Below, in pieces: positions 1 to 64,000 of a DNA stretch of 64,000 nt. Location: NCBI RefSeq assembly GCF_003025005.1, contig NZ_PVSS01000013.1, positions 1 through 64,000 on the forward strand, in the 5' to 3' direction. Position numbers and translations under genes: made by a program. The stretch comes from Brumimicrobium mesophilum. Its GTDB lineage: Bacteria > Bacteroidota > Bacteroidia > Flavobacteriales_D > Crocinitomicaceae. The notes beneath the pieces were generated by a model, which saw only the letters and a list, made by a program, of their open reading frames with translations, did no database searches and had not been told where the DNA came from. Numbering within the stretch: the stretch's first letter is position 1; every line of letters starts with the position of its first letter.

Positions 1-1205
1 AGGATGGAAAAATAATTAAAAAGATCCAATGGATGGTGTTCTTTGTAGCTGTTTTTAAGTACAAAATCGAAATCGTCTTTCTTTTGCTCTGGAATATGAT
101 ACTTGTCTTTTCGTTGATGACCCGTTCTCACAATAACTACATTTATGGAAGGAATAACGATGATATATTGTCCTAAGATTCCCCTTGCATAGATTGCTGG
201 ATATTTCGGATGATCTACAATCCAGAAATGTAATCCATAAAATGGTGATTTCAAATTGAATGGTGAAGTAAGGGTTTTCAAGGTTTCCGCTGAAATCACC
301 TGCTTTTCTCCCCATTTCCCATTATTTAGAATGAGCTGTCCAATTTTTGCATAATCACGTGTAGTGGCATAAGCACAACAAAAAGTTTTTTCTACACCTT
401 TCTCATGGTCTAGACTCCATAACAAGTCATTTTCAGTTCCAATTTTTGACCAAATATGTTCATGAAAATATGCTGTTGCTGTTTTTCCTGTGGCACTTTC
501 CAAAATGATTCCAAGCAATTGACTATTTCCACTGGCATATTTAAAATTTACTCCTGGAGCTTCAGTAAATTCCTCATTCTTCATAAAATCCGTGAGTTCG
601 GAAGTATAATAAGCTTCTGCATTATTGGAAAGCGGATTACTTCCACTTTCAGACCAATCTAAACCGCTAGACATACCCAAGAGATGGCGAATAGTGATTC
701 CTTCGTCTTGCGACAATTCGAAGGGCAGATAATCGCTTATTGGCGCGTCAAAATCATCTATTTCACCCTTATCAATTGCAATTCCAATTAACATTCCAAT
801 AAAACTTTTCGCCATGGAAAAAGAGTTAGATTTCATCGATTCAGAATGGTCTCCAAAATAAGATTCATGAATGATTTCTCCTTCTTTTACTATCAAGAAT
901 GAAGTTGTATTTATTTCATTAAGCGTATCAACAAATGCCGAGTTTAAAGGAATATTTGAAGATCTAACAATCCATTCTTCAGGTGCCTTAGAATGTTTGG
1001 CCACGCGAACAGGAAACAAAATAGAGTCATAGATTCCAGGACCAGAATTTCCTTTTAAATAGGTGGATTGAATTCCTTTATAGAGATAGGTTTTACCCGT
1101 TAAAAAAATCATTAAATTGACAAAAACAAGAAACAAAAACAAGAAGAGAAGAAGTCGTTTTACCGTTCTCCCAATACCTTTTTTATTTTTTGATGTATTT
1201 CGCAT
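1..1205 (-). CDS. Serine hydrolase, beta-lactamase/PBP-like family (3' end cut by window edge)
   Basis: At least 401 codons stay open from an ATG at 1205 down to the left edge, so the C-terminus is missing. The N-terminus has a short basic stretch and then a hydrophobic segment (about residues 18-34), which suggests a membrane anchor or signal peptide. The family motifs of serine beta-lactamases and penicillin-binding proteins are visible: Ser130-Met-Ala-Lys133 (nucleophile and base), Tyr223-Ala-Ser in place of the usual Tyr-x-Asn, and a HLLGMSSGL block typical of the family. A likely peptidase or esterase of the cell envelope; substrate not predictable. The start codon overlaps the last 23 bases of lipB, so the two are probably cotranscribed. 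Confidence 0.85.
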   Translation of the reverse strand, partial: MRNTSKNKKGIGRTVKRLLLFLFLFLVFVNLMIFLTGKTYLYKGIQSTYLKGNSGPGIYDSILFPVRVAKHSKAPEEWIVRSSNIPLNSAFVDTLNEINTTSFLIVKEGEIIHESYFGDHSESMKSNSFSMAKSFIGMLIGIAIDKGEIDDFDAPISDYLPFELSQDEGITIRHLLGMSSGLDWSESGSNPLSNNAEAYYTSELTDFMKNEEFTEAPGVNFKYASGNSQLLGIILESATGKTATAYFHEHIWSKIGTENDLLWSLDHEKGVEKTFCCAYATTRDYAKIGQLILNNGKWGEKQVISAETLKTLTSPFNLKSPFYGLHFWIVDHPKYPAIYARGILGQYIIVIPSINVVIVRTGHQRKDKYHIPEQKKDDFDFVLKNSYKEHHPLDLFNYFSI

Positions 1206-1887
1206 TAAAAAGTGAAGCTACGTGGTTTTGAAGCTTGGTTTTAACCTCATCCATATCCACTGGATGACCCAATTCCTTCGCAAGTGAAGTTACACTTTTA
1301 TCTTCAATGCCGCAAGGAACGATGTAATTAAAATAATTGAGGTCAGTATTTACATTAAAACCAATTCCGTGCATAGTAACCCATCGCGAAGACTTTACGC
1401 CCATTGCGCAAATTTTGCGTTCATTGGATGTTCCACCATCTAGCCAAACTCCAGTGTAACCTTCCACCCTACCCGACTCAATTCCGTATTCTGCCAAAGT
1501 TAGGATCACGGCTTCTTCCAAAAAGCGCATGTATTTATGAATATCGGTAAAGAAATAAGATTCTAAATCGAAAATAGGATACATCACCAACTGTCCGGGA
1601 CCATGATAAGTAATGTCACCTCCTCTATTGATTTTGTAATATGTAGCCTTAATTTCTTCTAAACGCTCATCAGAAAGCAATAAATGAGATTGATCACCAC
1701 TTTTGCCTAAAGTATAGACATGTGGGTGCTCACAAAATAAAAGATGGTTTTTTGTTAACTCAGAAGATTCATTCCTACGGATCTTGATTTTAAGATCAAC
1801 AATTGATTTAAAGATTTTCTCTTGGTAATCCCAAGCTTCTTTATAATCAATAGAACCCAAATCTTCCAGAATAACCTCGGCTGGCAT
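1183..1887 (-). CDS. lipB: Octanoyl-[acyl carrier protein] transferase LipB
   Basis: 234 residues, normal length. LipB moves the octanoyl group from acyl carrier protein to the lipoyl domains of 2-oxoacid dehydrogenases and the glycine cleavage system, the first step of endogenous lipoate synthesis in the cytoplasm. Visible signatures are RGGDITYHGPGQ at residues 88-99, the KICAMG block with Lys158, and Pro-Cys192-Gly carrying the catalytic cysteine that forms the thioester intermediate. ATG start. It follows the sugar-phosphate isomerase gene by only three bases and overlaps the serine hydrolase gene downstream, so the three look like one transcription unit. lipA is not in the window. Confidence 0.97.
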   Translation of the reverse strand: MPAEVILEDLGSIDYKEAWDYQEKIFKSIVDLKIKIRRNESSELTKNHLLFCEHPHVYTLGKSGDQSHLLLSDERLEEIKATYYKINRGGDITYHGPGQLVMYPIFDLESYFFTDIHKYMRFLEEAVILTLAEYGIESGRVEGYTGVWLDGGTSNERKICAMGVKSSRWVTMHGIGFNVNTDLNYFNYIVPCGIEDKSVTSLAKELGHPVDMDEVKTKLQNHVASLFNAKYIKK

Positions 1888-1890
1888 AAT

Positions 1891-2877
1891 TCAGTTTTTT
1901 TCTAAGGTACTTTTCAAATAATCGATTACTCTAACTTCAACAGCGTCTACTTCGTTCAATTCTGCTAAATATAAAGATGCCCAATCAATAATGTGTGTGA
2001 AATAGAATGCTTCTTCGATAACAGTTTTTCCTTTTCCTTCAATCATTAAAACACTTGCATTATTTTTAGTAATGATTTCAGTGGTCAATTCTGTCCTTTT
2101 AATATTTCTATCAGATAAATATTTAGAAACAAAGAAAACTGCCGCAAAACTATCGTTTCCTCCTGCCCAACCAACAAGTTCATTGTGGTTCATTTCAGGA
2201 ATAACATGGTGCCAACACAATTGTTTACTGTTTTCATTGATTTGTTGACGTGCTCTAATTGCCACAAACTCCAATTCCGAATCTGTATAGAAAACACTAT
2301 GTTTATTATAAAGATGTTGAGCTAACTTCTTGGCTTCATCTTTAATTGTAATTAATTCTTCATTTAATAAAAGGCGACATTTAGCAATAGAATCGATAGC
2401 ATCTCCATTTATGATTCCCGCAACTGACAAAATATTAATCAATTGAACAGAAGAAAAAGCCAACATGCTACGAGGAGGATTCCCACCTGGTAATTTTACG
2501 CTTTCATAATTGTTTTCTTTACAAAATTGCAACATTTCACCACCAGAACTCACCCCAACAATTGTTGCTCCTTTATCTTTGGCTAACTTCACAGCAGTCA
2601 TCGTTTCTTCTGTGTTACCAGAATAAGAGGAACCAATGACCAAAGTGTTTTCATTAACGAAAGCTGGAATTGCATAATTTTGGACCAAAACTATTGGCAG
2701 ATTCGCTTGATCTGCAAATAACTGTAAAACCATTTTTCCACCAATACCAGAACCTCCCATTCCGCAGATAACTACGTTGCTAAAAGTTTTGTTTTTATAA
2801 AAGGAAAATTCGCAACGTGAAGCTATTTCAATAGCATCCGCAATTTGTTTTGGAAATTGAGCAACCAGTTTATCCAT
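1891..2877 (-). CDS. Bifunctional phosphoglucose/phosphomannose isomerase family protein
   Basis: About 328 residues. The glycine-rich segment GMGGSGIGG (about residues 39-47) followed by GSSYSGNTEE marks a SIS sugar-isomerase domain that binds the phosphate of hexose 6-phosphates. GGNPPRSML and an Asn-Glu...His-His-Val-Ile-Pro block match the dual-specificity PGI/PMI family, which interconverts fructose 6-phosphate with glucose 6-phosphate or mannose 6-phosphate. A TTG immediately precedes the ATG at 2877; I prefer the ATG. First gene of the run towards lipB. Catalytic specificity is inferred from the family, not shown. Confidence 0.9.
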   Translation of the reverse strand: MDKLVAQFPKQIADAIEIASRCEFSFYKNKTFSNVVICGMGGSGIGGKMVLQLFADQANLPIVLVQNYAIPAFVNENTLVIGSSYSGNTEETMTAVKLAKDKGATIVGVSSGGEMLQFCKENNYESVKLPGGNPPRSMLAFSSVQLINILSVAGIINGDAIDSIAKCRLLLNEELITIKDEAKKLAQHLYNKHSVFYTDSELEFVAIRARQQINENSKQLCWHHVIPEMNHNELVGWAGGNDSFAAVFFVSKYLSDRNIKRTELTTEIITKNNASVLMIEGKGKTVIEEAFYFTHIIDWASLYLAELNEVDAVEVRVIDYLKSTLEKN

Positions 2878-3082
2878 CAATACTCGTTATTTTGAATTAA
2901 AAGGCTAAATAGACTTTGCAAAAAAGTCTTCAGCGTTAATTTTCTGTAAAATAAACGAAAAAAAGAGGATTATAGATACTTGTGACGATATAAATTTTCG
3001 AAAATTGGTTTCGCAATGTTAACTTTAGGAAAATTCCGATTATAATAAAGGTAATTTATAGCGAATAAGTCAGCACGAATTG

Positions 3083-3090
3083 TATTTTTG
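3083..3090 (+). promoter_or_regulatory. Candidate -7 box upstream of response regulator
   Basis: TATTTTTG matches the Bacteroidota -7 consensus TAnnTTTG, 71 bases before the ATG at 3162. No clear -33 TTG is seen at the usual spacing. The rest of 2878-3161 shows no other feature. Confidence 0.35.
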
Positions 3091-3142
3091 TATGTCAAGA
3101 TTATTGAAATTGATGGATTAAATTAAAATTTAGAACAGCACT

Positions 3143-3148
3143 AGGAGG
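3143..3148 (+). promoter_or_regulatory. Unusually strong Shine-Dalgarno sequence
   Basis: AGGAGG lies 13 bases before the ATG at 3162. Such perfect anti-SD complements are uncommon in Bacteroidota, where initiation usually depends little on SD pairing. The site supports the ATG at 3162 as the start, although the spacing is on the long side. Confidence 0.5.
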
Positions 3149-3161
3149 TGTACAAAACAAA

Positions 3162-3872
3162 ATGCCGAACACAAATAAAAAAATATTACTAATCGAAGAT
3201 GAGCAAAGCTTAAGCAATGTGGTTGAATTAAACTTAAAGCTTGAAGGTTTCAATGTGGTTTGTATTTCGAATGGAAGAACAGCAATTGATCATGCACACA
3301 CTGTAGGCGAATATGACTTGGTGATTCTAGATGTAATGTTACCAGAAGTAAGCGGTTGGGATATTTGCTCCATGTATAAAAGTGTGGCTGACACTCCGAT
3401 TTTATTTGTTTCTGCCAAAGGAACTTCTTCAGATAAAATCAAAGGACTTCGTTTAGGAGCCGATGATTTTCTAGCCAAACCATTCGATTTGGAAGAACTA
3501 CTTTTACGTGTTCAGGTTTTAATTTTAAGGCACCAAGGAAAAAATCCTAAAGACTTACAAACTGAATCAGAAAGCTTTGCAATTGGAGATTTCAATGTGA
3601 ATTTACTCACTTACGAAGTTAAAAAGGACGAAGAAACTATCACAGAATTATCAAAAAGAGAAATTGAACTCCTCTATCTATTTGTTGACCATGCAGGAGA
3701 AGTTTTGTCCAGAGATTTTATTTTGGACCAACTCTGGGGAACTGACACCTATCCAACAACGAGGACTATTGATAATTATATTTTATCGTTTAGAAAATTG
3801 TTTGAAGTAGATGCGAAAAACCCTGAATTGTTTCATAGTATTCGTGGAGTTGGATATAAGTATACTGGGTGA
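3162..3872 (+). CDS. OmpR/PhoB-family response regulator
   Basis: 236 residues: an N-terminal receiver domain (about 5-122) with the acidic pair at Glu12/Asp13, phospho-acceptor Asp57 in LVILDVMLPE, switch Ser84 and Lys106 in AKPF, then a C-terminal winged-helix DNA-binding domain (about 135-235) ending in IRGVGYKY, the usual OmpR-family tail. It should bind DNA as a phosphorylated dimer. No histidine kinase gene is next to it, so it is an orphan whose partner kinase is unknown; the downstream neighbour on the opposite strand is an unrelated lipoprotein gene. Confidence 0.93.
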   Translation: MPNTNKKILLIEDEQSLSNVVELNLKLEGFNVVCISNGRTAIDHAHTVGEYDLVILDVMLPEVSGWDICSMYKSVADTPILFVSAKGTSSDKIKGLRLGADDFLAKPFDLEELLLRVQVLILRHQGKNPKDLQTESESFAIGDFNVNLLTYEVKKDEETITELSKREIELLYLFVDHAGEVLSRDFILDQLWGTDTYPTTRTIDNYILSFRKLFEVDAKNPELFHSIRGVGYKYTG

Positions 3873-3890
3873 GAATCACTTGGAAATTTA

Positions 3891-4439
3891 TCAAGGTAGC
3901 TGCGGTGGAATTCTAAATTCCATTTGAAGCTCATTCATTTCTTCAGGATAAAATTCTAGCATTATTCTTCGATAACGTTCAGCCATAAACTCACGATTAC
4001 CAAGTCCTGTTGTATTCAAATTAATTGTGTCTCTTTCTTTTGGATTTGTTAACACAAAAAAGGGACTGCTACTTTGTATTGAATCCTCAAAATCGGTCAT
4101 CATTTTCTCCAAATTCAATGTATCTGATTTCATTTTATAAAAGACTTTTGTGAAATGAAGAGGTTCATCATACATAACACTTTTTTCTTTTAATTGAATG
4201 AAAACACTATCATTGAATTTCGTGATTTGTAATTGGTCATATTCACTCCATTGGCAGATGGACAGATTGACTTCGATATTTAAAGTGTCATAGTTTTCCA
4301 TTTTCGATGTGAATTCAGAATAATGTTGAGAAACCCTAAATTCAGATTTTTTTGCTTGGGGTATTGTAGGTTGCCCACCTTGCTCACAGCCTAAAAATAA
4401 GCTTGTGAGAATTAAGATGTTTAACATGATGTTTCTCAT
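3891..4439 (-). CDS. Hypothetical lipoprotein
   Basis: 182 residues, ATG start. The N-terminus is a lipoprotein signal: a short hydrophobic stretch and a lipobox ending in Leu-Gly-Cys18, so the mature protein is probably lipid-anchored. The remainder is hydrophilic, rich in Ser, Glu and aromatic residues, with no domain I recognise. It converges with the response regulator gene, whose stop is only 18 bases away, and no shared function is implied. Confidence 0.7.
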   Translation of the reverse strand: MRNIMLNILILTSLFLGCEQGGQPTIPQAKKSEFRVSQHYSEFTSKMENYDTLNIEVNLSICQWSEYDQLQITKFNDSVFIQLKEKSVMYDEPLHFTKVFYKMKSDTLNLEKMMTDFEDSIQSSSPFFVLTNPKERDTINLNTTGLGNREFMAERYRRIMLEFYPEEMNELQMEFRIPPQLP

Positions 4440-4514
4440 ATGTTTGTTAATCTCTTATTGTTAATTGTGCAATATGCACAATTCAATTTAAACTATAAAA
4501 AGTACCAGTCTCAT

Positions 4515-4702
4515 TTAATTTTTATTTGGCGCATTTTTAATATCATTCATTCTAGCATAATTACTACATCCAAATCCTAAAGTAAAACCGAGAATATATC
4601 CAGGTTGTAAAAAAGTGACCATCCAATCTGAAAATATGATTCCGTCAATTGTCGCAGAGATACGGAGGAAGGATACTAGAAAAAAACGAATAAGATATAC
4701 TC
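4515..4702 (-). pseudogene. Chimeric remnant of the two small genes at 6717-7181
   Basis: Read on the minus strand this stretch encodes FSDWMVTFLQPGYILGF and then YARMNDIKNAPNK before a stop at 4515. The first part matches the 86-residue membrane protein at 6717-6977 and the second matches the middle of the 63-residue protein at 6990-7181. The join lies at the shared Asn-(Trp/Tyr)-Ala-x-Met motif. No intact start codon is visible and the N-terminal match fades, so it looks like a recombined, truncated duplicate. The rest of 4440-4745 shows nothing else. Confidence 0.6.
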
Positions 4703-4745
4703 GTTTTGAGGCTTTTTATTCTTTTCTGACTCCTACATTTCTAAG

Positions 4746-6104
4746 TTATTGTTTCGTATATTTTATTCTAACCGCCTCTAAAATAGTATCTTTTCCAACA
4801 AATTTTAATATTTGAGTCTTGTCTTTTTCTAGCTTTTCAAAAAACAAGTTAAACTCTAACAATTCAAAAGAATATTTATAATTTTCATAGGGAAACATCT
4901 CATGTTTGGCTTGACCACTTTCTTGTAAAAATAGTTTTCCGTTCTCTTCAAAAACATTTAAAACAATGGATTCTTTTACTAAATATTTCCCGAGAATTTG
5001 TTGCCTTATTTTGTTTGGAACTTTAATGAGTTTTGTTTCCTCAGGCAAAGGAATGTCCTTATTGTGAAGGATAGCAACAAGGTCATCAGTGATCCTTATT
5101 TTGGGTGTATTGTCATCATTGGTGAGCAAACAAATAAACATTTCAGCATGAGGAATATAGGTAATTGCACCTATAAAACCGTTCATTCCTCCGTAATGTC
5201 CGAAGGCTACAATTCCGTCAAAATTTCTAATTCCCCAACCGTAACCATAATATTCTCCGCTTTCGAAGATTTGTTTTGACTTTTCACCTGAAATCAGTCT
5301 TCCTTGCAAGATGGCCTGAGTAAATTTCCATAAATCTTGCGTAGAAGAATACATGTTTCCAGAAGAAAAAGGTTGATCATAATTGATGTATTCGGCTTTT
5401 AGAGTTGCGTTTGGGTTTGTGGTATATCCACTTGCTAAATTCATTACAACATCTTTATTGTTGATTATTCCAGTGTTTTTTAGGTCTAAAGGAATAAGTA
5501 TTTTCTTTTGGATAAAATCTGCAAAAGCTTCCCCACTCGCCTCTTCGATGATTAAACCCAACAAAATGTAACCTACATTTGAATACCTAAAGCTTTTTCC
5601 GGGTTGAAACAGCAATGGCTGGGTGCTCATTTCGTTGATTGTTTTTTGAGGCGTTGTTAAATCGGATTTGCTATCTGCTTTCCAGTTGGGTAAAATTTTA
5701 TAATCGGAAATCCCTGAAGTATGGGTGAGTAAATGCTCAATTGTAATGTCATCAGCAGCTTGAAATTTCGGGAAATATTTCGACAATTTATCGCTCAATT
5801 TGAGTTTTCCTTCCTTTTCTAAAATCAAAATACCTAAAGCAGTAAAAGGTTTAGTTATTGAACCAATTAGAAATTTAGTCGTCTCCTCATTTTTAATGTT
5901 GTTTTCTCTATTGGCCAGTCCAAAGGAATTAGAATAAAGCACATTTTCTCCTTTAGCGATAAACAGATTACCATTAAATTTTCCATTCTCAACGTGCTTA
6001 TTGATGTATTGTTCAATGTTAGTAACTTGAGTTTCATCAGCCTTATTTTGACACAAAGCGTAAGAGCAGATTGTGATTGTAAAAATTGTAAATAGTGTTT
6101 TCAT
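4746..6104 (-). CDS. Secreted serine hydrolase, class C beta-lactamase-like family
   Basis: 452 residues with an N-terminal signal peptide (hydrophobic residues 4-18, probable cleavage near Cys18-Gln). The three family motifs are intact: Ser82-Ile-Thr-Lys85, Tyr174-Ser-Asn176 and His303-Tyr-Gly305 (the His-x-Gly variant of the KTG box), with HLLTHTSGI between the first two. A C-terminal extension of about 100 residues follows the hydrolase domain, as in many D-aminopeptidase/esterase-like members. Probably periplasmic; substrate unknown, and antibiotic hydrolysis is not implied. Separate from the serine hydrolase at the left edge, with little similarity outside the motifs. Confidence 0.92.
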   Translation of the reverse strand: MKTLFTIFTITICSYALCQNKADETQVTNIEQYINKHVENGKFNGNLFIAKGENVLYSNSFGLANRENNIKNEETTKFLIGSITKPFTALGILILEKEGKLKLSDKLSKYFPKFQAADDITIEHLLTHTSGISDYKILPNWKADSKSDLTTPQKTINEMSTQPLLFQPGKSFRYSNVGYILLGLIIEEASGEAFADFIQKKILIPLDLKNTGIINNKDVVMNLASGYTTNPNATLKAEYINYDQPFSSGNMYSSTQDLWKFTQAILQGRLISGEKSKQIFESGEYYGYGWGIRNFDGIVAFGHYGGMNGFIGAITYIPHAEMFICLLTNDDNTPKIRITDDLVAILHNKDIPLPEETKLIKVPNKIRQQILGKYLVKESIVLNVFEENGKLFLQESGQAKHEMFPYENYKYSFELLEFNLFFEKLEKDKTQILKFVGKDTILEAVRIKYTKQ

Positions 6105-6189
6105 ATCTATCTCAAATATAATCGTTTTTTAGGCTAATTATTCTTTTCCTGCTTTTATCATTGAGAGAAATCCAAATATATTTGAAGAT

Positions 6190-6762
6190 AAGGTTATAAG
6201 TTTTATTAAGAACAGCTGTGAATGTTGTTTGCGCTGTAATGGCACGCGGTCCCGAAAACTTTCGTGAACACAGATGCATCGTCAAGCTCTGCAACGCGGA
6301 TAAGCGCGGATTTTCACCTCTGGTGAATGCGGATTTAAGCAGATTTCTTGTGATTGATAATAAAAAATATAAATGTAGATAAGGTTATGAGTTTTATTAA
6401 GGGTCGCTGTGAATGTTGGTTGCGCTGTAATGGCACGCGGTCCCGAAAACTTTCGGGAACACAGATACATCGACAAGCTCTGCAACGCGGATTATCGCGG
6501 ATTTTCACCTCTGGTGAATGCGGATTTAAGCAGATTTCTTGTGATTGATGATAGAAAATATAAATGTAGATAAGGTTATGAGTTTTATTAAGGGTCGCTG
6601 TGAATGTTGGTTGCGCTGTAATGGCACGCGGTCCCGAAAAATTTCGGGAACACAGATACATCGACAAGCTCTGCAACGCGGATAAACGCGGATTTTCACC
6701 TCTGGTGAATGCGGATTTAAGCAGATTTCTTGTGGTTGATGATAAAAAATATAATTGCAGAT
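6190..6762. repeat. Tandem 191-bp direct repeat, three units
   Basis: The marker AAGGTTAT recurs at 6190, 6381, 6572 and 6763, an exact 191-base period, giving three units. Units 2 and 3 are nearly identical and unit 1 is more diverged. Each unit carries a copy of the last codons of the small membrane protein gene (6717-6977) plus about 145 bases of its downstream sequence, so the array looks like repeated duplication of that gene's 3' end. Each unit also contains two hairpin-like inverted repeats, CCCGAAA-AC-TTTCGGG (broken by a base change in units 1 and 3) and TTCACC-TCT-GGTGAA, and repeated GCGGAT words. No gene is believable inside. Confidence 0.9.
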
Positions 6763-6977
6763 AAGGTTATGAGTGTAATAATTTGACCTATCATGGCTGC
6801 CCAGTTTCCACCACCAAATCCCAAAGCAAAACCGAGAATATATCCAGGTCGTAAAAAGGTGATCATCCAATCTGAAAACAGGATTCCGGCATCCGTTATG
6901 ATGTCAAACAACACAAGTGTGGATGGAACCCAATAAATTAGGGCTAAAAGTATGGACAGGGCAATTCGTTTAAGCAT
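6717..6977 (-). CDS. Small membrane protein, unknown function
   Basis: 86 residues with two or three predicted membrane segments (about 5-26, 45-60 and 62-80) and a basic tail. I recognise no family. Its last 15 or so codons have been copied three times into the 191-bp tandem array directly downstream, and a partial, recombined copy lies at 4515-4702. The duplication shows local instability; whether the protein is made is not certain. Confidence 0.5.
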   Translation of the reverse strand: MLKRIALSILLALIYWVPSTLVLFDIITDAGILFSDWMITFLRPGYILGFALGFGGGNWAAMIGQIITLITLSAIIFFIINHKKSA

Positions 6978-6989
6978 TTAGAAGCATCT

Positions 6990-7181
6990 TTAAAAATGAA
7001 GTACGTCTTTAAACTTGGCTTCTTTGATCTGTTGAATGATTTCTTCTCCTTCTACTATGGTAGAACAAGGAATAATTATTTTGTTTGGCGCATTTTTAAT
7101 ATCATTCATTACAGCCCAATTACCAGCCATCATCTTTTGAATTTTTAATGTCCCTATTATTTTGGGTCTTACAAATCTCAT
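6990..7181 (-). CDS. Small hypothetical protein
   Basis: 63 residues, ATG start, ending 12 bases before the membrane protein gene on the same strand. Composition is ordinary, with no signal peptide or membrane segment and no family I know. The segment AVMNDIKNAPNK reappears in the chimeric remnant at 4515-4702, which suggests the stretch was once part of a duplicated unit. May be a fragment of a larger gene. The 172 bases upstream are G-rich on the plus strand and show no other feature. Confidence 0.4.
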   Translation of the reverse strand: MRFVRPKIIGTLKIQKMMAGNWAVMNDIKNAPNKIIIPCSTIVEGEEIIQQIKEAKFKDVLHF

Positions 7182-7353
7182 GTTGGTTTTTTTTGGGGGT
7201 TAGTGGGTGGTTTTGGTTTAAATCTTCAAATCAAAGCTAAGAAATATTTTGAGGTTTCTGTCGGATTGATGAAAAGGGAGGGTTTTGGGAGAGTTAGTGG
7301 TTTGGGAAGAAATTATAATATCTCAATTTAAGAATGATTTACTATAAAATAAA

Positions 7354-8187
7354 CTAAGTGACAAGTAAGTTTTCAAAACCTTCATGATTAACAATTGCAA
7401 CTTGTAATAAGGACTTCCAATGATTATGACCATACAAAGCTCGCATTTCGTCAGATGATTTTTTGACAGTTTTCCGGTATTCCTCTATTCCTATCATTGG
7501 AATGATTGCATTTGCAGAAGAAACAAGAGAGTCAATAACTTCATGAGAGGACTCTTTAAATCTTTGGAAAAGATTTAATTTAGTGTAATGAGATAGAGTT
7601 AATCTATAAAATTCAGACGGTATTGCTGTTTTGTCAATTGAAAATTCAGGAATTGGATAAGAATTGAAATTTATTTTTAAAAATTCAATGTCTGGCAGAG
7701 TATCGTAATATAGGTTGTAAAATAATCTACGATCCTTTTCAAGCCAACGCTTACCTTTTGTTTGGTTACAAGATAAGCAGCATGGAAATAAGTTAAATGG
7801 GTTAACGGAAAACTCTGGGAATTCCTCCTTGGGAACAATATGATCAAAGGACCCAATAGGATCTATTGAACACATTTGACATGTATTGAATTTTCGATTA
7901 TTTATGGTTGTTAGAAGTATGTGTAAATCTTGAATTGGTTTAGTATCATACCTATAGAGAGATAAGAGATCTTTTTTTTCTTGGGAGCTAAAATCACTCT
8001 TCGGTATTAATTCAAAACTACCTTCAGAAATTAACCTAGTGTATTCTTGATATGATAGATCAATTCTTGGTGATAGTGTATCGAGACGACTTTTGTAAGC
8101 AGGATCATTGGCTTTAAACTGTTTCCTTTTTACCTGATTAAGATGAAATTCAAAACAATTCTCACTATATGCATTAATATTCCTCAT
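7354..8187 (-). CDS. HNH endonuclease, PtuB-like partner of the upstream ATPase
   Basis: 277 residues. A zinc-bearing HNH nuclease core lies at residues 103-145: Cys103-x-x-Cys106, Asp115-His116 in FDHIVPK, Asn129/Asn132, and Cys137-x-x-Cys140-Asn. This is the usual treble-clef arrangement of DNA-cutting HNH enzymes. The flanking helical regions are unfamiliar. The gene starts two bases after the stop of the ATPase gene, so the pair is an operon. The order ATPase then HNH, and the sizes, match the Septu defence system (PtuA-PtuB), in which the nuclease degrades DNA or RNA-associated targets during phage infection. Assignment to Septu is by architecture only. Confidence 0.85.
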   Translation of the reverse strand: MRNINAYSENCFEFHLNQVKRKQFKANDPAYKSRLDTLSPRIDLSYQEYTRLISEGSFELIPKSDFSSQEKKDLLSLYRYDTKPIQDLHILLTTINNRKFNTCQMCSIDPIGSFDHIVPKEEFPEFSVNPFNLFPCCLSCNQTKGKRWLEKDRRLFYNLYYDTLPDIEFLKINFNSYPIPEFSIDKTAIPSEFYRLTLSHYTKLNLFQRFKESSHEVIDSLVSSANAIIPMIGIEEYRKTVKKSSDEMRALYGHNHWKSLLQVAIVNHEGFENLLVT

Positions 8188-8189
8188 GA

Positions 8190-10169
8190 TTAATCTTGGA
8201 ATAGGCTTCTAATAAAAAGGCGTAAATTTAGACTTACTGGAATGTCCTCACTTTTTATAGAATTAATAATATGATTTAAAGATTTACCTTTTCGTTTTAA
8301 AGATTTTATTAATGATTGGTAATGTTTAGGAATTTCACTTGTACCAAAAATTTCTTCTGTAATATCTGAAAGATTTGCACCAAAAGATTCTAAACCAATT
8401 TTTCTAATCGATAAGTTATCTTCAAATCGATCAAAAATATAAACATTTCTCGAAAAAAGCTCACGGATAATTATAGGAGAGTGAGTAGTAATAATACAGA
8501 AGGATTGAAACCTTGTAACTAAACTATAAATAGTATTCATTATTTGAGCAATTGCGTTTGGATGAAGATGAGTTTCAGGCTCATCAAAGAGAAGCAAAGA
8601 GTCATAACGTATATGAGCAATAATATTGGTAAACCCTTCTAATAACACGCGTTGGCCAGAGCTAAGTTCTTTCCTTATTAAGTTTAGTTTTTGAATATTT
8701 ACAACTGGTTTCTCAAAATCAATTTCAGTGAATATTTCATTTATATAATTAGAGGGTAGAAAATCCGAAAGTACTTTCTTCCAATCTTCAACTCTATCCA
8801 ATTCTTGAATTCGTTTACGAGACTTACCAAACTTTATCGAACGCCCATGATCATCGCTTAAATTACCTTGATCATCTCTTAGATTGAACGAAATATGTTC
8901 AATATGCTCGCTTGGCTTATATGGTTTATAATTATCAAAAGGACTGTAAGAAAGTGATATTATTTTAGAAAAAAGAGGAGTAGGGCCTTCAAAGTATGAA
9001 TTGTCATCCTTTATAAGATTATTTGCTAACTGAGAAACAAACTGTGTTTTACCTACGCCATTTTTCCCAATTATAGCAAATATTCTATTTGGAATTTCTG
9101 AAATATTTTCAAAATTTAATTTAATGGGTATACTGTTACCTGAATTAATAAAATTTGGAGTAAATAAATAAGTGAATTTATACATGTCAGCTCGCGATCT
9201 GCCGTTTATTTCATGTCTTACTTCTCTTAATGTCCTCTCAGCTATGTTGTTTCTTATTAAGGAGTTTTTGAAATAGTATTTTTTTTCAAAAGCATCTTCA
9301 ATTTCTGTGAAAAAAGCACAATCGCGCAAGGCGAAAAGAATTGATCTAAATTTTTGTTTAAATTTATCCTTTAGTTTATTATAATAATCTAAATCTTGGC
9401 CAAGACTACAATATGACTCATCTAATTCACTAAAGGATACAGGTAATATTGTATGAAAGTTTGGATAGTCTTTATTTGATTTAGAGTAGTTGTCTATGTT
9501 ATTTGTGATTATTTTTACTACACCAAAACGTTCAATATTTCCCTCGGAATCTTTGTATATTAAGTCAAATATTGATTGCAAGTTGTAATCATTCCAAGTG
9601 TATCTAGAGGAGTCTAAAATGAATATATCCTTCTTTTCGGTCATAAAATCCTTTATTGACCCTTCTACTGTTTTAGTGTAAAAGGTGATTTTATTTTGAA
9701 TTACCCCTGCTGGGTATTTAACCCCTGCTGGATATTTATTAGTAGGATTATAATTTAATAACTCAAAAATAGGCAAATCATCTTCGTTAAAGTCAGACAT
9801 TTCTATAGAGAGGTCTTGCTTGTTTAGGAACTCATTTAGTTCGTCAACCAAATCTAATCTTTCCTGTTCAGATGCTTGAAAATTGGGTTCTAATATATAT
9901 TCAATTAATTTAAATAGATAATCTTCTTTTAAAATATCAAACCTTGTAAGAAAAGTATATTCTAGGTCCCAATCATTATTATTGACTAAATGTTGCCTTG
10001 AATCTTCGTAAGCATTATTGAATCTTGGATCTTCTGATGGCAGAATTTTAGTATTAAAAACATAATCTAATAATTTAATAATGTTTTCTTGTTCCGCACC
10101 ATATAAAACAGAGGGTTTAGCTATTAATAGATTTATTAATTCAAGCTTCTTTACTTTATTTAACTTCAT
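8190..10169 (-). CDS. AAA/ABC-type ATPase with AbiJ-like N-terminus, PtuA-like
   Basis: 659 residues. The C-terminal part is an ABC/SMC-like ATPase: Walker A IGKNGVGKTQ (about residue 367), signature LSSGQRVLLEG, Walker B with DEPETHLHP, and THSP switch histidine, as in OLD, PtuA and related defence ATPases. The first ~110 residues contain DPRFNNAYEDSRQHLVNNNDW, close in pattern to the AbiJ N-terminal domain 3 found in abortive-infection proteins (from memory of the family). A middle region (about 120-340) is unrecognised and contains a duplicated KYPAGV hexapeptide. Forms a two-gene operon with the HNH nuclease; no reverse transcriptase or retron RNA is present. Confidence 0.88.
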   Translation of the reverse strand: MKLNKVKKLELINLLIAKPSVLYGAEQENIIKLLDYVFNTKILPSEDPRFNNAYEDSRQHLVNNNDWDLEYTFLTRFDILKEDYLFKLIEYILEPNFQASEQERLDLVDELNEFLNKQDLSIEMSDFNEDDLPIFELLNYNPTNKYPAGVKYPAGVIQNKITFYTKTVEGSIKDFMTEKKDIFILDSSRYTWNDYNLQSIFDLIYKDSEGNIERFGVVKIITNNIDNYSKSNKDYPNFHTILPVSFSELDESYCSLGQDLDYYNKLKDKFKQKFRSILFALRDCAFFTEIEDAFEKKYYFKNSLIRNNIAERTLREVRHEINGRSRADMYKFTYLFTPNFINSGNSIPIKLNFENISEIPNRIFAIIGKNGVGKTQFVSQLANNLIKDDNSYFEGPTPLFSKIISLSYSPFDNYKPYKPSEHIEHISFNLRDDQGNLSDDHGRSIKFGKSRKRIQELDRVEDWKKVLSDFLPSNYINEIFTEIDFEKPVVNIQKLNLIRKELSSGQRVLLEGFTNIIAHIRYDSLLLFDEPETHLHPNAIAQIMNTIYSLVTRFQSFCIITTHSPIIIRELFSRNVYIFDRFEDNLSIRKIGLESFGANLSDITEEIFGTSEIPKHYQSLIKSLKRKGKSLNHIINSIKSEDIPVSLNLRLFIRSLFQD

Positions 10170-10194
10170 TCAGATTTAATTTCTATAATTATTC

Positions 10195-10425
10195 CTCCTC
10201 ACCATTAATCGTCTCCATAATCTCTTTAAAGCTATTCAAGCCAGCTTCGATGTTTTCAATTGTTTACGCTAAATAATAGAGTGCTTCATTAAAGTCTTTT
10301 GATTTTTTGAATATCAGAATATTACGTCCCATGGTATTTATGCAACATACAGTTGCACTTTTTCAAAATTATTAAAACCTTTCATATTTGGAAATTCAGC
10401 ATCATATTTATTGCTTATATTCATT
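10195..10425 (-). pseudogene. Possible decayed small gene(s) upstream of the defence operon
   Basis: On the minus strand a 28-codon frame starts at 10425 and a second frame from an ATG near 10332 reads KKSKDFNEALYYLA, hits an in-frame TAA, then continues as TIENIEAGLNSFKEIMETING to a stop. The coding-like composition on both sides of the stop suggests a broken gene of about 50 codons. I cannot name it. It lies between the ATPase start and the rest of the intergenic stretch 10170-10757. Confidence 0.3.
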
Positions 10426-10526
10426 TATTGGTTTTAATTATCGCTAACGCTTGAATTTAGCCCTCTTTTATTGCCTTACATCAAATATATCATTAATTTC
10501 TGTTCTTTCAGTCCAAATCCCGCATT

Positions 10527-10612
10527 AGGGATAGCAGCGGCATCCTTTTTATTACCACAAGTTTTTACTTGCGGTAATAAAACGATACAGCGGAAAGCCC
10601 GACCCAGATTTT
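10527..10612. repeat. Hairpin-bearing intergenic repeat element
   Basis: TTACCACAAG and CTTGCGGTAA form a ten-base inverted repeat with one wobble pair around a six-base loop, flanked by GCGGCATCC on the left and GCGGAAAGCCCGACCC on the right. Similar words are, as I recall, common between genes in Flavobacteria. The remainder of the stretch up to 10730 is C-rich and shows no believable gene on either strand. Confidence 0.4.
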
Positions 10613-10731
10613 TTTTGGAGTTTACGGAAAAGAAGATCTGGGGAATGCCCAAATCCCCCAATTCCAACCCCCACCACTCCCCCATTTCCCAAATCCATCC
10701 CAACAATCTACTCCCAAATTAAAATTAACCC

Positions 10732-10739
10732 TATTTTTG
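10732..10739 (+). promoter_or_regulatory. Candidate -7 box for the dCMP deaminase operon
   Basis: TATTTTTG matches TAnnTTTG, 18 bases before the ATG at 10758, the same spacing as for ispG, gltX and rnr in this window. Confidence 0.5.
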
Positions 10740-10757
10740 TCGGTATAATTAAGAAAC

Positions 10758-11192
10758 ATGACCAAAGCAAAGCAACTTCGATATGACAAAGCCTATTTAC
10801 GAATGGCTAAAGAATGGGCACAGCTCTCGCATTGCAACCGTAAACAAGTAGGTGCTTTAATTGTTAGAGATGATATGATTATCTCTGATGGGTACAATGG
10901 TACTCCGTCTGGCTTTGACAATTGCTGTGAGGATGAAAATGAGAAAACGCATTGGTATGTTTTGCATGCTGAAGCGAACGCCATTTTAAAAGTTGCGAAA
11001 TCGACCAATAATGCGAAAGGGGCAACGTTATATTTAACGATGTCGCCATGCAAGGATTGCAGTAAACTCGTTTTACAAGCAGGAATAATACGTGTCGTTT
11101 ACATTGATCATTACAAAGATGATTCTGGTGTACATTTTTTAAGAACAGCTGGAATTAACATTGAACAAATAACAAATATCGAGAATGAATAG
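10758..11192 (+). CDS. dCMP/cytidine deaminase family protein
   Basis: 144 residues. The zinc-dependent deaminase signature is complete: His70-Ala-Glu72 (zinc ligand and proton shuttle) and Pro97-Cys98-x-x-Cys101 (zinc ligands). GYNGTPSGFDNCCE near residue 46 is typical of deoxycytidylate deaminases, which convert dCMP to dUMP for thymidylate synthesis; ComEB of Bacillus is in the same family. The stop overlaps the next gene's start by eight bases, so the two are cotranscribed, with a good promoter box just upstream. Confidence 0.93.
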   Translation: MTKAKQLRYDKAYLRMAKEWAQLSHCNRKQVGALIVRDDMIISDGYNGTPSGFDNCCEDENEKTHWYVLHAEANAILKVAKSTNNAKGATLYLTMSPCKDCSKLVLQAGIIRVVYIDHYKDDSGVHFLRTAGINIEQITNIENE

Positions 11193-12774
11193 CTCAAACA
11201 AAGCATTATATCCATTAATTGGAAGTTTATTGATTGTAGTAGGAATATTTTTAGGAATGTTCTTAACGAAAGGAAAAACTTCTTATTCGACTTCTTCTGC
11301 TGAAGGAAAATATGAACAAAAACTAGCGGATATTATTCAAGTTTTGGACAGAGAATATGTGGATTCCATTGACAAAAAAATACTGTTCGAAAAAACGATT
11401 ACTGATTTATTACACGGATTAGATCCACATTCAAATTACATCGCAGCCGAAGACTTAGCTGCAATGAGTGAAAGTATTCAAGGGAAATTTGGTGGTGTTG
11501 GAATTCGATTTACAATTTATGACGATACGTTGAGCGTGGTGAATGTGATTGACCAATCGCCTGCTTTTAAAGTTGGAATTCGAAAATTTGATCAGATTAT
11601 CAACGTAGATGGCGAAGATATTGCCAATGTTGGTTTGTCGAATGAACATGTGAGAGAATTATTGAAAGGTCAAGAAGGAACTCCAGTGAATGTGACGATT
11701 TTAAGAAATGGCGAAGAATTAAAGAAGAAAGTTATTCGTGGAGCTGTTCCAATTGAATCGATTAACGCTTATTATATGTTAACAGATGAAATAGGATATA
11801 TTCGTTTGGGGCAATTCAGCATGTTATCTGCCAATGAATTTTATGCTGCGGCCTACAGTTTGCAAAGCAAAGGAATGAAAAAACTGGTTTTCGACTTGCG
11901 CTATAATGGTGGTGGAGTTTTAGGAAGTGCAGTTTCAATTTTGGATGCCATTCTTGAAAAAGGAACGCCTATCGTTTCAACAAAAGGAAAAAACAATCCT
12001 GAAAGAGTGCTGTATTCTGAAAGTAAACCGTTTTTAGGAGCAGTTGATATGGCTGTTTTAATCAACAGCAGTTCGGCTTCTGCGAGTGAAATCGTGGCGG
12101 GTGCGATTCAAGACAATGACAGAGGAATTGTGATTGGTCGTCGTTCATTCGGAAAAGGATTGGTGCAACAGGATATTCAATTGAAAGACGGAAGTAATCT
12201 ACGATTGACCGTTTCACGCTACTACACTCCAACTGGAAGAAGTATTCAAAAGCCGTACATGGAGAATTACGAAGACTACATGATGGATGAATACAACCGT
12301 TATGAAAATGGGGAATTGTATGAATTGGACAGTAGTTTATTCGCTGATTCATTGAAATACACCACTCCAAAAGGAAAAACTGTTTATGGTGGTGGTGGAA
12401 TTATGCCAGATATTTTTGTTGCCTTAGACACCACAGGAAGTTCTACTTATTACAGAAGATTACAATATGCGAATGTTTTTAATGAGTTTTCATATCAATT
12501 TGCTCGTTTTCATGACATGAATAAATATGGAAATGTTCAAGCCTTTGACCGTGAATTTACTGTTTCTGAGAAGGTTTTGAATGACTTTAAAAAGTACGCT
12601 GCTGAGAAGCATGATATTACTTTTAATGAGAAGGAGTTTAATCAATCTTCTGAACGTATAAAGACAAGTATAAAGGCTGAAATTGCACGTCAGAAATGGC
12701 TGGAATTGGGAGCGTATTATATTTTCAACAAGACGGATAAGGAAATCAATAAAGCTATTGAGGTATTGCAGTAG
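11185..12774 (+). CDS. C-terminal processing serine peptidase, S41 family
   Basis: 529 residues. An N-terminal membrane anchor or signal (about 8-28) is followed by a helical region, a PDZ domain (about 90-180, with GGVGIRF), and the S41 protease core with NSSSASASEIVAGA holding the catalytic serine (about 297-299) and Lys324 in RRSFGKG. These tail-specific proteases act in the periplasm on proteins with exposed C-termini. A C-terminal extension of about 120 residues is usual in Bacteroidota members. The pairing with a dCMP deaminase gene is seen widely in Bacteroidota, to my knowledge. A REP-like palindrome begins at its stop codon. Confidence 0.93.
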   Translation: MNSSNKALYPLIGSLLIVVGIFLGMFLTKGKTSYSTSSAEGKYEQKLADIIQVLDREYVDSIDKKILFEKTITDLLHGLDPHSNYIAAEDLAAMSESIQGKFGGVGIRFTIYDDTLSVVNVIDQSPAFKVGIRKFDQIINVDGEDIANVGLSNEHVRELLKGQEGTPVNVTILRNGEELKKKVIRGAVPIESINAYYMLTDEIGYIRLGQFSMLSANEFYAAAYSLQSKGMKKLVFDLRYNGGGVLGSAVSILDAILEKGTPIVSTKGKNNPERVLYSESKPFLGAVDMAVLINSSSASASEIVAGAIQDNDRGIVIGRRSFGKGLVQQDIQLKDGSNLRLTVSRYYTPTGRSIQKPYMENYEDYMMDEYNRYENGELYELDSSLFADSLKYTTPKGKTVYGGGGIMPDIFVALDTTGSSTYYRRLQYANVFNEFSYQFARFHDMNKYGNVQAFDREFTVSEKVLNDFKKYAAEKHDITFNEKEFNQSSERIKTSIKAEIARQKWLELGAYYIFNKTDKEINKAIEVLQ

Positions 12775-12798
12775 GGACGGATTGCAATTCGTCTATAC
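12771..12798. repeat. Degenerate REP-like palindrome at the protease stop codon
   Basis: GTAGGGACGGATTGCAATTCGTC overlaps the TAG stop and resembles the better-preserved palindrome at 39420-39447. Another inverted pair, ACGTTG...CAACGT, follows at about 12816. The rest of 12799-13085 holds no gene. Confidence 0.45.
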
Positions 12799-13035
12799 AT
12801 GCATCTTTTCTCACGTTGACTGAGCCTGTCGAAGGCAACGTCCGTTATAGAAAATTTAAGGTGTCCTAAATTAGATAATCAAAACCCCATTTATTCATAC
12901 CCCCAATTCTTAATAGACCTTAGCGTTTATCGGTGAACTATGGTTCATTTTTAATCTGAAAAATATTCTTTTGGTTGAACCTCCAATAAAAACGGTAGTT
13001 TCAAAAAACCTTGTCGAAAAAAAAGCAAAATCCAC

Positions 13036-13048
13036 CCATATATATATT
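13036..13048. promoter_or_regulatory. CC(AT)n element upstream of the zinc-ribbon/HTH gene
   Basis: CCATATATATATT lies 38 bases before the ATG at 13086. The same word with one more AT is found at 13544-13558 upstream of the porin gene. Possibly an operator for the HTH protein encoded between the two sites; AT-rich DNA could give this by chance. Confidence 0.35.
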
Positions 13049-13085
13049 GCTAATTTGATATATTTATGCTAAATTACTATATATC

Positions 13086-13496
13086 ATGAAATATTGTCCT
13101 CAATGTCAGTCCAAAAACGTAGTTAAAAGTGGTGTTATTAATGAAAAACAGCGTTATAAATGCAAGGATTGTGGATACCATTTCACGGTAAATAAAACGG
13201 GGAAACAGATCGACATGTACTATGTCACAAAAGCGCTACAACTCTACCTTGAAGGGCTAACCTATAGAGAAATCGAGAGGATTATTGGCGTTTCTCATGT
13301 AAGTGTAATGAATTGGGTAAAAAAATACAACATTAACAAAGTCAAAGACTTAAATTACCATCCGACCTATAAAATTCTAAGCCAAAGTGAATTACCTAAA
13401 TACTTCACTGATCCAAACAACACAAAAGGAGCTGGTGTTATCGTTACAGAGTTAGGTGATAAATACATGGTTATTAAATGGGAGAGATTTAAATAA
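13086..13496 (+). CDS. IS1-type InsA-like zinc-ribbon/HTH DNA-binding protein
   Basis: 136 residues. A four-cysteine zinc ribbon (Cys4, Cys7, Cys26, Cys29) with Phe-Thr-Val after it resembles the N-terminus of the IS1 InsA/IS1595 transposase family, followed by a helix-turn-helix (about 45-80, LYLEGLTYREIERIIGVSHV). Instead of a DDE catalytic domain there is a short C-terminal tail (about 95-136). No InsB-like gene or terminal inverted repeats flank it. It therefore looks like a domesticated transposase-derived regulator, placed just upstream of the porin/symporter/acyl-CoA synthetase genes and a candidate controller of them. Confidence 0.75.
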   Translation: MKYCPQCQSKNVVKSGVINEKQRYKCKDCGYHFTVNKTGKQIDMYYVTKALQLYLEGLTYREIERIIGVSHVSVMNWVKKYNINKVKDLNYHPTYKILSQSELPKYFTDPNNTKGAGVIVTELGDKYMVIKWERFK

Positions 13497-13543
13497 TCCA
13501 CTGATATTAAACAGTTCAGGAAATAATTTATATATACTATTTA

Positions 13544-13558
13544 CCATATATATATATT
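13544..13558. promoter_or_regulatory. CC(AT)n element upstream of the porin gene
   Basis: CCATATATATATATT, the same word as at 13036-13048 plus one AT, 78 bases before the porin ATG at 13637. Proposed second site for the neighbouring HTH protein. Confidence 0.35.
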
Positions 13559-13636
13559 AACATTTATTTTCTTTCAAATTATTTTCAAGTTCGTAGGGTT
13601 GATATGAGAAAATATCGACACTACAAACACTCGAAA

Positions 13637-14854
13637 ATGAAAAAACTTACATTCTTATCTATTTTATCCATCTTGTTAGTTTTTAACGTACAAGGACAAG
13701 GAAATCCAAACTACGACGGAGGATTTAAAATTAAATTCGATGATGAAGGTCAGAAATACATTCGCTTTTTAGCATGGACCCAGTTTCAGGCGGTCATGGA
13801 TGATGCTCCAGCACCAACAGAAAGTCTGATCAACATGAAATTACGTAGAGCAAGGTTTTTGGCCTATGGTCAGTTACTTGATAACTTTCTTGTTGTAACC
13901 CATTTTGGTTTAAACAGTTTAGACGCAAATAACATGTCTCCAACTGGGCAATCAGCAGGAGCACAACTTTTTATGCATGACGCTTGGGTGCAGTACAGTG
14001 TGCATAAAAACCATGTTATTGGTGGTGGTTTACATTATTGGAACGGGTTGTCGCGATTAAACGCTCAAAGTACATTGAACATGATGACTTTGGACAATTA
14101 CCGTCCAGGTTGGTCAACTTTAGGATTATCAGATCAATTTGCTCGACACCTTGGTTTCTTTATGAAAGGAAGTTTTGGTAAATTTCAATATCAAGTATCG
14201 ATAAATGAAGCCATCACAAATACTTTAGATGAAAGAGACATTTTAAGTAATGAAACGATTTATCAAGGAAGAAAACTACTCGGTTCTAGAGATGCCGGAA
14301 AAACTTACGGGGGATATTTTGTATACAATCTTTTGGACACAGAATCCAACTTTTTACCCTATAAAACAGGAACCTATAACGGGGGCAAAAAATTATTGAA
14401 TATTGGAGCTGGTTTTTTCTTACATCCAAACGGTGTTGTTCGCTTAGATAACAATTTAAATATCCAATCAGAAGATGTACAACATTTTGCAATTGATGTT
14501 TTCTATGATCATCCCCTTGGAGAAAATGGAGCTGCACTTACTGCATATGCCTTAGCACAACATAACGATTATGGAACAGACTTTAATTTTGGTCCTTACT
14601 CAACAGGGATGATGTATTATGGTCATGTTGGCTATTTAATTCCTGGTGATATAAAAGGAGCAAAATTTCAACCTTATATTTCATACGGAAATCATGATTT
14701 AGACTTTAATTCTTTAAGCAAAACAAACATTGGTGGAGGATTCAACCTATTCTTTAATGGACACAATGCAAAAATCACGGTTGGCTATCAAAACGAAACA
14801 TTCATGAACTCAACTGATCACCAACTTACTCTACAAACCATGCTTTATTTATAA
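13637..14854 (+). CDS. Outer-membrane porin-like beta-barrel protein
   Basis: 405 residues from the ATG at 13637; an upstream in-frame ATG at 13604 would put eleven charged residues before the signal peptide, so I reject it. Signal peptide residues 1-20 with probable cleavage near Gln-Gly. The mature protein has alternating polar/hydrophobic strands rich in Tyr, Phe, Asn and Gly, and ends in Met-Leu-Tyr-Leu, as expected of a barrel. It is likely to let small acids or other solutes cross the outer membrane. It directly precedes the symporter genes (20-base gap), which suggests one uptake route. No specific porin family is claimed. Confidence 0.75.
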   Translation: MKKLTFLSILSILLVFNVQGQGNPNYDGGFKIKFDDEGQKYIRFLAWTQFQAVMDDAPAPTESLINMKLRRARFLAYGQLLDNFLVVTHFGLNSLDANNMSPTGQSAGAQLFMHDAWVQYSVHKNHVIGGGLHYWNGLSRLNAQSTLNMMTLDNYRPGWSTLGLSDQFARHLGFFMKGSFGKFQYQVSINEAITNTLDERDILSNETIYQGRKLLGSRDAGKTYGGYFVYNLLDTESNFLPYKTGTYNGGKKLLNIGAGFFLHPNGVVRLDNNLNIQSEDVQHFAIDVFYDHPLGENGAALTAYALAQHNDYGTDFNFGPYSTGMMYYGHVGYLIPGDIKGAKFQPYISYGNHDLDFNSLSKTNIGGGFNLFFNGHNAKITVGYQNETFMNSTDHQLTLQTMLYL

Positions 14855-14874
14855 ACTAATAATAACAAGAACTT

Positions 14875-15138
14875 ATGAAAAACAAAGATGAAAATGCAAA
14901 AGCTTACTGGCGCGAAAACGTACGCTACTTAGTCATACTGTTGTCTATTTGGTTTTTAGTCTCTTATGGCGCTGGAATCATGTTTAAGGATGCTTTAAAC
15001 ACAATAAAAATTGGAGGTTTTAAACTCGGATTCTGGTTTGCGCAACAAGGCTCTATTTTGGTATTCGTCGTACTCATTTTCGTGTACGTTCGCCTGATGA
15101 ATAAGCTAGATAAGAAATATGGTTATGACGAAGATTAA
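14875..15138 (+). CDS. DUF4212 small subunit of a sodium/solute symporter
   Basis: 87 residues with two membrane helices (about 18-38 and 55-77), a charged N-terminus containing AYWRENVRYL, and a charged C-terminus. This is the DUF4212 family, whose genes sit directly before a sodium:solute symporter gene in many bacteria. The 12-base gap to the symporter supports cotranslation and a two-subunit transporter. Confidence 0.9.
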   Translation: MKNKDENAKAYWRENVRYLVILLSIWFLVSYGAGIMFKDALNTIKIGGFKLGFWFAQQGSILVFVVLIFVYVRLMNKLDKKYGYDED

Positions 15139-15150
15139 AAAATAGAAATT

Positions 15151-16932
15151 ATGGACGGACAATTATTAACATATTTATTTGTAGGGATTTCTTTTGCCCT
15201 ATATATTGGAATCGCAATCTGGTCTCGCGCCGGATCAACAAAAGAATTTTACGTTGCCGGAGGTGGAGTTGGACCCATTGCCAATGGAATGGCAACCGCA
15301 GCTGACTGGATGTCGGCAGCTTCATTTATCTCCATGGCTGGAATCATTTCCTTTATGGGATATGATGGTTCAGTTTTCCTTATGGGATGGACAGGTGGAT
15401 ACGTTTTATTAGCGTTATTACTCGCGCCTTACCTAAGAAAATTTGGAAAATTCACAGTTCCAGATTTTATTGGTGACAGATATTATAGCAACACCGCTAG
15501 ATCAGTTGCAGTTTTTTGTGCATTAATCATCTCATTTACTTATGTGGCAGGACAAATGCGTGGAGTTGGAGTTGTATTTTCTCGTTTTTTAGAGGTCGAA
15601 ATTGACACTGGAGTATACATTGGAATGATTATCGTTTTGTTTTATGCTGTATTGGGAGGAATGAAAGGAATAACCTATACGCAAGTTGCACAGTATTGTG
15701 TTTTGATCTTCGCATTTATGGTTCCTGCAATATTTATTTCAATTCAAATGACAGGAAATCCTATTCCAATGTTTGGTATGGGAGACACAATGGCCTCCAA
15801 TCCAGAGGTAAATTTACTTGATCGATTAGATGGTTTAAATGCCGAGTTAGGTTTCGACAAATACACAGAAGGTTCTAAAAGCATGATTGATGTGATTGCA
15901 ATTACATTAGCATTAATGGTTGGAACAGCTGGACTTCCTCACGTTATTGTTCGCTTTTTCACAGTAAAACGTGTTAAAGACGCACGTAAATCTGCAGGTT
16001 ATGCATTATTATTTATCGCAATTCTTTATGTTACAGCACCAGCCGTAGCAGTTTTCTCTCGTGTAAACCTAATTGAGACCGTAAGTGAAACAGATTACAA
16101 AGAAATGCCTGCTTGGTTTACCAATTGGGAAGACCTAGGATTAATAGGTTGGACAGATAAAAATGCAGATGGTAAAATTCAATATTTAGGTGATGGCCCA
16201 GCCATGGAAGGCGATGGAAACAAACCTGCATTTGATGGCGTTTCAAAAGGAGTGAATGGTGAACGTGTAATCGTTAACCCATCCAACTCTGTAAATGAAT
16301 TATATGTCGATCAAGACATTATGGTAATGGCCAATCCAGAAATTGCAGACTTACCGAATTGGGTAATTGCACTTGTAGCCGCAGGATGTTTGGCAGCAGC
16401 ACTTTCAACAGCTGCAGGATTACTTTTGGTTATCTCTTCTTCGGTTTCTCATGATTTAATTAAGAAAATGATTAAGCCAGACATCTCTGAAAAAGGAGAG
16501 TTAATTGCAGCAAGACTTGCTGCGGTTGGTGCAGTTGTTATTGCGGGATATTTCGGAATTAATCCTCCCGGCTTCGTAGCTGCGGTTGTGGCTTTGGCTT
16601 TTGGTTTAGCAGCAGCGTCATTTTTCCCAGCAATTGTTCTTGGAATATTCCATAAACGAATGAACAAAGAAGGGGCAATCGCGGGAATGGTTGTAGGTAT
16701 GGGATTAATGCTATTCTACATGTTAAAATTCAAATTTCATTTATTTGGAGGTGGAACGAGTGAAGATTGGTGGTTTGGTGTTTCTCCAGAAGGTTTTGGA
16801 GCGGTAGCCATGTTCTTTAATTTCCTAGTTTCATTAGTGATCAGTAGGTTTACTCCTGCTCCACCACTTGAGGTTCAAGAAATTGTAGAAAATATCAGGA
16901 TTCCTAGTGGTGCTGGTGAGGCAACACACTAA
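15151..16932 (+). CDS. Sodium:solute symporter (acetate/short-chain acid type)
   Basis: 593 residues with about 13 membrane helices. SSS-family features include GGVGPIANGMATAADWMSAA near the start and the GTAGLPHVIVRFFTV block, both typical of the ActP-like/VC2705 branch that moves acetate and similar carboxylates with sodium. An extra soluble loop lies at about residues 320-400. Follows the DUF4212 gene and is closed by a strong terminator. Substrate is inferred from family and from the acyl-CoA synthetase downstream. Confidence 0.92.
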   Translation: MDGQLLTYLFVGISFALYIGIAIWSRAGSTKEFYVAGGGVGPIANGMATAADWMSAASFISMAGIISFMGYDGSVFLMGWTGGYVLLALLLAPYLRKFGKFTVPDFIGDRYYSNTARSVAVFCALIISFTYVAGQMRGVGVVFSRFLEVEIDTGVYIGMIIVLFYAVLGGMKGITYTQVAQYCVLIFAFMVPAIFISIQMTGNPIPMFGMGDTMASNPEVNLLDRLDGLNAELGFDKYTEGSKSMIDVIAITLALMVGTAGLPHVIVRFFTVKRVKDARKSAGYALLFIAILYVTAPAVAVFSRVNLIETVSETDYKEMPAWFTNWEDLGLIGWTDKNADGKIQYLGDGPAMEGDGNKPAFDGVSKGVNGERVIVNPSNSVNELYVDQDIMVMANPEIADLPNWVIALVAAGCLAAALSTAAGLLLVISSSVSHDLIKKMIKPDISEKGELIAARLAAVGAVVIAGYFGINPPGFVAAVVALAFGLAAASFFPAIVLGIFHKRMNKEGAIAGMVVGMGLMLFYMLKFKFHLFGGGTSEDWWFGVSPEGFGAVAMFFNFLVSLVISRFTPAPPLEVQEIVENIRIPSGAGEATH

Positions 16933-16937
16933 ATAAT

Positions 16938-16983
16938 AAGCGTTGTTTTATTCATAATTACGAATAAAACAACGCTTTTTTTC
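16938..16983 (+). terminator. Rho-independent terminator after the symporter
   Basis: AAGCGTTGTTTTATTC pairs perfectly with GAATAAAACAACGCTT around an eight-base loop, followed by a T run. It ends the porin/DUF4212/symporter unit. Confidence 0.92.
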
Positions 16984-17009
16984 TTACTTTAGAAAAAGTC
17001 TTTTTTAAG

Positions 17010-17204
17010 ATGAAAAAACGACATCAACAGAAATTTATAGCATGGACTGCCTTTGGAGCTTTGATTTTAAATCCTCCAATTATTATGGCATTAAATGAAA
17101 AGTTTGTGTTGTGGGGTGTGCCTTCATTTTATGTCTTCATTTTCTTTATTTGGATTTTAACAATTGCACTGAATTATTTATGGATAAAGAAACACGGTGA
17201 GTAG
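17010..17204 (+). CDS. Small two-helix membrane protein
   Basis: 64 residues, basic start and two hydrophobic helices (about 10-28 and 35-57). No named family is recognised. Its last eight bases overlap the GTG start of the sensor kinase gene, so the two are translationally coupled. It may assist the kinase's transporter-like domain, as DUF4212 does for the real symporter; that is inference. Confidence 0.65.
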   Translation: MKKRHQQKFIAWTAFGALILNPPIIMALNEKFVLWGVPSFYVFIFFIWILTIALNYLWIKKHGE

Positions 17205-19908
17205 TTTAGAGTTAATATTAATCATATTTGGATACCTGAGCATTCTGTTCTTTATTGCTTTTTGGGCAGAAAAAAATCACCGGTCCAAAATGGTCAATAG
17301 TCCGTATGTATATGCACTTGGACTGGCGGTATATTGTTCAGCATGGACATATTACGGGAGTGTTGGTGCAGCCGCAAGAACAGGTCCACAGTTTCTAACC
17401 ATTTATTTAGGTCCAGTTTTAGCAGCCCCTTTATGGATAATAATTTTAACGCGAGTAGTAAAAATATCCAAATCTTATAACGTTGCATCAATTGCAGATT
17501 TCATTTCTTTACGTTACGGAAACAACCGTGCATTAGGCGCTTTGGTTACACTAATTTGTGCCGCAAGTATAATTCCATACATTTCACTTCAACTGAAAGC
17601 TTTATCAGAAACATTTCAATTGGTAACAAGCGGAAGCACTGAAATTTCGCACAACAATTGGCTGGAAGACACCTCTTTTTACATTGCATTATCACTAGCC
17701 TTATTCGTTACATTTTTTGGAACGCTTAGTCTTGATGCCTCTAAGAATAAAAAGGGAATTATGTTTTCAATCGCATTCGAATCAATTCTGAAACTTCTTT
17801 TCTTTTTGATCATTGGAATTTATGTGACCTTTTATCTTTTCAATGGAACAGGTGATATTTATTGTCAAGCGGAAGACATCATCAAGGTGAAAAGCTTGGA
17901 AGGTTTATCTGAAATCACAAGTGGAATAAATTGGTTTTTCAATATTGCCCTATCGTTTTTGGCTATTTTCTTGCTCCCTCGCCAATTTCAAACCAGTGTG
18001 ATTGAATATGCAAACAAAAAACAAATATCAAAAGCAATGTGGGTATTTCCTTTGTACCTACTCTTGTTCAATATTTTTGTAATCTTCATTGCTTGGGCAG
18101 GTATAATTTTGCTCGGGGACAATGTAAATTATGATTATTTGACCATTTTAATCCCCATGAGTCAAGGGAATAACACCCTCGCTGTAATGGTTTTCCTTGG
18201 TGGATTATCTTCTGTGATTTCTATGGTTGTTGTTTCTACCTTGGCACTCTCTACCATGTTAAGTAACAACCTCATCATTCCTTATGGGTTTTTAGGTAAG
18301 TTTTCGGGTGAAAAAGCGCCTAAAAATGAGAAAACAATCAAAAACATACGAAGAATAGCCGTTTTTTCATCAATTGCATTGGCTTATGGGTTGTATGCAG
18401 GAATAGGAACAGACGTTCCTCTTTTTGACATTGGATTGATTTCGTTTTTAATCATTGCCCAACTTGCTCCGTCATTCTTTTTCGGGTTATTTTGGAATAG
18501 AGGATCTTCAAAAGGAGCGATCATTGGAATTATCATTGGGTTTGCAGTAATAATGTACACCTACTTATGGCCTTTTATCGCCATAGAAATTTTAGAAAAC
18601 CCCATCTTGTTGACTCCTTCCCTATTTGGTGTTGAATTTTTACATCCTCACTACATCATGGGAATTGATTATTTAACACCGATGACGCACGCATTGTATT
18701 TAAGTTTATTGATGAATTGCTGTGTTTATCTTTATTTCTCCTTGTTTTTTAAAGGGAATTACAGAGAACGAAACTACGGAGAAGTATTTGTTAATGCGGA
18801 CGATTTAGACGAGAATAGTGACACATCGTTAGTATGGGATGGAAAAGCATACATGGAAGATATTCAATCAATTTTAGTGCGTTTCCTTGGTGAAAAGAGA
18901 ACAAAAAGAGCAGTAACAATTTTCCGTAAAAGGTATAAGATTAGCGAAGATGAAATACTCGCAGATGCGCGTTTCATTAATTTCTCAGAAAAATTATTGA
19001 CCGGAGCCGTGGGAAGTGCTTCAGCAAAAATTCTAATTGCAAAAGTGGCGAATGAAAAACCAGTCTCTTTACCCAATGTATTAAAAATTCTACAAGAAAG
19101 TAAAGAAGCTTTCTCCTCTAGTAAATTGTTCGAAAGTCAGTCCATTGAATTACGAAAACTTACTGAAGAGTTGAGAAAAGCGAATGAGGCCCTGATTTTC
19201 CAAGACAAGCAAAAAGATAATTTTTTAGATACAGTAGCCCATGAATTAAAAACGCCCATTACATCCATTTATGCCAGTGCGGAAATATTGCAAGAAGACA
19301 CCGAAGTTCCACAAGAAATTAGACAACAATTTCTCAATAATATATTAGCAGATGCAAAGCGTTTAACAAGGTTAATCAATGACATTCTCGACTTAGAAAA
19401 ATTAGCCTCTGGAAGAGAAAAGCTCGATATTCAAAAAATGGATATTAGCAAAACAATAGAAAGTGCTATTCCTTCATTTGACGCAATAAAATTAAGGAGA
19501 AACTTAAAAATTAATCGTTTAACCATAGATTCGTATGAAATTGAACATGATCGTGAAAAAATAACTCAGGTACTCACGAATATCATTTCAAATGCATTAA
19601 AGTTTATTCAGAATAAAGTTGGTGAGATAAGCATTTCTGGGAAAATAGATAAATCTACTGCTTCCTACCGCATTGAAATCGCTGATAATGGTCCTGGAAT
19701 ACCTCAGCAAGATGTTCCTTTTGTCTTTGATAAATTTTATCAATCACAAGATCAAACACTAAAAAAACCAAAAGGGAGTGGATTTGGATTAGCAATAAGT
19801 AAACAAATTATTGAAATTCATAATGGGAAAATTAATGTGGATAAGCTATATTCAGCAGGAACAAAAATAGTAATTGAAATTCCACTTAAAAAAGACAAAT
19901 ATGAGTAA
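17197..19908 (+). CDS. Symporter-histidine kinase of CbrA/CrbS type
   Basis: 903 residues, GTG start. The N-terminal ~490 residues form a sodium:solute symporter domain with about 13 helices (AYCSAWTYYGSVG-like start block). A STAC-like linker follows (about 556-620, RFLGEKR...LLTGAVGSASAKIL), then a coiled coil, a DHp helix with His682 in VAHELKTPITS, and a HATPase domain with the N, G1 (DNGPGIP) and G2 (GSGFGLA) boxes. CbrA and CrbS of Pseudomonas and Vibrio control carbon use and acetyl-CoA synthetase expression. The gene overlaps the following receiver gene by eight bases and the acyl-CoA synthetase gene is next, so it probably senses or carries a carboxylate and governs the same regulon. 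Confidence 0.92.
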   Translation: MSSLELILIIFGYLSILFFIAFWAEKNHRSKMVNSPYVYALGLAVYCSAWTYYGSVGAAARTGPQFLTIYLGPVLAAPLWIIILTRVVKISKSYNVASIADFISLRYGNNRALGALVTLICAASIIPYISLQLKALSETFQLVTSGSTEISHNNWLEDTSFYIALSLALFVTFFGTLSLDASKNKKGIMFSIAFESILKLLFFLIIGIYVTFYLFNGTGDIYCQAEDIIKVKSLEGLSEITSGINWFFNIALSFLAIFLLPRQFQTSVIEYANKKQISKAMWVFPLYLLLFNIFVIFIAWAGIILLGDNVNYDYLTILIPMSQGNNTLAVMVFLGGLSSVISMVVVSTLALSTMLSNNLIIPYGFLGKFSGEKAPKNEKTIKNIRRIAVFSSIALAYGLYAGIGTDVPLFDIGLISFLIIAQLAPSFFFGLFWNRGSSKGAIIGIIIGFAVIMYTYLWPFIAIEILENPILLTPSLFGVEFLHPHYIMGIDYLTPMTHALYLSLLMNCCVYLYFSLFFKGNYRERNYGEVFVNADDLDENSDTSLVWDGKAYMEDIQSILVRFLGEKRTKRAVTIFRKRYKISEDEILADARFINFSEKLLTGAVGSASAKILIAKVANEKPVSLPNVLKILQESKEAFSSSKLFESQSIELRKLTEELRKANEALIFQDKQKDNFLDTVAHELKTPITSIYASAEILQEDTEVPQEIRQQFLNNILADAKRLTRLINDILDLEKLASGREKLDIQKMDISKTIESAIPSFDAIKLRRNLKINRLTIDSYEIEHDREKITQVLTNIISNALKFIQNKVGEISISGKIDKSTASYRIEIADNGPGIPQQDVPFVFDKFYQSQDQTLKKPKGSGFGLAISKQIIEIHNGKINVDKLYSAGTKIVIEIPLKKDKYE

Positions 19909-20263
19909 AATATTAATTGTAGATGATGAGCCAAACATAGTGATGACTCTAGAATACGCGCTCAAAAAGAAAGGATTTGAGGTTTTTATTGCCCGAGATG
20001 GTGATGAGGCCATCGAATTGATTAAGACAATTGAGCCAAACTTGGTTTTATTAGATATTATGATGCCCAAAGTTGATGGTTTCGAGGTACTAGAATTTGT
20101 AAAATCAGATAAACAATTTAACCAAACCAAAGTCATTTTTGTAAGTGCGAAAAACAAAGCTTCAGACGTAGAAAAAGGAATCCAATTGGGTGCGTCAGAT
20201 TACTTAACAAAACCTTTTTCAGTGAAAAAATTAACAGAAAAGATTGAACATATTTTAAAATAA
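19901..20263 (+). CDS. Single-domain receiver (response regulator)
   Basis: 120 residues from the ATG at 19901, which overlaps the kinase stop; an earlier in-frame start at 19874 would add nine residues and lies inside the kinase gene. Acidic pocket Asp8-Asp9, phospho-acceptor Asp52 in LLDIMMPK, switch Ser82 and Lys104 in YLTKPF. There is no output domain. The Vibrio partner CrbR is a LuxR-type activator, so here the signal must pass by protein contact, a phosphorelay, or via another DNA-binding protein. Sits between kinase and acyl-CoA synthetase genes, five bases before the latter. Confidence 0.92.
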   Translation: MSKILIVDDEPNIVMTLEYALKKKGFEVFIARDGDEAIELIKTIEPNLVLLDIMMPKVDGFEVLEFVKSDKQFNQTKVIFVSAKNKASDVEKGIQLGASDYLTKPFSVKKLTEKIEHILK

Positions 20264-20268
20264 AAAAG

Positions 20269-23200
20269 ATGAGTTATTCAGAAGAAAAAACAAGAAGTGA
20301 GAAAGAAGCCAATGAATTTTGGCTAGACGAAGCCAAACGTTTAAGTTGGTATAAACAGCCAACAAAAGGGTACTCCGAAGGAGAAGATGGAAGTTCGAAT
20401 TGGTTTACGGATGGAAAATTAAACATGAGTTATCTATGTATAGACAAGCATATTGAGGACGGTTTTGGAGACCAAATCGCGGTGATTTATGATTCTGCCG
20501 TTCGACAAAAGCAAGTCAAACATACATTTAATCAAGTCCATGAAAAAGTTGCAAAACTGGCAAGTGGATTGAGAAGTTTAGGAGTTGAAAAAGGAGATAC
20601 TGTGGTAATTTACATGCCCATGATTTCTCACGCACTTTTCAGTATGTTGGCTTGTGCTAGAATTGGAGCAATTCACTCTGTAGTTTTTGGCGGATTCGCA
20701 CCAGATGAATTAGCTGCACGTATTGACGATGCAAAACCAAAAGTGCTTATCACCGCATCATCAGGAATTGAAGTTGACCGATTAATTGCGTACAAACCAA
20801 TGGTGGATGAAGCCATTGAAAAAGCAAAACACAAACCGGAAAAAGTTGTGATCTACAACCGAAAATTGGGGGTAGAATCCGAGCATAAATCTTATGATGT
20901 AGATTACAATGAATTGGTCATGAAAAGTGAACCAATAGAGGCAGTTCCTGTAAAAGCTGATCACCCACTTTACATTTTATATACTTCTGGAACAACAGGA
21001 ACACCAAAAGGTGTTGTTCGCGACACTGGAGGTTATGCCACAGCCTTACATTTTTCAATGCGTACAATTTACGATGCAAAACCAGGAGAAGTATTCTGGG
21101 CTGCATCTGACGTTGGTTGGGTTGTTGGGCACAGTTACATTGTTTATGGGGCGCTATTAAATAGAAACACCACCATTATTTACGAAGGAAAACCAGTTCG
21201 TACTCCGGATGCGGGTTCTTTTTGGCGTGTTATCGAAGATCACAAGGTAAATGTGATGTTTACAGCACCAACAGCATTTAGAGCAATTAAAAAAGAGGAT
21301 CCAAACGGAGATTTAATTAAAAAATATGACATTTCTTCATTGAAATATCAATTTTTGGCGGGTGAACGTTGCGATACTGCAACGTTAAGATGGTCCGAAA
21401 AAATGTTGCAAGTTCCTGTTATTGATCACTGGTGGCAAACAGAATCTGGTTGGCCAATCGTAGCGAATTTTATGGGACTAGAGAAATTCCCGGTAAAAGA
21501 AGGTTCTGTTGGTAAATCTGTACCGGGTTACAATGTCCAAGTGCTGAACGAAGCCGGAGAATTAGCACCAAAAGGTGAGGAAGGATATTTAACTATTCAA
21601 AAGCCACTTCCGCCAGGTTTTATGCCAATTTTATGGAAAGCCAAAGAGCGAACTCAAGCAGCCTATTATGAAAGATTCGAAGATTATTACTTTTCAGGTG
21701 ATGGAGGATTCGTTGATGCCGATGACTACGTTTATGTAACTGGTAGAATTGATGATGTAATAAACGTTGCTGGACATAGATTATCAACCGCACAATTGGA
21801 AGAGGTTGTTGCTAGCCATGAATCAGTTGCCGAATGTGCTGTAATTGGAATTGACGACACACTTAAGGGACAAATTCCTTTAGCGATTGTTGTGCCTAAA
21901 ATTGGTGAAGAATACAATGAAAGCTTCCAATTAGAAACCGAAGTTGTTCAAATTGTGCGTGATGTAGTTGGACCAGTGGCTTGTTTGAAAAAAGTAATTG
22001 TTGTCAAACGTTTACCTAAAACACGAAGCGGTAAAATATTGCGTCAAACATTACGTAAAATCGTGGATGGAAAAGACTACGTGATTCCTTCAACTATTGA
22101 AGAACCAATGGTGATTTCAGAATTAATCGAAATCTTTTCTCAAGAAAAAATTGGTGCTTTCGCTAAGGATAAAAACACTTTAGTGAATTCTTTAAAAGCA
22201 TTAACTGACTCTTATTACAATGTAGATTCATTAGAAAAATACATTGATCTTAACCGAATTTCTCAAAGCGATCCAGAAAGTTTTTGGAGCACTATCGCCG
22301 AAAGAAATTTCTCATGGAGAAAGAAATGGGACAAAGTTCTTGACTGGAATAAAGAAGAATCTACGGTGAAATGGTTTGAAGGTGCAAAATTGAACATTAC
22401 AGAAAACTGTATCGATAGACATTTAGCATCAAAAGGAGATAAAACAGCTATTATTTGGGAGTCGAATGACCCAACAGAAGCCGCACAACATATTTCTTAT
22501 AAAGAATTGTCCATCCGTGTAAATAAAATGGCCAATGTGCTAAAAAATAATGGCGCTAAAAAAGGGGATAGAATTTGTATTTATCTACCGATGATTCCTG
22601 AGTTATCTGTAGCATTATTGGCTTGTGCTAGAATTGGAGCGATCCATTCAGTGGTATTCGCAGGATTCTCTGCAGCTGCCGTAGCTTCAAGAATTAACGA
22701 TGCTGATTGTAAAATGGTCATTACATCTGATGGTTCATATCGAGGAGCTAAAAAATTAAATTTGAAATCGATTGTTGATGAAGCATTGGAAAATTGCCCA
22801 ATTGTAGAAACAGTTCTTGTTGCTAACCGTACGAATCTTGACGTAGAAATGAAAGCTGGTCGTGACAGATGGTTAGAAAAAGAATTGAGTTACGCCGAGG
22901 AAACATGTGAAGCAGAAGAAATGGATGCAGAAGATCCTTTATTCGTTCTTTATACTTCTGGAAGTACAGGAAAACCAAAAGGAATGGTTCACACTACGGC
23001 CGGATACATGGTTTACACTGCATTTTCTTTTAAAAATGTGTTCCAATATAAAGACGGTGATATTTATTGGTGTACAGCTGATATTGGTTGGATAACCGGA
23101 CACAGTTATATTTTATATGGTCCATTGTTAAACGGTGCCACAACAATAATCTTCGAAGGAGTGCCTTCTTATCCTGATTACGGACGTTTCTGGGAAATCA

Positions 23201-24117
23201 TAGAGAAGTATAAGGTGAATCAATTTTATACAGCTCCAACGGCAATTCGTGCACTTGCAAATCAAGACATTGATTTTGTGAACAAACACGATTTATCATC
23301 ATTGAAAGTATTGGGATCAGTTGGGGAACCAATAAATGAAGAAGCATGGCACTGGTACAACGACAATATTGGTAAGAAAAAAGCACCAATTGTTGATACT
23401 TGGTGGCAAACAGAAACAGGTGGAATTATGATTTCTCCTATTCCATTCGTTACACCTACAAAACCGACATTTGCTACTTTACCTTTGCCTGGAATTCAAC
23501 CAGCGTTAATGGATGAAGAAGGGAAAGAAATTCAAGGAAATAGTACAGCAGGAAGACTTTGTATTAAGTTCCCTTGGCCTAGTATGGCGCGAACAGTTTA
23601 TGGCGATCACCAAAGGTATATCGATACCTATTTCTCTGCTTACAAAGGAATGTATTTCACTGGAGACGGAGCTTTGAGAGATGAAGTTGGTTACTATAGA
23701 ATTACTGGTCGTGTGGATGATGTTGTGATTGTTTCTGGACACAATTTAGGAACAGCTCCAATCGAAAACGCGATTAATGAACACCCTGCAGTGGCTGAAT
23801 CAGCAATTATTGGTTTCCCTCACGATATCAAAGGGAATGCGCTTGCAGGATTCATTATATTGAAAGATGAAACAAGAAATCCGGAGAATCTACAAAAAGA
23901 GATCAACAATCTAATTTCTAGCAGTATAGGTCCAATTGCAAAACTGGATAGAATTCACTTCGTATCTGGATTACCGAAAACCCGAAGTGGTAAAATTATG
24001 AGAAGGATTTTAAGAAAAGTTTCTTCCAATGAAATGGAGAACTTAGGGGATACTTCTACTCTACTTGATCCATCAATTGTGGATGAGATTATTGAAAAAG
24101 TGAAAGAAGTTCTTTAG
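20269..24117 (+). CDS. Fused acyl-CoA synthetase: PrpE-like half + Acs half
   Basis: 1282 residues in one frame, twice the normal size. Residues about 1-615 form a complete AMP-forming synthetase with YTSGTTGTPKG (~237), WWQTESGWPI (~387) and PKTRSGKILR (~582); the Gly-Trp-Pro ending fits propionyl-CoA synthetase/ACSS3. After a linker (~615-655), residues about 655-1282 form a second complete enzyme with YTSGSTGKPKG (~894), WWQTETGGIM (~1044) and PKTRSGKIMR (~1235), as in acetyl-CoA synthetase. Both catalytic lysines, the usual acetylation sites, are present. Reaction: carboxylate + ATP + CoA to acyl-CoA + AMP + PPi. No internal stop, frameshift or promoter box is seen at the junction. Last gene of the acetate island, with a terminator downstream. 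Confidence 0.93.
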   Translation: MSYSEEKTRSEKEANEFWLDEAKRLSWYKQPTKGYSEGEDGSSNWFTDGKLNMSYLCIDKHIEDGFGDQIAVIYDSAVRQKQVKHTFNQVHEKVAKLASGLRSLGVEKGDTVVIYMPMISHALFSMLACARIGAIHSVVFGGFAPDELAARIDDAKPKVLITASSGIEVDRLIAYKPMVDEAIEKAKHKPEKVVIYNRKLGVESEHKSYDVDYNELVMKSEPIEAVPVKADHPLYILYTSGTTGTPKGVVRDTGGYATALHFSMRTIYDAKPGEVFWAASDVGWVVGHSYIVYGALLNRNTTIIYEGKPVRTPDAGSFWRVIEDHKVNVMFTAPTAFRAIKKEDPNGDLIKKYDISSLKYQFLAGERCDTATLRWSEKMLQVPVIDHWWQTESGWPIVANFMGLEKFPVKEGSVGKSVPGYNVQVLNEAGELAPKGEEGYLTIQKPLPPGFMPILWKAKERTQAAYYERFEDYYFSGDGGFVDADDYVYVTGRIDDVINVAGHRLSTAQLEEVVASHESVAECAVIGIDDTLKGQIPLAIVVPKIGEEYNESFQLETEVVQIVRDVVGPVACLKKVIVVKRLPKTRSGKILRQTLRKIVDGKDYVIPSTIEEPMVISELIEIFSQEKIGAFAKDKNTLVNSLKALTDSYYNVDSLEKYIDLNRISQSDPESFWSTIAERNFSWRKKWDKVLDWNKEESTVKWFEGAKLNITENCIDRHLASKGDKTAIIWESNDPTEAAQHISYKELSIRVNKMANVLKNNGAKKGDRICIYLPMIPELSVALLACARIGAIHSVVFAGFSAAAVASRINDADCKMVITSDGSYRGAKKLNLKSIVDEALENCPIVETVLVANRTNLDVEMKAGRDRWLEKELSYAEETCEAEEMDAEDPLFVLYTSGSTGKPKGMVHTTAGYMVYTAFSFKNVFQYKDGDIYWCTADIGWITGHSYILYGPLLNGATTIIFEGVPSYPDYGRFWEIIEKYKVNQFYTAPTAIRALANQDIDFVNKHDLSSLKVLGSVGEPINEEAWHWYNDNIGKKKAPIVDTWWQTETGGIMISPIPFVTPTKPTFATLPLPGIQPALMDEEGKEIQGNSTAGRLCIKFPWPSMARTVYGDHQRYIDTYFSAYKGMYFTGDGALRDEVGYYRITGRVDDVVIVSGHNLGTAPIENAINEHPAVAESAIIGFPHDIKGNALAGFIILKDETRNPENLQKEINNLISSSIGPIAKLDRIHFVSGLPKTRSGKIMRRILRKVSSNEMENLGDTSTLLDPSIVDEIIEKVKEVL

Positions 24118-24122
24118 TCTTT

Positions 24123-24263
24123 GCAAGAAAACTCCAAATACTGCGTTATGCTTGTTTTAAATTTCAGTCATTTATAAAGATAAACTCCTAAAAATTAAAA
24201 ACTTCACAAGCCTTGTCTTTGAAGCTTTCTTATCAAAGACTTGAAAAACGCTAGTTTTCTTGC
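24123..24263. repeat. MITE-like element with 11-base inverted ends
   Basis: GCAAGAAAACT at 24123-24133 is the exact inverted repeat of AGTTTTCTTGC at 24253-24263. A related GCGTT/AACGC pair lies just inside, and TCTTTGA/TCAAAGA near the right end adds an inner hairpin. There is no coding capacity. Either a miniature mobile element or a structured 3' untranslated region. Confidence 0.4.
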
Positions 24264-24314
24264 CGACACTATTTAGAGGAAAAAGTGTTTTGATGGAATG
24301 ATATAAACTCAAAT

Positions 24315-24346
24315 TCCCCGTTCTATGATTAGTTCGGGGATTTTTT
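24315..24346 (+). terminator. Terminator after the acyl-CoA synthetase gene
   Basis: TCCCCG pairs with CGGGGA around a 14-base loop and is followed by six T residues. Confidence 0.7.
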
Positions 24347-24473
24347 ATGGGTAGAAAAGTTTAAGCCTCAAATTAAAAAGAGATTCCTCTGTTGGAAAAC
24401 TTTTGATTCCCTCCATTTTCAGGATAACAATTCTATTAAAAATTAAAAAGGGGGTTTTCCCAATGACACTTTA

Positions 24474-24508
24474 GCAAAAAAAGAGCCGTTCCTTACGAAA
24501 CGGCTCTC
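24474..24508 (-). terminator. Terminator after the sorting-domain protein gene
   Basis: GAGCCGTT...AACGGCTC form an eight-pair stem; on the minus strand it is followed by a long T run (A run at 24474-24482 on the plus strand). Confidence 0.88.
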
Positions 24509-24529
24509 TTCAAACTGTAGTTGTTGGTC

Positions 24530-26008
24530 TTATTTTTTAATCAATCTGTGTTGTGAAACAGTATTTGAAAATGTTTTTACTTTCACAATATAAACTCCTT
24601 TGTTCCAGTTTAAGGTTGAAACAGTCGCCATATTGTTGTTGAAGAAGTTAGAATTATAAACCACTTGTCCTGTAACGTCATAAATAGTAACATTTTGTAA
24701 TCTATCAACAGATGAAATATTAAATACATCAGTTGTTGGATTTGGGTAAAGATTTAATTCCTTTACTGACGAAATATTTTCAGTAGATAAATTTCCATTC
24801 ACTGTACCTTTCAAAGTAATGTTATCGTATCTATTGTTTCCGTTATCTTGATCAGTATTTCCAACCCAAGTAATTTTAATTTGGAAATCCGCATTGTTGT
24901 TAACAGCAGCTATTCCATCAAAGTCAACTGAAACCAATTCATATGTTTCTTCAATATCGAAAGTAGATGCAGTTAATCCAGCTTGAGTGAAAGTTGCTCC
25001 ACCATCTGTGCTATATTCAATAACATTTTGCAACATTCCTGAACCAGAACGGTGAATTACATATTCGAAAATAACATCCTCTACTCCTGCAGTAGACATG
25101 TTAAAAATCAATGAACGACCTTCAGATCGATTTCTTACACGCGCCGCAATTCCTTCAGTTTCTCCTTGTTGTAGATTAATTGAAGAACCTGTATCGTAAT
25201 CATCGATATCTCTATTGCTAGAACCAGTATAAACCATATTTGGAGTAAAGTTTGGCATCAAAGAGAAGTCAGCAGCAATTGTATTTACATCCGCTGTAGA
25301 AGCATCAAGGTTGTTAAAGTGCCAGTAATAAATTAAGTCTGAAGTTTGAGTTGCTACTGGAGTTCCCGAAATAGAGAAGTTATCAATTCTGTTGTTTCCA
25401 CTAGTGTTCTCAATTCCTACACCCGCAGCAACAATTTTAAATTGAACTTGGTCATTATCATCTAAACCAGCCACAGTACTAAGATCGAAAGTTTTTAACT
25501 CCCAGTCAGCTACAACATCTAATTCATTCACAGGGTAAGTAGCATCAACTTGAGTCCATGTTGTTCCGTTATCAGTTGAGTAATGGAATTCTTGCTCTTG
25601 TGCTCCGCTTCCAGTTCTTACCGTTGCGAAATTCACAATAATTCCTTCATAACCTGAAGTAGCAGATGTGATAATTAATTCTTTGGCATCTGAAGGGTTT
25701 CTTAAACGTAAAACTGCTCCGTCATCGGCAATTTCTCCTTGTTGTAAGTTAAGGTTTGAAACTGGATCATCTGTTCGGTAAGTTCTAACATCCCAATACC
25801 CACCTGTGCCAACGTAGTCCATTTCTCCCATCAAACCAGAAACGGTAAAATCTGCTTGCAATGGTGCTACGAATTGATCGTCTCCTCCAACATCAACAAG
25901 TTCATTTTCTGCATTGTTAAAATGCCAGTAATACATAAGGGTTTCATTCTGCGATTGAGCAAAAAATGTCATTGCAAAGGAAAGGACTAAAAGTAATTGT
26001 TTTTTCAT
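24530..26008 (-). CDS. Secreted protein with type IX (Por) sorting domain and two repeats
   Basis: 492 residues. A signal peptide (about 1-20) leads into two copies of a ~190-residue beta-rich module, each opening with YYWHFNN (near residues 26 and 227) and containing NLQQGE, an RSGSG/RTGSG block, YSTD(N/G)G and a GNNR-(I/Y)-DN end. The last ~75 residues form a type A sorting domain with LYPNPTTD and ending in Leu-Ile-Lys-Lys, which directs export through the type IX secretion system and anchoring at the cell surface. No enzyme motif is seen; likely a surface adhesin or exoprotein. Own promoter and terminator, so monocistronic. Confidence 0.9.
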   Translation of the reverse strand: MKKQLLLVLSFAMTFFAQSQNETLMYYWHFNNAENELVDVGGDDQFVAPLQADFTVSGLMGEMDYVGTGGYWDVRTYRTDDPVSNLNLQQGEIADDGAVLRLRNPSDAKELIITSATSGYEGIIVNFATVRTGSGAQEQEFHYSTDNGTTWTQVDATYPVNELDVVADWELKTFDLSTVAGLDDNDQVQFKIVAAGVGIENTSGNNRIDNFSISGTPVATQTSDLIYYWHFNNLDASTADVNTIAADFSLMPNFTPNMVYTGSSNRDIDDYDTGSSINLQQGETEGIAARVRNRSEGRSLIFNMSTAGVEDVIFEYVIHRSGSGMLQNVIEYSTDGGATFTQAGLTASTFDIEETYELVSVDFDGIAAVNNNADFQIKITWVGNTDQDNGNNRYDNITLKGTVNGNLSTENISSVKELNLYPNPTTDVFNISSVDRLQNVTIYDVTGQVVYNSNFFNNNMATVSTLNWNKGVYIVKVKTFSNTVSQHRLIKK

Positions 26009-26025
26009 AATTTTTAATTTTTGTA

Positions 26026-26033
26026 CAAAAGTA
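26026..26033 (-). promoter_or_regulatory. -7 box for the sorting-domain protein gene
   Basis: Reads TACTTTTG on the minus strand, matching TAnnTTTG, 17 bases before the ATG at 26008. Confidence 0.55.
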
Positions 26034-26259
26034 CTGAGAACTAAAAACCACTGATTAACTAAAAATTAAGAAGGTATTAATTTAAATGCTTATCGGATAC
26101 TTTACCAATAGACCAAAAACTATAAAACAATTTCAGTTTGAATTAAATTCAAAATTACAAACCTAAATTTCAAGCCGATGAAACGGTAAGAGATTGTGTG
26201 AGTTGACTCTATTGGTGGGAATGAATCCCCAACTAATTGAAATTATAAAATATGGAAAA

Positions 26260-27816
26260 TTAAGGCGACAAGATTATCCTAAAAGTTGTCCCCTTCCCTA
26301 CTTCTGAATTTAAAATCTTTAATCTTCCTTTGTGGTATTCATGTATGATTCTTTTGGCGAGTGGTAAACCTAATCCCCAACCGCGCTTTTTGGTTGTGAA
26401 TCCTGGTTGGAAAACACTTCTTTGTTGAGCTATTGTCATTCCCTTACCAGTGTCGCTTATATCGATGAGTATTTGCCCATTAATTTGATTAATGCTGATG
26501 TCTAATTTACCAACACCTTCCATCGCATCAATGGCATTTTTACTGATGTTTTCTATCACCCATTCAAATAATGCAGCATTGTGCGGAATATTAATTTCAT
26601 CATCTGATGAAGTAAAAGTGAGTTCTACTTTTTGTGGAAAACGCGTTCTGAAATAATCTAAGAAATGAGTTGTCGTTTTTACAATATCTAAATCATTCAG
26701 TTGTGTACTGGCACCAATTTTTGAAAAACGATCTGTTACCTGTGAAAGTCTTTCAACATCTTTGTTCATTTCCTTTGAAATATCTTCCATGTTGTCCATG
26801 CCTTCTAGGAGTTGTACCCATGCCATTAATGACGAAATTGGGGTTCCTAATTGGTGAGCTGTTTCTTTGGCCATTCCCGCCCAAACTTTGTTTTGTTCTG
26901 CTTTTCTGAATGTACTAAAAATGATGTAGCCGATTAGTATAAATAGGAAAATTATTCCAAACTGAATAAATGGAAAATACTGTAATTGAACCAGTTCAGG
27001 ACTCGTAGCATAAAAAACATAACTCACTTCATTTTCAGAAAAACGAATTTTAATTGGAATATTTTCTTCTGACAACTCGTTTAATCTAATAGTCAATTCT
27101 TGACCATTGAGTGTGTCTTTGAGTAAATTTGAAGCAATAACCTTTTGTTTTGAACTATCTGTCAGAACAACAGGAACAAGTTCTGCATTTTCAATTAATT
27201 CTGTATTAAAAGCTTGAAAAAGTGAGTCTCTTTCTTCCTCCAAACGCAAAATATTTCGTGAATCATTATAGAAATAAGTCATGAATAAGTCATCATAAAC
27301 TTCAATCGTAAATGAAGGGTTAATTTTTTCCCAACTATAGGCCAATTTAACCAAGGTATCTGTAAACAATTTTTCAATTTCTTTCTCGCTTTTTTCAGGA
27401 AAACCTGTTGAAAGTTCTTCTTTTGAAAGTTGAATATTTATAAAAGTCGAAACAGAATTTTCTTGATCCAAAACGATTACCGGAATATCATCATTTCTGT
27501 TGATAATTTTTAGAGGAAATTCATACGATTGTTGACTATCAAGTGAAGTTTTACGCGAAATTTCTTTTGTTGCATCAATCCACAATTGCATTTCGCTCAA
27601 CTCTTTTTTACGCAATTCCTCGAAAGAATTATTGGTCAAGCGCACGAGTTCAGCACGTTTTTTTATTGCATCAGCCCATTGAGTTACACGTTCTCGTTCT
27701 CGTTTAGCAACTTCATTCACAATTTTATTGGAGGCATACAATGAGGCACCAACTAAAGCTAGAGCGATAAAAAGCAACGCAATTTTCCATTTTTGTTTAT
27801 TTGAATAGAGCTTCAT
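26260..27816 (-). CDS. Membrane sensor histidine kinase
   Basis: 518 residues. One membrane helix at about 11-29, a large extracytoplasmic region (30-275), a second helix at about 280-300, then a DHp helix with His321 in KETAHQLGTPISS and a HATPase domain with a glycine-rich GKGMT box and GWGLGLPLAKR. No HAMP or PAS domain is obvious. The His-Gln-Leu-Gly-Thr phospho-acceptor variant is, from memory, common in Bacteroidota kinases. No response regulator gene is adjacent, so its partner is unknown. Confidence 0.9.
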   Translation of the reverse strand: MKLYSNKQKWKIALLFIALALVGASLYASNKIVNEVAKRERERVTQWADAIKKRAELVRLTNNSFEELRKKELSEMQLWIDATKEISRKTSLDSQQSYEFPLKIINRNDDIPVIVLDQENSVSTFINIQLSKEELSTGFPEKSEKEIEKLFTDTLVKLAYSWEKINPSFTIEVYDDLFMTYFYNDSRNILRLEEERDSLFQAFNTELIENAELVPVVLTDSSKQKVIASNLLKDTLNGQELTIRLNELSEENIPIKIRFSENEVSYVFYATSPELVQLQYFPFIQFGIIFLFILIGYIIFSTFRKAEQNKVWAGMAKETAHQLGTPISSLMAWVQLLEGMDNMEDISKEMNKDVERLSQVTDRFSKIGASTQLNDLDIVKTTTHFLDYFRTRFPQKVELTFTSSDDEINIPHNAALFEWVIENISKNAIDAMEGVGKLDISINQINGQILIDISDTGKGMTIAQQRSVFQPGFTTKKRGWGLGLPLAKRIIHEYHKGRLKILNSEVGKGTTFRIILSP

Positions 27817-27897
27817 TTATTGGGTTTTTCTGTTGTTATAACGTTCTAAAATTGGTTATCATATTTAAAAAATAATTTTTCCGAATCCTCCCCCCAG

Positions 27898-27915
27898 CCC
27901 CCTCCGAAGGGGGAG
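27898..27915. repeat. Short GC-rich intergenic palindrome
   Basis: CCCCCTCCGAAGGGGGAG is nearly self-complementary and stands out in AT-rich DNA. A further hairpin, GCCGATTTTTATCGGC, follows near 28023. Both lie between the kinase gene and the omega-amidase gene (27817-28079), which holds no gene. Confidence 0.45.
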
Positions 27916-28079
27916 ACGTAATCAACTCACATTTAGGAACTAGAAATTTAACCCCTATTATCAATTAGTAAAAAGTAAAATCAGTTCCAATGAAGGTAGC
28001 TTATTTGTAAACCTCTCTCCCTGCCGATTTTTATCGGCACCCAAGCTGCTGCGAGATTTCATCCCGTTGCTGCATATTT

Positions 28080-28850
28080 TCATCTATCCTTCAAAAAAGG
28101 CATTTTTTTCCTCACCTCTTTCAGTGTCTCACTTTCTAATTCTTCATTCACCACATGTTCATCATGAGAAACCAAGCTTACAATCATTCCTGAAGGAGCA
28201 ATAATACATGAATCGCCTGAATAGTTTAAACCATTCTTGTCCTCTCCTACTCTATTCACACCAATCACATAAGATTGATTTTCTATCGCTCTTGCTTGCA
28301 ACAAAGTTCTCCAATGTAAACTGCGTTTTTCTGGCCAATTCGCAACATTTATGAGTAAATCGTATTCAAATTGGTCATCTTTCACTGAATTTCGAGAAAT
28401 TTCCGGAAATCTCAAGTCATAGCAAACTTGCAATAAAACCTTCCAACCTTTATATTCAAAAATGGTATTTTCTGTTCCAGCTGTATAGGTTTCGTCTTCT
28501 TTTGCCAAGCCAAATAATTTACGCTTGTTGTATTGTTGAATTGATCCATCTGCTTGAATAAAAACCATACGGTTATTATATTCCTTCCCATCTTTAATAA
28601 TCAACGAAGCGGTCACAGCACAATCATATTTCGCCGCCATTTTTTTCAACCATTGTACACTTTCGCCATCAATAGATTCGGCCATTTCAACAGCATTCAT
28701 CGTAAATGCAGTTTGAAACATTTCGGGTAAAACGACAATATCTGTTGGCAGTTGAACTTCTTTTAACATCGTTTCGTAATGCGATAGATTGGCTTTTTTA
28801 TCTTCCCAAACTTGATCACATTGAATCAAACTTACTTTTAAATCTTGCAT
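28080..28850 (-). CDS. Nitrilase-family omega-amidase (YafV-like)
   Basis: 256 residues. The carbon-nitrogen hydrolase triad is complete: Glu43 in LPEMFQTAF, Lys109 in YNKRKLFGL and Cys143 in VCYDLRFPE. LPEMFQTAFT and NWPEKRSLHWRTLLQARAIE are typical of the YafV/omega-amidase branch, which hydrolyses 2-oxo acid omega-amides such as 2-oxoglutaramate. It overlaps the aminotransferase gene by 13 bases. Together they fit the transaminase plus omega-amidase route that drives methionine (or aromatic amino acid) transamination with glutamine. Confidence 0.92.
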   Translation of the reverse strand: MQDLKVSLIQCDQVWEDKKANLSHYETMLKEVQLPTDIVVLPEMFQTAFTMNAVEMAESIDGESVQWLKKMAAKYDCAVTASLIIKDGKEYNNRMVFIQADGSIQQYNKRKLFGLAKEDETYTAGTENTIFEYKGWKVLLQVCYDLRFPEISRNSVKDDQFEYDLLINVANWPEKRSLHWRTLLQARAIENQSYVIGVNRVGEDKNGLNYSGDSCIIAPSGMIVSLVSHDEHVVNEELESETLKEVRKKMPFLKDR

Positions 28851-29977
28851 AATTTTTCTGTCGCTTTAATAATAGTTTCCTCGTCTTTTGCAAAACAAAA
28901 ACGAATCAAATGATCGTCATGTTGGTCTTTATTGAAACCTGAAACTGGAATCACCGCCACTCCATGTTTTTGAGTCATTTCTGTAGCAAAATCAACATCG
29001 CCTAAGTTACTAATTTCATTGTATCGTGCCACTTGAAAATACGTTCCTTGGCAATCCAAGAGTTCAAATCGACTATTTTTCATCAATCCACGAAAGAAAT
29101 CACGTTTTTTCTGGTAAAATTCACCCAATTGAGATAAATCTGCTTGAGGTAAATAATTTGACAATGTTTGTTGCGCTGTGCTGTTCACACAAAAAACAAC
29201 ATATTGATGAATTTTTTTCACCTCCTCCATTAAGAATTTTGGAGCAACGAGATAACCAATTTTCCAACCCGTTACGTGAAAGGTTTTTCCAAAAGATGAA
29301 ACAATAAACGATCGTTCTCGAATTGCTTTTCGGGTATTAACAGAAATGTGTTTTTGTTCGAAATGAATGAATTCATACACCTCATCCGAAAGTAAATAAA
29401 CATGTGGATTCCTTTCCATGATGAGCTCAATAGCTTGCATATCTGCTTCAGAAAAAACTGTTCCTCCTGGATTGTGAGGGTTATTAATAATCAATAATTT
29501 TGTTTTTGCAGAAATAGCGTCTTCAACTTTGTTCCAATCCACGGAGAAGTCAGCTTCCATATTAACATGAATTGGCTTCCCTCCTGCTAATTCAACAGAA
29601 GGCGCATAACAGTCATAGGATGGGTCTAAAACTATTGCCTCATCTTCACGATGAATAATGGCTTGAATTACCGTATAAATTGCCTGTGTTGCTCCAGAAG
29701 TAACCAAAACCTCTTCTTCCGGGTTAACATTTCTACCATAGTGTTTGGAAACCTTCTCACTGATTTCAACCAATAAACGAGGCGAACCTGGCATTGGCAT
29801 ATATTGGTGGTATTCTCCTTCTATTACTTTCTTATAGTTCTCAACCAATTCTGGCGCTACGGGAAAATTTGGAAAACCTTGTGATAAATTTATTGCGTTA
29901 TGTTCTGCCGCCATTTTGGACATCACACTAAAAATAGTAGTTCCAACATGGGGTAATTTTGATTTTATTTTGCTCAT
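28838..29977 (-). CDS. PLP-dependent aminotransferase, methionine/glutamine type (YbdL-like)
   Basis: 379 residues, fold type I class I aminotransferase. NPHNPGG at 167-173, Asp198 and Tyr201 in SDEVYEFIHF, the Schiff-base Lys231 in SSFGKTFHVTGWK and Arg in LIRFCFAK near the C-terminus are in place. LSQGFPNFP and SFGKTFHVTGWKIGY resemble YbdL and kynurenine/glutamine transaminase K, which use methionine or aromatic amino acids. It starts the two-gene unit with the omega-amidase gene. Substrate is inferred from family and neighbour. Confidence 0.92.
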   Translation of the reverse strand: MSKIKSKLPHVGTTIFSVMSKMAAEHNAINLSQGFPNFPVAPELVENYKKVIEGEYHQYMPMPGSPRLLVEISEKVSKHYGRNVNPEEEVLVTSGATQAIYTVIQAIIHREDEAIVLDPSYDCYAPSVELAGGKPIHVNMEADFSVDWNKVEDAISAKTKLLIINNPHNPGGTVFSEADMQAIELIMERNPHVYLLSDEVYEFIHFEQKHISVNTRKAIRERSFIVSSFGKTFHVTGWKIGYLVAPKFLMEEVKKIHQYVVFCVNSTAQQTLSNYLPQADLSQLGEFYQKKRDFFRGLMKNSRFELLDCQGTYFQVARYNEISNLGDVDFATEMTQKHGVAVIPVSGFNKDQHDDHLIRFCFAKDEETIIKATEKLCKI

Positions 29978-30136
29978 TTACTTTGTAAATTGTTCGAGCA
30001 TTAAAGTAATGAAATCTTTTGGTTTGGTGTTTTTTTTGGTTTGAATTGTAATTGGAGCTTTACATTAAGACAAAAGGGAAACACGATATGAAATATTTTA
30101 ACGTCCCTACAGGACTTCAAAAAAACCATAACATAA

Positions 30137-30160
30137 AGCCAAGGACTTCTGTCCTTGGCT
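30137..30160. repeat. Perfect inverted repeat in a repeat-like intergenic stretch
   Basis: AGCCAAGGAC-TTCT-GTCCTTGGCT is a ten-pair perfect hairpin. On both sides lie GTCCCTACAGGACTT and GTCCCTTTGGGACTT, two further small palindromes. The group occupies 30100-30190 inside the gene-free stretch 29978-30311. The pattern is that of an interspersed intergenic repeat; nothing codes there. Confidence 0.55.
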
Positions 30161-30311
30161 AATAAATGTCGTCCCTTTGGGACTTATAAAAGTTTGGCTT
30201 AAAGAAAAACTGTCTGATTTAGCAGAATTACATGTAAAAACACAAAAGGTAAAACCTCTGAGGTTACACACTCAAATCTCTTGTTTTTCTCCCTCTCCCT
30301 GAATTCTGTTC

Positions 30312-31856
30312 CTACATTGGAATATTACCATGCTTTTTCGCAGGTAATTCTTCTTTTTTGTTTTCTAAAATCTTGAATGCATTCGCAATTCTACTTCTTG
30401 TTTCTGATGGTTTGATTACATCATCAATGATTCCACGTTCTGCTGCTCTATATGGATTAGCGAACATTTCTGCGTATTCTGCTTCTTTCTCTGCTAACTT
30501 GGCAACTGGATCTTCTGCCGCTGCAATTTCGCGACGGAAAATAATTTCTGCTGCTCCTTTTGCTCCCATTACTGCAATTTCTGCCGTTGGCCATGCAAAA
30601 TTGAAATCTGCACCGATGTTTTTAGAATTCATTACATCAAACGCTCCTCCGTATGCTTTACGCGTAATAACGGTCACACGTGGAACAGTTGCTTCACTGA
30701 ATGCAAATAAAAGCTTGGCTCCGTGCGAAATAATTCCGTTCCATTCTTGATCTGTTCCTGGTAAGAATCCTGGTACATCTTCGAAAGTTAATAATGGAAT
30801 ATTGAACGCATCACAGAAACGTACAAAACGCGCTCCTTTTCTTGAAGAATCAATGTCTAAAACTCCTGCCAAAGAAATTGGTTGATTGGCAACAATACCA
30901 ATCGTTCTTCCTTCAATACGCGCAAAACCTACAACGATATTTGTAGCGAAATCTTTGTGTACTTCTCTGAAAGAATCGTCATCAATTGTGTGCTCTATTA
31001 CCTCACGAATATCGTAAGGCATATTGTTATTTTCTGGTAAAATAGAAGCAATTGTTTCTAACTTCTTTTCATCATAATGAAAGTTCTTTTTGTGTGGCGC
31101 CAATGATTGCCAGTTCTGAGGTAAATACGTCATTAAGTCACGCACTTCTTTTAAAACTGTTACATCGTTTGGACTTGTAAAGTGATTCACACCAGATTTC
31201 TCAGCGTGTGCTTTTGCTCCACCTAAATCTTCCGAAGTTACTTCTTCGTGTGTAACTGTTTTTACAACGTTTGGTCCTGTTACGAACATATACGAAGTGT
31301 CTTCTACCATGAAAACAAAATCCGTTAATGCTGGTGAATAAACCGCTCCACCCGCACATGGTCCCATAATTACACTCAATTGTGGAATTACACCAGATGC
31401 TCTTGTGTTTCTGTAGAAAATATCAGCGTAACCAGCCAATGAAACAACACCTTCTTGAATCCTTGCTCCTCCTGAATCATTCAACCCAATAATTGGTGTT
31501 TGACTCTTCATTGCAAGGTCCATAATTTTACAAATTTTCTCTGCATACGTTTCAGAAAGCGAACCTCCTAAAACAGTAAAATCTTGAGAAAAAACATAAA
31601 TTGGTCGGCCATGAATAGTTCCATAACCTGTTACAACTCCATCTCCAGGGTATTTTTCTTTGTCTAATCCAAAATCCTTTGACCGGTGTTCAACGAACAT
31701 TCCCATTTCTTGAAATGAGTTTTCATCCAACAAAAGTGTAATTCGCTCGCGAGCAGTTAGTTTACCTTTCTTATGTTGGCTGTCAATTCTGTGTTGACCT
31801 CCACCTAACATTGCTTCTTCGCGTTTTTCTATTAACTTTTTATTGATGTCTTCCAT
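30312..31856 (-). CDS. Acyl-CoA carboxylase, carboxyltransferase beta subunit (PccB-like)
   Basis: 514 residues. The crotonase-like carboxyltransferase pair is visible: the N-terminal half with [21 protein letters not shown] and [13 protein letters not shown], and the C-terminal half with [18 protein letters not shown] and KAYGGAF. This family transfers CO2 from biotin to propionyl- or acetyl-CoA, or works in decarboxylase complexes. No biotin carboxylase or biotin-carrier gene is adjacent. A link with the PrpE-like synthetase half (propionyl-CoA supply) is possible but the genes are 6 kb apart and on opposite strands. Confidence 0.95.
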
Positions 31857-31961
31857 AATATCTTCTTTCTGTACTTTCTTAGATAGGCGTTAAATATCGT
31901 AAGATTTTTTTAATTGAGATTGATAATGATAAATGAAAGGTTAAAATCTAAATAATAAAGA

Positions 31962-32279
31962 TTAATCCAGAATAAATTTCATCGGCAACCTACATTTCGT
32001 TCTTTTTTCAATAGGTTTCCAATCCTCCATTGAATTTACTACTCTCAAAGCTTCAGACTTCAGGTCTTTTTTATGCTTTCTACTACAAGATTTACATTCT
32101 ATTTTTTCAACCTTGGCGTTTGTTATTTCGCCGGTAGTTTCAACAATAAAAGTTACAATCAATCGAGCTGAATCAGCTACCACATTCTTCTGAATATTTT
32201 CCTTCTCGCTTTGTGAATACGCTGAAAAGGAAAGTAGGAATGAAAACACAATGAAAATATTTTTTAATATCGGTTTCAT
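31962..32279 (-). CDS. Secreted TonB-C-like protein
   Basis: 105 residues. Signal peptide (about 1-22, ending Ala-Tyr-Ser-Gln). The remainder has TGEITNAKVEKIE, a Cys-x-x-Cys pair and DWKPIEKRTKCRLPMKF, which follows the pattern of the C-terminal domain of TonB but without membrane anchor or proline-rich linker. The start codon overlaps the alpha/beta hydrolase stop (ATGA), so they are coupled. Role unknown. Confidence 0.7.
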   Translation of the reverse strand: MKPILKNIFIVFSFLLSFSAYSQSEKENIQKNVVADSARLIVTFIVETTGEITNAKVEKIECKSCSRKHKKDLKSEALRVVNSMEDWKPIEKRTKCRLPMKFILD

Positions 32280-32905
32280 ATTTCTCTATTTATGATTTTG
32301 CTCACTTGATTTGCTTTATCAACAATCATGAAGTGTCCTCCCCCATCGATGATAATTCCGTTTTTTCCTTTTGGAGGAAGTATTCTGTCTTTTGAACCAC
32401 CAATTTTAATCAGGTTTTCTAATTTATTCGTGTTTTTCCAACTCACTAATTCCAAAACGGCCCATTTGGCGAAAGTTAAATTTGTATCATCTAGAATTGA
32501 ATACAACAATTCCTTGTTCTCTGCACTGAATAAAAATCGTGCAATTGGTTTTGGAGGCATAAACATCCATTTTGGAAGGAGCTTCAAAAAGAAAACGCTG
32601 CCTGGTAGTTTAAAAAAGCTTCTCAATTCATTTTTCCTTTCAACCGATGAAATTAAAACAGTAAATTTTGGGTTTAAAATTTTACTCATTTCAACAGCCA
32701 CTAACCCACCAAAACTTAGTCCTAAAATTCCAAAATGTTCTTCTTTGTCAATTCCATATTCTACAATCAGTCGTTTGGAATAATCAATAATTGACTCTTT
32801 TGAACTAGGTTCAAGCCATAAAACAGGAATTAATTCATGTTCAAGCTCCAAAAACTTGAAGACTCTTTCATCCGCTCCTAGACCGCTGAGTGCAAATATT
32901 TTCAT
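32276..32905 (-). CDS. Small alpha/beta hydrolase
   Basis: 209 residues. The nucleophile elbow Gly-Leu-Ser64-Phe-Gly-Gly, a GLGADERVF N-terminal oxyanion region and a C-terminal IDGGGHFMI with the catalytic His are in order; the acid is probably Asp in SKDRILPP. Short for the family, with a reduced lid. Cytoplasmic; substrate unknown. Cotranscribed with the TonB-C-like gene. Confidence 0.88.
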   Translation of the reverse strand: MKIFALSGLGADERVFKFLELEHELIPVLWLEPSSKESIIDYSKRLIVEYGIDKEEHFGILGLSFGGLVAVEMSKILNPKFTVLISSVERKNELRSFFKLPGSVFFLKLLPKWMFMPPKPIARFLFSAENKELLYSILDDTNLTFAKWAVLELVSWKNTNKLENLIKIGGSKDRILPPKGKNGIIIDGGGHFMIVDKANQVSKIINREI

Positions 32906-32939
32906 GTTGTTTTCTGAGTTAAGAATATATGTTTTGGAT

Positions 32940-33314
32940 TTAAAGCTCTTTAACTTTTATTGTTCCATTTCTGTAAAACTCAACTGCATTTTGAAGAATA
33001 CTATTTATCAAATCAATGGGTAAATCAGCGTTCGGATCTATGGGTAAAGTTTTCATGCGTTTTCGATCTCCTTGAATCAATTCAGGGAAATCCAATCGAG
33101 CACCTTCCACCATCAATAAATACGGATGATTCGTTTTTTTATCGACCATTAGAAAGCAAAACATTCTGTTTTTATAGCAAAAACATGGTGAATTCCATTT
33201 TCTAGTTTCACTCACATTTTCATCTTGTTCTAAGATAAAATCGCGTAATGCGAGCATGCAACTTTTGTTGGGCTCTTCTCTTTTTAGGTAATAATCGTGT
33301 AGTTCTTCGCTCAT
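32940..33314 (-). CDS. DUF1801 domain protein
   Basis: 124 residues, ATG start. The sequence WNSPCFCYKNRMFCFLMVD followed by PYLLMVEGARLDFPEL fits the DUF1801 (YdhG-like) fold, a small alpha/beta protein sometimes described as frataxin-like. Biochemical role in this organism unknown. It lies 34 bases upstream of the hydrolase gene on the same strand and may be part of that unit. Confidence 0.8.
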   Translation of the reverse strand: MSEELHDYYLKREEPNKSCMLALRDFILEQDENVSETRKWNSPCFCYKNRMFCFLMVDKKTNHPYLLMVEGARLDFPELIQGDRKRMKTLPIDPNADLPIDLINSILQNAVEFYRNGTIKVKEL

Positions 33315-33334
33315 TGAAAATGGATTCTGATTTT

Positions 33335-33497
33335 AGGGCACCTCTAAAAACTCTACTTTGGTTGCTAACTTGTTCTTTTTTCCAAATACTTCATTACCGA
33401 AATACTCATTTAGCCCAGCTAAACTCCGTTTTCAGCGCCTAGTATTTGAATAAAATAACTTCCTTATCATTCCAAACAGAGTTATTAGAGATGCCCT
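33335..33497. mobile_element. MITE-like element
   Basis: AGGGCACCTCTAAAAACTC at the left and the inverse of AGGGCATCTCTAATAACTC at the right form 19-base imperfect inverted ends (16 matches), bounding 163 bases with no coding capacity. The shape and size fit a miniature inverted-repeat element. No target duplication is evident by eye. Confidence 0.5.
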
Positions 33498-33525
33498 GTA
33501 AATTTAAGGATTAATTCTAAACCAT

Positions 33526-33560
33526 AAAAAAACGGTTTGAGAAACTCCCAAACCGTTTTT
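33526..33560 (-). terminator. Bidirectional terminator between the MITE and the lipoprotein gene
   Basis: AACGGTTTG pairs with CAAACCGTT around nine bases and has an A run on one side and a T run on the other; it ends the PepSY operon on the minus strand. Confidence 0.88.
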
Positions 33561-33581
33561 AAATAAAATTTTGACTTAAAA

Positions 33582-34007
33582 TCAGCTATCGATTTTTAAA
33601 AAATCTCCATCCATATTGAATTCTAAATCCATTTCATTGTCCAATTCAATTTGTTGGTTTTTATCGTCTAATTCCCAATCTGTAATGAAATTTGTTGGGT
33701 AATTTACTTCAACATAAGCGCTGATTTTCGTTGGAATAACACTCTTCGGAAGTTCAGAAACCCCATCGATCTCAATAATTTCTTTTTTTCTATTGAACTC
33801 TAAAGAAATACTTCCTTCCAATATTACATCGTAAGTCTTGGTGAAACCATCTTTATCCTCAATGCTCTGAATGATTACATTATTTGGAAAATGAGTTGTC
33901 ACATATTCACTGATTTCACTTGGCAAATCGCCTGAACCAATAATCTCTTCTTTATTACAACTGGTTAATACAGCCAGCACAACCAATAAACTTAATACTT
34001 GTTTCAT
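33582..34007 (-). CDS. PepSY-like lipoprotein
   Basis: 141 residues from the ATG at 34007; an upstream in-frame start would add ten basic residues before the signal. The signal ends in a lipobox Leu-Thr-Ser-Cys at about residue 16. Two PepSY-like beta-rich repeats follow, each opening with a PSEISEYVTTHFPNN or PTKISAYVEVNYPTN pattern and containing (L/F)EFN. Such proteins are envelope-located; function in Bacteroidota unproven. Probably cotranscribed with the next PepSY gene and controlled by the adjacent two-component system. Confidence 0.8.
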   Translation of the reverse strand: MKQVLSLLVVLAVLTSCNKEEIIGSGDLPSEISEYVTTHFPNNVIIQSIEDKDGFTKTYDVILEGSISLEFNRKKEIIEIDGVSELPKSVIPTKISAYVEVNYPTNFITDWELDDKNQQIELDNEMDLEFNMDGDFLKIDS

Positions 34008-34039
34008 TTCTTTTTTTATTATTCGTTTTTTAACCAAGA

Positions 34040-34477
34040 TTAAAACGGAATCACTTTTCCATCTTTAGAGAAAAGAACATCCATTTCTTCTTGTCCTTTT
34101 TCTAACTCTACCCTGTAAGTTTCAACTCCATTTATTACTATTTTCTTTGCGTCATCAATACGATAGTCACTATATTTTGTTTTTATAGAATTTAATACTG
34201 ATTTAGGAAAGTCTGAATTATTAATATCTTGTGTATAGCGAATCATTTTTCCATCTGCACTGTACCAAGCTTCATAATCTGAATTCCAACTAATTTCGAA
34301 TTCAACATTATATGTTTCCCCTTTCAATTCCCATTCAATATCATTTGCTTTTGGGAATTCTTTCTTGAAATTATTTAGAATAACAGAAGGAACTTGACTT
34401 TGTGGAATGTCTTGTGCAAAAACAGCACTTGATCCAAAAATTAATACCGCGAATAACTGAACTACTTTACTTTTCAT
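34040..34477 (-). CDS. Periplasmic PepSY-like protein
   Basis: 145 residues. Signal peptide about 1-21 (cleavage after Ala-Gln region). Two PepSY-like repeats: VPSVILNNFKKEFPKAN with an IEWELKG strand, and FPKSVLNSIKTKYSDY with YRVELEKG. Usually 140-150 residues, as here. It has its own promoter: a -7 box at 34503 and an operator-like element at 34523, the same arrangement as before the response regulator gene, suggesting it is that regulator's target. Confidence 0.85.
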   Translation of the reverse strand: MKSKVVQLFAVLIFGSSAVFAQDIPQSQVPSVILNNFKKEFPKANDIEWELKGETYNVEFEISWNSDYEAWYSADGKMIRYTQDINNSDFPKSVLNSIKTKYSDYRIDDAKKIVINGVETYRVELEKGQEEMDVLFSKDGKVIPF

Positions 34478-34502
34478 CTTACTTTTTTTTAAATTTATAC
34501 TA

Positions 34503-34510
34503 CAAATCTA
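34503..34510 (-). promoter_or_regulatory. -7 box for the PepSY genes
   Basis: Reads TAGATTTG on the minus strand, a match to TAnnTTTG, 25 bases before the ATG at 34477. Confidence 0.55.
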
Positions 34511-34522
34511 TGCCATGAATCT

Positions 34523-34540
34523 GGAAAGAATTTGGAATTT
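34523..34540 (-). promoter_or_regulatory. Operator-like site A of the PepSY/two-component locus
   Basis: On the plus strand GGAAAGAATTTGGAATTT, with two GGAA words 11 bases apart, as expected of the direct half-sites bound by OmpR-family regulators. It lies 12 bases from the -7 box, overlapping the -33 region. It matches site B (36541-36558) at 17 of 18 bases and at the same distance from the -7 box. Confidence 0.6.
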
Positions 34541-34544
34541 ATGA

Positions 34545-35825
34545 CTAAGCCAGGATATTTTTAAAATTAATCGAAAAACGATGTTCATCATTGACAAAAC
34601 TGTATTCAATTTTCAACTGATAAGAATAACAAATCGCTTCACTTAATGACAATCCTAAACCTGTACTATCTAACTTAGACTGATCTTTTTCAAACCTATT
34701 AAAAATACGATTTGAATTTAAAGCTGACGCTAATCCTGAATTAATAATTATAAATTCCTCATCACTAATTTGAATACTTATTCTGCCCTTCTTTTTATTG
34801 TGAGAAATAGCATTTTTAATCAGATTAGAAAGTAAAATTCCAGCAAGAGAGGCATTCATTTTTATTTTCAAATCAGTTGCTAAATCTAACTCCAATTTTA
34901 TTCCTTTAAATTCCAATAAGTCCTCATAATTCGACAAATAATCTGTCGTTAATGCGTTTACTGAAATGACATTCTGCTCAATAAATTGATTGTTCTCAAT
35001 TTTCGTCAATAATAGAAGAGAACTATTCAAACGTTTTAAACGATCGGTAATTGAAATCACTTTAACTATTGCTTCGGCGTCTTCTTCGCTTAGACTATTT
35101 GACTCAAGTAACAATTCTAATTTTCCAATAATTATTGCAATTGGAGTTTGGAGTTCATGAGAAGCATTTTCCGTAAACTCTTTTTGTGATTGAAATGCTT
35201 TTTTAGAATGGTTGATTAAGGTATTTGAAGCTTCTTGTAATTGAATGAACTCTTTAATATTTGAATTTGCTTCAATGGGATTTTTGTTCTTTTCTAAACG
35301 ATAGGTTTTTAACTGATTAAGAATGTCATAAAATGGATTCCAAACTTTACGTAGTACAAAATTATTCACAACTACAATACTGACTATCAGAATAATAAAC
35401 AACCAAACAACGCTCCAGAAAGAATCTTCAATCAAGTCATCTTCTTCAACCAAAGAAGAAATAACTGTGATTCGATAATAGTCATTTTCATGTTCAAAAG
35501 CAGAATGCAAAACACGAACGGGTTCTAGGTCATTTTCATTGATGCGGTACATCATCGTGTCCTTGTAAATATCTCGATATGCAAGTGCCGATTCTTTAGA
35601 AACAGGATGAATTTTGAAGTTATTTCCACTAAATTCATCTTGAAAAAGGAGAGAAGGATCACTGTGCGTTTTCATTAATATCAGCAGTCGATTGTTATCT
35701 AGTCCATCATCAATACTGTCTCTGATTTCATCCTTCAGATTGAAATAAAAAATGAATGACCACACACCAATAATGATGAAAAACACCAAGGAAAGATAAA
35801 TTAAAGATCGATTTAAGAGTTTCAT
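34545..35825 (-). CDS. Sensor histidine kinase of the PepSY locus
   Basis: 426 residues. Membrane helices at about 8-28 and 145-168 enclose a periplasmic sensor region; DHp His223 in ASHELQTPIAI and a HATPase domain with ISHNKK-type N box and STGLGLSLSE follow. The gene's start overlaps the stop of the response regulator gene by four bases, so the pair is coupled. It probably senses an envelope signal; the PepSY proteins next door may modulate or be the output. Confidence 0.92.
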   Translation of the reverse strand: MKLLNRSLIYLSLVFFIIIGVWSFIFYFNLKDEIRDSIDDGLDNNRLLILMKTHSDPSLLFQDEFSGNNFKIHPVSKESALAYRDIYKDTMMYRINENDLEPVRVLHSAFEHENDYYRITVISSLVEEDDLIEDSFWSVVWLFIILIVSIVVVNNFVLRKVWNPFYDILNQLKTYRLEKNKNPIEANSNIKEFIQLQEASNTLINHSKKAFQSQKEFTENASHELQTPIAIIIGKLELLLESNSLSEEDAEAIVKVISITDRLKRLNSSLLLLTKIENNQFIEQNVISVNALTTDYLSNYEDLLEFKGIKLELDLATDLKIKMNASLAGILLSNLIKNAISHNKKKGRISIQISDEEFIIINSGLASALNSNRIFNRFEKDQSKLDSTGLGLSLSEAICYSYQLKIEYSFVNDEHRFSINFKNILA

Positions 35826-36499
35826 TTTTCAATTAATTTATATCCAATTCCATAAATGGTTTCAATATTCACTTTAGCACCAGCTTGATCAAGTTTTTTC
35901 CTCAAATTCTTTATTTGATAATAAATAAAATCAAAATTATCTGCTTGGTCAATATGGTCTCCCCAAACATATTCTGCCAAGGCTGTTTTTGTTACTAGAC
36001 GGTCTTTATTGCTCATGAAATAATTCAAAATGTCGAATTCCTTTTTATTTAGATGGACTAATTCTGCACCAATTAAAAGGGATCTCTCCTGAATGTTTAA
36101 GTTCACATTTCCAACTTCAATACAATCCTTTCCATTAAAGTTTTTTCTTCTTAAAACAGCCTTAATTCTCGCCGTTAATTCAGCAATATGGAATGGTTTT
36201 GTAAGATAATCATCAGCGCCTAGTGCCAAGCCTTTGACCTTGTCATCTAAGGAGTTTTTAGCTGAAACAATTATTACATTTTCGGATTTACCCATTTTTT
36301 TAAGCTCTTCCAAAAGATCTAGACCATTGCCATTTGGGAGCATTATATCCAGTAAAATACAATCGTAATCATAAATTGAAATTTTGTCTAAAGCCGAAGT
36401 AAAATCTTCAGCGCTTTCCACAATATATTTCTCTTTTAAAAGCGATTCTTTGATTGTTTCACGTAAATCTACTTCGTCCTCGATGATCAATATCTTCAT
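35822..36499 (-). CDS. OmpR-family response regulator of the PepSY locus
   Basis: 225 residues: receiver domain with Glu7/Asp8, Asp51 in LLDIMLPNG, switch Ser79 and Lys101 in YLTKPF, then a winged-helix output domain ending in IYGIGYKL. First gene of the regulator-kinase operon. The promoter region has a near -7 box and operator-like site B, shared with the PepSY gene, which suggests autoregulation and control of the PepSY genes. Confidence 0.94.
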   Translation of the reverse strand: MKILIIEDEVDLRETIKESLLKEKYIVESAEDFTSALDKISIYDYDCILLDIMLPNGNGLDLLEELKKMGKSENVIIVSAKNSLDDKVKGLALGADDYLTKPFHIAELTARIKAVLRRKNFNGKDCIEVGNVNLNIQERSLLIGAELVHLNKKEFDILNYFMSNKDRLVTKTALAEYVWGDHIDQADNFDFIYYQIKNLRKKLDQAGAKVNIETIYGIGYKLIEK

Positions 36500-36520
36500 A
36501 TTGTAAATTTAATACTTCGA

Positions 36521-36528
36521 CAAGTATA
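36521..36528 (-). promoter_or_regulatory. Near -7 box for the response regulator gene
   Basis: Reads TATACTTG on the minus strand, one base off TAnnTTTG, 21 bases before the ATG at 36499. Weak alone, but its distance to site B equals that at the PepSY promoter. Confidence 0.4.
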
Positions 36529-36540
36529 CCATGCAAATTT

Positions 36541-36558
36541 GGAAAGAATTGGGAATTT
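36541..36558 (-). promoter_or_regulatory. Operator-like site B of the PepSY/two-component locus
   Basis: On the plus strand GGAAAGAATTGGGAATTT, 17 of 18 bases identical to site A and 12 bases from the -7 element. The rest of 36559-36700 holds nothing I recognise. Confidence 0.6.
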
Positions 36559-36707
36559 TAACTCATGGTATGAATAAATGTTTTGCTTTCAATAAATATT
36601 CAAGTACGTAACTTCTCAAGGACTATTCACCGCATATTTAAGGGGAATAAGCTACTTATTCACCGCAAAGCAAAAATTAATTTGAATTTAATCTTAAGGT
36701 CTAAACT

Positions 36708-36737
36708 CAAAAAAGCCCAGACATTACTGTCTAGGCT
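36708..36737 (-). terminator. Terminator after mscL
   Basis: AGCCCAGACA pairs with TGTCTAGGCT around a four-base loop; on the minus strand a T run follows. Confidence 0.85.
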
Positions 36738-36759
36738 CCCTATATAGAATTAATTTCTA

Positions 36760-37188
36760 CTATTGTTTTTTCAACAAATCTCTGATCTCAGTTAAAAGAA
36801 CCTCTTCTTTTGAAGGTGCCGCTGGAGCTGCTGGAGCTGCCTCTTCCTTTTTTGCCATTCTTTCTTTCATATTGTTATATGCCTTAACCACCATAAATAT
36901 TGCAAAAGCAACAATTAAAAATGTAATGATTGTGTTGATGAAAACACCGTAAGTAATTGCTACTTCCGCAGTTCCGTCACCAGCTCCTTCCGCTGTTTCC
37001 AATACCTCAGCTTGAAGTACATATTTTAATTCTGAAAAATCTACACCACCCAATAATTTACCAATTGGAGGCATCAAAATATCATTCACAAAAGATTTAA
37101 CAATAGCTCCAAAATATGTGGCCATAATAAGACCAACCGCCATTTCTACTACATTACCCTTGGCAATAAACTTTTTAAATTCCTTCAT
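36760..37188 (-). CDS. mscL: Large-conductance mechanosensitive channel MscL
   Basis: 142 residues. The N-terminal [19 protein letters not shown] helix and [15 protein letters not shown] after the first membrane segment are diagnostic; a second helix at about 80-100 and a Lys/Glu/Ala-rich cytoplasmic bundle follow. Pentameric inner-membrane channel that opens on hypo-osmotic shock. It stands alone with its own terminator. Confidence 0.96.
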
Positions 37189-37463
37189 TTTTTAATTGTT
37201 TTAGTTAAACATTTAGATAAATACCATTGCTCTTTTAAAGCTTTAATTCCTTTATTAATTATAAATCTGATCCAAGAATTAAGGATGTTGATGTCTAATA
37301 TACAGAGGCTTCATAGTGTAAAAATAATAATATAATTAAGTTAGGTTATAAAATCCTATAATTAATAAGTGTCTAATTTTTTTAGTATACGCTTCGATAA
37401 CAACAACTTGATCTCAACCAACATTTCTTTTCTCTATTTGTTATAAAAGGAGCGAAGATGTAT

Positions 37464-37471
37464 TATTTTTG
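37464..37471 (+). promoter_or_regulatory. -7 box for ispG
   Basis: TATTTTTG matches TAnnTTTG, 18 bases before the ATG at 37490. The rest of 37189-37463 shows no gene or other element. Confidence 0.6.
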
Positions 37472-37489
37472 TTTTCAAATGCACCAAGA

Positions 37490-39406
37490 ATGAAATATTG
37501 CAATGATCCCTTTAATCGTACGCGATTAAAAACAAACGAGGTAACTGTAGGAAAATTAGGAATTGGAGGGAAAAACCCGATTAGAATTCAATCTATGACT
37601 ACCAAAGACACGATGGATACCGAAGGTTCTATTGAGGAATCTATCCGTATGATTGATGTCGGTTGCGAATTGGTGCGATTAACCGCTCCCTCGAAAAAGG
37701 AAGCGTATAATTTGGCTGAAATTAAAAAAGGATTGATTGAACGAGGTTACGACACACCCTTGGTTGCAGACATTCATTTTACACCAAATGCCGCTGAAAT
37801 TGCTGCTGGAATTGTAGAAAAAGTGCGTGTTAATCCGGGGAATTACGCCGACAAAAAGAAATTCGAGGAAATTGAATATACCGACACAAGCTACCGTGAA
37901 GAATTACTAAGAATAGAGGAGAAATTCACTCCATTGGTGCTCTTATGTAAGGAAAACGGAACGGCCATGCGTATTGGAACGAATCACGGTTCACTTTCTG
38001 ATCGAATTTTAAGTCGTTTTGGTGATACACCAGAAGGAATGGTGGAATCTGCAATGGAGTTCATTCATATTTGTCAGAAAAACGATTTCCATGATTTCGT
38101 TATTTCCATGAAAGCGAGTAACACTTTAGTGATGGTGCAAGCTTACCGTTTTTTAGTGGCGAGAATGCTAGACGAAGGAAAAGTTTATCCTTTACACTTG
38201 GGTGTGACAGAAGCAGGAGATGGGGAAGACGGCAGAATAAAATCTGCTGTTGGAATCGGTGCTTTATTAGAAGACGGTCTTGGAGATACCATTCGTGTTT
38301 CTTTAACGGAAGCTCCTGAAGCTGAAATCCCTGTAGCTGAAAAACTTGCTCAAAATTATAAAATAGATGGAGTAGAAGAGTTCAAAAACGACATTCAATT
38401 GCCATATGACCCATTAGTTTATAAAAGGAGGGAAGCCATGGAAATCACCAATATTGGTGATAAAAATCATCCAATTGTTTTTGCTGATTTAAGTGAGAAA
38501 GAAACCATTTCTCAAGCTAATTTCTTTGGTTTTGGTTATAACTATTCAAAAACTCTCGACAAATGGACCATGCAAGATTTGGCCGCTGATTATGTTTTTA
38601 TTGGTGATCAATCAGTTGATTTTGAAATCCCAGGAATGCTAGGTGTTGTTACTAATTCAGAAAACTGGGAGAATAACTATTCAGCTAAAAAACATTTTTA
38701 TCCACTTTACAATTCTATTCCTACCGATGGATTCAAGCATAAAAAATTGAACTTCTTAAACTGGGATCCTAGAAATACAGAAGAAATTGATCAAATTCAA
38801 TTCATGAATGATGTGGTTTTAATTATTGAAGCCCCATCGGAAAACTTCACCCAAGTAATGCGTAATTTTTACCGTACTTTGGTGTTGCACAACATAGATT
38901 TACCGGTAGTTTTAAAGCACACCACATCAACCAAAGATTTAGAAGCATTTCAACTGTGGCAATCTGCCAAATTAGGAAGTGTTTTAATTGATGGATTTGG
39001 TGATGGAGTATGGATTAACTCAACAGAAAAAGTATCACCACAACTCATTAATTCAACGAGTTTTGGAATTCTCCAAGCTACAAGAACACGTATTTCCAAA
39101 ACAGAATATATTTCTTGTCCATCATGTGGTAGAACGCTCTTCGACTTACAAGAAACGACAGCAAAAATCAGAAAAAACACTTCACACTTGAAAGGTTTAA
39201 AGATTGGAATTATGGGTTGTATTGTAAATGGTCCCGGAGAAATGGCAGACGCCGATTACGGATACGTTGGAACACGTCCAGGAAAGATTCACTTGTACAA
39301 AGAAAAGACAGTCGTAAAGAAAAATGTGCCAGAGGAAGAAGCCGTTGATGCTTTGATTCAGTTGATTAAAGAAAATGGAGATTGGGTAGAGCCAAAGGAG
39401 GATTAG
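37490..39406 (+). CDS. ispG: 4-hydroxy-3-methylbut-2-en-1-yl diphosphate synthase IspG (long form)
   Basis: 638 residues. IspG reduces methylerythritol cyclodiphosphate in the MEP isoprenoid pathway using a 4Fe-4S cluster. The TIM-barrel part opens with VGKLGIGGKNPIRIQSMTT; the cluster ligands lie in SCPSCGRTLFDLQE and GCIVNGPGEMADADYG. At ~640 residues it is the long form with an extra middle domain, as in Bacteroidota, Chlamydia and plants, rather than the ~370-residue form of E. coli. I start at the ATG at 37490 because the earlier in-frame TTG lies inside the promoter box. Confidence 0.97.
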   Translation: MKYCNDPFNRTRLKTNEVTVGKLGIGGKNPIRIQSMTTKDTMDTEGSIEESIRMIDVGCELVRLTAPSKKEAYNLAEIKKGLIERGYDTPLVADIHFTPNAAEIAAGIVEKVRVNPGNYADKKKFEEIEYTDTSYREELLRIEEKFTPLVLLCKENGTAMRIGTNHGSLSDRILSRFGDTPEGMVESAMEFIHICQKNDFHDFVISMKASNTLVMVQAYRFLVARMLDEGKVYPLHLGVTEAGDGEDGRIKSAVGIGALLEDGLGDTIRVSLTEAPEAEIPVAEKLAQNYKIDGVEEFKNDIQLPYDPLVYKRREAMEITNIGDKNHPIVFADLSEKETISQANFFGFGYNYSKTLDKWTMQDLAADYVFIGDQSVDFEIPGMLGVVTNSENWENNYSAKKHFYPLYNSIPTDGFKHKKLNFLNWDPRNTEEIDQIQFMNDVVLIIEAPSENFTQVMRNFYRTLVLHNIDLPVVLKHTTSTKDLEAFQLWQSAKLGSVLIDGFGDGVWINSTEKVSPQLINSTSFGILQATRTRISKTEYISCPSCGRTLFDLQETTAKIRKNTSHLKGLKIGIMGCIVNGPGEMADADYGYVGTRPGKIHLYKEKTVVKKNVPEEEAVDALIQLIKENGDWVEPKED

Positions 39407-39419
39407 AGGACGATTTGTT

Positions 39420-39447
39420 GTAGGGGCGGTTTGCAAACCGTCCCTAC
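39420..39447. repeat. REP-like palindrome, copy 1
   Basis: A near-perfect palindrome around GGTTTGCAAACC with GTAGGG/CCCTAC ends, just after the ispG stop. Member of a family with copies at 39568, 40649 and 57286. Confidence 0.65.
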
Positions 39448-39567
39448 GATAACCCATCAAATTAACCCCCATTTCTTTACATAATTACTCAAAATCAACC
39501 CTTATTTCATTACAAGAATTATATAAAATTACCCCCATTATGTTACAAATAATGGTTTGTTTTGCAT

Positions 39568-39601
39568 GTGGTGCGGACGCTTTGCAAACCGTCCGTACCA
39601 C
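39568..39601. repeat. REP-like palindrome, copy 2
   Basis: GTGGTGCGGAC...GTCCGTACCAC around TTTGCAAA, in the short gap between convergent ispG and the TonB-C-like gene. Confidence 0.65.
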
Positions 39602-39623
39602 ATTCCAAAACAACATTTCCAAA

Positions 39624-40007
39624 TTATTGAAAACATATTGTAAAAGGCAAAACCATCTTCGTTCGCACCCTTACACCATTAACTTCGGCAGGAATCCAAT
39701 TTGGCATATTTTTAATGACCTCGATATATGCATTATCCAGTTCGTTTACGCTTTCTTTTCTCGATTTTACCTTTTCAATAGAACCATCCATATTGATAAT
39801 AAATTCTATAACAATTCTTCCATTCGGAACAGTTTCAAATTCAATTTTAGGGTATTCTAAATTTTCTCGAATGTATTTCATCATTTCAGTTGGCCCTCCA
39901 GGAAATTTAGCTTCAACATCTGGATAAAGCACGATAGTAGTGTCGGTTTTTTCTTGAGAAAAGAGGAGTAAGGGAGTGAATAAAATTAAAATAAAAAATG
40001 AATTCAT
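39624..40007 (-). CDS. Secreted TonB-C-domain protein
   Basis: 127 residues. Signal peptide 1-18 (LLLFSQ end). The remainder matches the TonB C-terminal domain: AKFPGGPTEMMKYIRENL, GRIVIEFIINMDGSIEKVK and NWIPAEVNGVRVRTKMVLPF. No TM anchor remains after cleavage. Tandem paralogue of the gene at 40057-40500, with 49 bases between them. Common in Bacteroidota; function unclear, perhaps an envelope-binding module. Confidence 0.82.
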   Translation of the reverse strand: MNSFFILILFTPLLLFSQEKTDTTIVLYPDVEAKFPGGPTEMMKYIRENLEYPKIEFETVPNGRIVIEFIINMDGSIEKVKSRKESVNELDNAYIEVIKNMPNWIPAEVNGVRVRTKMVLPFTICFQ

Positions 40008-40056
40008 AAGAGTTGTATTAAAGTGTAAAACTGTGATAAGTTAATAAACAAAGTAA

Positions 40057-40500
40057 TTAATAAGGTCTAAAGTTAACTGGAAAACGGACTATAGACTTTG
40101 CTTTTCCATACTTATTCTCTGCGGGAATCCAATCAGGCATGTTTTTAACTACTCTTAATAACTCTCCATCTAGCTCCTCCGATATGCCTTTTAAAATTTT
40201 TGCATTCTTTATTGATCCATCAATTTCAACTGTAATTTCAACAAAGGCTCTTCCATAAGGAGATTCATTAATAGATGATTTCGGAAATTGAAAACTCTCT
40301 CTGATATATTTGTTCAATTCTTCAGGTCCTCCAGAAAAAGAAGCTTCATTATAACTAATATATTCTACAATATTCGAAGTGTCTTTTTGAACTGAAATCG
40401 TGTCGCAATTACCAATAGTTTCAGAAATAACAGGATTTCCACTTTGCGAAAAGAGGACAAAGGGAGCCAGAAGCATTGATATTAAGATATACTTTTTCAT
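40057..40500 (-). CDS. Secreted TonB-C-domain protein, paralogue
   Basis: 147 residues with a signal peptide (about 1-19) and a ~90-residue TonB-C-like domain: FSGGPEELNKYIRESF, GRAFVEITVEIDGSIKNAK and MPDWIPAENKYGKAKS. Clearly related to its neighbour downstream, with a longer linker after the signal. Role unknown. Confidence 0.82.
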   Translation of the reverse strand: MKKYILISMLLAPFVLFSQSGNPVISETIGNCDTISVQKDTSNIVEYISYNEASFSGGPEELNKYIRESFQFPKSSINESPYGRAFVEITVEIDGSIKNAKILKGISEELDGELLRVVKNMPDWIPAENKYGKAKSIVRFPVNFRPY

Positions 40501-40648
40501 TTTTTCGAATGCTAATCTTCGATTCTAAATTAAATTCCTGACCTAAAGATACAGAAAGCATTCCATAATTTAAATATCCATGAAGCTTAACTATTCTAAT
40601 AGTAAAGAAGGTTTGTTTTGCATGTGGTACGGACGATTTTCTTTGGAT

Positions 40649-40682
40649 GTGGTACGGACGGTTTGCAAACCGTCCTTACGAC
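40649..40682. repeat. REP-like palindrome, copy 3, with partial duplication
   Basis: The GGACGGTTTGCAAACCGTCC core is perfect here. A second partial copy of the left arm (GTGGTACGGACG) precedes it at 40624-40635. The flanks, GGTTTGTTTTGCATGTGGT before and ACATTCCAAA after, are shared with copy 2. It covers the end of the SNF2 gene. Confidence 0.65.
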
Positions 40683-43600
40683 ATTCCAAACAACAACTCA
40701 ACATCATTCTTATCAAAAGATTTCTTCTCTGTATCCACACGAATAATATCTGCAGCAACGGTCTTTTTCTTATCTTGCAATTGAACAATTTTTTCTTCGA
40801 TAGTATCTCTGCAAATCATGCGATAGGCCATTACTTTTTTGTCTTGTCCAATACGGTAACAACGGTCAATTGCCTGACTTTCAACAGCTGGATTCCACCA
40901 CGGATCAATTAAATACACGTAATCTGCCTCTGTAAGGTTCAACCCTGTTCCTCCAGCTTTTAAACTGATCAGAAACACTCTGATTTCATCGTTATTTTGA
41001 AAATTATTGACCTTTTCCTCACGATTTCTTGTTTTTCCATCCAAGTATTCGAAAAGAATGCCTTCTTGCTCTAAACGCGCTTTAACGAGGTGTAGCATTC
41101 CCACAAATTGCGAAAACACCAAAATCTTGTGATTATTTACTTTCTCGGTTAAATGACGCACCAATTCATCCAATTTTGCAGATTCATTTCCATAATCTTT
41201 ATTCTTGTCGGCAAGGGCAGTAGAATTACAAATCTGACGCAATTTTGTTAATCCCTGAAGAATGTACATCTGTGATTTATTGATTCCTTCTTCTTCGATT
41301 TGTTGCTGTAATTTCTGTTTGAAATATTCTTTGTAATGGTCATACACTTTTCTTTGGGCTTTCCCCATTTCACAATAAATAACCACTTCTGTTTTGGAAG
41401 GTAATTCTTTTGCCACTTGAGTCTTCGTTCTTCTTAAAAGAAACGGATGAATCATTCTAGCCAATAAATCCGAAGTGTATTCATCTTGGTCCTTATCAAT
41501 TGCCTCAGAAAATGTCGATTTGAAATGCTTGATACTTCCAAAAATCCCTGGATTTAAAAAACTAAACTGACTGTATAAATCAAAAGTGTTGTTTTCGATT
41601 GGTGTTCCTGTCAACGCTAATCTGTTCTTGCTTTTTAATAAACGAACGGCTTTGAAACGTTGAGATTGCGGATTTTTAATCGCCTGACTCTCATCAAGAA
41701 TTACATAATTATATTCAATTTCAATATGCGTTTCAATGTCTTTGATAATTGAACCATAAGTTGTTAATACAACATCGTGTTTCGGAATTTTTTTAATTAA
41801 ATCCGCTCTATTTGGTCCAATAAAACTCAATACTTTCAATTTCGGAGCGAATTTTTCCAATTCAGCCAGCCAATTAAACATTAACGAAGTGGGTGCGATG
41901 ACCAAATGGGGTAGGGAAGTACCATTGGAATTTTCATTTTTCAAGTACTGCAAAAACGCTATGGTTTGAAGCGTTTTTCCTAATCCCATATCATCCGCTA
42001 AGCAACCGCCCAACTTATTTTCATGTAAGAAAACCAACCAATTTAATCCCTCATGTTGGTAATCTCTTAAAGTTGCTTTTATTCCTTTTGGTTTGGGAAT
42101 AGATTTTAAATCTTTTAGGTTATGTAAACTCTTTTTCTTCTGATATAATTCTTCTAAAAACTTAGGCGCATTTGTTTCTTCTTCATACAATTCATCAATG
42201 ATGTTAAATTGAAAATTTGAGATTTCAATCTTGTCTTTTTTGACGTTTCCTAGTTTGAAATATTTCTTATATTTTTCTATCCATTCCTTAGGTAAAATAC
42301 CGATAGAACCATCTTTCAATTCAACGTAATTGGTTTGTTTAAGAATTGACTTTTGAATTTGCTTCAAATCCGCTGTTTGACCTCCAAAACCAACTTTAAT
42401 TTCCATGTCAAACCAATCAGTTCCAGAGCTTAAGCCAATTGAAAAAGAAGGTTTATTTAAATTATAACGAATTGATTTTAAGTCATTTAACCCAAACACC
42501 CGAACATTGTTCGCTTTTAACTTATCGATAACTTCCATTAACCACATCGCATCTAAAGCCTCATCCACTGTGAGGTAAAAGTAATTTGATTGGTGTTCAA
42601 ATTTCGGATGTAATTCTTTAAATTCAGATAAGAATTCACTTTCAAAATCTTCATCTCTACTTTGGTAAGTTAAAGCTCCTTTGTTGCCCCAAACTTTTTC
42701 TTTACTACTTGGAGAAACTAAAGTTTTATCGTACTGAATTAAAGGTTGTAGCACAACATATTCCCCATCTTCATCCGACAAATAAACATGTTTTTCTATT
42801 TCCGATTCTTCCTCAATTTTCGCTGATTTCATTCCGGCGAAATCAATATCAAAAACATTAGAAAAAGGTTCAATGATAAATTCTCTTAAATGATCAATCC
42901 CTTTTTGTAACACATTCATTTGAGGTTTGTGAAAAGCACGCATCAATGAATAAGCAACTTCAGGATTACTGATGACATAAAAAACCTCACCTAACACAAT
43001 TCCGAAAGGGGTGATGAGTATTTTGTTTGAAGCAATTCCATAAGTCTGATTGTCAATTTTCACTTTAAAATCAAGCTGATAAAATGGTTTTTTGTTCATG
43101 ATTTTCAAGATCGGTGTGATCTTATCATGAGAAATCGTTAACTCAGTAGTATGTTTTTTAACAAAAGATTTTCTGCTTTTTCGCAAATACAAAACCTGTT
43201 CAGGATAGCTTTCAATAATAGAGGAGAAGTGACTAATCATTTTTTTAACTTGATCTAAGCTAAAATCATTGTTACTGGAATCAGAAAAAACACTTGCCAG
43301 TTGAACCCCTTTAATAATAATCCCTTGAAATTTCTTATCCTCAACTAGAGATAGAGATTCAGTAATTGTGTATTCGGAAATCTCTCTGAATTTTGTACTT
43401 AATTTGGTTTTGAATTTATCCAATTTTCCTGTAAAAGCGAACACATCAGAAAGTTCATTTCGTGACTTTTCCAAACCGATTCCCACACCGAATGAAGCAT
43501 TTTCTTCTGTTGAACTTGGGAGAAAAAATGCTTTTCTATCCTCCTTGAAAAGTTCAAAGAAAGTATCATCTGACCCAACAATATTTTTGATTTTCTCAGT

Positions 43601-44347
43601 TACTTTTACACCATTTGTCGAAATTTCAATATCAAAAATTTCTTCAAATTCAAGTAATCCATCAAACCTAGAAGCTTCCATTGTTCTTTGCTTGAAACGC
43701 TCAAGAAAGTTCTCCGTGAAGTAATCTTTTCCGAATTTCTTAAAGAATTCCTTCAGAAAAACCATTTTATGACTGCAAGGTGTTCCAAGTTTACAAGAAC
43801 ATTTTAGCGCCATAAGCTCATTCGACCTATTGAAAGTAAGCGAAAGTTGGTAATCGTTTCTGAAATCCTGATAAACGCCATCAATTCTGTTTTTGTTCAC
43901 AGAAGTTATTGTTAAAGGACTATAGTAATTCGTTCGGCTAGCGAACTCCATTCGGTTTAACTCATCTACATCTATAATTCCATTTTCATGTGGTATAGTT
44001 GTCGTAGGAGAGATAAAGGGTGTTTTCACGATTATATGTGCCATATCAACCGCCTCGTCCTCAATAAGGTCTATTAGATGGCTTAATGAAGCAACTTCAT
44101 GCTTACATATCCCGGGACCGTTGTATGGGCAACTACAAGACGTTTTTATACTATAGTAGTTTTTTAAGTCAATAAAAACATCATAAGGTTCAATTTCAGA
44201 GCCACTGCACTCAAAAAGAAAGGTATTTTCTTTGTTTGAAATTAAAGAAGGATAATAGTTAAATGATCTTTTAATAATTTCAAACTTGGCATTTTTGTTC
44301 AGAAATTGTCTGAGCTTATCTATAATTATTTCTGATTCACTTAACAT
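40676..44347 (-). CDS. SNF2-family helicase with SWIM zinc fingers
   Basis: 1223 residues from the ATG at 44347; an earlier in-frame start would add 13 hydrophobic residues. Two SWIM-like zinc fingers lie near residues 60-75 (CSCPYNGPGICKH) and 180-195 (CSCKLGTPCSHK). The last ~450 residues form a SNF2 motor: Walker A DDMGLGKTLQT (~787), DESQAIKN, LTGTPIEN, then the helicase C lobe with SLKAGGTGLNLT and DPWWNPAVESQAIDRCYRIGQ. Such proteins move along double-stranded DNA and occur in most Bacteroidota; their cellular role is not settled. Transcribed alone. Confidence 0.93.
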   Translation of the reverse strand: MLSESEIIIDKLRQFLNKNAKFEIIKRSFNYYPSLISNKENTFLFECSGSEIEPYDVFIDLKNYYSIKTSCSCPYNGPGICKHEVASLSHLIDLIEDEAVDMAHIIVKTPFISPTTTIPHENGIIDVDELNRMEFASRTNYYSPLTITSVNKNRIDGVYQDFRNDYQLSLTFNRSNELMALKCSCKLGTPCSHKMVFLKEFFKKFGKDYFTENFLERFKQRTMEASRFDGLLEFEEIFDIEISTNGVKVTEKIKNIVGSDDTFFELFKEDRKAFFLPSSTEENASFGVGIGLEKSRNELSDVFAFTGKLDKFKTKLSTKFREISEYTITESLSLVEDKKFQGIIIKGVQLASVFSDSSNNDFSLDQVKKMISHFSSIIESYPEQVLYLRKSRKSFVKKHTTELTISHDKITPILKIMNKKPFYQLDFKVKIDNQTYGIASNKILITPFGIVLGEVFYVISNPEVAYSLMRAFHKPQMNVLQKGIDHLREFIIEPFSNVFDIDFAGMKSAKIEEESEIEKHVYLSDEDGEYVVLQPLIQYDKTLVSPSSKEKVWGNKGALTYQSRDEDFESEFLSEFKELHPKFEHQSNYFYLTVDEALDAMWLMEVIDKLKANNVRVFGLNDLKSIRYNLNKPSFSIGLSSGTDWFDMEIKVGFGGQTADLKQIQKSILKQTNYVELKDGSIGILPKEWIEKYKKYFKLGNVKKDKIEISNFQFNIIDELYEEETNAPKFLEELYQKKKSLHNLKDLKSIPKPKGIKATLRDYQHEGLNWLVFLHENKLGGCLADDMGLGKTLQTIAFLQYLKNENSNGTSLPHLVIAPTSLMFNWLAELEKFAPKLKVLSFIGPNRADLIKKIPKHDVVLTTYGSIIKDIETHIEIEYNYVILDESQAIKNPQSQRFKAVRLLKSKNRLALTGTPIENNTFDLYSQFSFLNPGIFGSIKHFKSTFSEAIDKDQDEYTSDLLARMIHPFLLRRTKTQVAKELPSKTEVVIYCEMGKAQRKVYDHYKEYFKQKLQQQIEEEGINKSQMYILQGLTKLRQICNSTALADKNKDYGNESAKLDELVRHLTEKVNNHKILVFSQFVGMLHLVKARLEQEGILFEYLDGKTRNREEKVNNFQNNDEIRVFLISLKAGGTGLNLTEADYVYLIDPWWNPAVESQAIDRCYRIGQDKKVMAYRMICRDTIEEKIVQLQDKKKTVAADIIRVDTEKKSFDKNDVELLFGMS

Positions 44348-44614
44348 CAAGTATATATAATTTGAACAGGAATATTGAACATACAAAAGCAGTTATATGT
44401 TGATATTATCCATTCAGTTTTAGAAAAAAGAATTTAAAAGTAACTCAAATATACAAATTGATTTTCGTGGATTTGAGTATAAACAATATTTCCAGTTTGA
44501 ATAAAACAGAATTAAAGGAATTAGAATAGGGGATATGGAGAAAAAAATAGGCCTATCCATTTATAGACCAAGTACTAGCTCAATATTCTCAGATTCAAAA
44601 ATGAAATAAATATA

Positions 44615-45460
44615 TTACAGGAATTGCTGTAAACGGCTCAATAAAACATATTGTTCTTCAGAAAGGTTTTCAAACTTTACATCTAAAAACATTATGCTTC
44701 TATCATCTTCATCAACGGTCCACGACTTTGGTTTTAAGTCTTTCTTCCCATCATAATCGATAGTCCGTAATACATAGCGAATACAATTTAACTGAGCAAT
44801 TAATTTATTATTGGCGTTCATTATTACCCACGGCGCTCCTTCCCACGAAGTTTTTTCGAACATTTTTTCTTTGTATTGGGTATAAGTTTGCCAATGTTCT
44901 ACGGATTCTAAATCATTTTCTGAAAGTTTCCAATACTTTAAGTCATGATTTCTACGAATTTCAAAGCGTGTAGCTTGAGTATTAATATTAATAGACAAAT
45001 AAAACTTTATAATAGTCACGCCTTGATCCACGAGATCTTGTTCCCATTTTACCACTCGTTTCATAAAGTATTTATACTGATTATCAGTACAATAACCCAT
45101 AGTTGGCTGAATTAATGCTCTAGAATACCATGATCTATCGAAAAAGACAATTTCTCCCTCTCTTGGAAATACATCCTTATAGGTATTTAACCAATTAAGA
45201 TTTTGCTTTTCGGATGGAACGCCCAACTCTACAACCCTAAAATGATTGGTCATTAAATGCTCTGAAATACGACGAATAGCGGCTCCTTTTCCCGCGGCAT
45301 CTCTCCCTTCGAATACAATAGCCACCTTTTTTTTATGCTTCAACATCCATTCCTGAAGCTTCAAAAGTTCCTTCTGCAAACGAAATTTTTCTTTATGAAA
45401 CTGACTATTCGTCAAAGAATCATAATCTGAGTTTAAATAAATACTATTGCCCTTATCCAT
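44615..45460 (-). CDS. Polyphosphate kinase 2 (PPK2) family protein
   Basis: 281 residues from the ATG at 45460; a TTG two codons earlier is unlikely. Walker A EGRDAAGKG (~51-59), Walker B FFDRSWYSRA and the Arg-rich lid TRFEIRRNHDLKYWKLS match PPK2, which phosphorylates nucleotides with polyphosphate or makes polyphosphate. Exact class (NDP- or NMP-specific) is not assigned. Ppx/GppA gene is next on the same strand (89-base gap), suggesting joint control of polyphosphate. Confidence 0.93.
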   Translation of the reverse strand: MDKGNSIYLNSDYDSLTNSQFHKEKFRLQKELLKLQEWMLKHKKKVAIVFEGRDAAGKGAAIRRISEHLMTNHFRVVELGVPSEKQNLNWLNTYKDVFPREGEIVFFDRSWYSRALIQPTMGYCTDNQYKYFMKRVVKWEQDLVDQGVTIIKFYLSININTQATRFEIRRNHDLKYWKLSENDLESVEHWQTYTQYKEKMFEKTSWEGAPWVIMNANNKLIAQLNCIRYVLRTIDYDGKKDLKPKSWTVDEDDRSIMFLDVKFENLSEEQYVLLSRLQQFL

Positions 45461-45549
45461 ATTCAAAAGTAAAGTCTCATGATTAATCTAATGTTAAGTA
45501 GATATTAAGAATAGATTACATAATTATTTATTTTTTCAACACCTAAAAA

Positions 45550-46431
45550 TCATTCATTTAAAGAATTCAAATACATTGTATATATCATTCCATCTGCTAA
45601 TCCCACTTTAGGAACAGTAATACTTTTTGTCTTAAGTATTTTAATGATAAATAAATATATATCCAAAGCAGGAACAATAGTATCGGCACGATCTGGCTTT
45701 AAATTGAATTTATTAATTCTTTCATTTAAACTCAACTTTCTAAGCTCATTACGTAATTTTCTAATTTTCTTTATTGAAGTAGGCTTCATGAATTGACCTT
45801 TCAGAAGTTTATGTGCTTTATTAATGTTACCTCCAGTAGCAAAAACTTTGTGCTCACCGGAAACATCAATATTATCATTCAACCATTTCTTAATATCTAG
45901 CCAACATTGCTTAGATACTTTCTCCTTTAACATTCTAACAGTTCCGATATTAAATGATTCAGAATTGATTTTTTCTCCTTTCTCAAAAACACTGATTTCG
46001 GTAGAACCACCACCCACATCAATTACAATATAAGAAGCATTTTCTTCTTTATTTAGTAACGAAAAAGTTGAGAAAATTATATCCGCTTCTTGGTGACCAG
46101 AAATAATTTCCATGTTCAAGCCGACCTCTTTATCTATGTAATTCTTAACTTCTAATGCATTTTTAGCTTCTCTCATTGCTGAAGTAGCACAAACACGGAG
46201 GTCTTTAACATCAAAAACTTCCGCAACCAATTTAAAAGCTTGCATAGACTTTTTAAATTCGATTATTTTACTTTCCGATATATATCCTGAATCAAAAACT
46301 TCTACTCCAAGTCTTAATGGAATTCGAATATAAGAATGCTTGTGGACCAGTCCATCCGTAAAATTAAAATCAACCTCACCAATCAATAGTCGAGTTGCAT
46401 TTGTTCCTATGTCAATTGCTCCAAATTTCAT
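45550..46431 (-). CDS. Ppx/GppA-type exopolyphosphatase
   Basis: 293 residues. ASKHA-fold phosphatase: DIGTNATRLLIGEV (~7-20), CATSAMREAKNA, VIDVGGGSTEISVF and ATGGNINKAHKLLKG carry the phosphate-binding loops. Only the two-domain core is present, without the C-terminal HD domain of E. coli Ppx. Hydrolyses polyphosphate end residues or pppGpp. First gene of the pair with PPK2. Confidence 0.92.
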   Translation of the reverse strand: MKFGAIDIGTNATRLLIGEVDFNFTDGLVHKHSYIRIPLRLGVEVFDSGYISESKIIEFKKSMQAFKLVAEVFDVKDLRVCATSAMREAKNALEVKNYIDKEVGLNMEIISGHQEADIIFSTFSLLNKEENASYIVIDVGGGSTEISVFEKGEKINSESFNIGTVRMLKEKVSKQCWLDIKKWLNDNIDVSGEHKVFATGGNINKAHKLLKGQFMKPTSIKKIRKLRNELRKLSLNERINKFNLKPDRADTIVPALDIYLFIIKILKTKSITVPKVGLADGMIYTMYLNSLNE

Positions 46432-46824
46432 AATAGTCTAAAAATAGATAAAAACTGCTTGTATAGATATTGAACAATATTAAATAAAAATCAATAAGAG
46501 GCTTCTCACATTTTTATAAAAAATTCAATTGATTAAAAGTAGAAAAATAATTACAGATTAAAAAGTTTGGAAAATCTTCTAGTTCACATTTGCAAAGAAT
46601 AATTGGCCAAAAATCAAAATTTAAAGAAAAAACACTGATTTCGGTCAAAAAACTGCCTCTCAGAATCCTCGAATCTCAAAAAACTCAACACTCAATATAC
46701 CAACCTTGTAGAAACGCGCTAAAAACAGCCTTAAAATGCGAAAAACGGACTCACGCCCGTTTTATCATAATAAATATTAGAAGATTTTGAATTTTTCCGC
46801 TTAACAGCCAAACAGTACACAATT
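46432..46824. other. Gene-free stretch
   Basis: No gene, RNA or clear terminator found. An AACGG/CCGTT pair near 46745-46763 is the only small hairpin. AT-rich with no promoter box of good quality on the side of the Ppx gene. Confidence 0.5.
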
Positions 46825-47700
46825 TCAGTTTCTTTTTTCAAATACATAAACTTGACTTGAGTAACCATATTTTTTTGCTTTCATATTTGAAACGAAGCCT
46901 TGCAAAACTCCAAGCAAAGAAAAGCGATTTTTATATTTTTCTGATAGCATAGAAACATAGTAGGCATCATATTTCATTGGAATTACTTTTTTAAGGTCGA
47001 AACCAAATTCAGCCAGTAATTTTGAAATATCTCTTTCAGTAAAATGGTAGAGGTGACGTGGTACATCATAAGCTGCCCAATCCTCTTTATAATAACGTGC
47101 GTCATAAGAGCTCATATTTGGAACTGCAATAAAAAACTTTCCGTTACTTTTAAGTATTTCTTCAATACGCTTTAAGTCTTTTCGTAGATCATAAACATGT
47201 TCTAAAACATGCCACATTGTAACAACATCGAAACTATTTTCGTCAATATTATAAAGTTCTTCTTGTGAACTACTTCGCACATGGTTGTTTTTATGAGCGA
47301 ATTCTCTAGCATCAGCATCAGGCTCCAAACCTATTCCTACAAAACCAGCATCGTTTACCGTCTTCAAAAAATGACCAGTTCCAGAACCTATATCTAATAA
47401 TTCTTTACCATTCGTTTCGTTTTTGATCCACTTTACTTTTTCCTTTAAAGTTATTTCACGAACAGTATTGTAAAGGAAATTAATCATTCCTTTTTTATTC
47501 GAACTGTGTGAAATATACTCTTCAGATTTATAATATTCACCGATTTTATCTGGAGTTGGAATTGGATTTGTAAAGTGAAATCCACAAGAATTACATTCTA
47601 CAATCAGAAATTTCTCTTTGGTAATCATATGATCTTTTACCTCAAGAAAATCTTTAAAACTGTTGTTTTCACAAACCGGACAACTATTAATGGAGTTCAT
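46825..47700 (-). CDS. SAM-dependent methyltransferase with N-terminal zinc ribbon
   Basis: 291 residues. An N-terminal Cys4 knuckle (Cys8-x-x-Cys11 and Cys35-x-x-Cys38) is followed by a class I Rossmann methyltransferase: LLDIGSGTGHFL binds SAM, then GLEPDADARE, WHVLEHVYDLRKDL and FFIAVPNM. The layout matches methyltransferases of cell-surface sugar or small-molecule modification, but the substrate is unknown. A parS-like site lies between this gene and mnmG. Confidence 0.9.
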   Translation of the reverse strand: MNSINSCPVCENNSFKDFLEVKDHMITKEKFLIVECNSCGFHFTNPIPTPDKIGEYYKSEEYISHSSNKKGMINFLYNTVREITLKEKVKWIKNETNGKELLDIGSGTGHFLKTVNDAGFVGIGLEPDADAREFAHKNNHVRSSSQEELYNIDENSFDVVTMWHVLEHVYDLRKDLKRIEEILKSNGKFFIAVPNMSSYDARYYKEDWAAYDVPRHLYHFTERDISKLLAEFGFDLKKVIPMKYDAYYVSMLSEKYKNRFSLLGVLQGFVSNMKAKKYGYSSQVYVFEKRN

Positions 47701-47718
47701 TCTATACTTAATTATAAA

Positions 47719-47734
47719 TGTTTCACGTGAAACT
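47719..47734. promoter_or_regulatory. parS-like site 1
   Basis: TGTTTCACGTGAAACt, 15 of 16 match to the ParB-binding parS consensus, between the methyltransferase start and the mnmG stop and overlapping that stop. Confidence 0.72.
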
Positions 47735-49598
47735 AACGACCTAAATAAATCAAAAGCACATTCACATCACTCGGAGAAATACCGCTTATTCTTGATGCTT
47801 GTCCAATCGTACTAGGGTTAATACTTGACAATTTATTTACTGCTTCAGCACTCAAACTACTCAGTTTTTCATATTCTAAACCTTCTGGAATAACAACATC
47901 CTCCAATCGATTTAACTTATTCGCAACGTCCTGCTCACGACTAATATAACCATCATACTTCAACTGAATTTCTACTTGTTCAAGTACTTCCTTGGACAAA
48001 TCCTTTGTAAACTCACGTAGTTGACTACTGATTTCTAACATCTGATTCATGCCTAAATTTGGACGTGTAATCAATTGCGAAAGCTTCACTTGTTGAGTAA
48101 TAGGGGAAGATTTTACACCTTCCAAAACAGGATTTGCCTCAGCAGGTGTGACCCCAATTTTTGTCAATTGCTTCTTCAATTGCTTTATATCTTCCACTTT
48201 CTTATTCACAGAGTCCATGCGATCATCATCGATCATCCCAATTAAATGCGCGATAGAAGAAAGCCTTAAATCAGCATTATCTTGTCTTAAAAGGATACGA
48301 TATTCAGCACGAGAAGTAAACATTCTGTATGGCTCATCTGTACCTTTAGTAATCAAATCATCAATTAAAACAGAAATATAAGCATCAGAACGATTCAAAA
48401 TAAAAGCTTCTTTTCCTTGAACCTTTTTAGCCGCATTTATTCCTGCCATTAAACCTTGACAAGCTGCCTCTTCATACCCCGTTGTACCGTTAATTTGGCC
48501 CGCGAAATACAAACCAGAAACCAATTTGGTTTCCAAAGTATGTTTCAATTGGGTAGGAGGGAAGTAATCATATTCAATGGCATATCCTGGTCTAAACATC
48601 TTGACATTTTCAAATCCAGGAATAGTTTTTAAGGCTTTCATTTGAACCTCTTCTGGAAGACTTGTACTGAATCCATTCACATAAATTTCAACAGTATCCC
48701 ATCCTTCAGGTTCAACAAACAATTGATGTCTTTCGCGCTCAGCAAACCTAGAAATCTTATCTTCAATACTCGGACAATACCTTGGACCTTTAGATTTAAT
48801 TGCACCATTAAACATAGGTGAACGATCAAATCCAGTTCTTAAAATATCGTGAGTTTCCTGATTTGTGTAAGTAACGTGACATGGGCGCTGAGAAGTTAGC
48901 GCTTCGGTTTCATCCGTAAAACTAAACTTTCCAGTTACATCATCACCTCCTTGAATCTCCATCTTAGAATAATCTAAGGAGCGACCATCCACTCTTGGAG
49001 GAGTTCCAGTTTTCATTCTTCCAGCCTCAAAACCCAACTTGATTAAGTCTTCAGTTATGCCAGTAGAAGCACTTTCACCGGCTCTTCCTCCACCATAATT
49101 TTTCTCGCCTAAATGAATCATTCCATTCATAAAAGTTCCACTTGTTAAGACAACAGATTTACCAGAAATTTCCATCCCCATTCGGGTTTTAACTCCGGTA
49201 ACTACACCATCTTTTGTAGTGATTCCAACAACCATATCCTGCCAGAAATCAACATTAAGATTTCTCTCCAACATTAATCTCCATTCCTCAGCAAAACGCA
49301 TACGATCATTCTGCGTACGTGGAGACCACATGGCAGGACCTTTACTCATATTTAACATTCGGAATTGGATAGCGGTTTTGTCTGAAATAATTCCAGACCC
49401 GCCACCAAGGGCATCAATCTCACGCAGAATCTGTCCTTTTGCAACACCACCCATGGCAGGATTGCAAGACATTTGAGCGATTGTATTCATATTCATTGTA
49501 ACAACTAGGGTAGAAGCCCCAAGCTTTCCTGCAGAGTTTGCGGCTTCACAACCAGCGTGTCCTGCACCTACAACAATAACATCATATTCTTTTAGCAT
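47733..49598 (-). CDS. mnmG: tRNA uridine-5-carboxymethylaminomethyl modification enzyme MnmG
   Basis: 621 residues. FAD-binding [10 protein letters not shown] near the N-terminus, [13 protein letters not shown] and GRRAGE-like blocks, and a C-terminal helical domain ending in [18 protein letters not shown] are typical. With MnmE it makes the xm5U34 wobble modification in tRNAs. MnmG (GidA) genes are commonly placed close to the replication origin and near parAB. No mnmE or par genes are in the window, but three parS-like sites flank it. Confidence 0.97.
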
Positions 49599-49606
49599 AA
49601 CTATCT

Positions 49607-49622
49607 TGTTTCACGTGGAACA
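49607..49622. promoter_or_regulatory. parS-like site 2
   Basis: TGTTTCACGTGgAACA, 15 of 16 match to parS, in the 27-base gap between ybeY and mnmG. Confidence 0.72.
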
Positions 49623-49625
49623 AAA

Positions 49626-50030
49626 TTACAACAGTGACAGATAGTAATCCTCTTTTTTTCGCATTATCTCGATTTCTTTTGGTGTTTTATCACCATAACC
49701 ACACAAATGAAGTAATCCATGCACCAAAACGCGATTCAATTCTGTTTCACGTGAAACATTATATTCCTTCGCATTTTCTTCCACACGGTCCAAAGAAATA
49801 AGTAAATCACCACTTAATATGTCGTGAACGCAGTAATCAAAAGTGATTATATCTGTATAAAAATCGTGATTTAAAAAGCGGATATTTTGATCTAATAGCC
49901 AATCGTCACTACCCAAAACTATAGACAACTCTGCCAAGGTTAACTCCTCTTGTTCTGCAATATATTCAAACCAATTTTGCACGTGACTAAGATCGGGAGC
50001 ATCCACATCTAAAAAATCAAACTCTATCAT
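49626..50030 (-). CDS. ybeY: Endoribonuclease YbeY
   Basis: 134 residues from the ATG at 50030; an earlier in-frame start would overlap the upstream gene. The metal motif reads VHGLLHLCGYGD: the first two His of the usual HxxxHxxxxxH are present but the third is Asp. YbeY takes part in 16S rRNA 3' processing and ribosome quality control. Its start follows the RsbW-like stop by one base. A perfect parS sequence lies inside the gene at 49743-49758. Confidence 0.92.
   Translation of the reverse strand: MIEFDFLDVDAPDLSHVQNWFEYIAEQEELTLAELSIVLGSDDWLLDQNIRFLNHDFYTDIITFDYCVHDILSGDLLISLDRVEENAKEYNVSRETELNRVLVHGLLHLCGYGDKTPKEIEIMRKKEDYYLSLL
49743..49758. promoter_or_regulatory. parS-like site 3, perfect
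   Basis: TGTTTCACGTGAAACA, 16 of 16 match to the parS consensus, inside ybeY, where it encodes part of Asn-Val-Ser-Arg-Glu-Thr. Confidence 0.88.
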
Positions 50031-50031
50031 T

Positions 50032-50445
50032 TTAGGATTTAAATGTAAGTGTAACTTCAGCGCCGTTATTTTCAAAAGCGACATTATCTGCTAAGGATTT
50101 CATTAAAAAAATTCCTCGTCCACTTTCTTTTTCTATGTTTTCTGGGGCGGTAGGGTCGGGGAGGTTATCGAAGGCAAAACCTTCTCCAGCATCTTTGATG
50201 GTAAAACAAAGTTCATCTGAATTTCGCTTTACAGAAACAAATACTTTCTTATTTGTATCCTCCAAATTTCCATGTTGAATTGCATTGTTGACAGCTTCTG
50301 TTACAGCAATCAAAATGTTTCCATAGTGGTCTTCATGCACTCCATTTTCACGACAAATTGTGTCGACTAATGATTCAGCGACACTTATGTTTTTGATATC
50401 CGATGTAAAGGATACTGATTCAATTTCTTTATAACTTGCTTCCAT
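50032..50445 (-). CDS. RsbW-like ATP-binding protein (HATPase_c_2)
   Basis: 137 residues. GHKL ATPase fold: N box EAVNNAIQHGN, G1 DAGEGFAF and G2 SGRGIFLM. Resembles anti-sigma factor kinases such as RsbW/SpoIIAB. No anti-anti-sigma or sigma-B-type gene is adjacent, so the partner is unknown; conserved placement between ybeY and the DUF4175 gene in Bacteroidota is my recollection. Confidence 0.9.
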   Translation of the reverse strand: MEASYKEIESVSFTSDIKNISVAESLVDTICRENGVHEDHYGNILIAVTEAVNNAIQHGNLEDTNKKVFVSVKRNSDELCFTIKDAGEGFAFDNLPDPTAPENIEKESGRGIFLMKSLADNVAFENNGAEVTLTFKS

Positions 50446-50475
50446 TTACTATAATATATGGAACAAAAGAAGTCC

Positions 50476-53400
50476 TTAGTTTACATTCAAGAAATAAGCA
50501 TTTGCTTTCTCTTTATAGTACTTACTAAATGACGGATCTAAAGTTCTTAGTAACTCAATTTGTTTTTCTTTCTGATTCTTATACTCCAAAAACTCAATTT
50601 GGTTACCAATCTCTTGATCTTTTCCTGAATTACTTTCTCGCTGCTCATCTAAACCTCTCTCTTGCATCGCTTTCTCGCTTTCCAATAGTCTGGTCATTAT
50701 CTTTTGCTGACGATCAATTAACTCACTTGTCCACTCCTTATTGATCAATTGTTTCTCCTGTTCTTCAAGTTCTTTTATCAGTTCATTCAATTTATTTCCA
50801 TCACCGCTGCCATCCTTGTTCATTTCCTCACGCAATTCTGATAGCTTCTTTTGCATAGCATTTTGTTGAGCAGCCATTTTTGCCGCTTGTTGAGAATTCA
50901 TTGGTAACATTCCCCCCGGTTTACTACCTGGCTTTGAACCTCCAGGATTACTTCCTTTCTTTAAACTGTTCAATTGCTTTTTAAGCATTTCCTTCATGCC
51001 CTCCATATCACCAGGCTGACCCTGTCCTGGTTTTCCTTGACCTGGTTTTCCTTGACCTGGCTTATCACAACTTCCTTTGCCTTGCATTTCTGCCATAGAA
51101 GCTTGAGCATTCACGAGTGTTTCATTTAAGAACAGTGCAAGATTATTGATGTTGGTCATAGCAAATTGCTGTTTAACTCCCAGCTCTCTACTTTGTCGCT
51201 CTCCAATATGCGTTGGAATATATTTATAATGCTTCTCAAGTTCACCAACTTCTTGTTCTATGAAAGTTGAAATTTTAGGAATTCTATTAGCTAAGGCTCT
51301 TAAACTATCTTTAACCGGCTTAAGGTTATCAATTATCCTTCGTTGTTCTTTACCTAATGACACAAACTTTGGATCGTAACTATCAGTTTGTTTAAACGCC
51401 TCCATATTTTCTTCTTGATCAAAACTAAGACGCATTAAATTCTCCAACAAAGCTCTTAGCGCATCCAAATCCTCTTCCATTTGTTCCTCCTGACTAGATT
51501 GCATTTGAGCGGCCATTTGCGAGGCCATTTCCTCCATCTTCTCACTGGCTTTCTTTTGTTTTTCTCCAGCTTTTGAATTTTCTCCTTCTTGAATATTTTC
51601 TTTAGCTCCTTTCATTTCTTCCGAAACCTCCTCGCCAGCATCATCTAAATCGTCTAATGAAAAAGGACGATCTAACTCTTCGTTCTTTTCCAACATTTCT
51701 TCCAAGTCCTTTTTTACATCTTCAAACTTCTTGTTTAAATCTTCTTGCTTTTCAGAAGCTTCTTCCTTGTTCATTCCCGACTCTAAGTCTTCTTTTAACT
51801 TGTCTTGATCTTTGGCCAATTCTTCCAATGATTTTTGAAGATCTTCAACGCGTTCTTCAACATCCATTTTCTTCAACATTTCCATCGTACGATCCAATTG
51901 CCTATCCATTTCCTCAGCAGTCATTTCACCTTCATCCATTTTTTCCATGAGGTCTTTGGTATCATTCTGCTTCAACATTTCTTCTAATTCCTTCAACAAT
52001 TCTTTTAACTCATCATCCATCAGAGACTCCAACATTTCTTCTATCTCCTTTTGTTTTTCCATCAGTTTTTCATCCATAGGACTCAATTTAGATTTCTCTT
52101 CAAAAGAAGATTTCATTTTGTCTTTTAATTGTTCTAATTTGTTTTTTAAAGACTCTTGTTGCTCTTGCAAACTCTCAACTTGCTTTTGTTGTTGCCAAGA
52201 TGATTTCTTAGAATTCGCCATCTCCTTTTTCAATTGATTGATCTGCTCTTTGAATTCTTGACTTTCTCTAATCAATTCTTTCAATTCCTCTTTGGAATCG
52301 TCCTTATCACTCTTACGTTGTTCTTGTAATTGCTCCAAAGAAGGTGTATTATACTGAAATACGCTTGATTTGGTCGCTTTGGGGCCACGCACACCATCAT
52401 TATCATAAACAGTAAAGAAATAGGTCACATTATCTTCTAGTTCCAAAGCCAACTGATCAATATTGAAAGTCATAGAAAATGGAGATTGACTTCCACTAAT
52501 TCCAGGAACTGAAATTATTTCCTTTATTTCCTCACCACTTTTCCTGGTAATCCTATAATTAAAAACAACCTTTGTTAATCCATAATCATCTTTCACATTT
52601 CCTGAAAAATAAATCTTGTTTTTCTGAACAGAATCATTTCTACTATTTAAAGAAATGCTTGGGTACTCATCTTTAATTACATCAATATTATATTCCGATG
52701 AATCGAAAACAGCCAATTCTTGATTTTCTAAAATGAAAGCAACCGAAGAAGATTTTAAAGCTTTTTGTTGAAATCTAAATCCAGACTTTCCTTCAAACTG
52801 AAGTGTTGTATCCGCAGAAATGATTTTTAAAGATTTAGTGTTTTTCGTAATTCCATTCCAAGTCACTTGTGTTCCTTCTGGTAAAATTAAATCACCGGGA
52901 TTTTCGATTGTTTCCGAAGCACGATTTAGATAACTCGGATAATCCAAATCAACTTTTAAATGTCCTAATGAAGTTCTTTTGACAACATCAACAGTAAAGG
53001 TTTTTGAAACCGCATTGGCAGCTTTAAAACGAAATGGTAAGTCATCATTCAAATTACTTAAAGAATAAGCTGCTATATTATTTGCCGTTTTTTCCATTAG
53101 AAAAGTTCCTTCATCACTTTCCAAATAAACACGATCCGGAATTGCTTTTCCTGGATTAGGCGTTAACAAAACCTCAATTCTCACAGAAGTTCCTTCCTCA
53201 ACCATTAAATTTTTATTTGTCAATTCAAATGTAAAATCTGGAGCAATTTCAAAGACTTGATTGTATTTAATTAATCGCTGAGTACTGTCACTAAAAAAAT
53301 TGGGTGCCATAATTCCAATTAAAATTACAGTCGTTAAAATAGGCACAAAATAACGAAGGAACTTTTTGTTGGCAGAATAATCAATTGCAGAAGCAAAACT

Positions 53401-53826
53401 TAAAGTATTTAGTTGCTTAGAATTTTGCTGAATACTCGCTTGTAGAAAATCGATGTTTTTTGGTTGCGTTGAAGTTGATTCTTGTAATTGAAGTGTATTT
53501 AGAAGTTTGTCATTTACCGAAGGGAAAAAATCACCAATAATATTAGCCGCTTGAAATCGACTAATTCTTTTTCCGAAAGAAAAGAGCTTTGAAAGTGGAA
53601 CAATAAAATACTTAATTAGAACATATCCATTTAAAACTATAAATGAAAAGAAGAGAAAAGCACGAACAAAAGAATTGAAGCGACCGATATATTCTAGTCC
53701 ACTAACCAATAAGAAAGTAGTCAAAAAGATAATACCAAATAGAAACAAACCTTTAATCATAAGATTCTTATAGTACTTACGTATGAAGGCATCAACTTGG
53801 TTTATTAAGTCATCAAAAGTTCCCAT
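50476..53826 (-). CDS. DUF4175-family membrane/coiled-coil protein
   Basis: 1116 residues. Two N-terminal membrane helices (about 22-42 and 48-68) and another at about 160-178 precede a beta-rich extracytoplasmic part (190-480); residues ~490-800 are Lys/Glu/Met-rich coiled coil, and near 930-950 a short GKPGQG collagen-like repeat appears. The pattern fits DUF4175, common in Bacteroidota and Alphaproteobacteria. Presumed envelope role, unproven. Confidence 0.85.
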   Translation of the reverse strand: MGTFDDLINQVDAFIRKYYKNLMIKGLFLFGIIFLTTFLLVSGLEYIGRFNSFVRAFLFFSFIVLNGYVLIKYFIVPLSKLFSFGKRISRFQAANIIGDFFPSVNDKLLNTLQLQESTSTQPKNIDFLQASIQQNSKQLNTLSFASAIDYSANKKFLRYFVPILTTVILIGIMAPNFFSDSTQRLIKYNQVFEIAPDFTFELTNKNLMVEEGTSVRIEVLLTPNPGKAIPDRVYLESDEGTFLMEKTANNIAAYSLSNLNDDLPFRFKAANAVSKTFTVDVVKRTSLGHLKVDLDYPSYLNRASETIENPGDLILPEGTQVTWNGITKNTKSLKIISADTTLQFEGKSGFRFQQKALKSSSVAFILENQELAVFDSSEYNIDVIKDEYPSISLNSRNDSVQKNKIYFSGNVKDDYGLTKVVFNYRITRKSGEEIKEIISVPGISGSQSPFSMTFNIDQLALELEDNVTYFFTVYDNDGVRGPKATKSSVFQYNTPSLEQLQEQRKSDKDDSKEELKELIRESQEFKEQINQLKKEMANSKKSSWQQQKQVESLQEQQESLKNKLEQLKDKMKSSFEEKSKLSPMDEKLMEKQKEIEEMLESLMDDELKELLKELEEMLKQNDTKDLMEKMDEGEMTAEEMDRQLDRTMEMLKKMDVEERVEDLQKSLEELAKDQDKLKEDLESGMNKEEASEKQEDLNKKFEDVKKDLEEMLEKNEELDRPFSLDDLDDAGEEVSEEMKGAKENIQEGENSKAGEKQKKASEKMEEMASQMAAQMQSSQEEQMEEDLDALRALLENLMRLSFDQEENMEAFKQTDSYDPKFVSLGKEQRRIIDNLKPVKDSLRALANRIPKISTFIEQEVGELEKHYKYIPTHIGERQSRELGVKQQFAMTNINNLALFLNETLVNAQASMAEMQGKGSCDKPGQGKPGQGKPGQGQPGDMEGMKEMLKKQLNSLKKGSNPGGSKPGSKPGGMLPMNSQQAAKMAAQQNAMQKKLSELREEMNKDGSGDGNKLNELIKELEEQEKQLINKEWTSELIDRQQKIMTRLLESEKAMQERGLDEQRESNSGKDQEIGNQIEFLEYKNQKEKQIELLRTLDPSFSKYYKEKANAYFLNVN

Positions 53827-54030
53827 TATAATTTTAAAATATTGAAATAAAGTATATAAGTAAGTATAAATCTACGAAATGTAGAAGAAAACCTAACAAG
53901 AGAACGAATAAAAGCGGGATTAGTTTCTTTTCATTGTGTTGAATTAACAATTTCAAACAATAAAAACCGTAAAAAATCAAAATAAATCTAATTTTTAAAG
54001 GGAAGAAGACTTAAACGCTGAGGAATCAAT

Positions 54031-54038
54031 TATCTTTG
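54031..54038 (+). promoter_or_regulatory. -7 box for gltX
   Basis: TATCTTTG, match to TAnnTTTG, 18 bases before the ATG at 54057. Confidence 0.6.
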
Positions 54039-54056
54039 CATAAAAATTTAGAATTT

Positions 54057-55589
54057 ATGTCTGATAAACCAGTTCGCGTAAGATTTGCACCGTCTCCAAC
54101 AGGACCTTTACACATGGGTGGAGTTAGAACAGCATTATATAATTATCTATATGCTAAAAAACACAATGGAACCTTTATCCTTCGTATTGAAGATACTGAC
54201 CAAACTCGTTTTGTAGAAGGAGCAGAAGATTATATCATTGAGGCTTTAAAATGGTGTGGTATTACCATTGATGAAGGTCAGAGTGTAGGAGGTGAATATG
54301 GACCATATAAACAATCTGAGAGACAAGAAATGTATAAACCATACGCTGAACAATTGATAGCGAATGGGAAGGCATATTATGCTTTTGATACAGCTGAAGA
54401 TTTGGATAAAATGCGTAAGCAAGCCATTCAAATGAAAATGCCGAACTGGCAATATAATTCCTTAACGAGAAGTTCTATGCAAAACTCTTTGACTTTGCCA
54501 GAAGATGAAGTTCAAAGAAAATTAGAAAATGGAGATCCTTATGTAATTCGTTTTCAAATGCCGCGTAACATCGATGTTCGATTTGAAGATGAAATTAGAG
54601 GATGGGTTGTTGTAAACACAAATAACGTAGATGACAAAGTTCTGTTTAAAAGTGATGGAATGCCAACTTATCATTTGGCGAATATTGTAGATGATCACGA
54701 AATGAAAATCACGCATGTTATTCGTGGAGAAGAGTGGTTACCATCTGCACCATTACACGTTTTGTTATACGAAGCATTTGAATGGGAGGCACCAAAATTT
54801 GCGCATTTACCTTTGTTGCTGCGTCCTGATGGAAACGGAAAACTATCGAAAAGAGATGGTGACCGATTAGGATTCCCTGTTTTTCCAATTGACTGGTTGG
54901 CTGTTGATGGAGAAAAATACTCTGGTTACAGAGAACAAGGTTATTTGCCAGGTGCATTTATCAACATGTTGGCATTCTTAGGATGGAATCCTGGTACAAC
55001 ACAAGAGATATTCTCATTAGAGCAATTGGTTGAGGCTTTTTCTTTAGAAAGAGTAAGTAAAGCAGGAGCTAAATTTGATGCCGACAAAACAAAGTGGTTC
55101 CAACAACAATATTTACGCGCAGAATCTGAAAGTTCATTAGCGAAAATGCTACGTGAAGAAGTTGGTGAAGCTATTTCTGATGTAAGCGATGCTTATTTAG
55201 AGCAAGCTTGTCATTTGATGAAAGAACGCGCAACATTTGTTGAAGACATTTATACAGAAGGACAGTATCTTTTCGAAAATCCAACAGAATTTGATGAGAA
55301 AACATTGAAGAAAAAGTGGAAAGATGGAGCAGAAGATTTAATGAATGAATGGGCTAAGGAATTAGGTTCAATCGAAGAATTTACTTCAGAAAATATCGAG
55401 AAATCATTCAAAGCCTTCTTGGAAGCTAAAGAAATGGGAATTGGAAAAGTTCTTCCATTGTTCAGATTAGCATTAACAGGAAAAGGGATGGGACCAAGTA
55501 TGTTTGAAATTACAGCTTTACTTGGAAAAGAAGAAAGTTTGAAAAGAAAGGAAACTAACATTCCAGCGATTGTAAAACTAAAAGGATAA
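54057..55589 (+). CDS. gltX: Glutamyl-tRNA synthetase
   Basis: 510 residues. Class I signature PSPTGPLHMGG (HIGH equivalent, His19) and GKLSKRDGD (KMSKS equivalent). Charges tRNA-Glu; may also charge tRNA-Gln if a GatCAB pathway is present. I use the ATG at 54057, since the in-frame TTG at 54036 lies inside the promoter box. Its TAA stop is directly followed by the folB ATG, so the two are cotranslated. Confidence 0.97.
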   Translation: MSDKPVRVRFAPSPTGPLHMGGVRTALYNYLYAKKHNGTFILRIEDTDQTRFVEGAEDYIIEALKWCGITIDEGQSVGGEYGPYKQSERQEMYKPYAEQLIANGKAYYAFDTAEDLDKMRKQAIQMKMPNWQYNSLTRSSMQNSLTLPEDEVQRKLENGDPYVIRFQMPRNIDVRFEDEIRGWVVVNTNNVDDKVLFKSDGMPTYHLANIVDDHEMKITHVIRGEEWLPSAPLHVLLYEAFEWEAPKFAHLPLLLRPDGNGKLSKRDGDRLGFPVFPIDWLAVDGEKYSGYREQGYLPGAFINMLAFLGWNPGTTQEIFSLEQLVEAFSLERVSKAGAKFDADKTKWFQQQYLRAESESSLAKMLREEVGEAISDVSDAYLEQACHLMKERATFVEDIYTEGQYLFENPTEFDEKTLKKKWKDGAEDLMNEWAKELGSIEEFTSENIEKSFKAFLEAKEMGIGKVLPLFRLALTGKGMGPSMFEITALLGKEESLKRKETNIPAIVKLKG

Positions 55590-55946
55590 ATGCAAAACAT
55601 AATAGAGGTAAACGGAATAAAGCTATATGCTTTCCATGGTTGCTTAGACGAAGAAGGAAAAATAGGTGGAAATTATACCGTTGATATCACAATTACAACT
55701 GATTTTTCTGCCTCATTTGAATCTGATGAATTATCTGACACTGTTGATTATGTAAAAATTAATCAAGTGGTGAGAGAAGAAATGGCCATTCGATCTAAGT
55801 TGATTGAGCATGTTGGATATCGCATTAGTGAACGTTTAAAAAATGAAATTACAGGAGTCATAAAATCTAGAGTTAAAGTCATAAAGCATTGTCCACCAAT
55901 TGGTGGCGATGTGGATGATGTGGCGATAATTATTGAGCGTGAATAG
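55590..55946 (+). CDS. folB: Dihydroneopterin aldolase
   Basis: 118 residues, typical length. IKLYAFHGCLDEEGKIGG at the start and KHCPPIGGDVDDVAI near the end are the conserved pterin-binding parts of FolB. Cleaves 7,8-dihydroneopterin to 6-hydroxymethyl-dihydropterin in folate synthesis. Immediately follows gltX. Confidence 0.93.
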   Translation: MQNIIEVNGIKLYAFHGCLDEEGKIGGNYTVDITITTDFSASFESDELSDTVDYVKINQVVREEMAIRSKLIEHVGYRISERLKNEITGVIKSRVKVIKHCPPIGGDVDDVAIIIERE

Positions 55947-56005
55947 AAAAAGTTCAAGGTTCTTAATTTTCTCTAAATTCTCAACTTCAATTCAAATTAT
56001 ATTCA

Positions 56006-56013
56006 TATATTTG
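56006..56013 (+). promoter_or_regulatory. -7 box for tRNA-Cys
   Basis: TATATTTG, match to TAnnTTTG, 14 bases before the tRNA 5' end. Confidence 0.55.
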
Positions 56014-56027
56014 CAGTCCTGTAAAAA

Positions 56028-56099
56028 GGTCCTGTGGCCGAGTGGCTTAGGCAATGGTCTGCAAAACCATCTACAGCAGTTCGAATCTGCTCGGGACCT
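56028..56099 (+). tRNA. tRNA-Cys (GCA)
   Basis: A full cloverleaf: acceptor GGTCCTG/CGGGACC with one G-T pair, D stem GCC/GGC, anticodon stem ATGGT/ACCAT holding CTGCAAA (anticodon GCA), and T arm AGCAG-TTCGAAT-CTGCT. No 3' CCA is encoded. Confidence 0.96.
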
Positions 56100-56103
56100 C
56101 TTT

Positions 56104-56138
56104 AAACCCTTAACTATCAATTAGTTGAGGGTTTTTTT
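56104..56138 (+). terminator. Terminator after tRNA-Cys
   Basis: AACCCTTAACT pairs with AGTTGAGGGTT and a T run follows. Confidence 0.85.
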
Positions 56139-56228
56139 ATGAATAAAAGGTTCATGTTTTGATTAATTTACATAATAATTAGTTATATTGAACTGCTAAA
56201 TAAATGTTACTGATAGCAAACAAATACT

Positions 56229-56236
56229 TATTTTTG
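56229..56236 (+). promoter_or_regulatory. -7 box for the universal stress protein gene
   Basis: TATTTTTG, match to TAnnTTTG, 31 bases before the ATG at 56268. Confidence 0.5.
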
Positions 56237-56267
56237 TTGAAAGCTATACTAAAACTAAATACTAATT

Positions 56268-57089
56268 ATGTCCGACAAAAGTTTTATCGTTCCTCACGAT
56301 TTTTCAGAGGTAGCAAATTGCGCACTAAACCACGCAATTACAACAGCATCAGTTGTTGGAGCTAAAGTTTATCTACTTCACGTTGTTTCTAAGAACAAAG
56401 AAATAGCAGACGCTGAGTTAAAACTAAGAGCAATTGCGGCTGCACAGGCATCAAAAAACATAGAAATAATACCTACAGTAAGGGTGGGAACAATCTTTGA
56501 AGACATCGGAGATTTTGCTGCTGAGCACCATGCCGAATTAATTTTTATGGGAACTCATGGTGCATCAGGATGGCAACACATTGCCGGCTCACATGCATTA
56601 AAAGTAATTACTCACTCTACTGTTCCATTTGTAATTGTACAACAAAAAACATTGGGTGAAAACGGATATGATGATATTGTTGTTCCTCTCGATTTACACA
56701 AAGAGACGAAACAAAAATTGGCCATCGTTGCCTCAATGGCGAAATTCTTTAAATCTAGAGTTCATGTAATCACACCAAATGAAACAGATGAATTCTTGAA
56801 AAACAAAGTAACAGCAAACATTCTTTTCGCAAAACGTTTCTTTGAAGAAAGAGAAATTGAAATGACAGCTACTTTAGCACCAAGCAGTGGTTTTGATAAA
56901 GAAGTTGTAAAATTAGCTGTTGAAAAAGACGCTGATTTAATTGCAATTATGAATCAAAATAAGAGTAACTATTTAGGTGCTTTTGGTTCTAATTACGAGC
57001 AATATATGATTACAAACGACGCACAAATCCCAACTTTGGTAGTTAACCCTATTGAAACTCCTTACGGAAGTAGTATTCTATTTCAATAA
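56268..57089 (+). CDS. Universal stress protein, two UspA domains
   Basis: 273 residues with two UspA modules. The first (1-~130) has PHDFSEVANCALNHA and FMGTHGASGWQHIAGSHA, the nucleotide-binding glycine motif in slightly divergent form, ending in STVPFVIVQQK. The second (~140-260) is weaker, with IVVPLDLHKET and DAQIPTLVVNP. Cytoplasmic, likely induced by starvation or stress. Own promoter and terminator. Confidence 0.9.
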   Translation: MSDKSFIVPHDFSEVANCALNHAITTASVVGAKVYLLHVVSKNKEIADAELKLRAIAAAQASKNIEIIPTVRVGTIFEDIGDFAAEHHAELIFMGTHGASGWQHIAGSHALKVITHSTVPFVIVQQKTLGENGYDDIVVPLDLHKETKQKLAIVASMAKFFKSRVHVITPNETDEFLKNKVTANILFAKRFFEEREIEMTATLAPSSGFDKEVVKLAVEKDADLIAIMNQNKSNYLGAFGSNYEQYMITNDAQIPTLVVNPIETPYGSSILFQ

Positions 57090-57118
57090 GAGAATTATAA
57101 CATATTAAATATAGAGAA

Positions 57119-57143
57119 AGATCGCTTAGGCGGTCTTTTTTTT
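57119..57143 (+). terminator. Terminator after the universal stress protein gene
   Basis: AGATCGC pairs with GCGGTCT (one G-T pair) around a four-base loop, then eight T residues. Confidence 0.85.
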
Positions 57144-57285
57144 GTTGTTACGATTTACAAACACGCAACACCATACAGTTTGAAACTAGCGTTAGCATGC
57201 AGTTAGAAACTCGCTATATCGGAAGGGGAAAAATAGTTCAATAAATTATATTAATTATTTCAGTAAACTTTAAGCCTTTTATTGG

Positions 57286-57320
57286 CTGGTAGAGGACGGT
57301 TTACAAACCGTCCGTACCAG
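57286..57320. repeat. REP-like palindrome, copy 4
   Basis: CTGGTA...TACCAG arms around GGACGGTTTaCAAACCGTCC, in the gap between the convergent stress-protein and cyclase genes. The rest of 57144-57429 holds no gene. Confidence 0.65.
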
Positions 57321-57429
57321 ATGTGGAAATGTGATAAATGAAATTTGAGAAAAAGCTATATTCGAAATTAGCCGAAATAGATGATGAGAAATGCTGGAAT
57401 TAAATTTAGAGGAAAATTCTTAATATAAA

Positions 57430-60400
57430 TCAATCCTTGTAATTGTCTTCTTCAAGTTTCCTTTTGATATCCTCCAAATTGCTTCTTTTCTTATCCAAAC
57501 GCGTCTCTATTGACGTTTTGGTGAAGTATCTATGGTTGGTCAGGAAAGCTACTTGCATTTGATCCCATTTGCGATCGCTATCTATCTTCCCGTGTTCTCT
57601 AAGTTCTCTTCTTAATCGATCGGCAATTTCATGAAAATCATCTCTTCCTAAATAATCTAAATCAGCATCACAAATGATTTCTTCCAAATTATTCTTTGGT
57701 TTATGTGGTACTTGAGTAACGAAAATTAATTCTTTAATTCTTTCAATATGTGCTTCAGTATATCCAAATTTGGGCAAAATTTCAGCTGCCATTCTTGCTC
57801 CAATTGGTTCATTTCTTTCATATTGTTCTACAAAACCCGCATCATGATAAGACGCGGCAGATTTCAACAAAAATAAATCTTCATCCGTAATCCCTTCACC
57901 AATTGCTATTCTTTCAGCCTGTCTAGTGACATCTTTGGAATGACTGTAAGAATGATAATGTAATTTAGGACTTAATTCTCTTTTCAATTTGGATAAAATA
58001 AAGCGCTCAGCTTTATAATAATTAATCTTACTGAAATGATGAAGATTCACTAACTTTTGAAATGATTTATTTGGTTCAACTCCTAATCCATCAATTGAAA
58101 GCTCAGGTTTTATAGAAATCACCTCATACATTAAAATTTTGTTTCCGCTTTTAGTGGCTACTTTACCGATTCTATTGCATTCAAAATAAGGTTCAATTTG
58201 ATCAAAAGTATCTTGAGAAACAGCTATTTTTTCAGGTTCGCACAGTTGTTCCATTCTTTGCGCTCTATTTACGGTGTTTCCCCAGACGTCATAAGCATAG
58301 CGCTTCGTTCCAATTACTCCTGCAGAAACAGGCCCTGTATTAATTCCTATGCGCAATTTCCAATAAGGTTCTCCTTTCTTTTCTTGTTGGGCTTTAAAAT
58401 CCAACATATAGAACTTAATTTGAACAGCTGCCAGCGTAGTATTGATTGGATTAGTTTTATTCCGAATGGGAACACCTCCAGCGCACATGTATGCATCTCC
58501 AATCGTTTTAATTTTCTCTAGATCGTTCTTATCAATAATACTGTCAAACTTTCTAAAATGCATATCTAAAATAGAAACTAAATCCTTAGCATCCATCTCT
58601 TCAGCAATTTTAGAAAAGCCAACAAAGTCTGTAAACATAATTGAAACCTTACTGAAATCACGTGCAGCAGATCGTCCATCTTTTTTCAACTGACTTGCAG
58701 TTTCTTTTGGTAAAATATTATTCAACAAACGTTCAGACTTGTCTTTTTCCCTTTCTAGTTCTTCAGTTTGAACAACTAAACGCTTCTTTTGCTGTTCAAT
58801 TTTCTCATTCATTTTCCTTAATTCCCGCGTTCGTTCAGCAATTCTCATTTCCAATCTTACTTGCTGCCTGCGTTCTTTATCAATACTTTTCCTAACTCTG
58901 TACAAAATAAATAGACCTACTACAATTATAATAATTACAATAAACCACCATTTAAGCCAAAATGGACCTTCCACCTCAATGGTTATACTTGCAGGGTATT
59001 TTGACCAACTTCCATTGGTATTTCGGGCATAAATGAAGAGCTGATAAACTCCTGGTGCAATACTGGTAAAACGCAATTCATTGGAGGAGCCCAATTCTTC
59101 TTCCACCTCGTCATCGCCCGTCATTACGTATTTATATTCGATACGCTCAGGATTACTCAAGTCATTGGCAAAAAACCTTAGTTTTAAACTTCGCTTATTA
59201 TACGGAATAACGATACGATCTGTAAAAGCAATACTCTGCGTTAAAATTCCATTTTCCACAGGAAATAAAGCTTTATTTTCAAGTTCAATTCCAGAAAAAT
59301 ATACACGAATATTCTTATTAATTTGAAAAGCCTCTTCTGGTTTAACATAATTAAAACCCTGAATACCACCAAAATAAACTTCTCCATTCTTAGAGGTAAA
59401 CCCAGCACCGAAATTCAATTCATTGCTCATTAAACCATCTTTTTCAGAAAAAGTAAAAAAGTTTTCTGTTTTAGTATTTAAAGCTATAATTCCTTTGTTT
59501 GTTGAAAGCCAAATATATTCTGGATCTTTTCCTGTAGCTTCAATTCCATAAATAACATTATTGGGTAAACCATTTGACTTGTTGTATTGAGTAATATTAT
59601 TTTCTGATTTACTAAATCTAAACAAACCATCACCCATTGTTCCCAACCAAAATTCAGTCTCATTTATTTGAAATATATCCGTAAAATAATCCTTCGATAT
59701 TGAATTTAAAGATGAAAATTCATGCTTTGAGGAGGCTATTAGCTGATTGTTTTTTTCTTCAATTAAATAAATACCTCCAGAAGATGGAGCAGCATAAAAA
59801 TGGTTACCCTTTCTAAAGACCAATCTACACGGACCAGGTCCAATAGTATTGCGAACATCTTCTTGATTAAATAAATACTTAAAAGAACGTTCTTTTAAAT
59901 CAAAAAGAATTACTCCAGCACGAGTACCTATTAAAAATTGATGTTCCTTTTTATATTTTTGAATTGTATAAGTAATATCAAAATCTCGAGAAATATTTGC
60001 CCCATGTTTTAGCTTTTCAAAAACATATTCTTTTGGATTATTTTGATCAATAGTGAGTAGAAATAAACCATCAGAACAACCAACTAAAAGTTTGTTTTCG
60101 CTAAGCACTTGGATATTAAAAGTTAGTGAACTTTCATTGTTTTTTATTCTCCTATAATAATGATAATAAGTGTGCGATGTTCTATCAAAAGCAGAAACAC
60201 CATGATCGGCTGCGATGTATAAGTACTTTTGATTTTCAGATTCAGCAAAACCCCAAATATTCTGAGAAGGTAAGCCCTTATTTAGATCTACAGAAACTCC
60301 AACTCCTTTAAAACCAACTGATTCTGGATTAAAACTACTTAAACCCCGTTGAGAAGTTATCCATATAACTCCTTGATTATCCTTAAATAAACTGGTTAAT

Positions 60401-61329
60401 TTATTTGAAACTATGGCTCCTTTTTGAAAAATATCAGCTGAATAATTGATGACATTAATACTGTCATTTTTATCTTTTATAATCTGAAATAATCCCGAAT
60501 TTTCTGAAGCAACAAGTAATTTATCTTTTGAAAGATAGAGGGCATCCAAAATATTCACGTTTGGCAGAGCAGAAAAAAGAGTTTGTAAAGGTAAAAATGA
60601 GTTATCTGTATCCTCTAAATATAAAATTCCTTCATTTGTTGCAATAACAACATCATGTATGGGTGATTCTATAAAACCATTTATCTTAAAATCTGAAGGG
60701 TTTTTAGCATTTGAATCAATTAACTTTCTATTTTTAAATTTAGAATCTGTTACTAAAACTCCTTCAAATTCACTAACAAAAATTAGTGTGTTGTTCTTAT
60801 AGCGAATATCAATAATTCGAGAATTAAAAGTGTTTTCATTTACAAGTTTAAAGTATAATAATTCCGGATCAAACTTGTAAATTTTTCCATAAGCCGTTCC
60901 AACCCAAATATTTCCATTTGCATCTTCTGTTATTGAAGTTACTTCTAATCTTTGATTGGTTTCTAATTGATAGGAGGAAAAATTTACAGATTTTGGATTG
61001 TATTTTGTGAGTCCGTTATTGGTACCAAACCACATGTTTCCAATACGATCGGTAAAACTAGTATTGATATACTCATTGTTAATATCATGTCCTTTATCTG
61101 CTGAAAAAACCTCAAAACTCTTTCCATTAAATCTATTGATACCATCTTGCGTACCTAACCAAAGGGCACCTAATTTATCTTGAATAATACAAGAAACGGT
61201 ACTCTGGGAAAGTCCCTCATTAATGGTATAATTTTTAAACTGTATGTGATCTTGAGCCTTAAGGGATAAATAAGGACTCAAAAAAATCACATACAGCAAA
61301 AAACTTTTAAAAAGTAATTTGTTATTCAT
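57430..61329 (-). CDS. Propeller sensor-adenylate cyclase-HD protein
   Basis: 1299 residues. Signal peptide (about 1-25); a long two-component-regulator-type beta-propeller region (~30-690, with repeated xGTxxGxxxF patterns such as LWLGTQDGINRF and MWFGTNNGLTKY); a Y_Y_Y domain (~695-780); one membrane helix (~788-812); a coiled coil (~815-880); a class III cyclase (~890-1075) with metal Asp in MFTDFVGFS and in KTIGDAYMCAGG, and YDVWGNTVNRAQRM; then an HD domain (~1110-1290) with SHSKDV, SYHDAGF and ICDADLDYLG. Substrate-pocket Lys and Asp favour ATP. HD domains cleave phosphate esters, so it may both make and turn over a nucleotide signal. Monocistronic. Confidence 0.92.
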   Translation of the reverse strand: MNNKLLFKSFLLYVIFLSPYLSLKAQDHIQFKNYTINEGLSQSTVSCIIQDKLGALWLGTQDGINRFNGKSFEVFSADKGHDINNEYINTSFTDRIGNMWFGTNNGLTKYNPKSVNFSSYQLETNQRLEVTSITEDANGNIWVGTAYGKIYKFDPELLYFKLVNENTFNSRIIDIRYKNNTLIFVSEFEGVLVTDSKFKNRKLIDSNAKNPSDFKINGFIESPIHDVVIATNEGILYLEDTDNSFLPLQTLFSALPNVNILDALYLSKDKLLVASENSGLFQIIKDKNDSINVINYSADIFQKGAIVSNKLTSLFKDNQGVIWITSQRGLSSFNPESVGFKGVGVSVDLNKGLPSQNIWGFAESENQKYLYIAADHGVSAFDRTSHTYYHYYRRIKNNESSLTFNIQVLSENKLLVGCSDGLFLLTIDQNNPKEYVFEKLKHGANISRDFDITYTIQKYKKEHQFLIGTRAGVILFDLKERSFKYLFNQEDVRNTIGPGPCRLVFRKGNHFYAAPSSGGIYLIEEKNNQLIASSKHEFSSLNSISKDYFTDIFQINETEFWLGTMGDGLFRFSKSENNITQYNKSNGLPNNVIYGIEATGKDPEYIWLSTNKGIIALNTKTENFFTFSEKDGLMSNELNFGAGFTSKNGEVYFGGIQGFNYVKPEEAFQINKNIRVYFSGIELENKALFPVENGILTQSIAFTDRIVIPYNKRSLKLRFFANDLSNPERIEYKYVMTGDDEVEEELGSSNELRFTSIAPGVYQLFIYARNTNGSWSKYPASITIEVEGPFWLKWWFIVIIIIVVGLFILYRVRKSIDKERRQQVRLEMRIAERTRELRKMNEKIEQQKKRLVVQTEELEREKDKSERLLNNILPKETASQLKKDGRSAARDFSKVSIMFTDFVGFSKIAEEMDAKDLVSILDMHFRKFDSIIDKNDLEKIKTIGDAYMCAGGVPIRNKTNPINTTLAAVQIKFYMLDFKAQQEKKGEPYWKLRIGINTGPVSAGVIGTKRYAYDVWGNTVNRAQRMEQLCEPEKIAVSQDTFDQIEPYFECNRIGKVATKSGNKILMYEVISIKPELSIDGLGVEPNKSFQKLVNLHHFSKINYYKAERFILSKLKRELSPKLHYHSYSHSKDVTRQAERIAIGEGITDEDLFLLKSAASYHDAGFVEQYERNEPIGARMAAEILPKFGYTEAHIERIKELIFVTQVPHKPKNNLEEIICDADLDYLGRDDFHEIADRLRRELREHGKIDSDRKWDQMQVAFLTNHRYFTKTSIETRLDKKRSNLEDIKRKLEEDNYKD

Positions 61330-61361
61330 TTAGTCAGTGTAAAAACACTTAAAGGTTAATC

Positions 61362-61868
61362 CTAGTTTGGATTTCCTGCGGCAATGTTAGCGCTTTCCAT
61401 ATCTCTATCAAACAGATACAAACCTCCCTTATCTTTACCTATTAATTTCAATTTATCCATGATGTTGCGCGCCAAAGCTTCTTCTTCAAGTTGCTCAGAA
61501 ACATACCATTGAATAAAATTATGTGTTGTGTAATCCTTTTCGCTTAAACACGCATCAACAATATTATTGATACTTTCAGTTACTTTCACTTCATGATCCA
61601 AAATCGCTTGAAAGATTAATTCAATTGAATCAAAACTTACATCCGGTTTATAAATCGCTGGAATAACCGCTTTTCCACCACGCTCGTTGATAAACTTTAC
61701 CAACTTCAACATATGTTCACGTTCCTCATCACTATGTGCGTATAAAAACGATGCCGTTCCATTAAACCCTTGATTTTCTGACCAAGAAGCCATTGACAAA
61801 TAGAGTTGACTTGAAGAATACTCTTTTTCTATCTGATCGTTTAGAAGTTTTTCTATTTTTTTGTTCAT
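61362..61868 (-). CDS. Bacterial non-haem ferritin (FtnA-like)
   Basis: 168 residues from the ATG at 61868. Ferroxidase ligands Glu17, Glu50 and His53 lie in KEYSSSQLYLSMASW and EEREHMLKLVKF; further Glu residues in LDHEVKVTESI and WYVSEQLEEE complete the site. Stores iron as a 24-mer. An earlier start would put 22 residues upstream of the promoter box and is rejected. Confidence 0.93.
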   Translation of the reverse strand: MNKKIEKLLNDQIEKEYSSSQLYLSMASWSENQGFNGTASFLYAHSDEEREHMLKLVKFINERGGKAVIPAIYKPDVSFDSIELIFQAILDHEVKVTESINNIVDACLSEKDYTTHNFIQWYVSEQLEEEALARNIMDKLKLIGKDKGGLYLFDRDMESANIAAGNPN

Positions 61869-61884
61869 TTTCTTATGTTTTAAA

Positions 61885-61892
61885 CAAAAATA
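61885..61892 (-). promoter_or_regulatory. -7 box for the ferritin gene
   Basis: Reads TATTTTTG on the minus strand, 16 bases before the ATG at 61868. Confidence 0.55.
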
Positions 61893-62004
61893 CGAAATAT
61901 AAGCTAGTATATAAAACCTAAAAATGTTAGCCAATAAGTAAATATTTAGAAACTATTAACTTTTACATAATAAAGGAAGACCGTTTTTAAACGTGAAATT
62001 CATT

Positions 62005-62012
62005 TATATTTG
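62005..62012 (+). promoter_or_regulatory. -7 box for rnr
   Basis: TATATTTG, match to TAnnTTTG, 16 bases before the ATG at 62029. Confidence 0.55.
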
Positions 62013-62028
62013 AAGTAAAATACATTAG

Positions 62029-64000
62029 ATGTCAAAACACAAAATCAAAAAAAAAGGTATACAATCCGCCATACGAAAGATATTCGAGAGACAACCAGAT
62101 CAAAAATACAATTCCAAAGAGATAAGTGCAATTCTACAAATTACAGATAAAAACATGCGAAAGCTTGTTTTAACCATATTGAATGATTTAAAAAGTGAAA
62201 GTTTTCTCAACGAATTTCAAAAGGGATATTTTATACTCAATGACAACTTCTCTAATCAATTTATAGGAACTGTTGATTCTACATCCAGAGGAGCGGCATA
62301 TATAATTATTCCTGATAGAGATGGGGATATTTATGTTTCACCAGAAAATACAAACAGGGCATTTCATGGAGATGAAGTAGAGGTAGAAATAATTCGCCAA
62401 AAAAAGAAAAAGACAGAAGGTAGAATTACAAGAATAATCTCTCGAAAAGCCACTAAATTCGTTGGTACACTTGATGTTAAAAGTAAGTTTGCTTTTCTAA
62501 TTCTGGATAACAATAAAATTAATATAGACCTATATATACCTTTAGAAAAACTAAAAGGTGCTGTAACTGGTCAAAAAGCAATTGCTAGAATGACTTCTTG
62601 GCCAAAAGGAGTAGATAGTCCTTTCGGAGAAATTATTGAGGTGATAGGAATGCCTGGAAATAATGATGCAGAAATGTATTCTATTTTATTCAAAAATGAA
62701 TTTGAAATAGAATTTCCTCAAGAGGTTGTTCAAGAAGCAGAAGGAGTTGGAATAGAATTGGATCAAGAAGAAGTTAAAAGACGTAAAGATTTACGTGATA
62801 AACTAACCTTTACAATTGACCCTTTTGATGCAAAAGATTTTGATGATGCATTATCCTACGAAGTTCTAGAAAATGGAAATGTAGAAGTTGGTGTTCACAT
62901 TGCTGATGTAAGTCAATATGTGCAACCTGGAACAGCAATGGACGAAGAAGCATTAAAACGTGGAAATTCTGTTTATTTAGAAGATAGAGTAATTCCAATG
63001 CTTCCTGAACAGTTGTCCAATTTAGCGTGTTCTCTCCGACCAAATGAAGATAAATTTGCTTTTTCAGCCATTTTTGAATTAGATGATCAAGGAAAAGTAT
63101 TGAATGAATGGTTTGGAAAAACAGTAATTCATTCTGATTATCGTTTTGCTTACGAAGATGCACAAGAAGTTATAGAAGGTAAAAGTGATACTTTAAAGGA
63201 TGTGATTTTAGCGATGGACAAAATTGCCAAAACCATTCGAAAAGACAGAATGAAACATGGAGCACTATCTATAGAATCTGAAGAAGTTAGTTTTGTTTTC
63301 GACGATAAAGGTATGCCAAATGGAGTAGTGAAAAAAGTTTCTAAAGATGCCAATAAGCTGATTGAGGAATTTATGCTTTTGGCCAATAAAAGGGTAGCAT
63401 TATTTGTAGGTAAATTGCCGGGCGATAAAGGTTCTAATAATCAATTTATTTATCGTTGCCACGACAAACCATCATTGGAAAAATTAAAAACTTTCTCTGT
63501 ATTCATTGAAAAATTTGATTATGATTTAGAGTTTGAAAATGTGGATAACGTAGCTCAAAAAATCAATGGATTACTTGAAAAAATAAAGGATACACCAGAA
63601 TACGGATTGATTCAAACAATGGCAATTCGCTCGATGGCAAAAGCGGTTTATCAAACCAGTAATATTGGTCATTATGGTTTAGCTTTTGAGTACTATACAC
63701 ACTTTACATCACCAATTAGAAGATATGCAGATTTAGTTGTTCACCGTTTATTGCAAGATAAATTAGACAACAAACAAAAAAACTACGGAAATACGCTCAA
63801 CGAAATTTCCAAGCATATTTCTGCACAAGAAAGAAAAGCGATAGAATCAGAAAGAGAATCAAATAAATTTTTCCAAGCGAAGTTTTTACAAGATAAAGTA
63901 GGAAATGAATATGAAGGAACTGTTTCTGGATTAGCTGATTTTGGAATGTTTGTGAGAATAAACGAAAACCATTGTGAAGGTATGATTACAATGCAGTCTT
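62029..64000 (+). CDS. rnr: Ribonuclease R (3' end beyond window)
   Basis: 657 codons to the window edge. An N-terminal basic winged-helix region, cold-shock-type RNA-binding segments (~85-215), the RNB nuclease with TIDPFDAKDFDDALS (~262) supplying the metal-binding Asp residues, and HYGLAFEYYTHFTSPIRRYADL near residue 545; the S1 domain begins at ~625 (GTVSGLADFGMFV). A processive 3'-5' exoribonuclease that degrades structured RNA. Cut before its stop. Confidence 0.95.
   Translation, partial: MSKHKIKKKGIQSAIRKIFERQPDQKYNSKEISAILQITDKNMRKLVLTILNDLKSESFLNEFQKGYFILNDNFSNQFIGTVDSTSRGAAYIIIPDRDGDIYVSPENTNRAFHGDEVEVEIIRQKKKKTEGRITRIISRKATKFVGTLDVKSKFAFLILDNNKINIDLYIPLEKLKGAVTGQKAIARMTSWPKGVDSPFGEIIEVIGMPGNNDAEMYSILFKNEFEIEFPQEVVQEAEGVGIELDQEEVKRRKDLRDKLTFTIDPFDAKDFDDALSYEVLENGNVEVGVHIADVSQYVQPGTAMDEEALKRGNSVYLEDRVIPMLPEQLSNLACSLRPNEDKFAFSAIFELDDQGKVLNEWFGKTVIHSDYRFAYEDAQEVIEGKSDTLKDVILAMDKIAKTIRKDRMKHGALSIESEEVSFVFDDKGMPNGVVKKVSKDANKLIEEFMLLANKRVALFVGKLPGDKGSNNQFIYRCHDKPSLEKLKTFSVFIEKFDYDLEFENVDNVAQKINGLLEKIKDTPEYGLIQTMAIRSMAKAVYQTSNIGHYGLAFEYYTHFTSPIRRYADLVVHRLLQDKLDNKQKNYGNTLNEISKHISAQERKAIESERESNKFFQAKFLQDKVGNEYEGTVSGLADFGMFVRINENHCEGMITMQS

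Follow-up and report, generated by a model that had tools for sequence, protein, structure and literature searches.

A recurrent fusion of PrpE-like and AcsA acyl-CoA synthetases in Brumimicrobium mesophilum and other Bacteroidota

Two synthetases in one frame

The window, i.e., the whole stretch of DNA analysed here, comprises 64,000 nucleotides of Brumimicrobium mesophilum (contig NZ_PVSS01000013.1, positions 1 to 64,000). From 20269 to 24117 its plus strand carries a single frame of 1282 codons without a stop, open throughout and with the extent that a sequence-only reading of this DNA had given it. The computed mass of the fused protein is 143.3 kDa, and a single 143-kDa product would be expected from the gene. 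The chain contains a PrpE-like module followed by an AcsA module, both of them complete AMP-forming synthetases, and a protein domain search, which the sequence-only reading had proposed, finds two stretches each of the Pfam domains ACAS_N, AMP-binding and AMP-binding_C. As that reading also had it, each half has its own ATP loop (at residues 238 and 895), WWQTE motif (388 and 1045) and catalytic lysine (K589 and K1242), with the Gly-Trp-Pro variant first (WWQTESGWP) and the Gly-Gly variant second (WWQTETGG).

The two halves had further been named PrpE-like and Acs. This naming stands in full for the C half, which matches the AcsA model TIGR02188 over its whole length with 962.9 bits, above the cut-off of 724.95. 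For the N half it stands in part: when this half is scored alone, models of PrpE are its best families, but its scores of 724.4 bits with PRK10524 and 671.9 bits with TIGR02316 are below the curated cut-offs of 955 and 827.4, respectively, so that neither model gives a full-length match above its cut-off. The whole chain scores 1606 bits with a model of plain acetate--CoA ligase, because both halves sum, and such a high score may mislead annotation. A search of the window's own genome gave one match among six scored candidates.

Table 1. Positions of the fused gene, its parts and the features upstream of it
Feature	Position	Strand	Remarks
IS1-like transposase fragment	13086-13496		Just upstream of the shared block
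Porin-like outer-membrane protein	13604..14854	+	Matches ExtI weakly (62.7 bits, cut-off 150)
Sodium/substrate symporter small subunit	14875..15138	+	TIGR03647, DUF4212
VC_2705-family sodium/solute symporter	15151..16932	+	TIGR03648, 861 bits (cut-off 321)
Strong terminator-like hairpin	16938..16977	+	16-18 pairs, T run; between transport genes and sensor/synthetase genes
Small hydrophobic ORF, 64 aa	17010..17204	+	Precedes the symporter-kinase; no family above cut-off
SLC5 symporter-histidine kinase fusion, 903 aa	17197..19908	+	SSF, HisKA, HATPase_c (Pfam); 8-base overlap with the receiver gene
Receiver-only response regulator, 120 aa	19901..20263	+	5 bases before the fusion
PrpE-like module	20269..22128	+	Residues 1-620; ACAS_N, AMP-binding, C-terminal domain with K589; pocket V285, V286, A364, W389
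Linker, 28 residues	22129..22212	+	Residues 621-648; no ATG; one GTG (residue 639), not conserved
AcsA module	22213..24117	+	Residues 649-1282; K1242; pocket I942, T943, V1018, W1046

The VC_2705-family symporter is 81-84% identical to the copies that precede Psychroflexus fusions, and 82% identical to its copy in G659, a genome of the Psychroflexus salarius genus with separate prpE and acs genes. Wherever the fetched stretch extends far enough, the fusions of Psychroflexus and Lutibacter likewise have relatives of the porin-like protein, the symporter and the symporter-kinase ahead of them, and porin-like relatives occupy the same place in fused and in some unfused loci. In many relatives prpE and acs are unfused but adjacent, and follow the symporter-kinase and the receiver in the gene order of the window. 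It follows that the single transcript, which had been proposed as a consequence of the fusion together with a single stoichiometry, is nothing new; what the fusion would add is the fixed 1:1 ratio of a common polypeptide.

The cluster resembles the CrbS/R acetate system (covered in PMC5715377, in whose accessible part propionate and prpE are unmentioned) in that an SLC5 symporter domain is joined to a histidine kinase, that a response regulator stands with it beside acs, and that a symporter of VC_2705 type is found nearby. The features of the CrbS/R kinase include a PAS domain and a C-terminal receiver, according to the accessible part of PMC7918813, whereas the symporter-kinase of the window has no Pfam match to either at an E-value of 0.001, its regulator consists of a receiver with no DNA-binding output by Pfam, and prpE is part of the cluster. 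Because these matches are missing, the cluster is better said to work like CrbS/R than to be CrbS/R. To judge from the gene order, the neighbouring kinase may control the fusion.

Occurrence of the fusion and its linker

The same two-module frame, for which a survey of related genomes had been proposed, recurs outside the window. In the window's genus it is found in one of ten genomes (the window's own), in the window's family in one of 240 and in a class-wide sample in two of 395, the latter two counts being made under strict E-value limits, at which fused genes at contig ends may escape. In the genus of Psychroflexus salarius (g142), 20 of the 27 genomes are fused, 16 at full length and four truncated where a contig ends. 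Among the seven without it, a lone Acs is found in six (of class A in two, of another kind in four), and the last has the two genes as separate neighbours. The genus of Lutibacter (g271) has the fusion in 30 of 38 genomes (28 at full length, two cut by contig ends), and a sample of the Lutibacter family has it in at least nine of 397, including three of g228 and two of g421, under a strict E-value limit and with the possibility that fused genes at contig ends are missed. The latter survey also lists an open frame of 1240 aa for L241. One fusion, of a third class, occurs in Pontibacter litorisediminis (L067), and another Pontibacter has separate prpE and acs genes. Counted over the surveys, there are 57 distinct fused genomes (1 + 20 + 30 + 3 + 2 + 1). 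Fusions in other genomes of several genera rule out a one-off in the window's genome: the fusion is a real, conserved and recurrent architecture.

A search of titles and abstracts in the open-access literature, with most subscription papers outside its scope, gave no description of a PrpE-Acs fusion. In its accessible part, an account of gene fusions in Archaea (PMC11237513) has AcdAB as the acetate-CoA ligase and leaves a PrpE-Acs fusion unmentioned, and the accessible part of PMC11861179 contains no mention of it.

The linker between the modules has 28 aa in every row of class A, which consists of the window and the Psychroflexus salarius genus (21 genomes), and 23 aa in 36 of 36 rows of class B, which consists of the Lutibacter genus, g228 and g421 (35 genomes). 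Linker sequences differ between class A, class B and Pontibacter. The dN/dS ratio of the linker is 0.094 in class A (five pairs) and 0.032 in class B (four pairs), near that of the flanking modules, for pairs that have a pS of at most 0.6, overlap and contain few codons, and with dS near saturation in class B. When the window is compared with four Psychroflexus rows, pN is 0.22-0.32 in the linker and 0.14-0.27 in its flanks, i.e., the linker is equally or more variable. In this small sample, the linker would seem to evolve slowly at the protein level. A predicted structure of the fused chain, built on 11 rows and of low quality (mean pLDDT 59.5, pTM 0.38), draws helices around the linker, at model residues 513-549, which correspond to chain residues 613-649; it is too poor for these helices to be trusted or for the relative placement of the modules to be read from it.

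Origin, loss and transfer of the fused gene

A tree of both modules with 68 rows, for which 68 of 75 pairs were used (the 75 include some genomes twice), has three changes between the fused and the separate state, a count that cannot tell gain from loss. A single fusion event shared by classes A and B was rejected, in that one clade for the two has an AU p value of 0.013, under a fast model and for a group named after the tree had been seen, and in that the linker lengths differ. The fusion would thus have two origins at the least, and probably three.

A route for such fusions is indicated by the unfused pairs. In six of 49 (L002, L043, L044, L069, L119 and L219) both genes share a reading frame and are separated by one stop codon, at gaps of 30-60 bases, and therefore loss of one stop can fuse prpE and acs.

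The reverse change is suggested by three Acs-only genes, in G003 of the window's genus and in G636 and G637, with an N-terminal stretch that resembles the second part of the linker. These genes (rows L003, L195 and L196) fall inside the fused rows of class A, and a grouping that leaves them as outsiders, with the fused rows on their own, was rejected with a p value of 2.3e-8 in a tree of 36 rows that were chosen by us, the tested group being named after a tree had been seen. This rejection implies that the PrpE half has been dropped in class A, most simply three times. PrpE, the symporter-kinase and the receiver were not found near the three Acs-only genes in the stretches fetched, the one exception being a weak match in L208 (25% over 171 residues).

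The main rival to an explanation in terms of function is a neutral origin by stop loss: the stop that separated two neighbouring genes in the same frame would have been lost by chance, and the fusion would bring no gain beyond that of the operon. The in-frame pairs one stop away from fusion agree with this, as do the Acs-only genes of class A, in which the PrpE half has been shed. On the other side, two genera have retained the fusion in most of their genomes (20 of 27 and 30 of 38), its linker has a fixed length in each class together with a low dN/dS, and its origin is repeated. A neutral fusion is accordingly possible, if somewhat short of probable.

In the 36-row tree, G003 groups with the window as its sister (100/99) amid Psychroflexus rows, away from the Acs of the seven other members of the genus that were placed in a 100-row tree of the C module (L009-L014 and L021). 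This fits a transfer from the Psychroflexus line, and we infer that the cluster was transferred between that line and the window's genus. Placement of the window inside versus beside the Psychroflexus rows gives a p value of 0.317. No sign of a recent transfer is seen in composition, GC3 being 0.27 in both modules as in other genes. For this tree of the C module, 126 of 133 distinct C rows (at least 560 residues) were kept, after which L017-L020, L022, L023 and further relatives were left out; the split match of G008 was likewise left out, and one further row set used 87 of 116.

Substrates, translation and meaning of the fusion

To compare the substrate pockets, consider positions V310, T311, V386 and W414 of Salmonella Acs, which we take to be pocket positions. 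By alignment, the N half has V, V, A and W as their counterparts, and the C half has I, T, V and W. Two or three of the four positions thus differ between the halves, which also match different families, and the alternative raised by the sequence-only reading, that both halves belong to the same substrate class, is not upheld. When 11 fused proteins are aligned, seven of the eight pocket residues are invariant, as are K589 and K1242. The position of V285, the first pocket site of the N half, is Ala in three of the 11, and the C-half residues I942, T943, V1018 and W1046 are the same in all of them.

The C module is like AcsA (TIGR02188; Salmonella Acs, 1pg4/2p2f) in its full length, its score above the cut-off and its motifs, and it shares T, V and W of the Salmonella pocket with Ile in place of Val310; AcsA is a separate gene, whereas the C module forms the latter part of a longer chain in which the old start Met is gone. 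Among solved structures, the N half matches 5gxd best, with 732 bits versus 435 for the best Acs. The table entry of 5gxd is an AMP-dependent synthetase, and it is presumably the PrpE of Dinoroseobacter shibae. The N half shares with 5gxd Val at the position of Thr311 and Ala at that of Val386, and PrpE (PRK10524, TIGR02316; 5gxd) is its best family; it is unlike PrpE in its scores below the curated cut-offs and in being fused to Acs. In the accessible part of PMC5651017, the PrpE of D. shibae is used to make acryloyl-CoA and is also termed a propionate-CoA ligase. From the pocket residues, the likeness to 5gxd and that report taken together, a C3 acid is the likely substrate of the N module and acetate the likely substrate of the C module. 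Propionate is the most likely C3 acid, but as the N half falls under the PrpE cut-offs, acrylate or a wider short-chain range is possible. The genome encodes both subunits of methylmalonyl-CoA mutase, and a family search found this enzyme in every one of 11 genomes, including G003, G004 and G005, which have no PrpE match at 1e-200; the mutase is therefore permissive evidence, which does not single out propionate.

If the N module acted mainly on acrylate, or on a wider short-chain range, the cluster would be tied to marine DMSP breakdown rather than to propionate. Both the rank of 5gxd among the solved relatives and the making of acryloyl-CoA with the D. shibae enzyme point in this direction, but the same source names that enzyme a propionate-CoA ligase and the neighbouring genes are generic short-chain-acid genes, and we consider a main role in the activation of acrylate, or of such a wider range, unlikely.

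An internal start could also yield a separate Acs, so that fusion and free Acs would coexist, and separate proteins from such a start had been raised as an alternative to the fused product. Since the linker region of class B has an ATG in none of 36 rows (and in 26 of the 36 none of ATG, GTG and TTG), the Acs half would there very probably be translated solely within the fusion. For class A the matter is less clear-cut: all but one (L193) of the 21 genomes have an ATG at residue 614, shortly ahead of the linker, which may encode no more than a methionine or, possibly, be an extra start. In several class A rows another ATG lies about ten codons inside the Acs module, the window has its GTG at residue 639, and the Pontibacter fusion retains an ATG at the former acs start, but inside the class A linker itself no start codon is conserved among the 21 genomes. 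Coexistence of the fusion with a free Acs is in all improbable.

Fused duplicates of enzymes frequently decay, and one module might be catalytically dead and serve as a regulatory or scaffold domain; with ATP loop, adenylation motifs and lysine in both halves, and both lysines invariant in the aligned fused proteins, this is very improbable. A sequencing or assembly error that joined two genes, likewise raised earlier, can be dismissed, since the junction is open with the same linker length in many other genomes, which refutes such an error for classes A and B and hence for the window, where nothing supports it; the Pontibacter fusion, known from a single genome, might be such an error.

We therefore favour, as highly probable, a real two-module enzyme with a C3-acid N module and an acetate C module, born by stop loss in a conserved cluster. 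This short-chain-acid cluster would have held a porin-like protein, a symporter, the symporter-kinase, the receiver, prpE and acs, and loss of the stop between the neighbouring prpE and acs would have given the fused gene. The N module would convert its C3 acid, most likely propionate and possibly acrylate, to an acyl-adenylate and further to C3-CoA with its own catalytic lysine, and the C module would convert acetate to acetyl-CoA through an acyl-adenylate and a catalytic lysine of its own. One polypeptide would in this way supply both C3-CoA and acetyl-CoA at a fixed 1:1 enzyme dosage.

Gene fusions mostly link steps of the same pathway or subunits of the same machine. The propionyl-CoA synthase of Chloroflexus, a fused multi-domain enzyme that likewise has an acyl-CoA synthetase module, joins sequential steps. 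The PrpE-Acs fusion, in contrast, joins two parallel reactions of one kind, the activations of sibling substrates. A tentative idea, which we rate as possible but doubtful, is that Bacteroidota repeatedly lock PrpE and Acs together because the enzymes pair, by shared assembly, acylation control or equal dosage beside the symporter-kinase. If this were true, the fusion would mark a physical or regulatory partnership of PrpE and Acs that goes unseen in species with separate genes. The separately fused lineages offer natural replicates in which a hidden interaction, dosage control and mere stop loss may be tested against each other.

Other genes in the window and an additional mutase-like protein

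An IS1-family transposase-like ORF lies directly upstream of the block of porin-like, symporter and symporter-kinase genes that the window shares with Psychroflexus. For the small hydrophobic ORF before the symporter-kinase, the family search returned no match above the cut-off, and the AAA ATPase gene is possibly an anti-phage gene. In genome G000, the mutase-like protein on contig C89 is additional to the two-subunit methylmalonyl-CoA mutase encoded on C12.

Positions of individual features (in the window unless a contig is named)
Feature	Position	Strand	Remark
AAA ATPase with AbiJ N-terminal domain	8190-10169	-	domain content
IS1-family transposase-like ORF, 136 aa	13086-13496	+	84 bits, below cut-off 100
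Hydrophobic ORF, 64 aa	17010-17204	+	overlaps symporter-kinase start
Two-component-regulator propeller protein, Y_Y_Y domain and guanylate/adenylate cyclase domain joined	57430-61329	-	
Methylmalonyl-CoA-mutase-like protein	G000 contig C89, about 6765-8447	-	in 1150-aa open frame

Acs-only and unfused genes

The Acs-only genes L003 (G003, the genus of the window), L195 (G637) and L196 (G636, like G637 of the Psychroflexus salarius genus) are placed within the fused clade and carry a linker-like N-terminal extension; they appear to have lost their PrpE half.

At loci L002, L043, L044, L069, L119 and L219, unfused prpE and acs are in frame and separated by a single stop codon, readthrough of which would yield PrpE-Acs fusion products.
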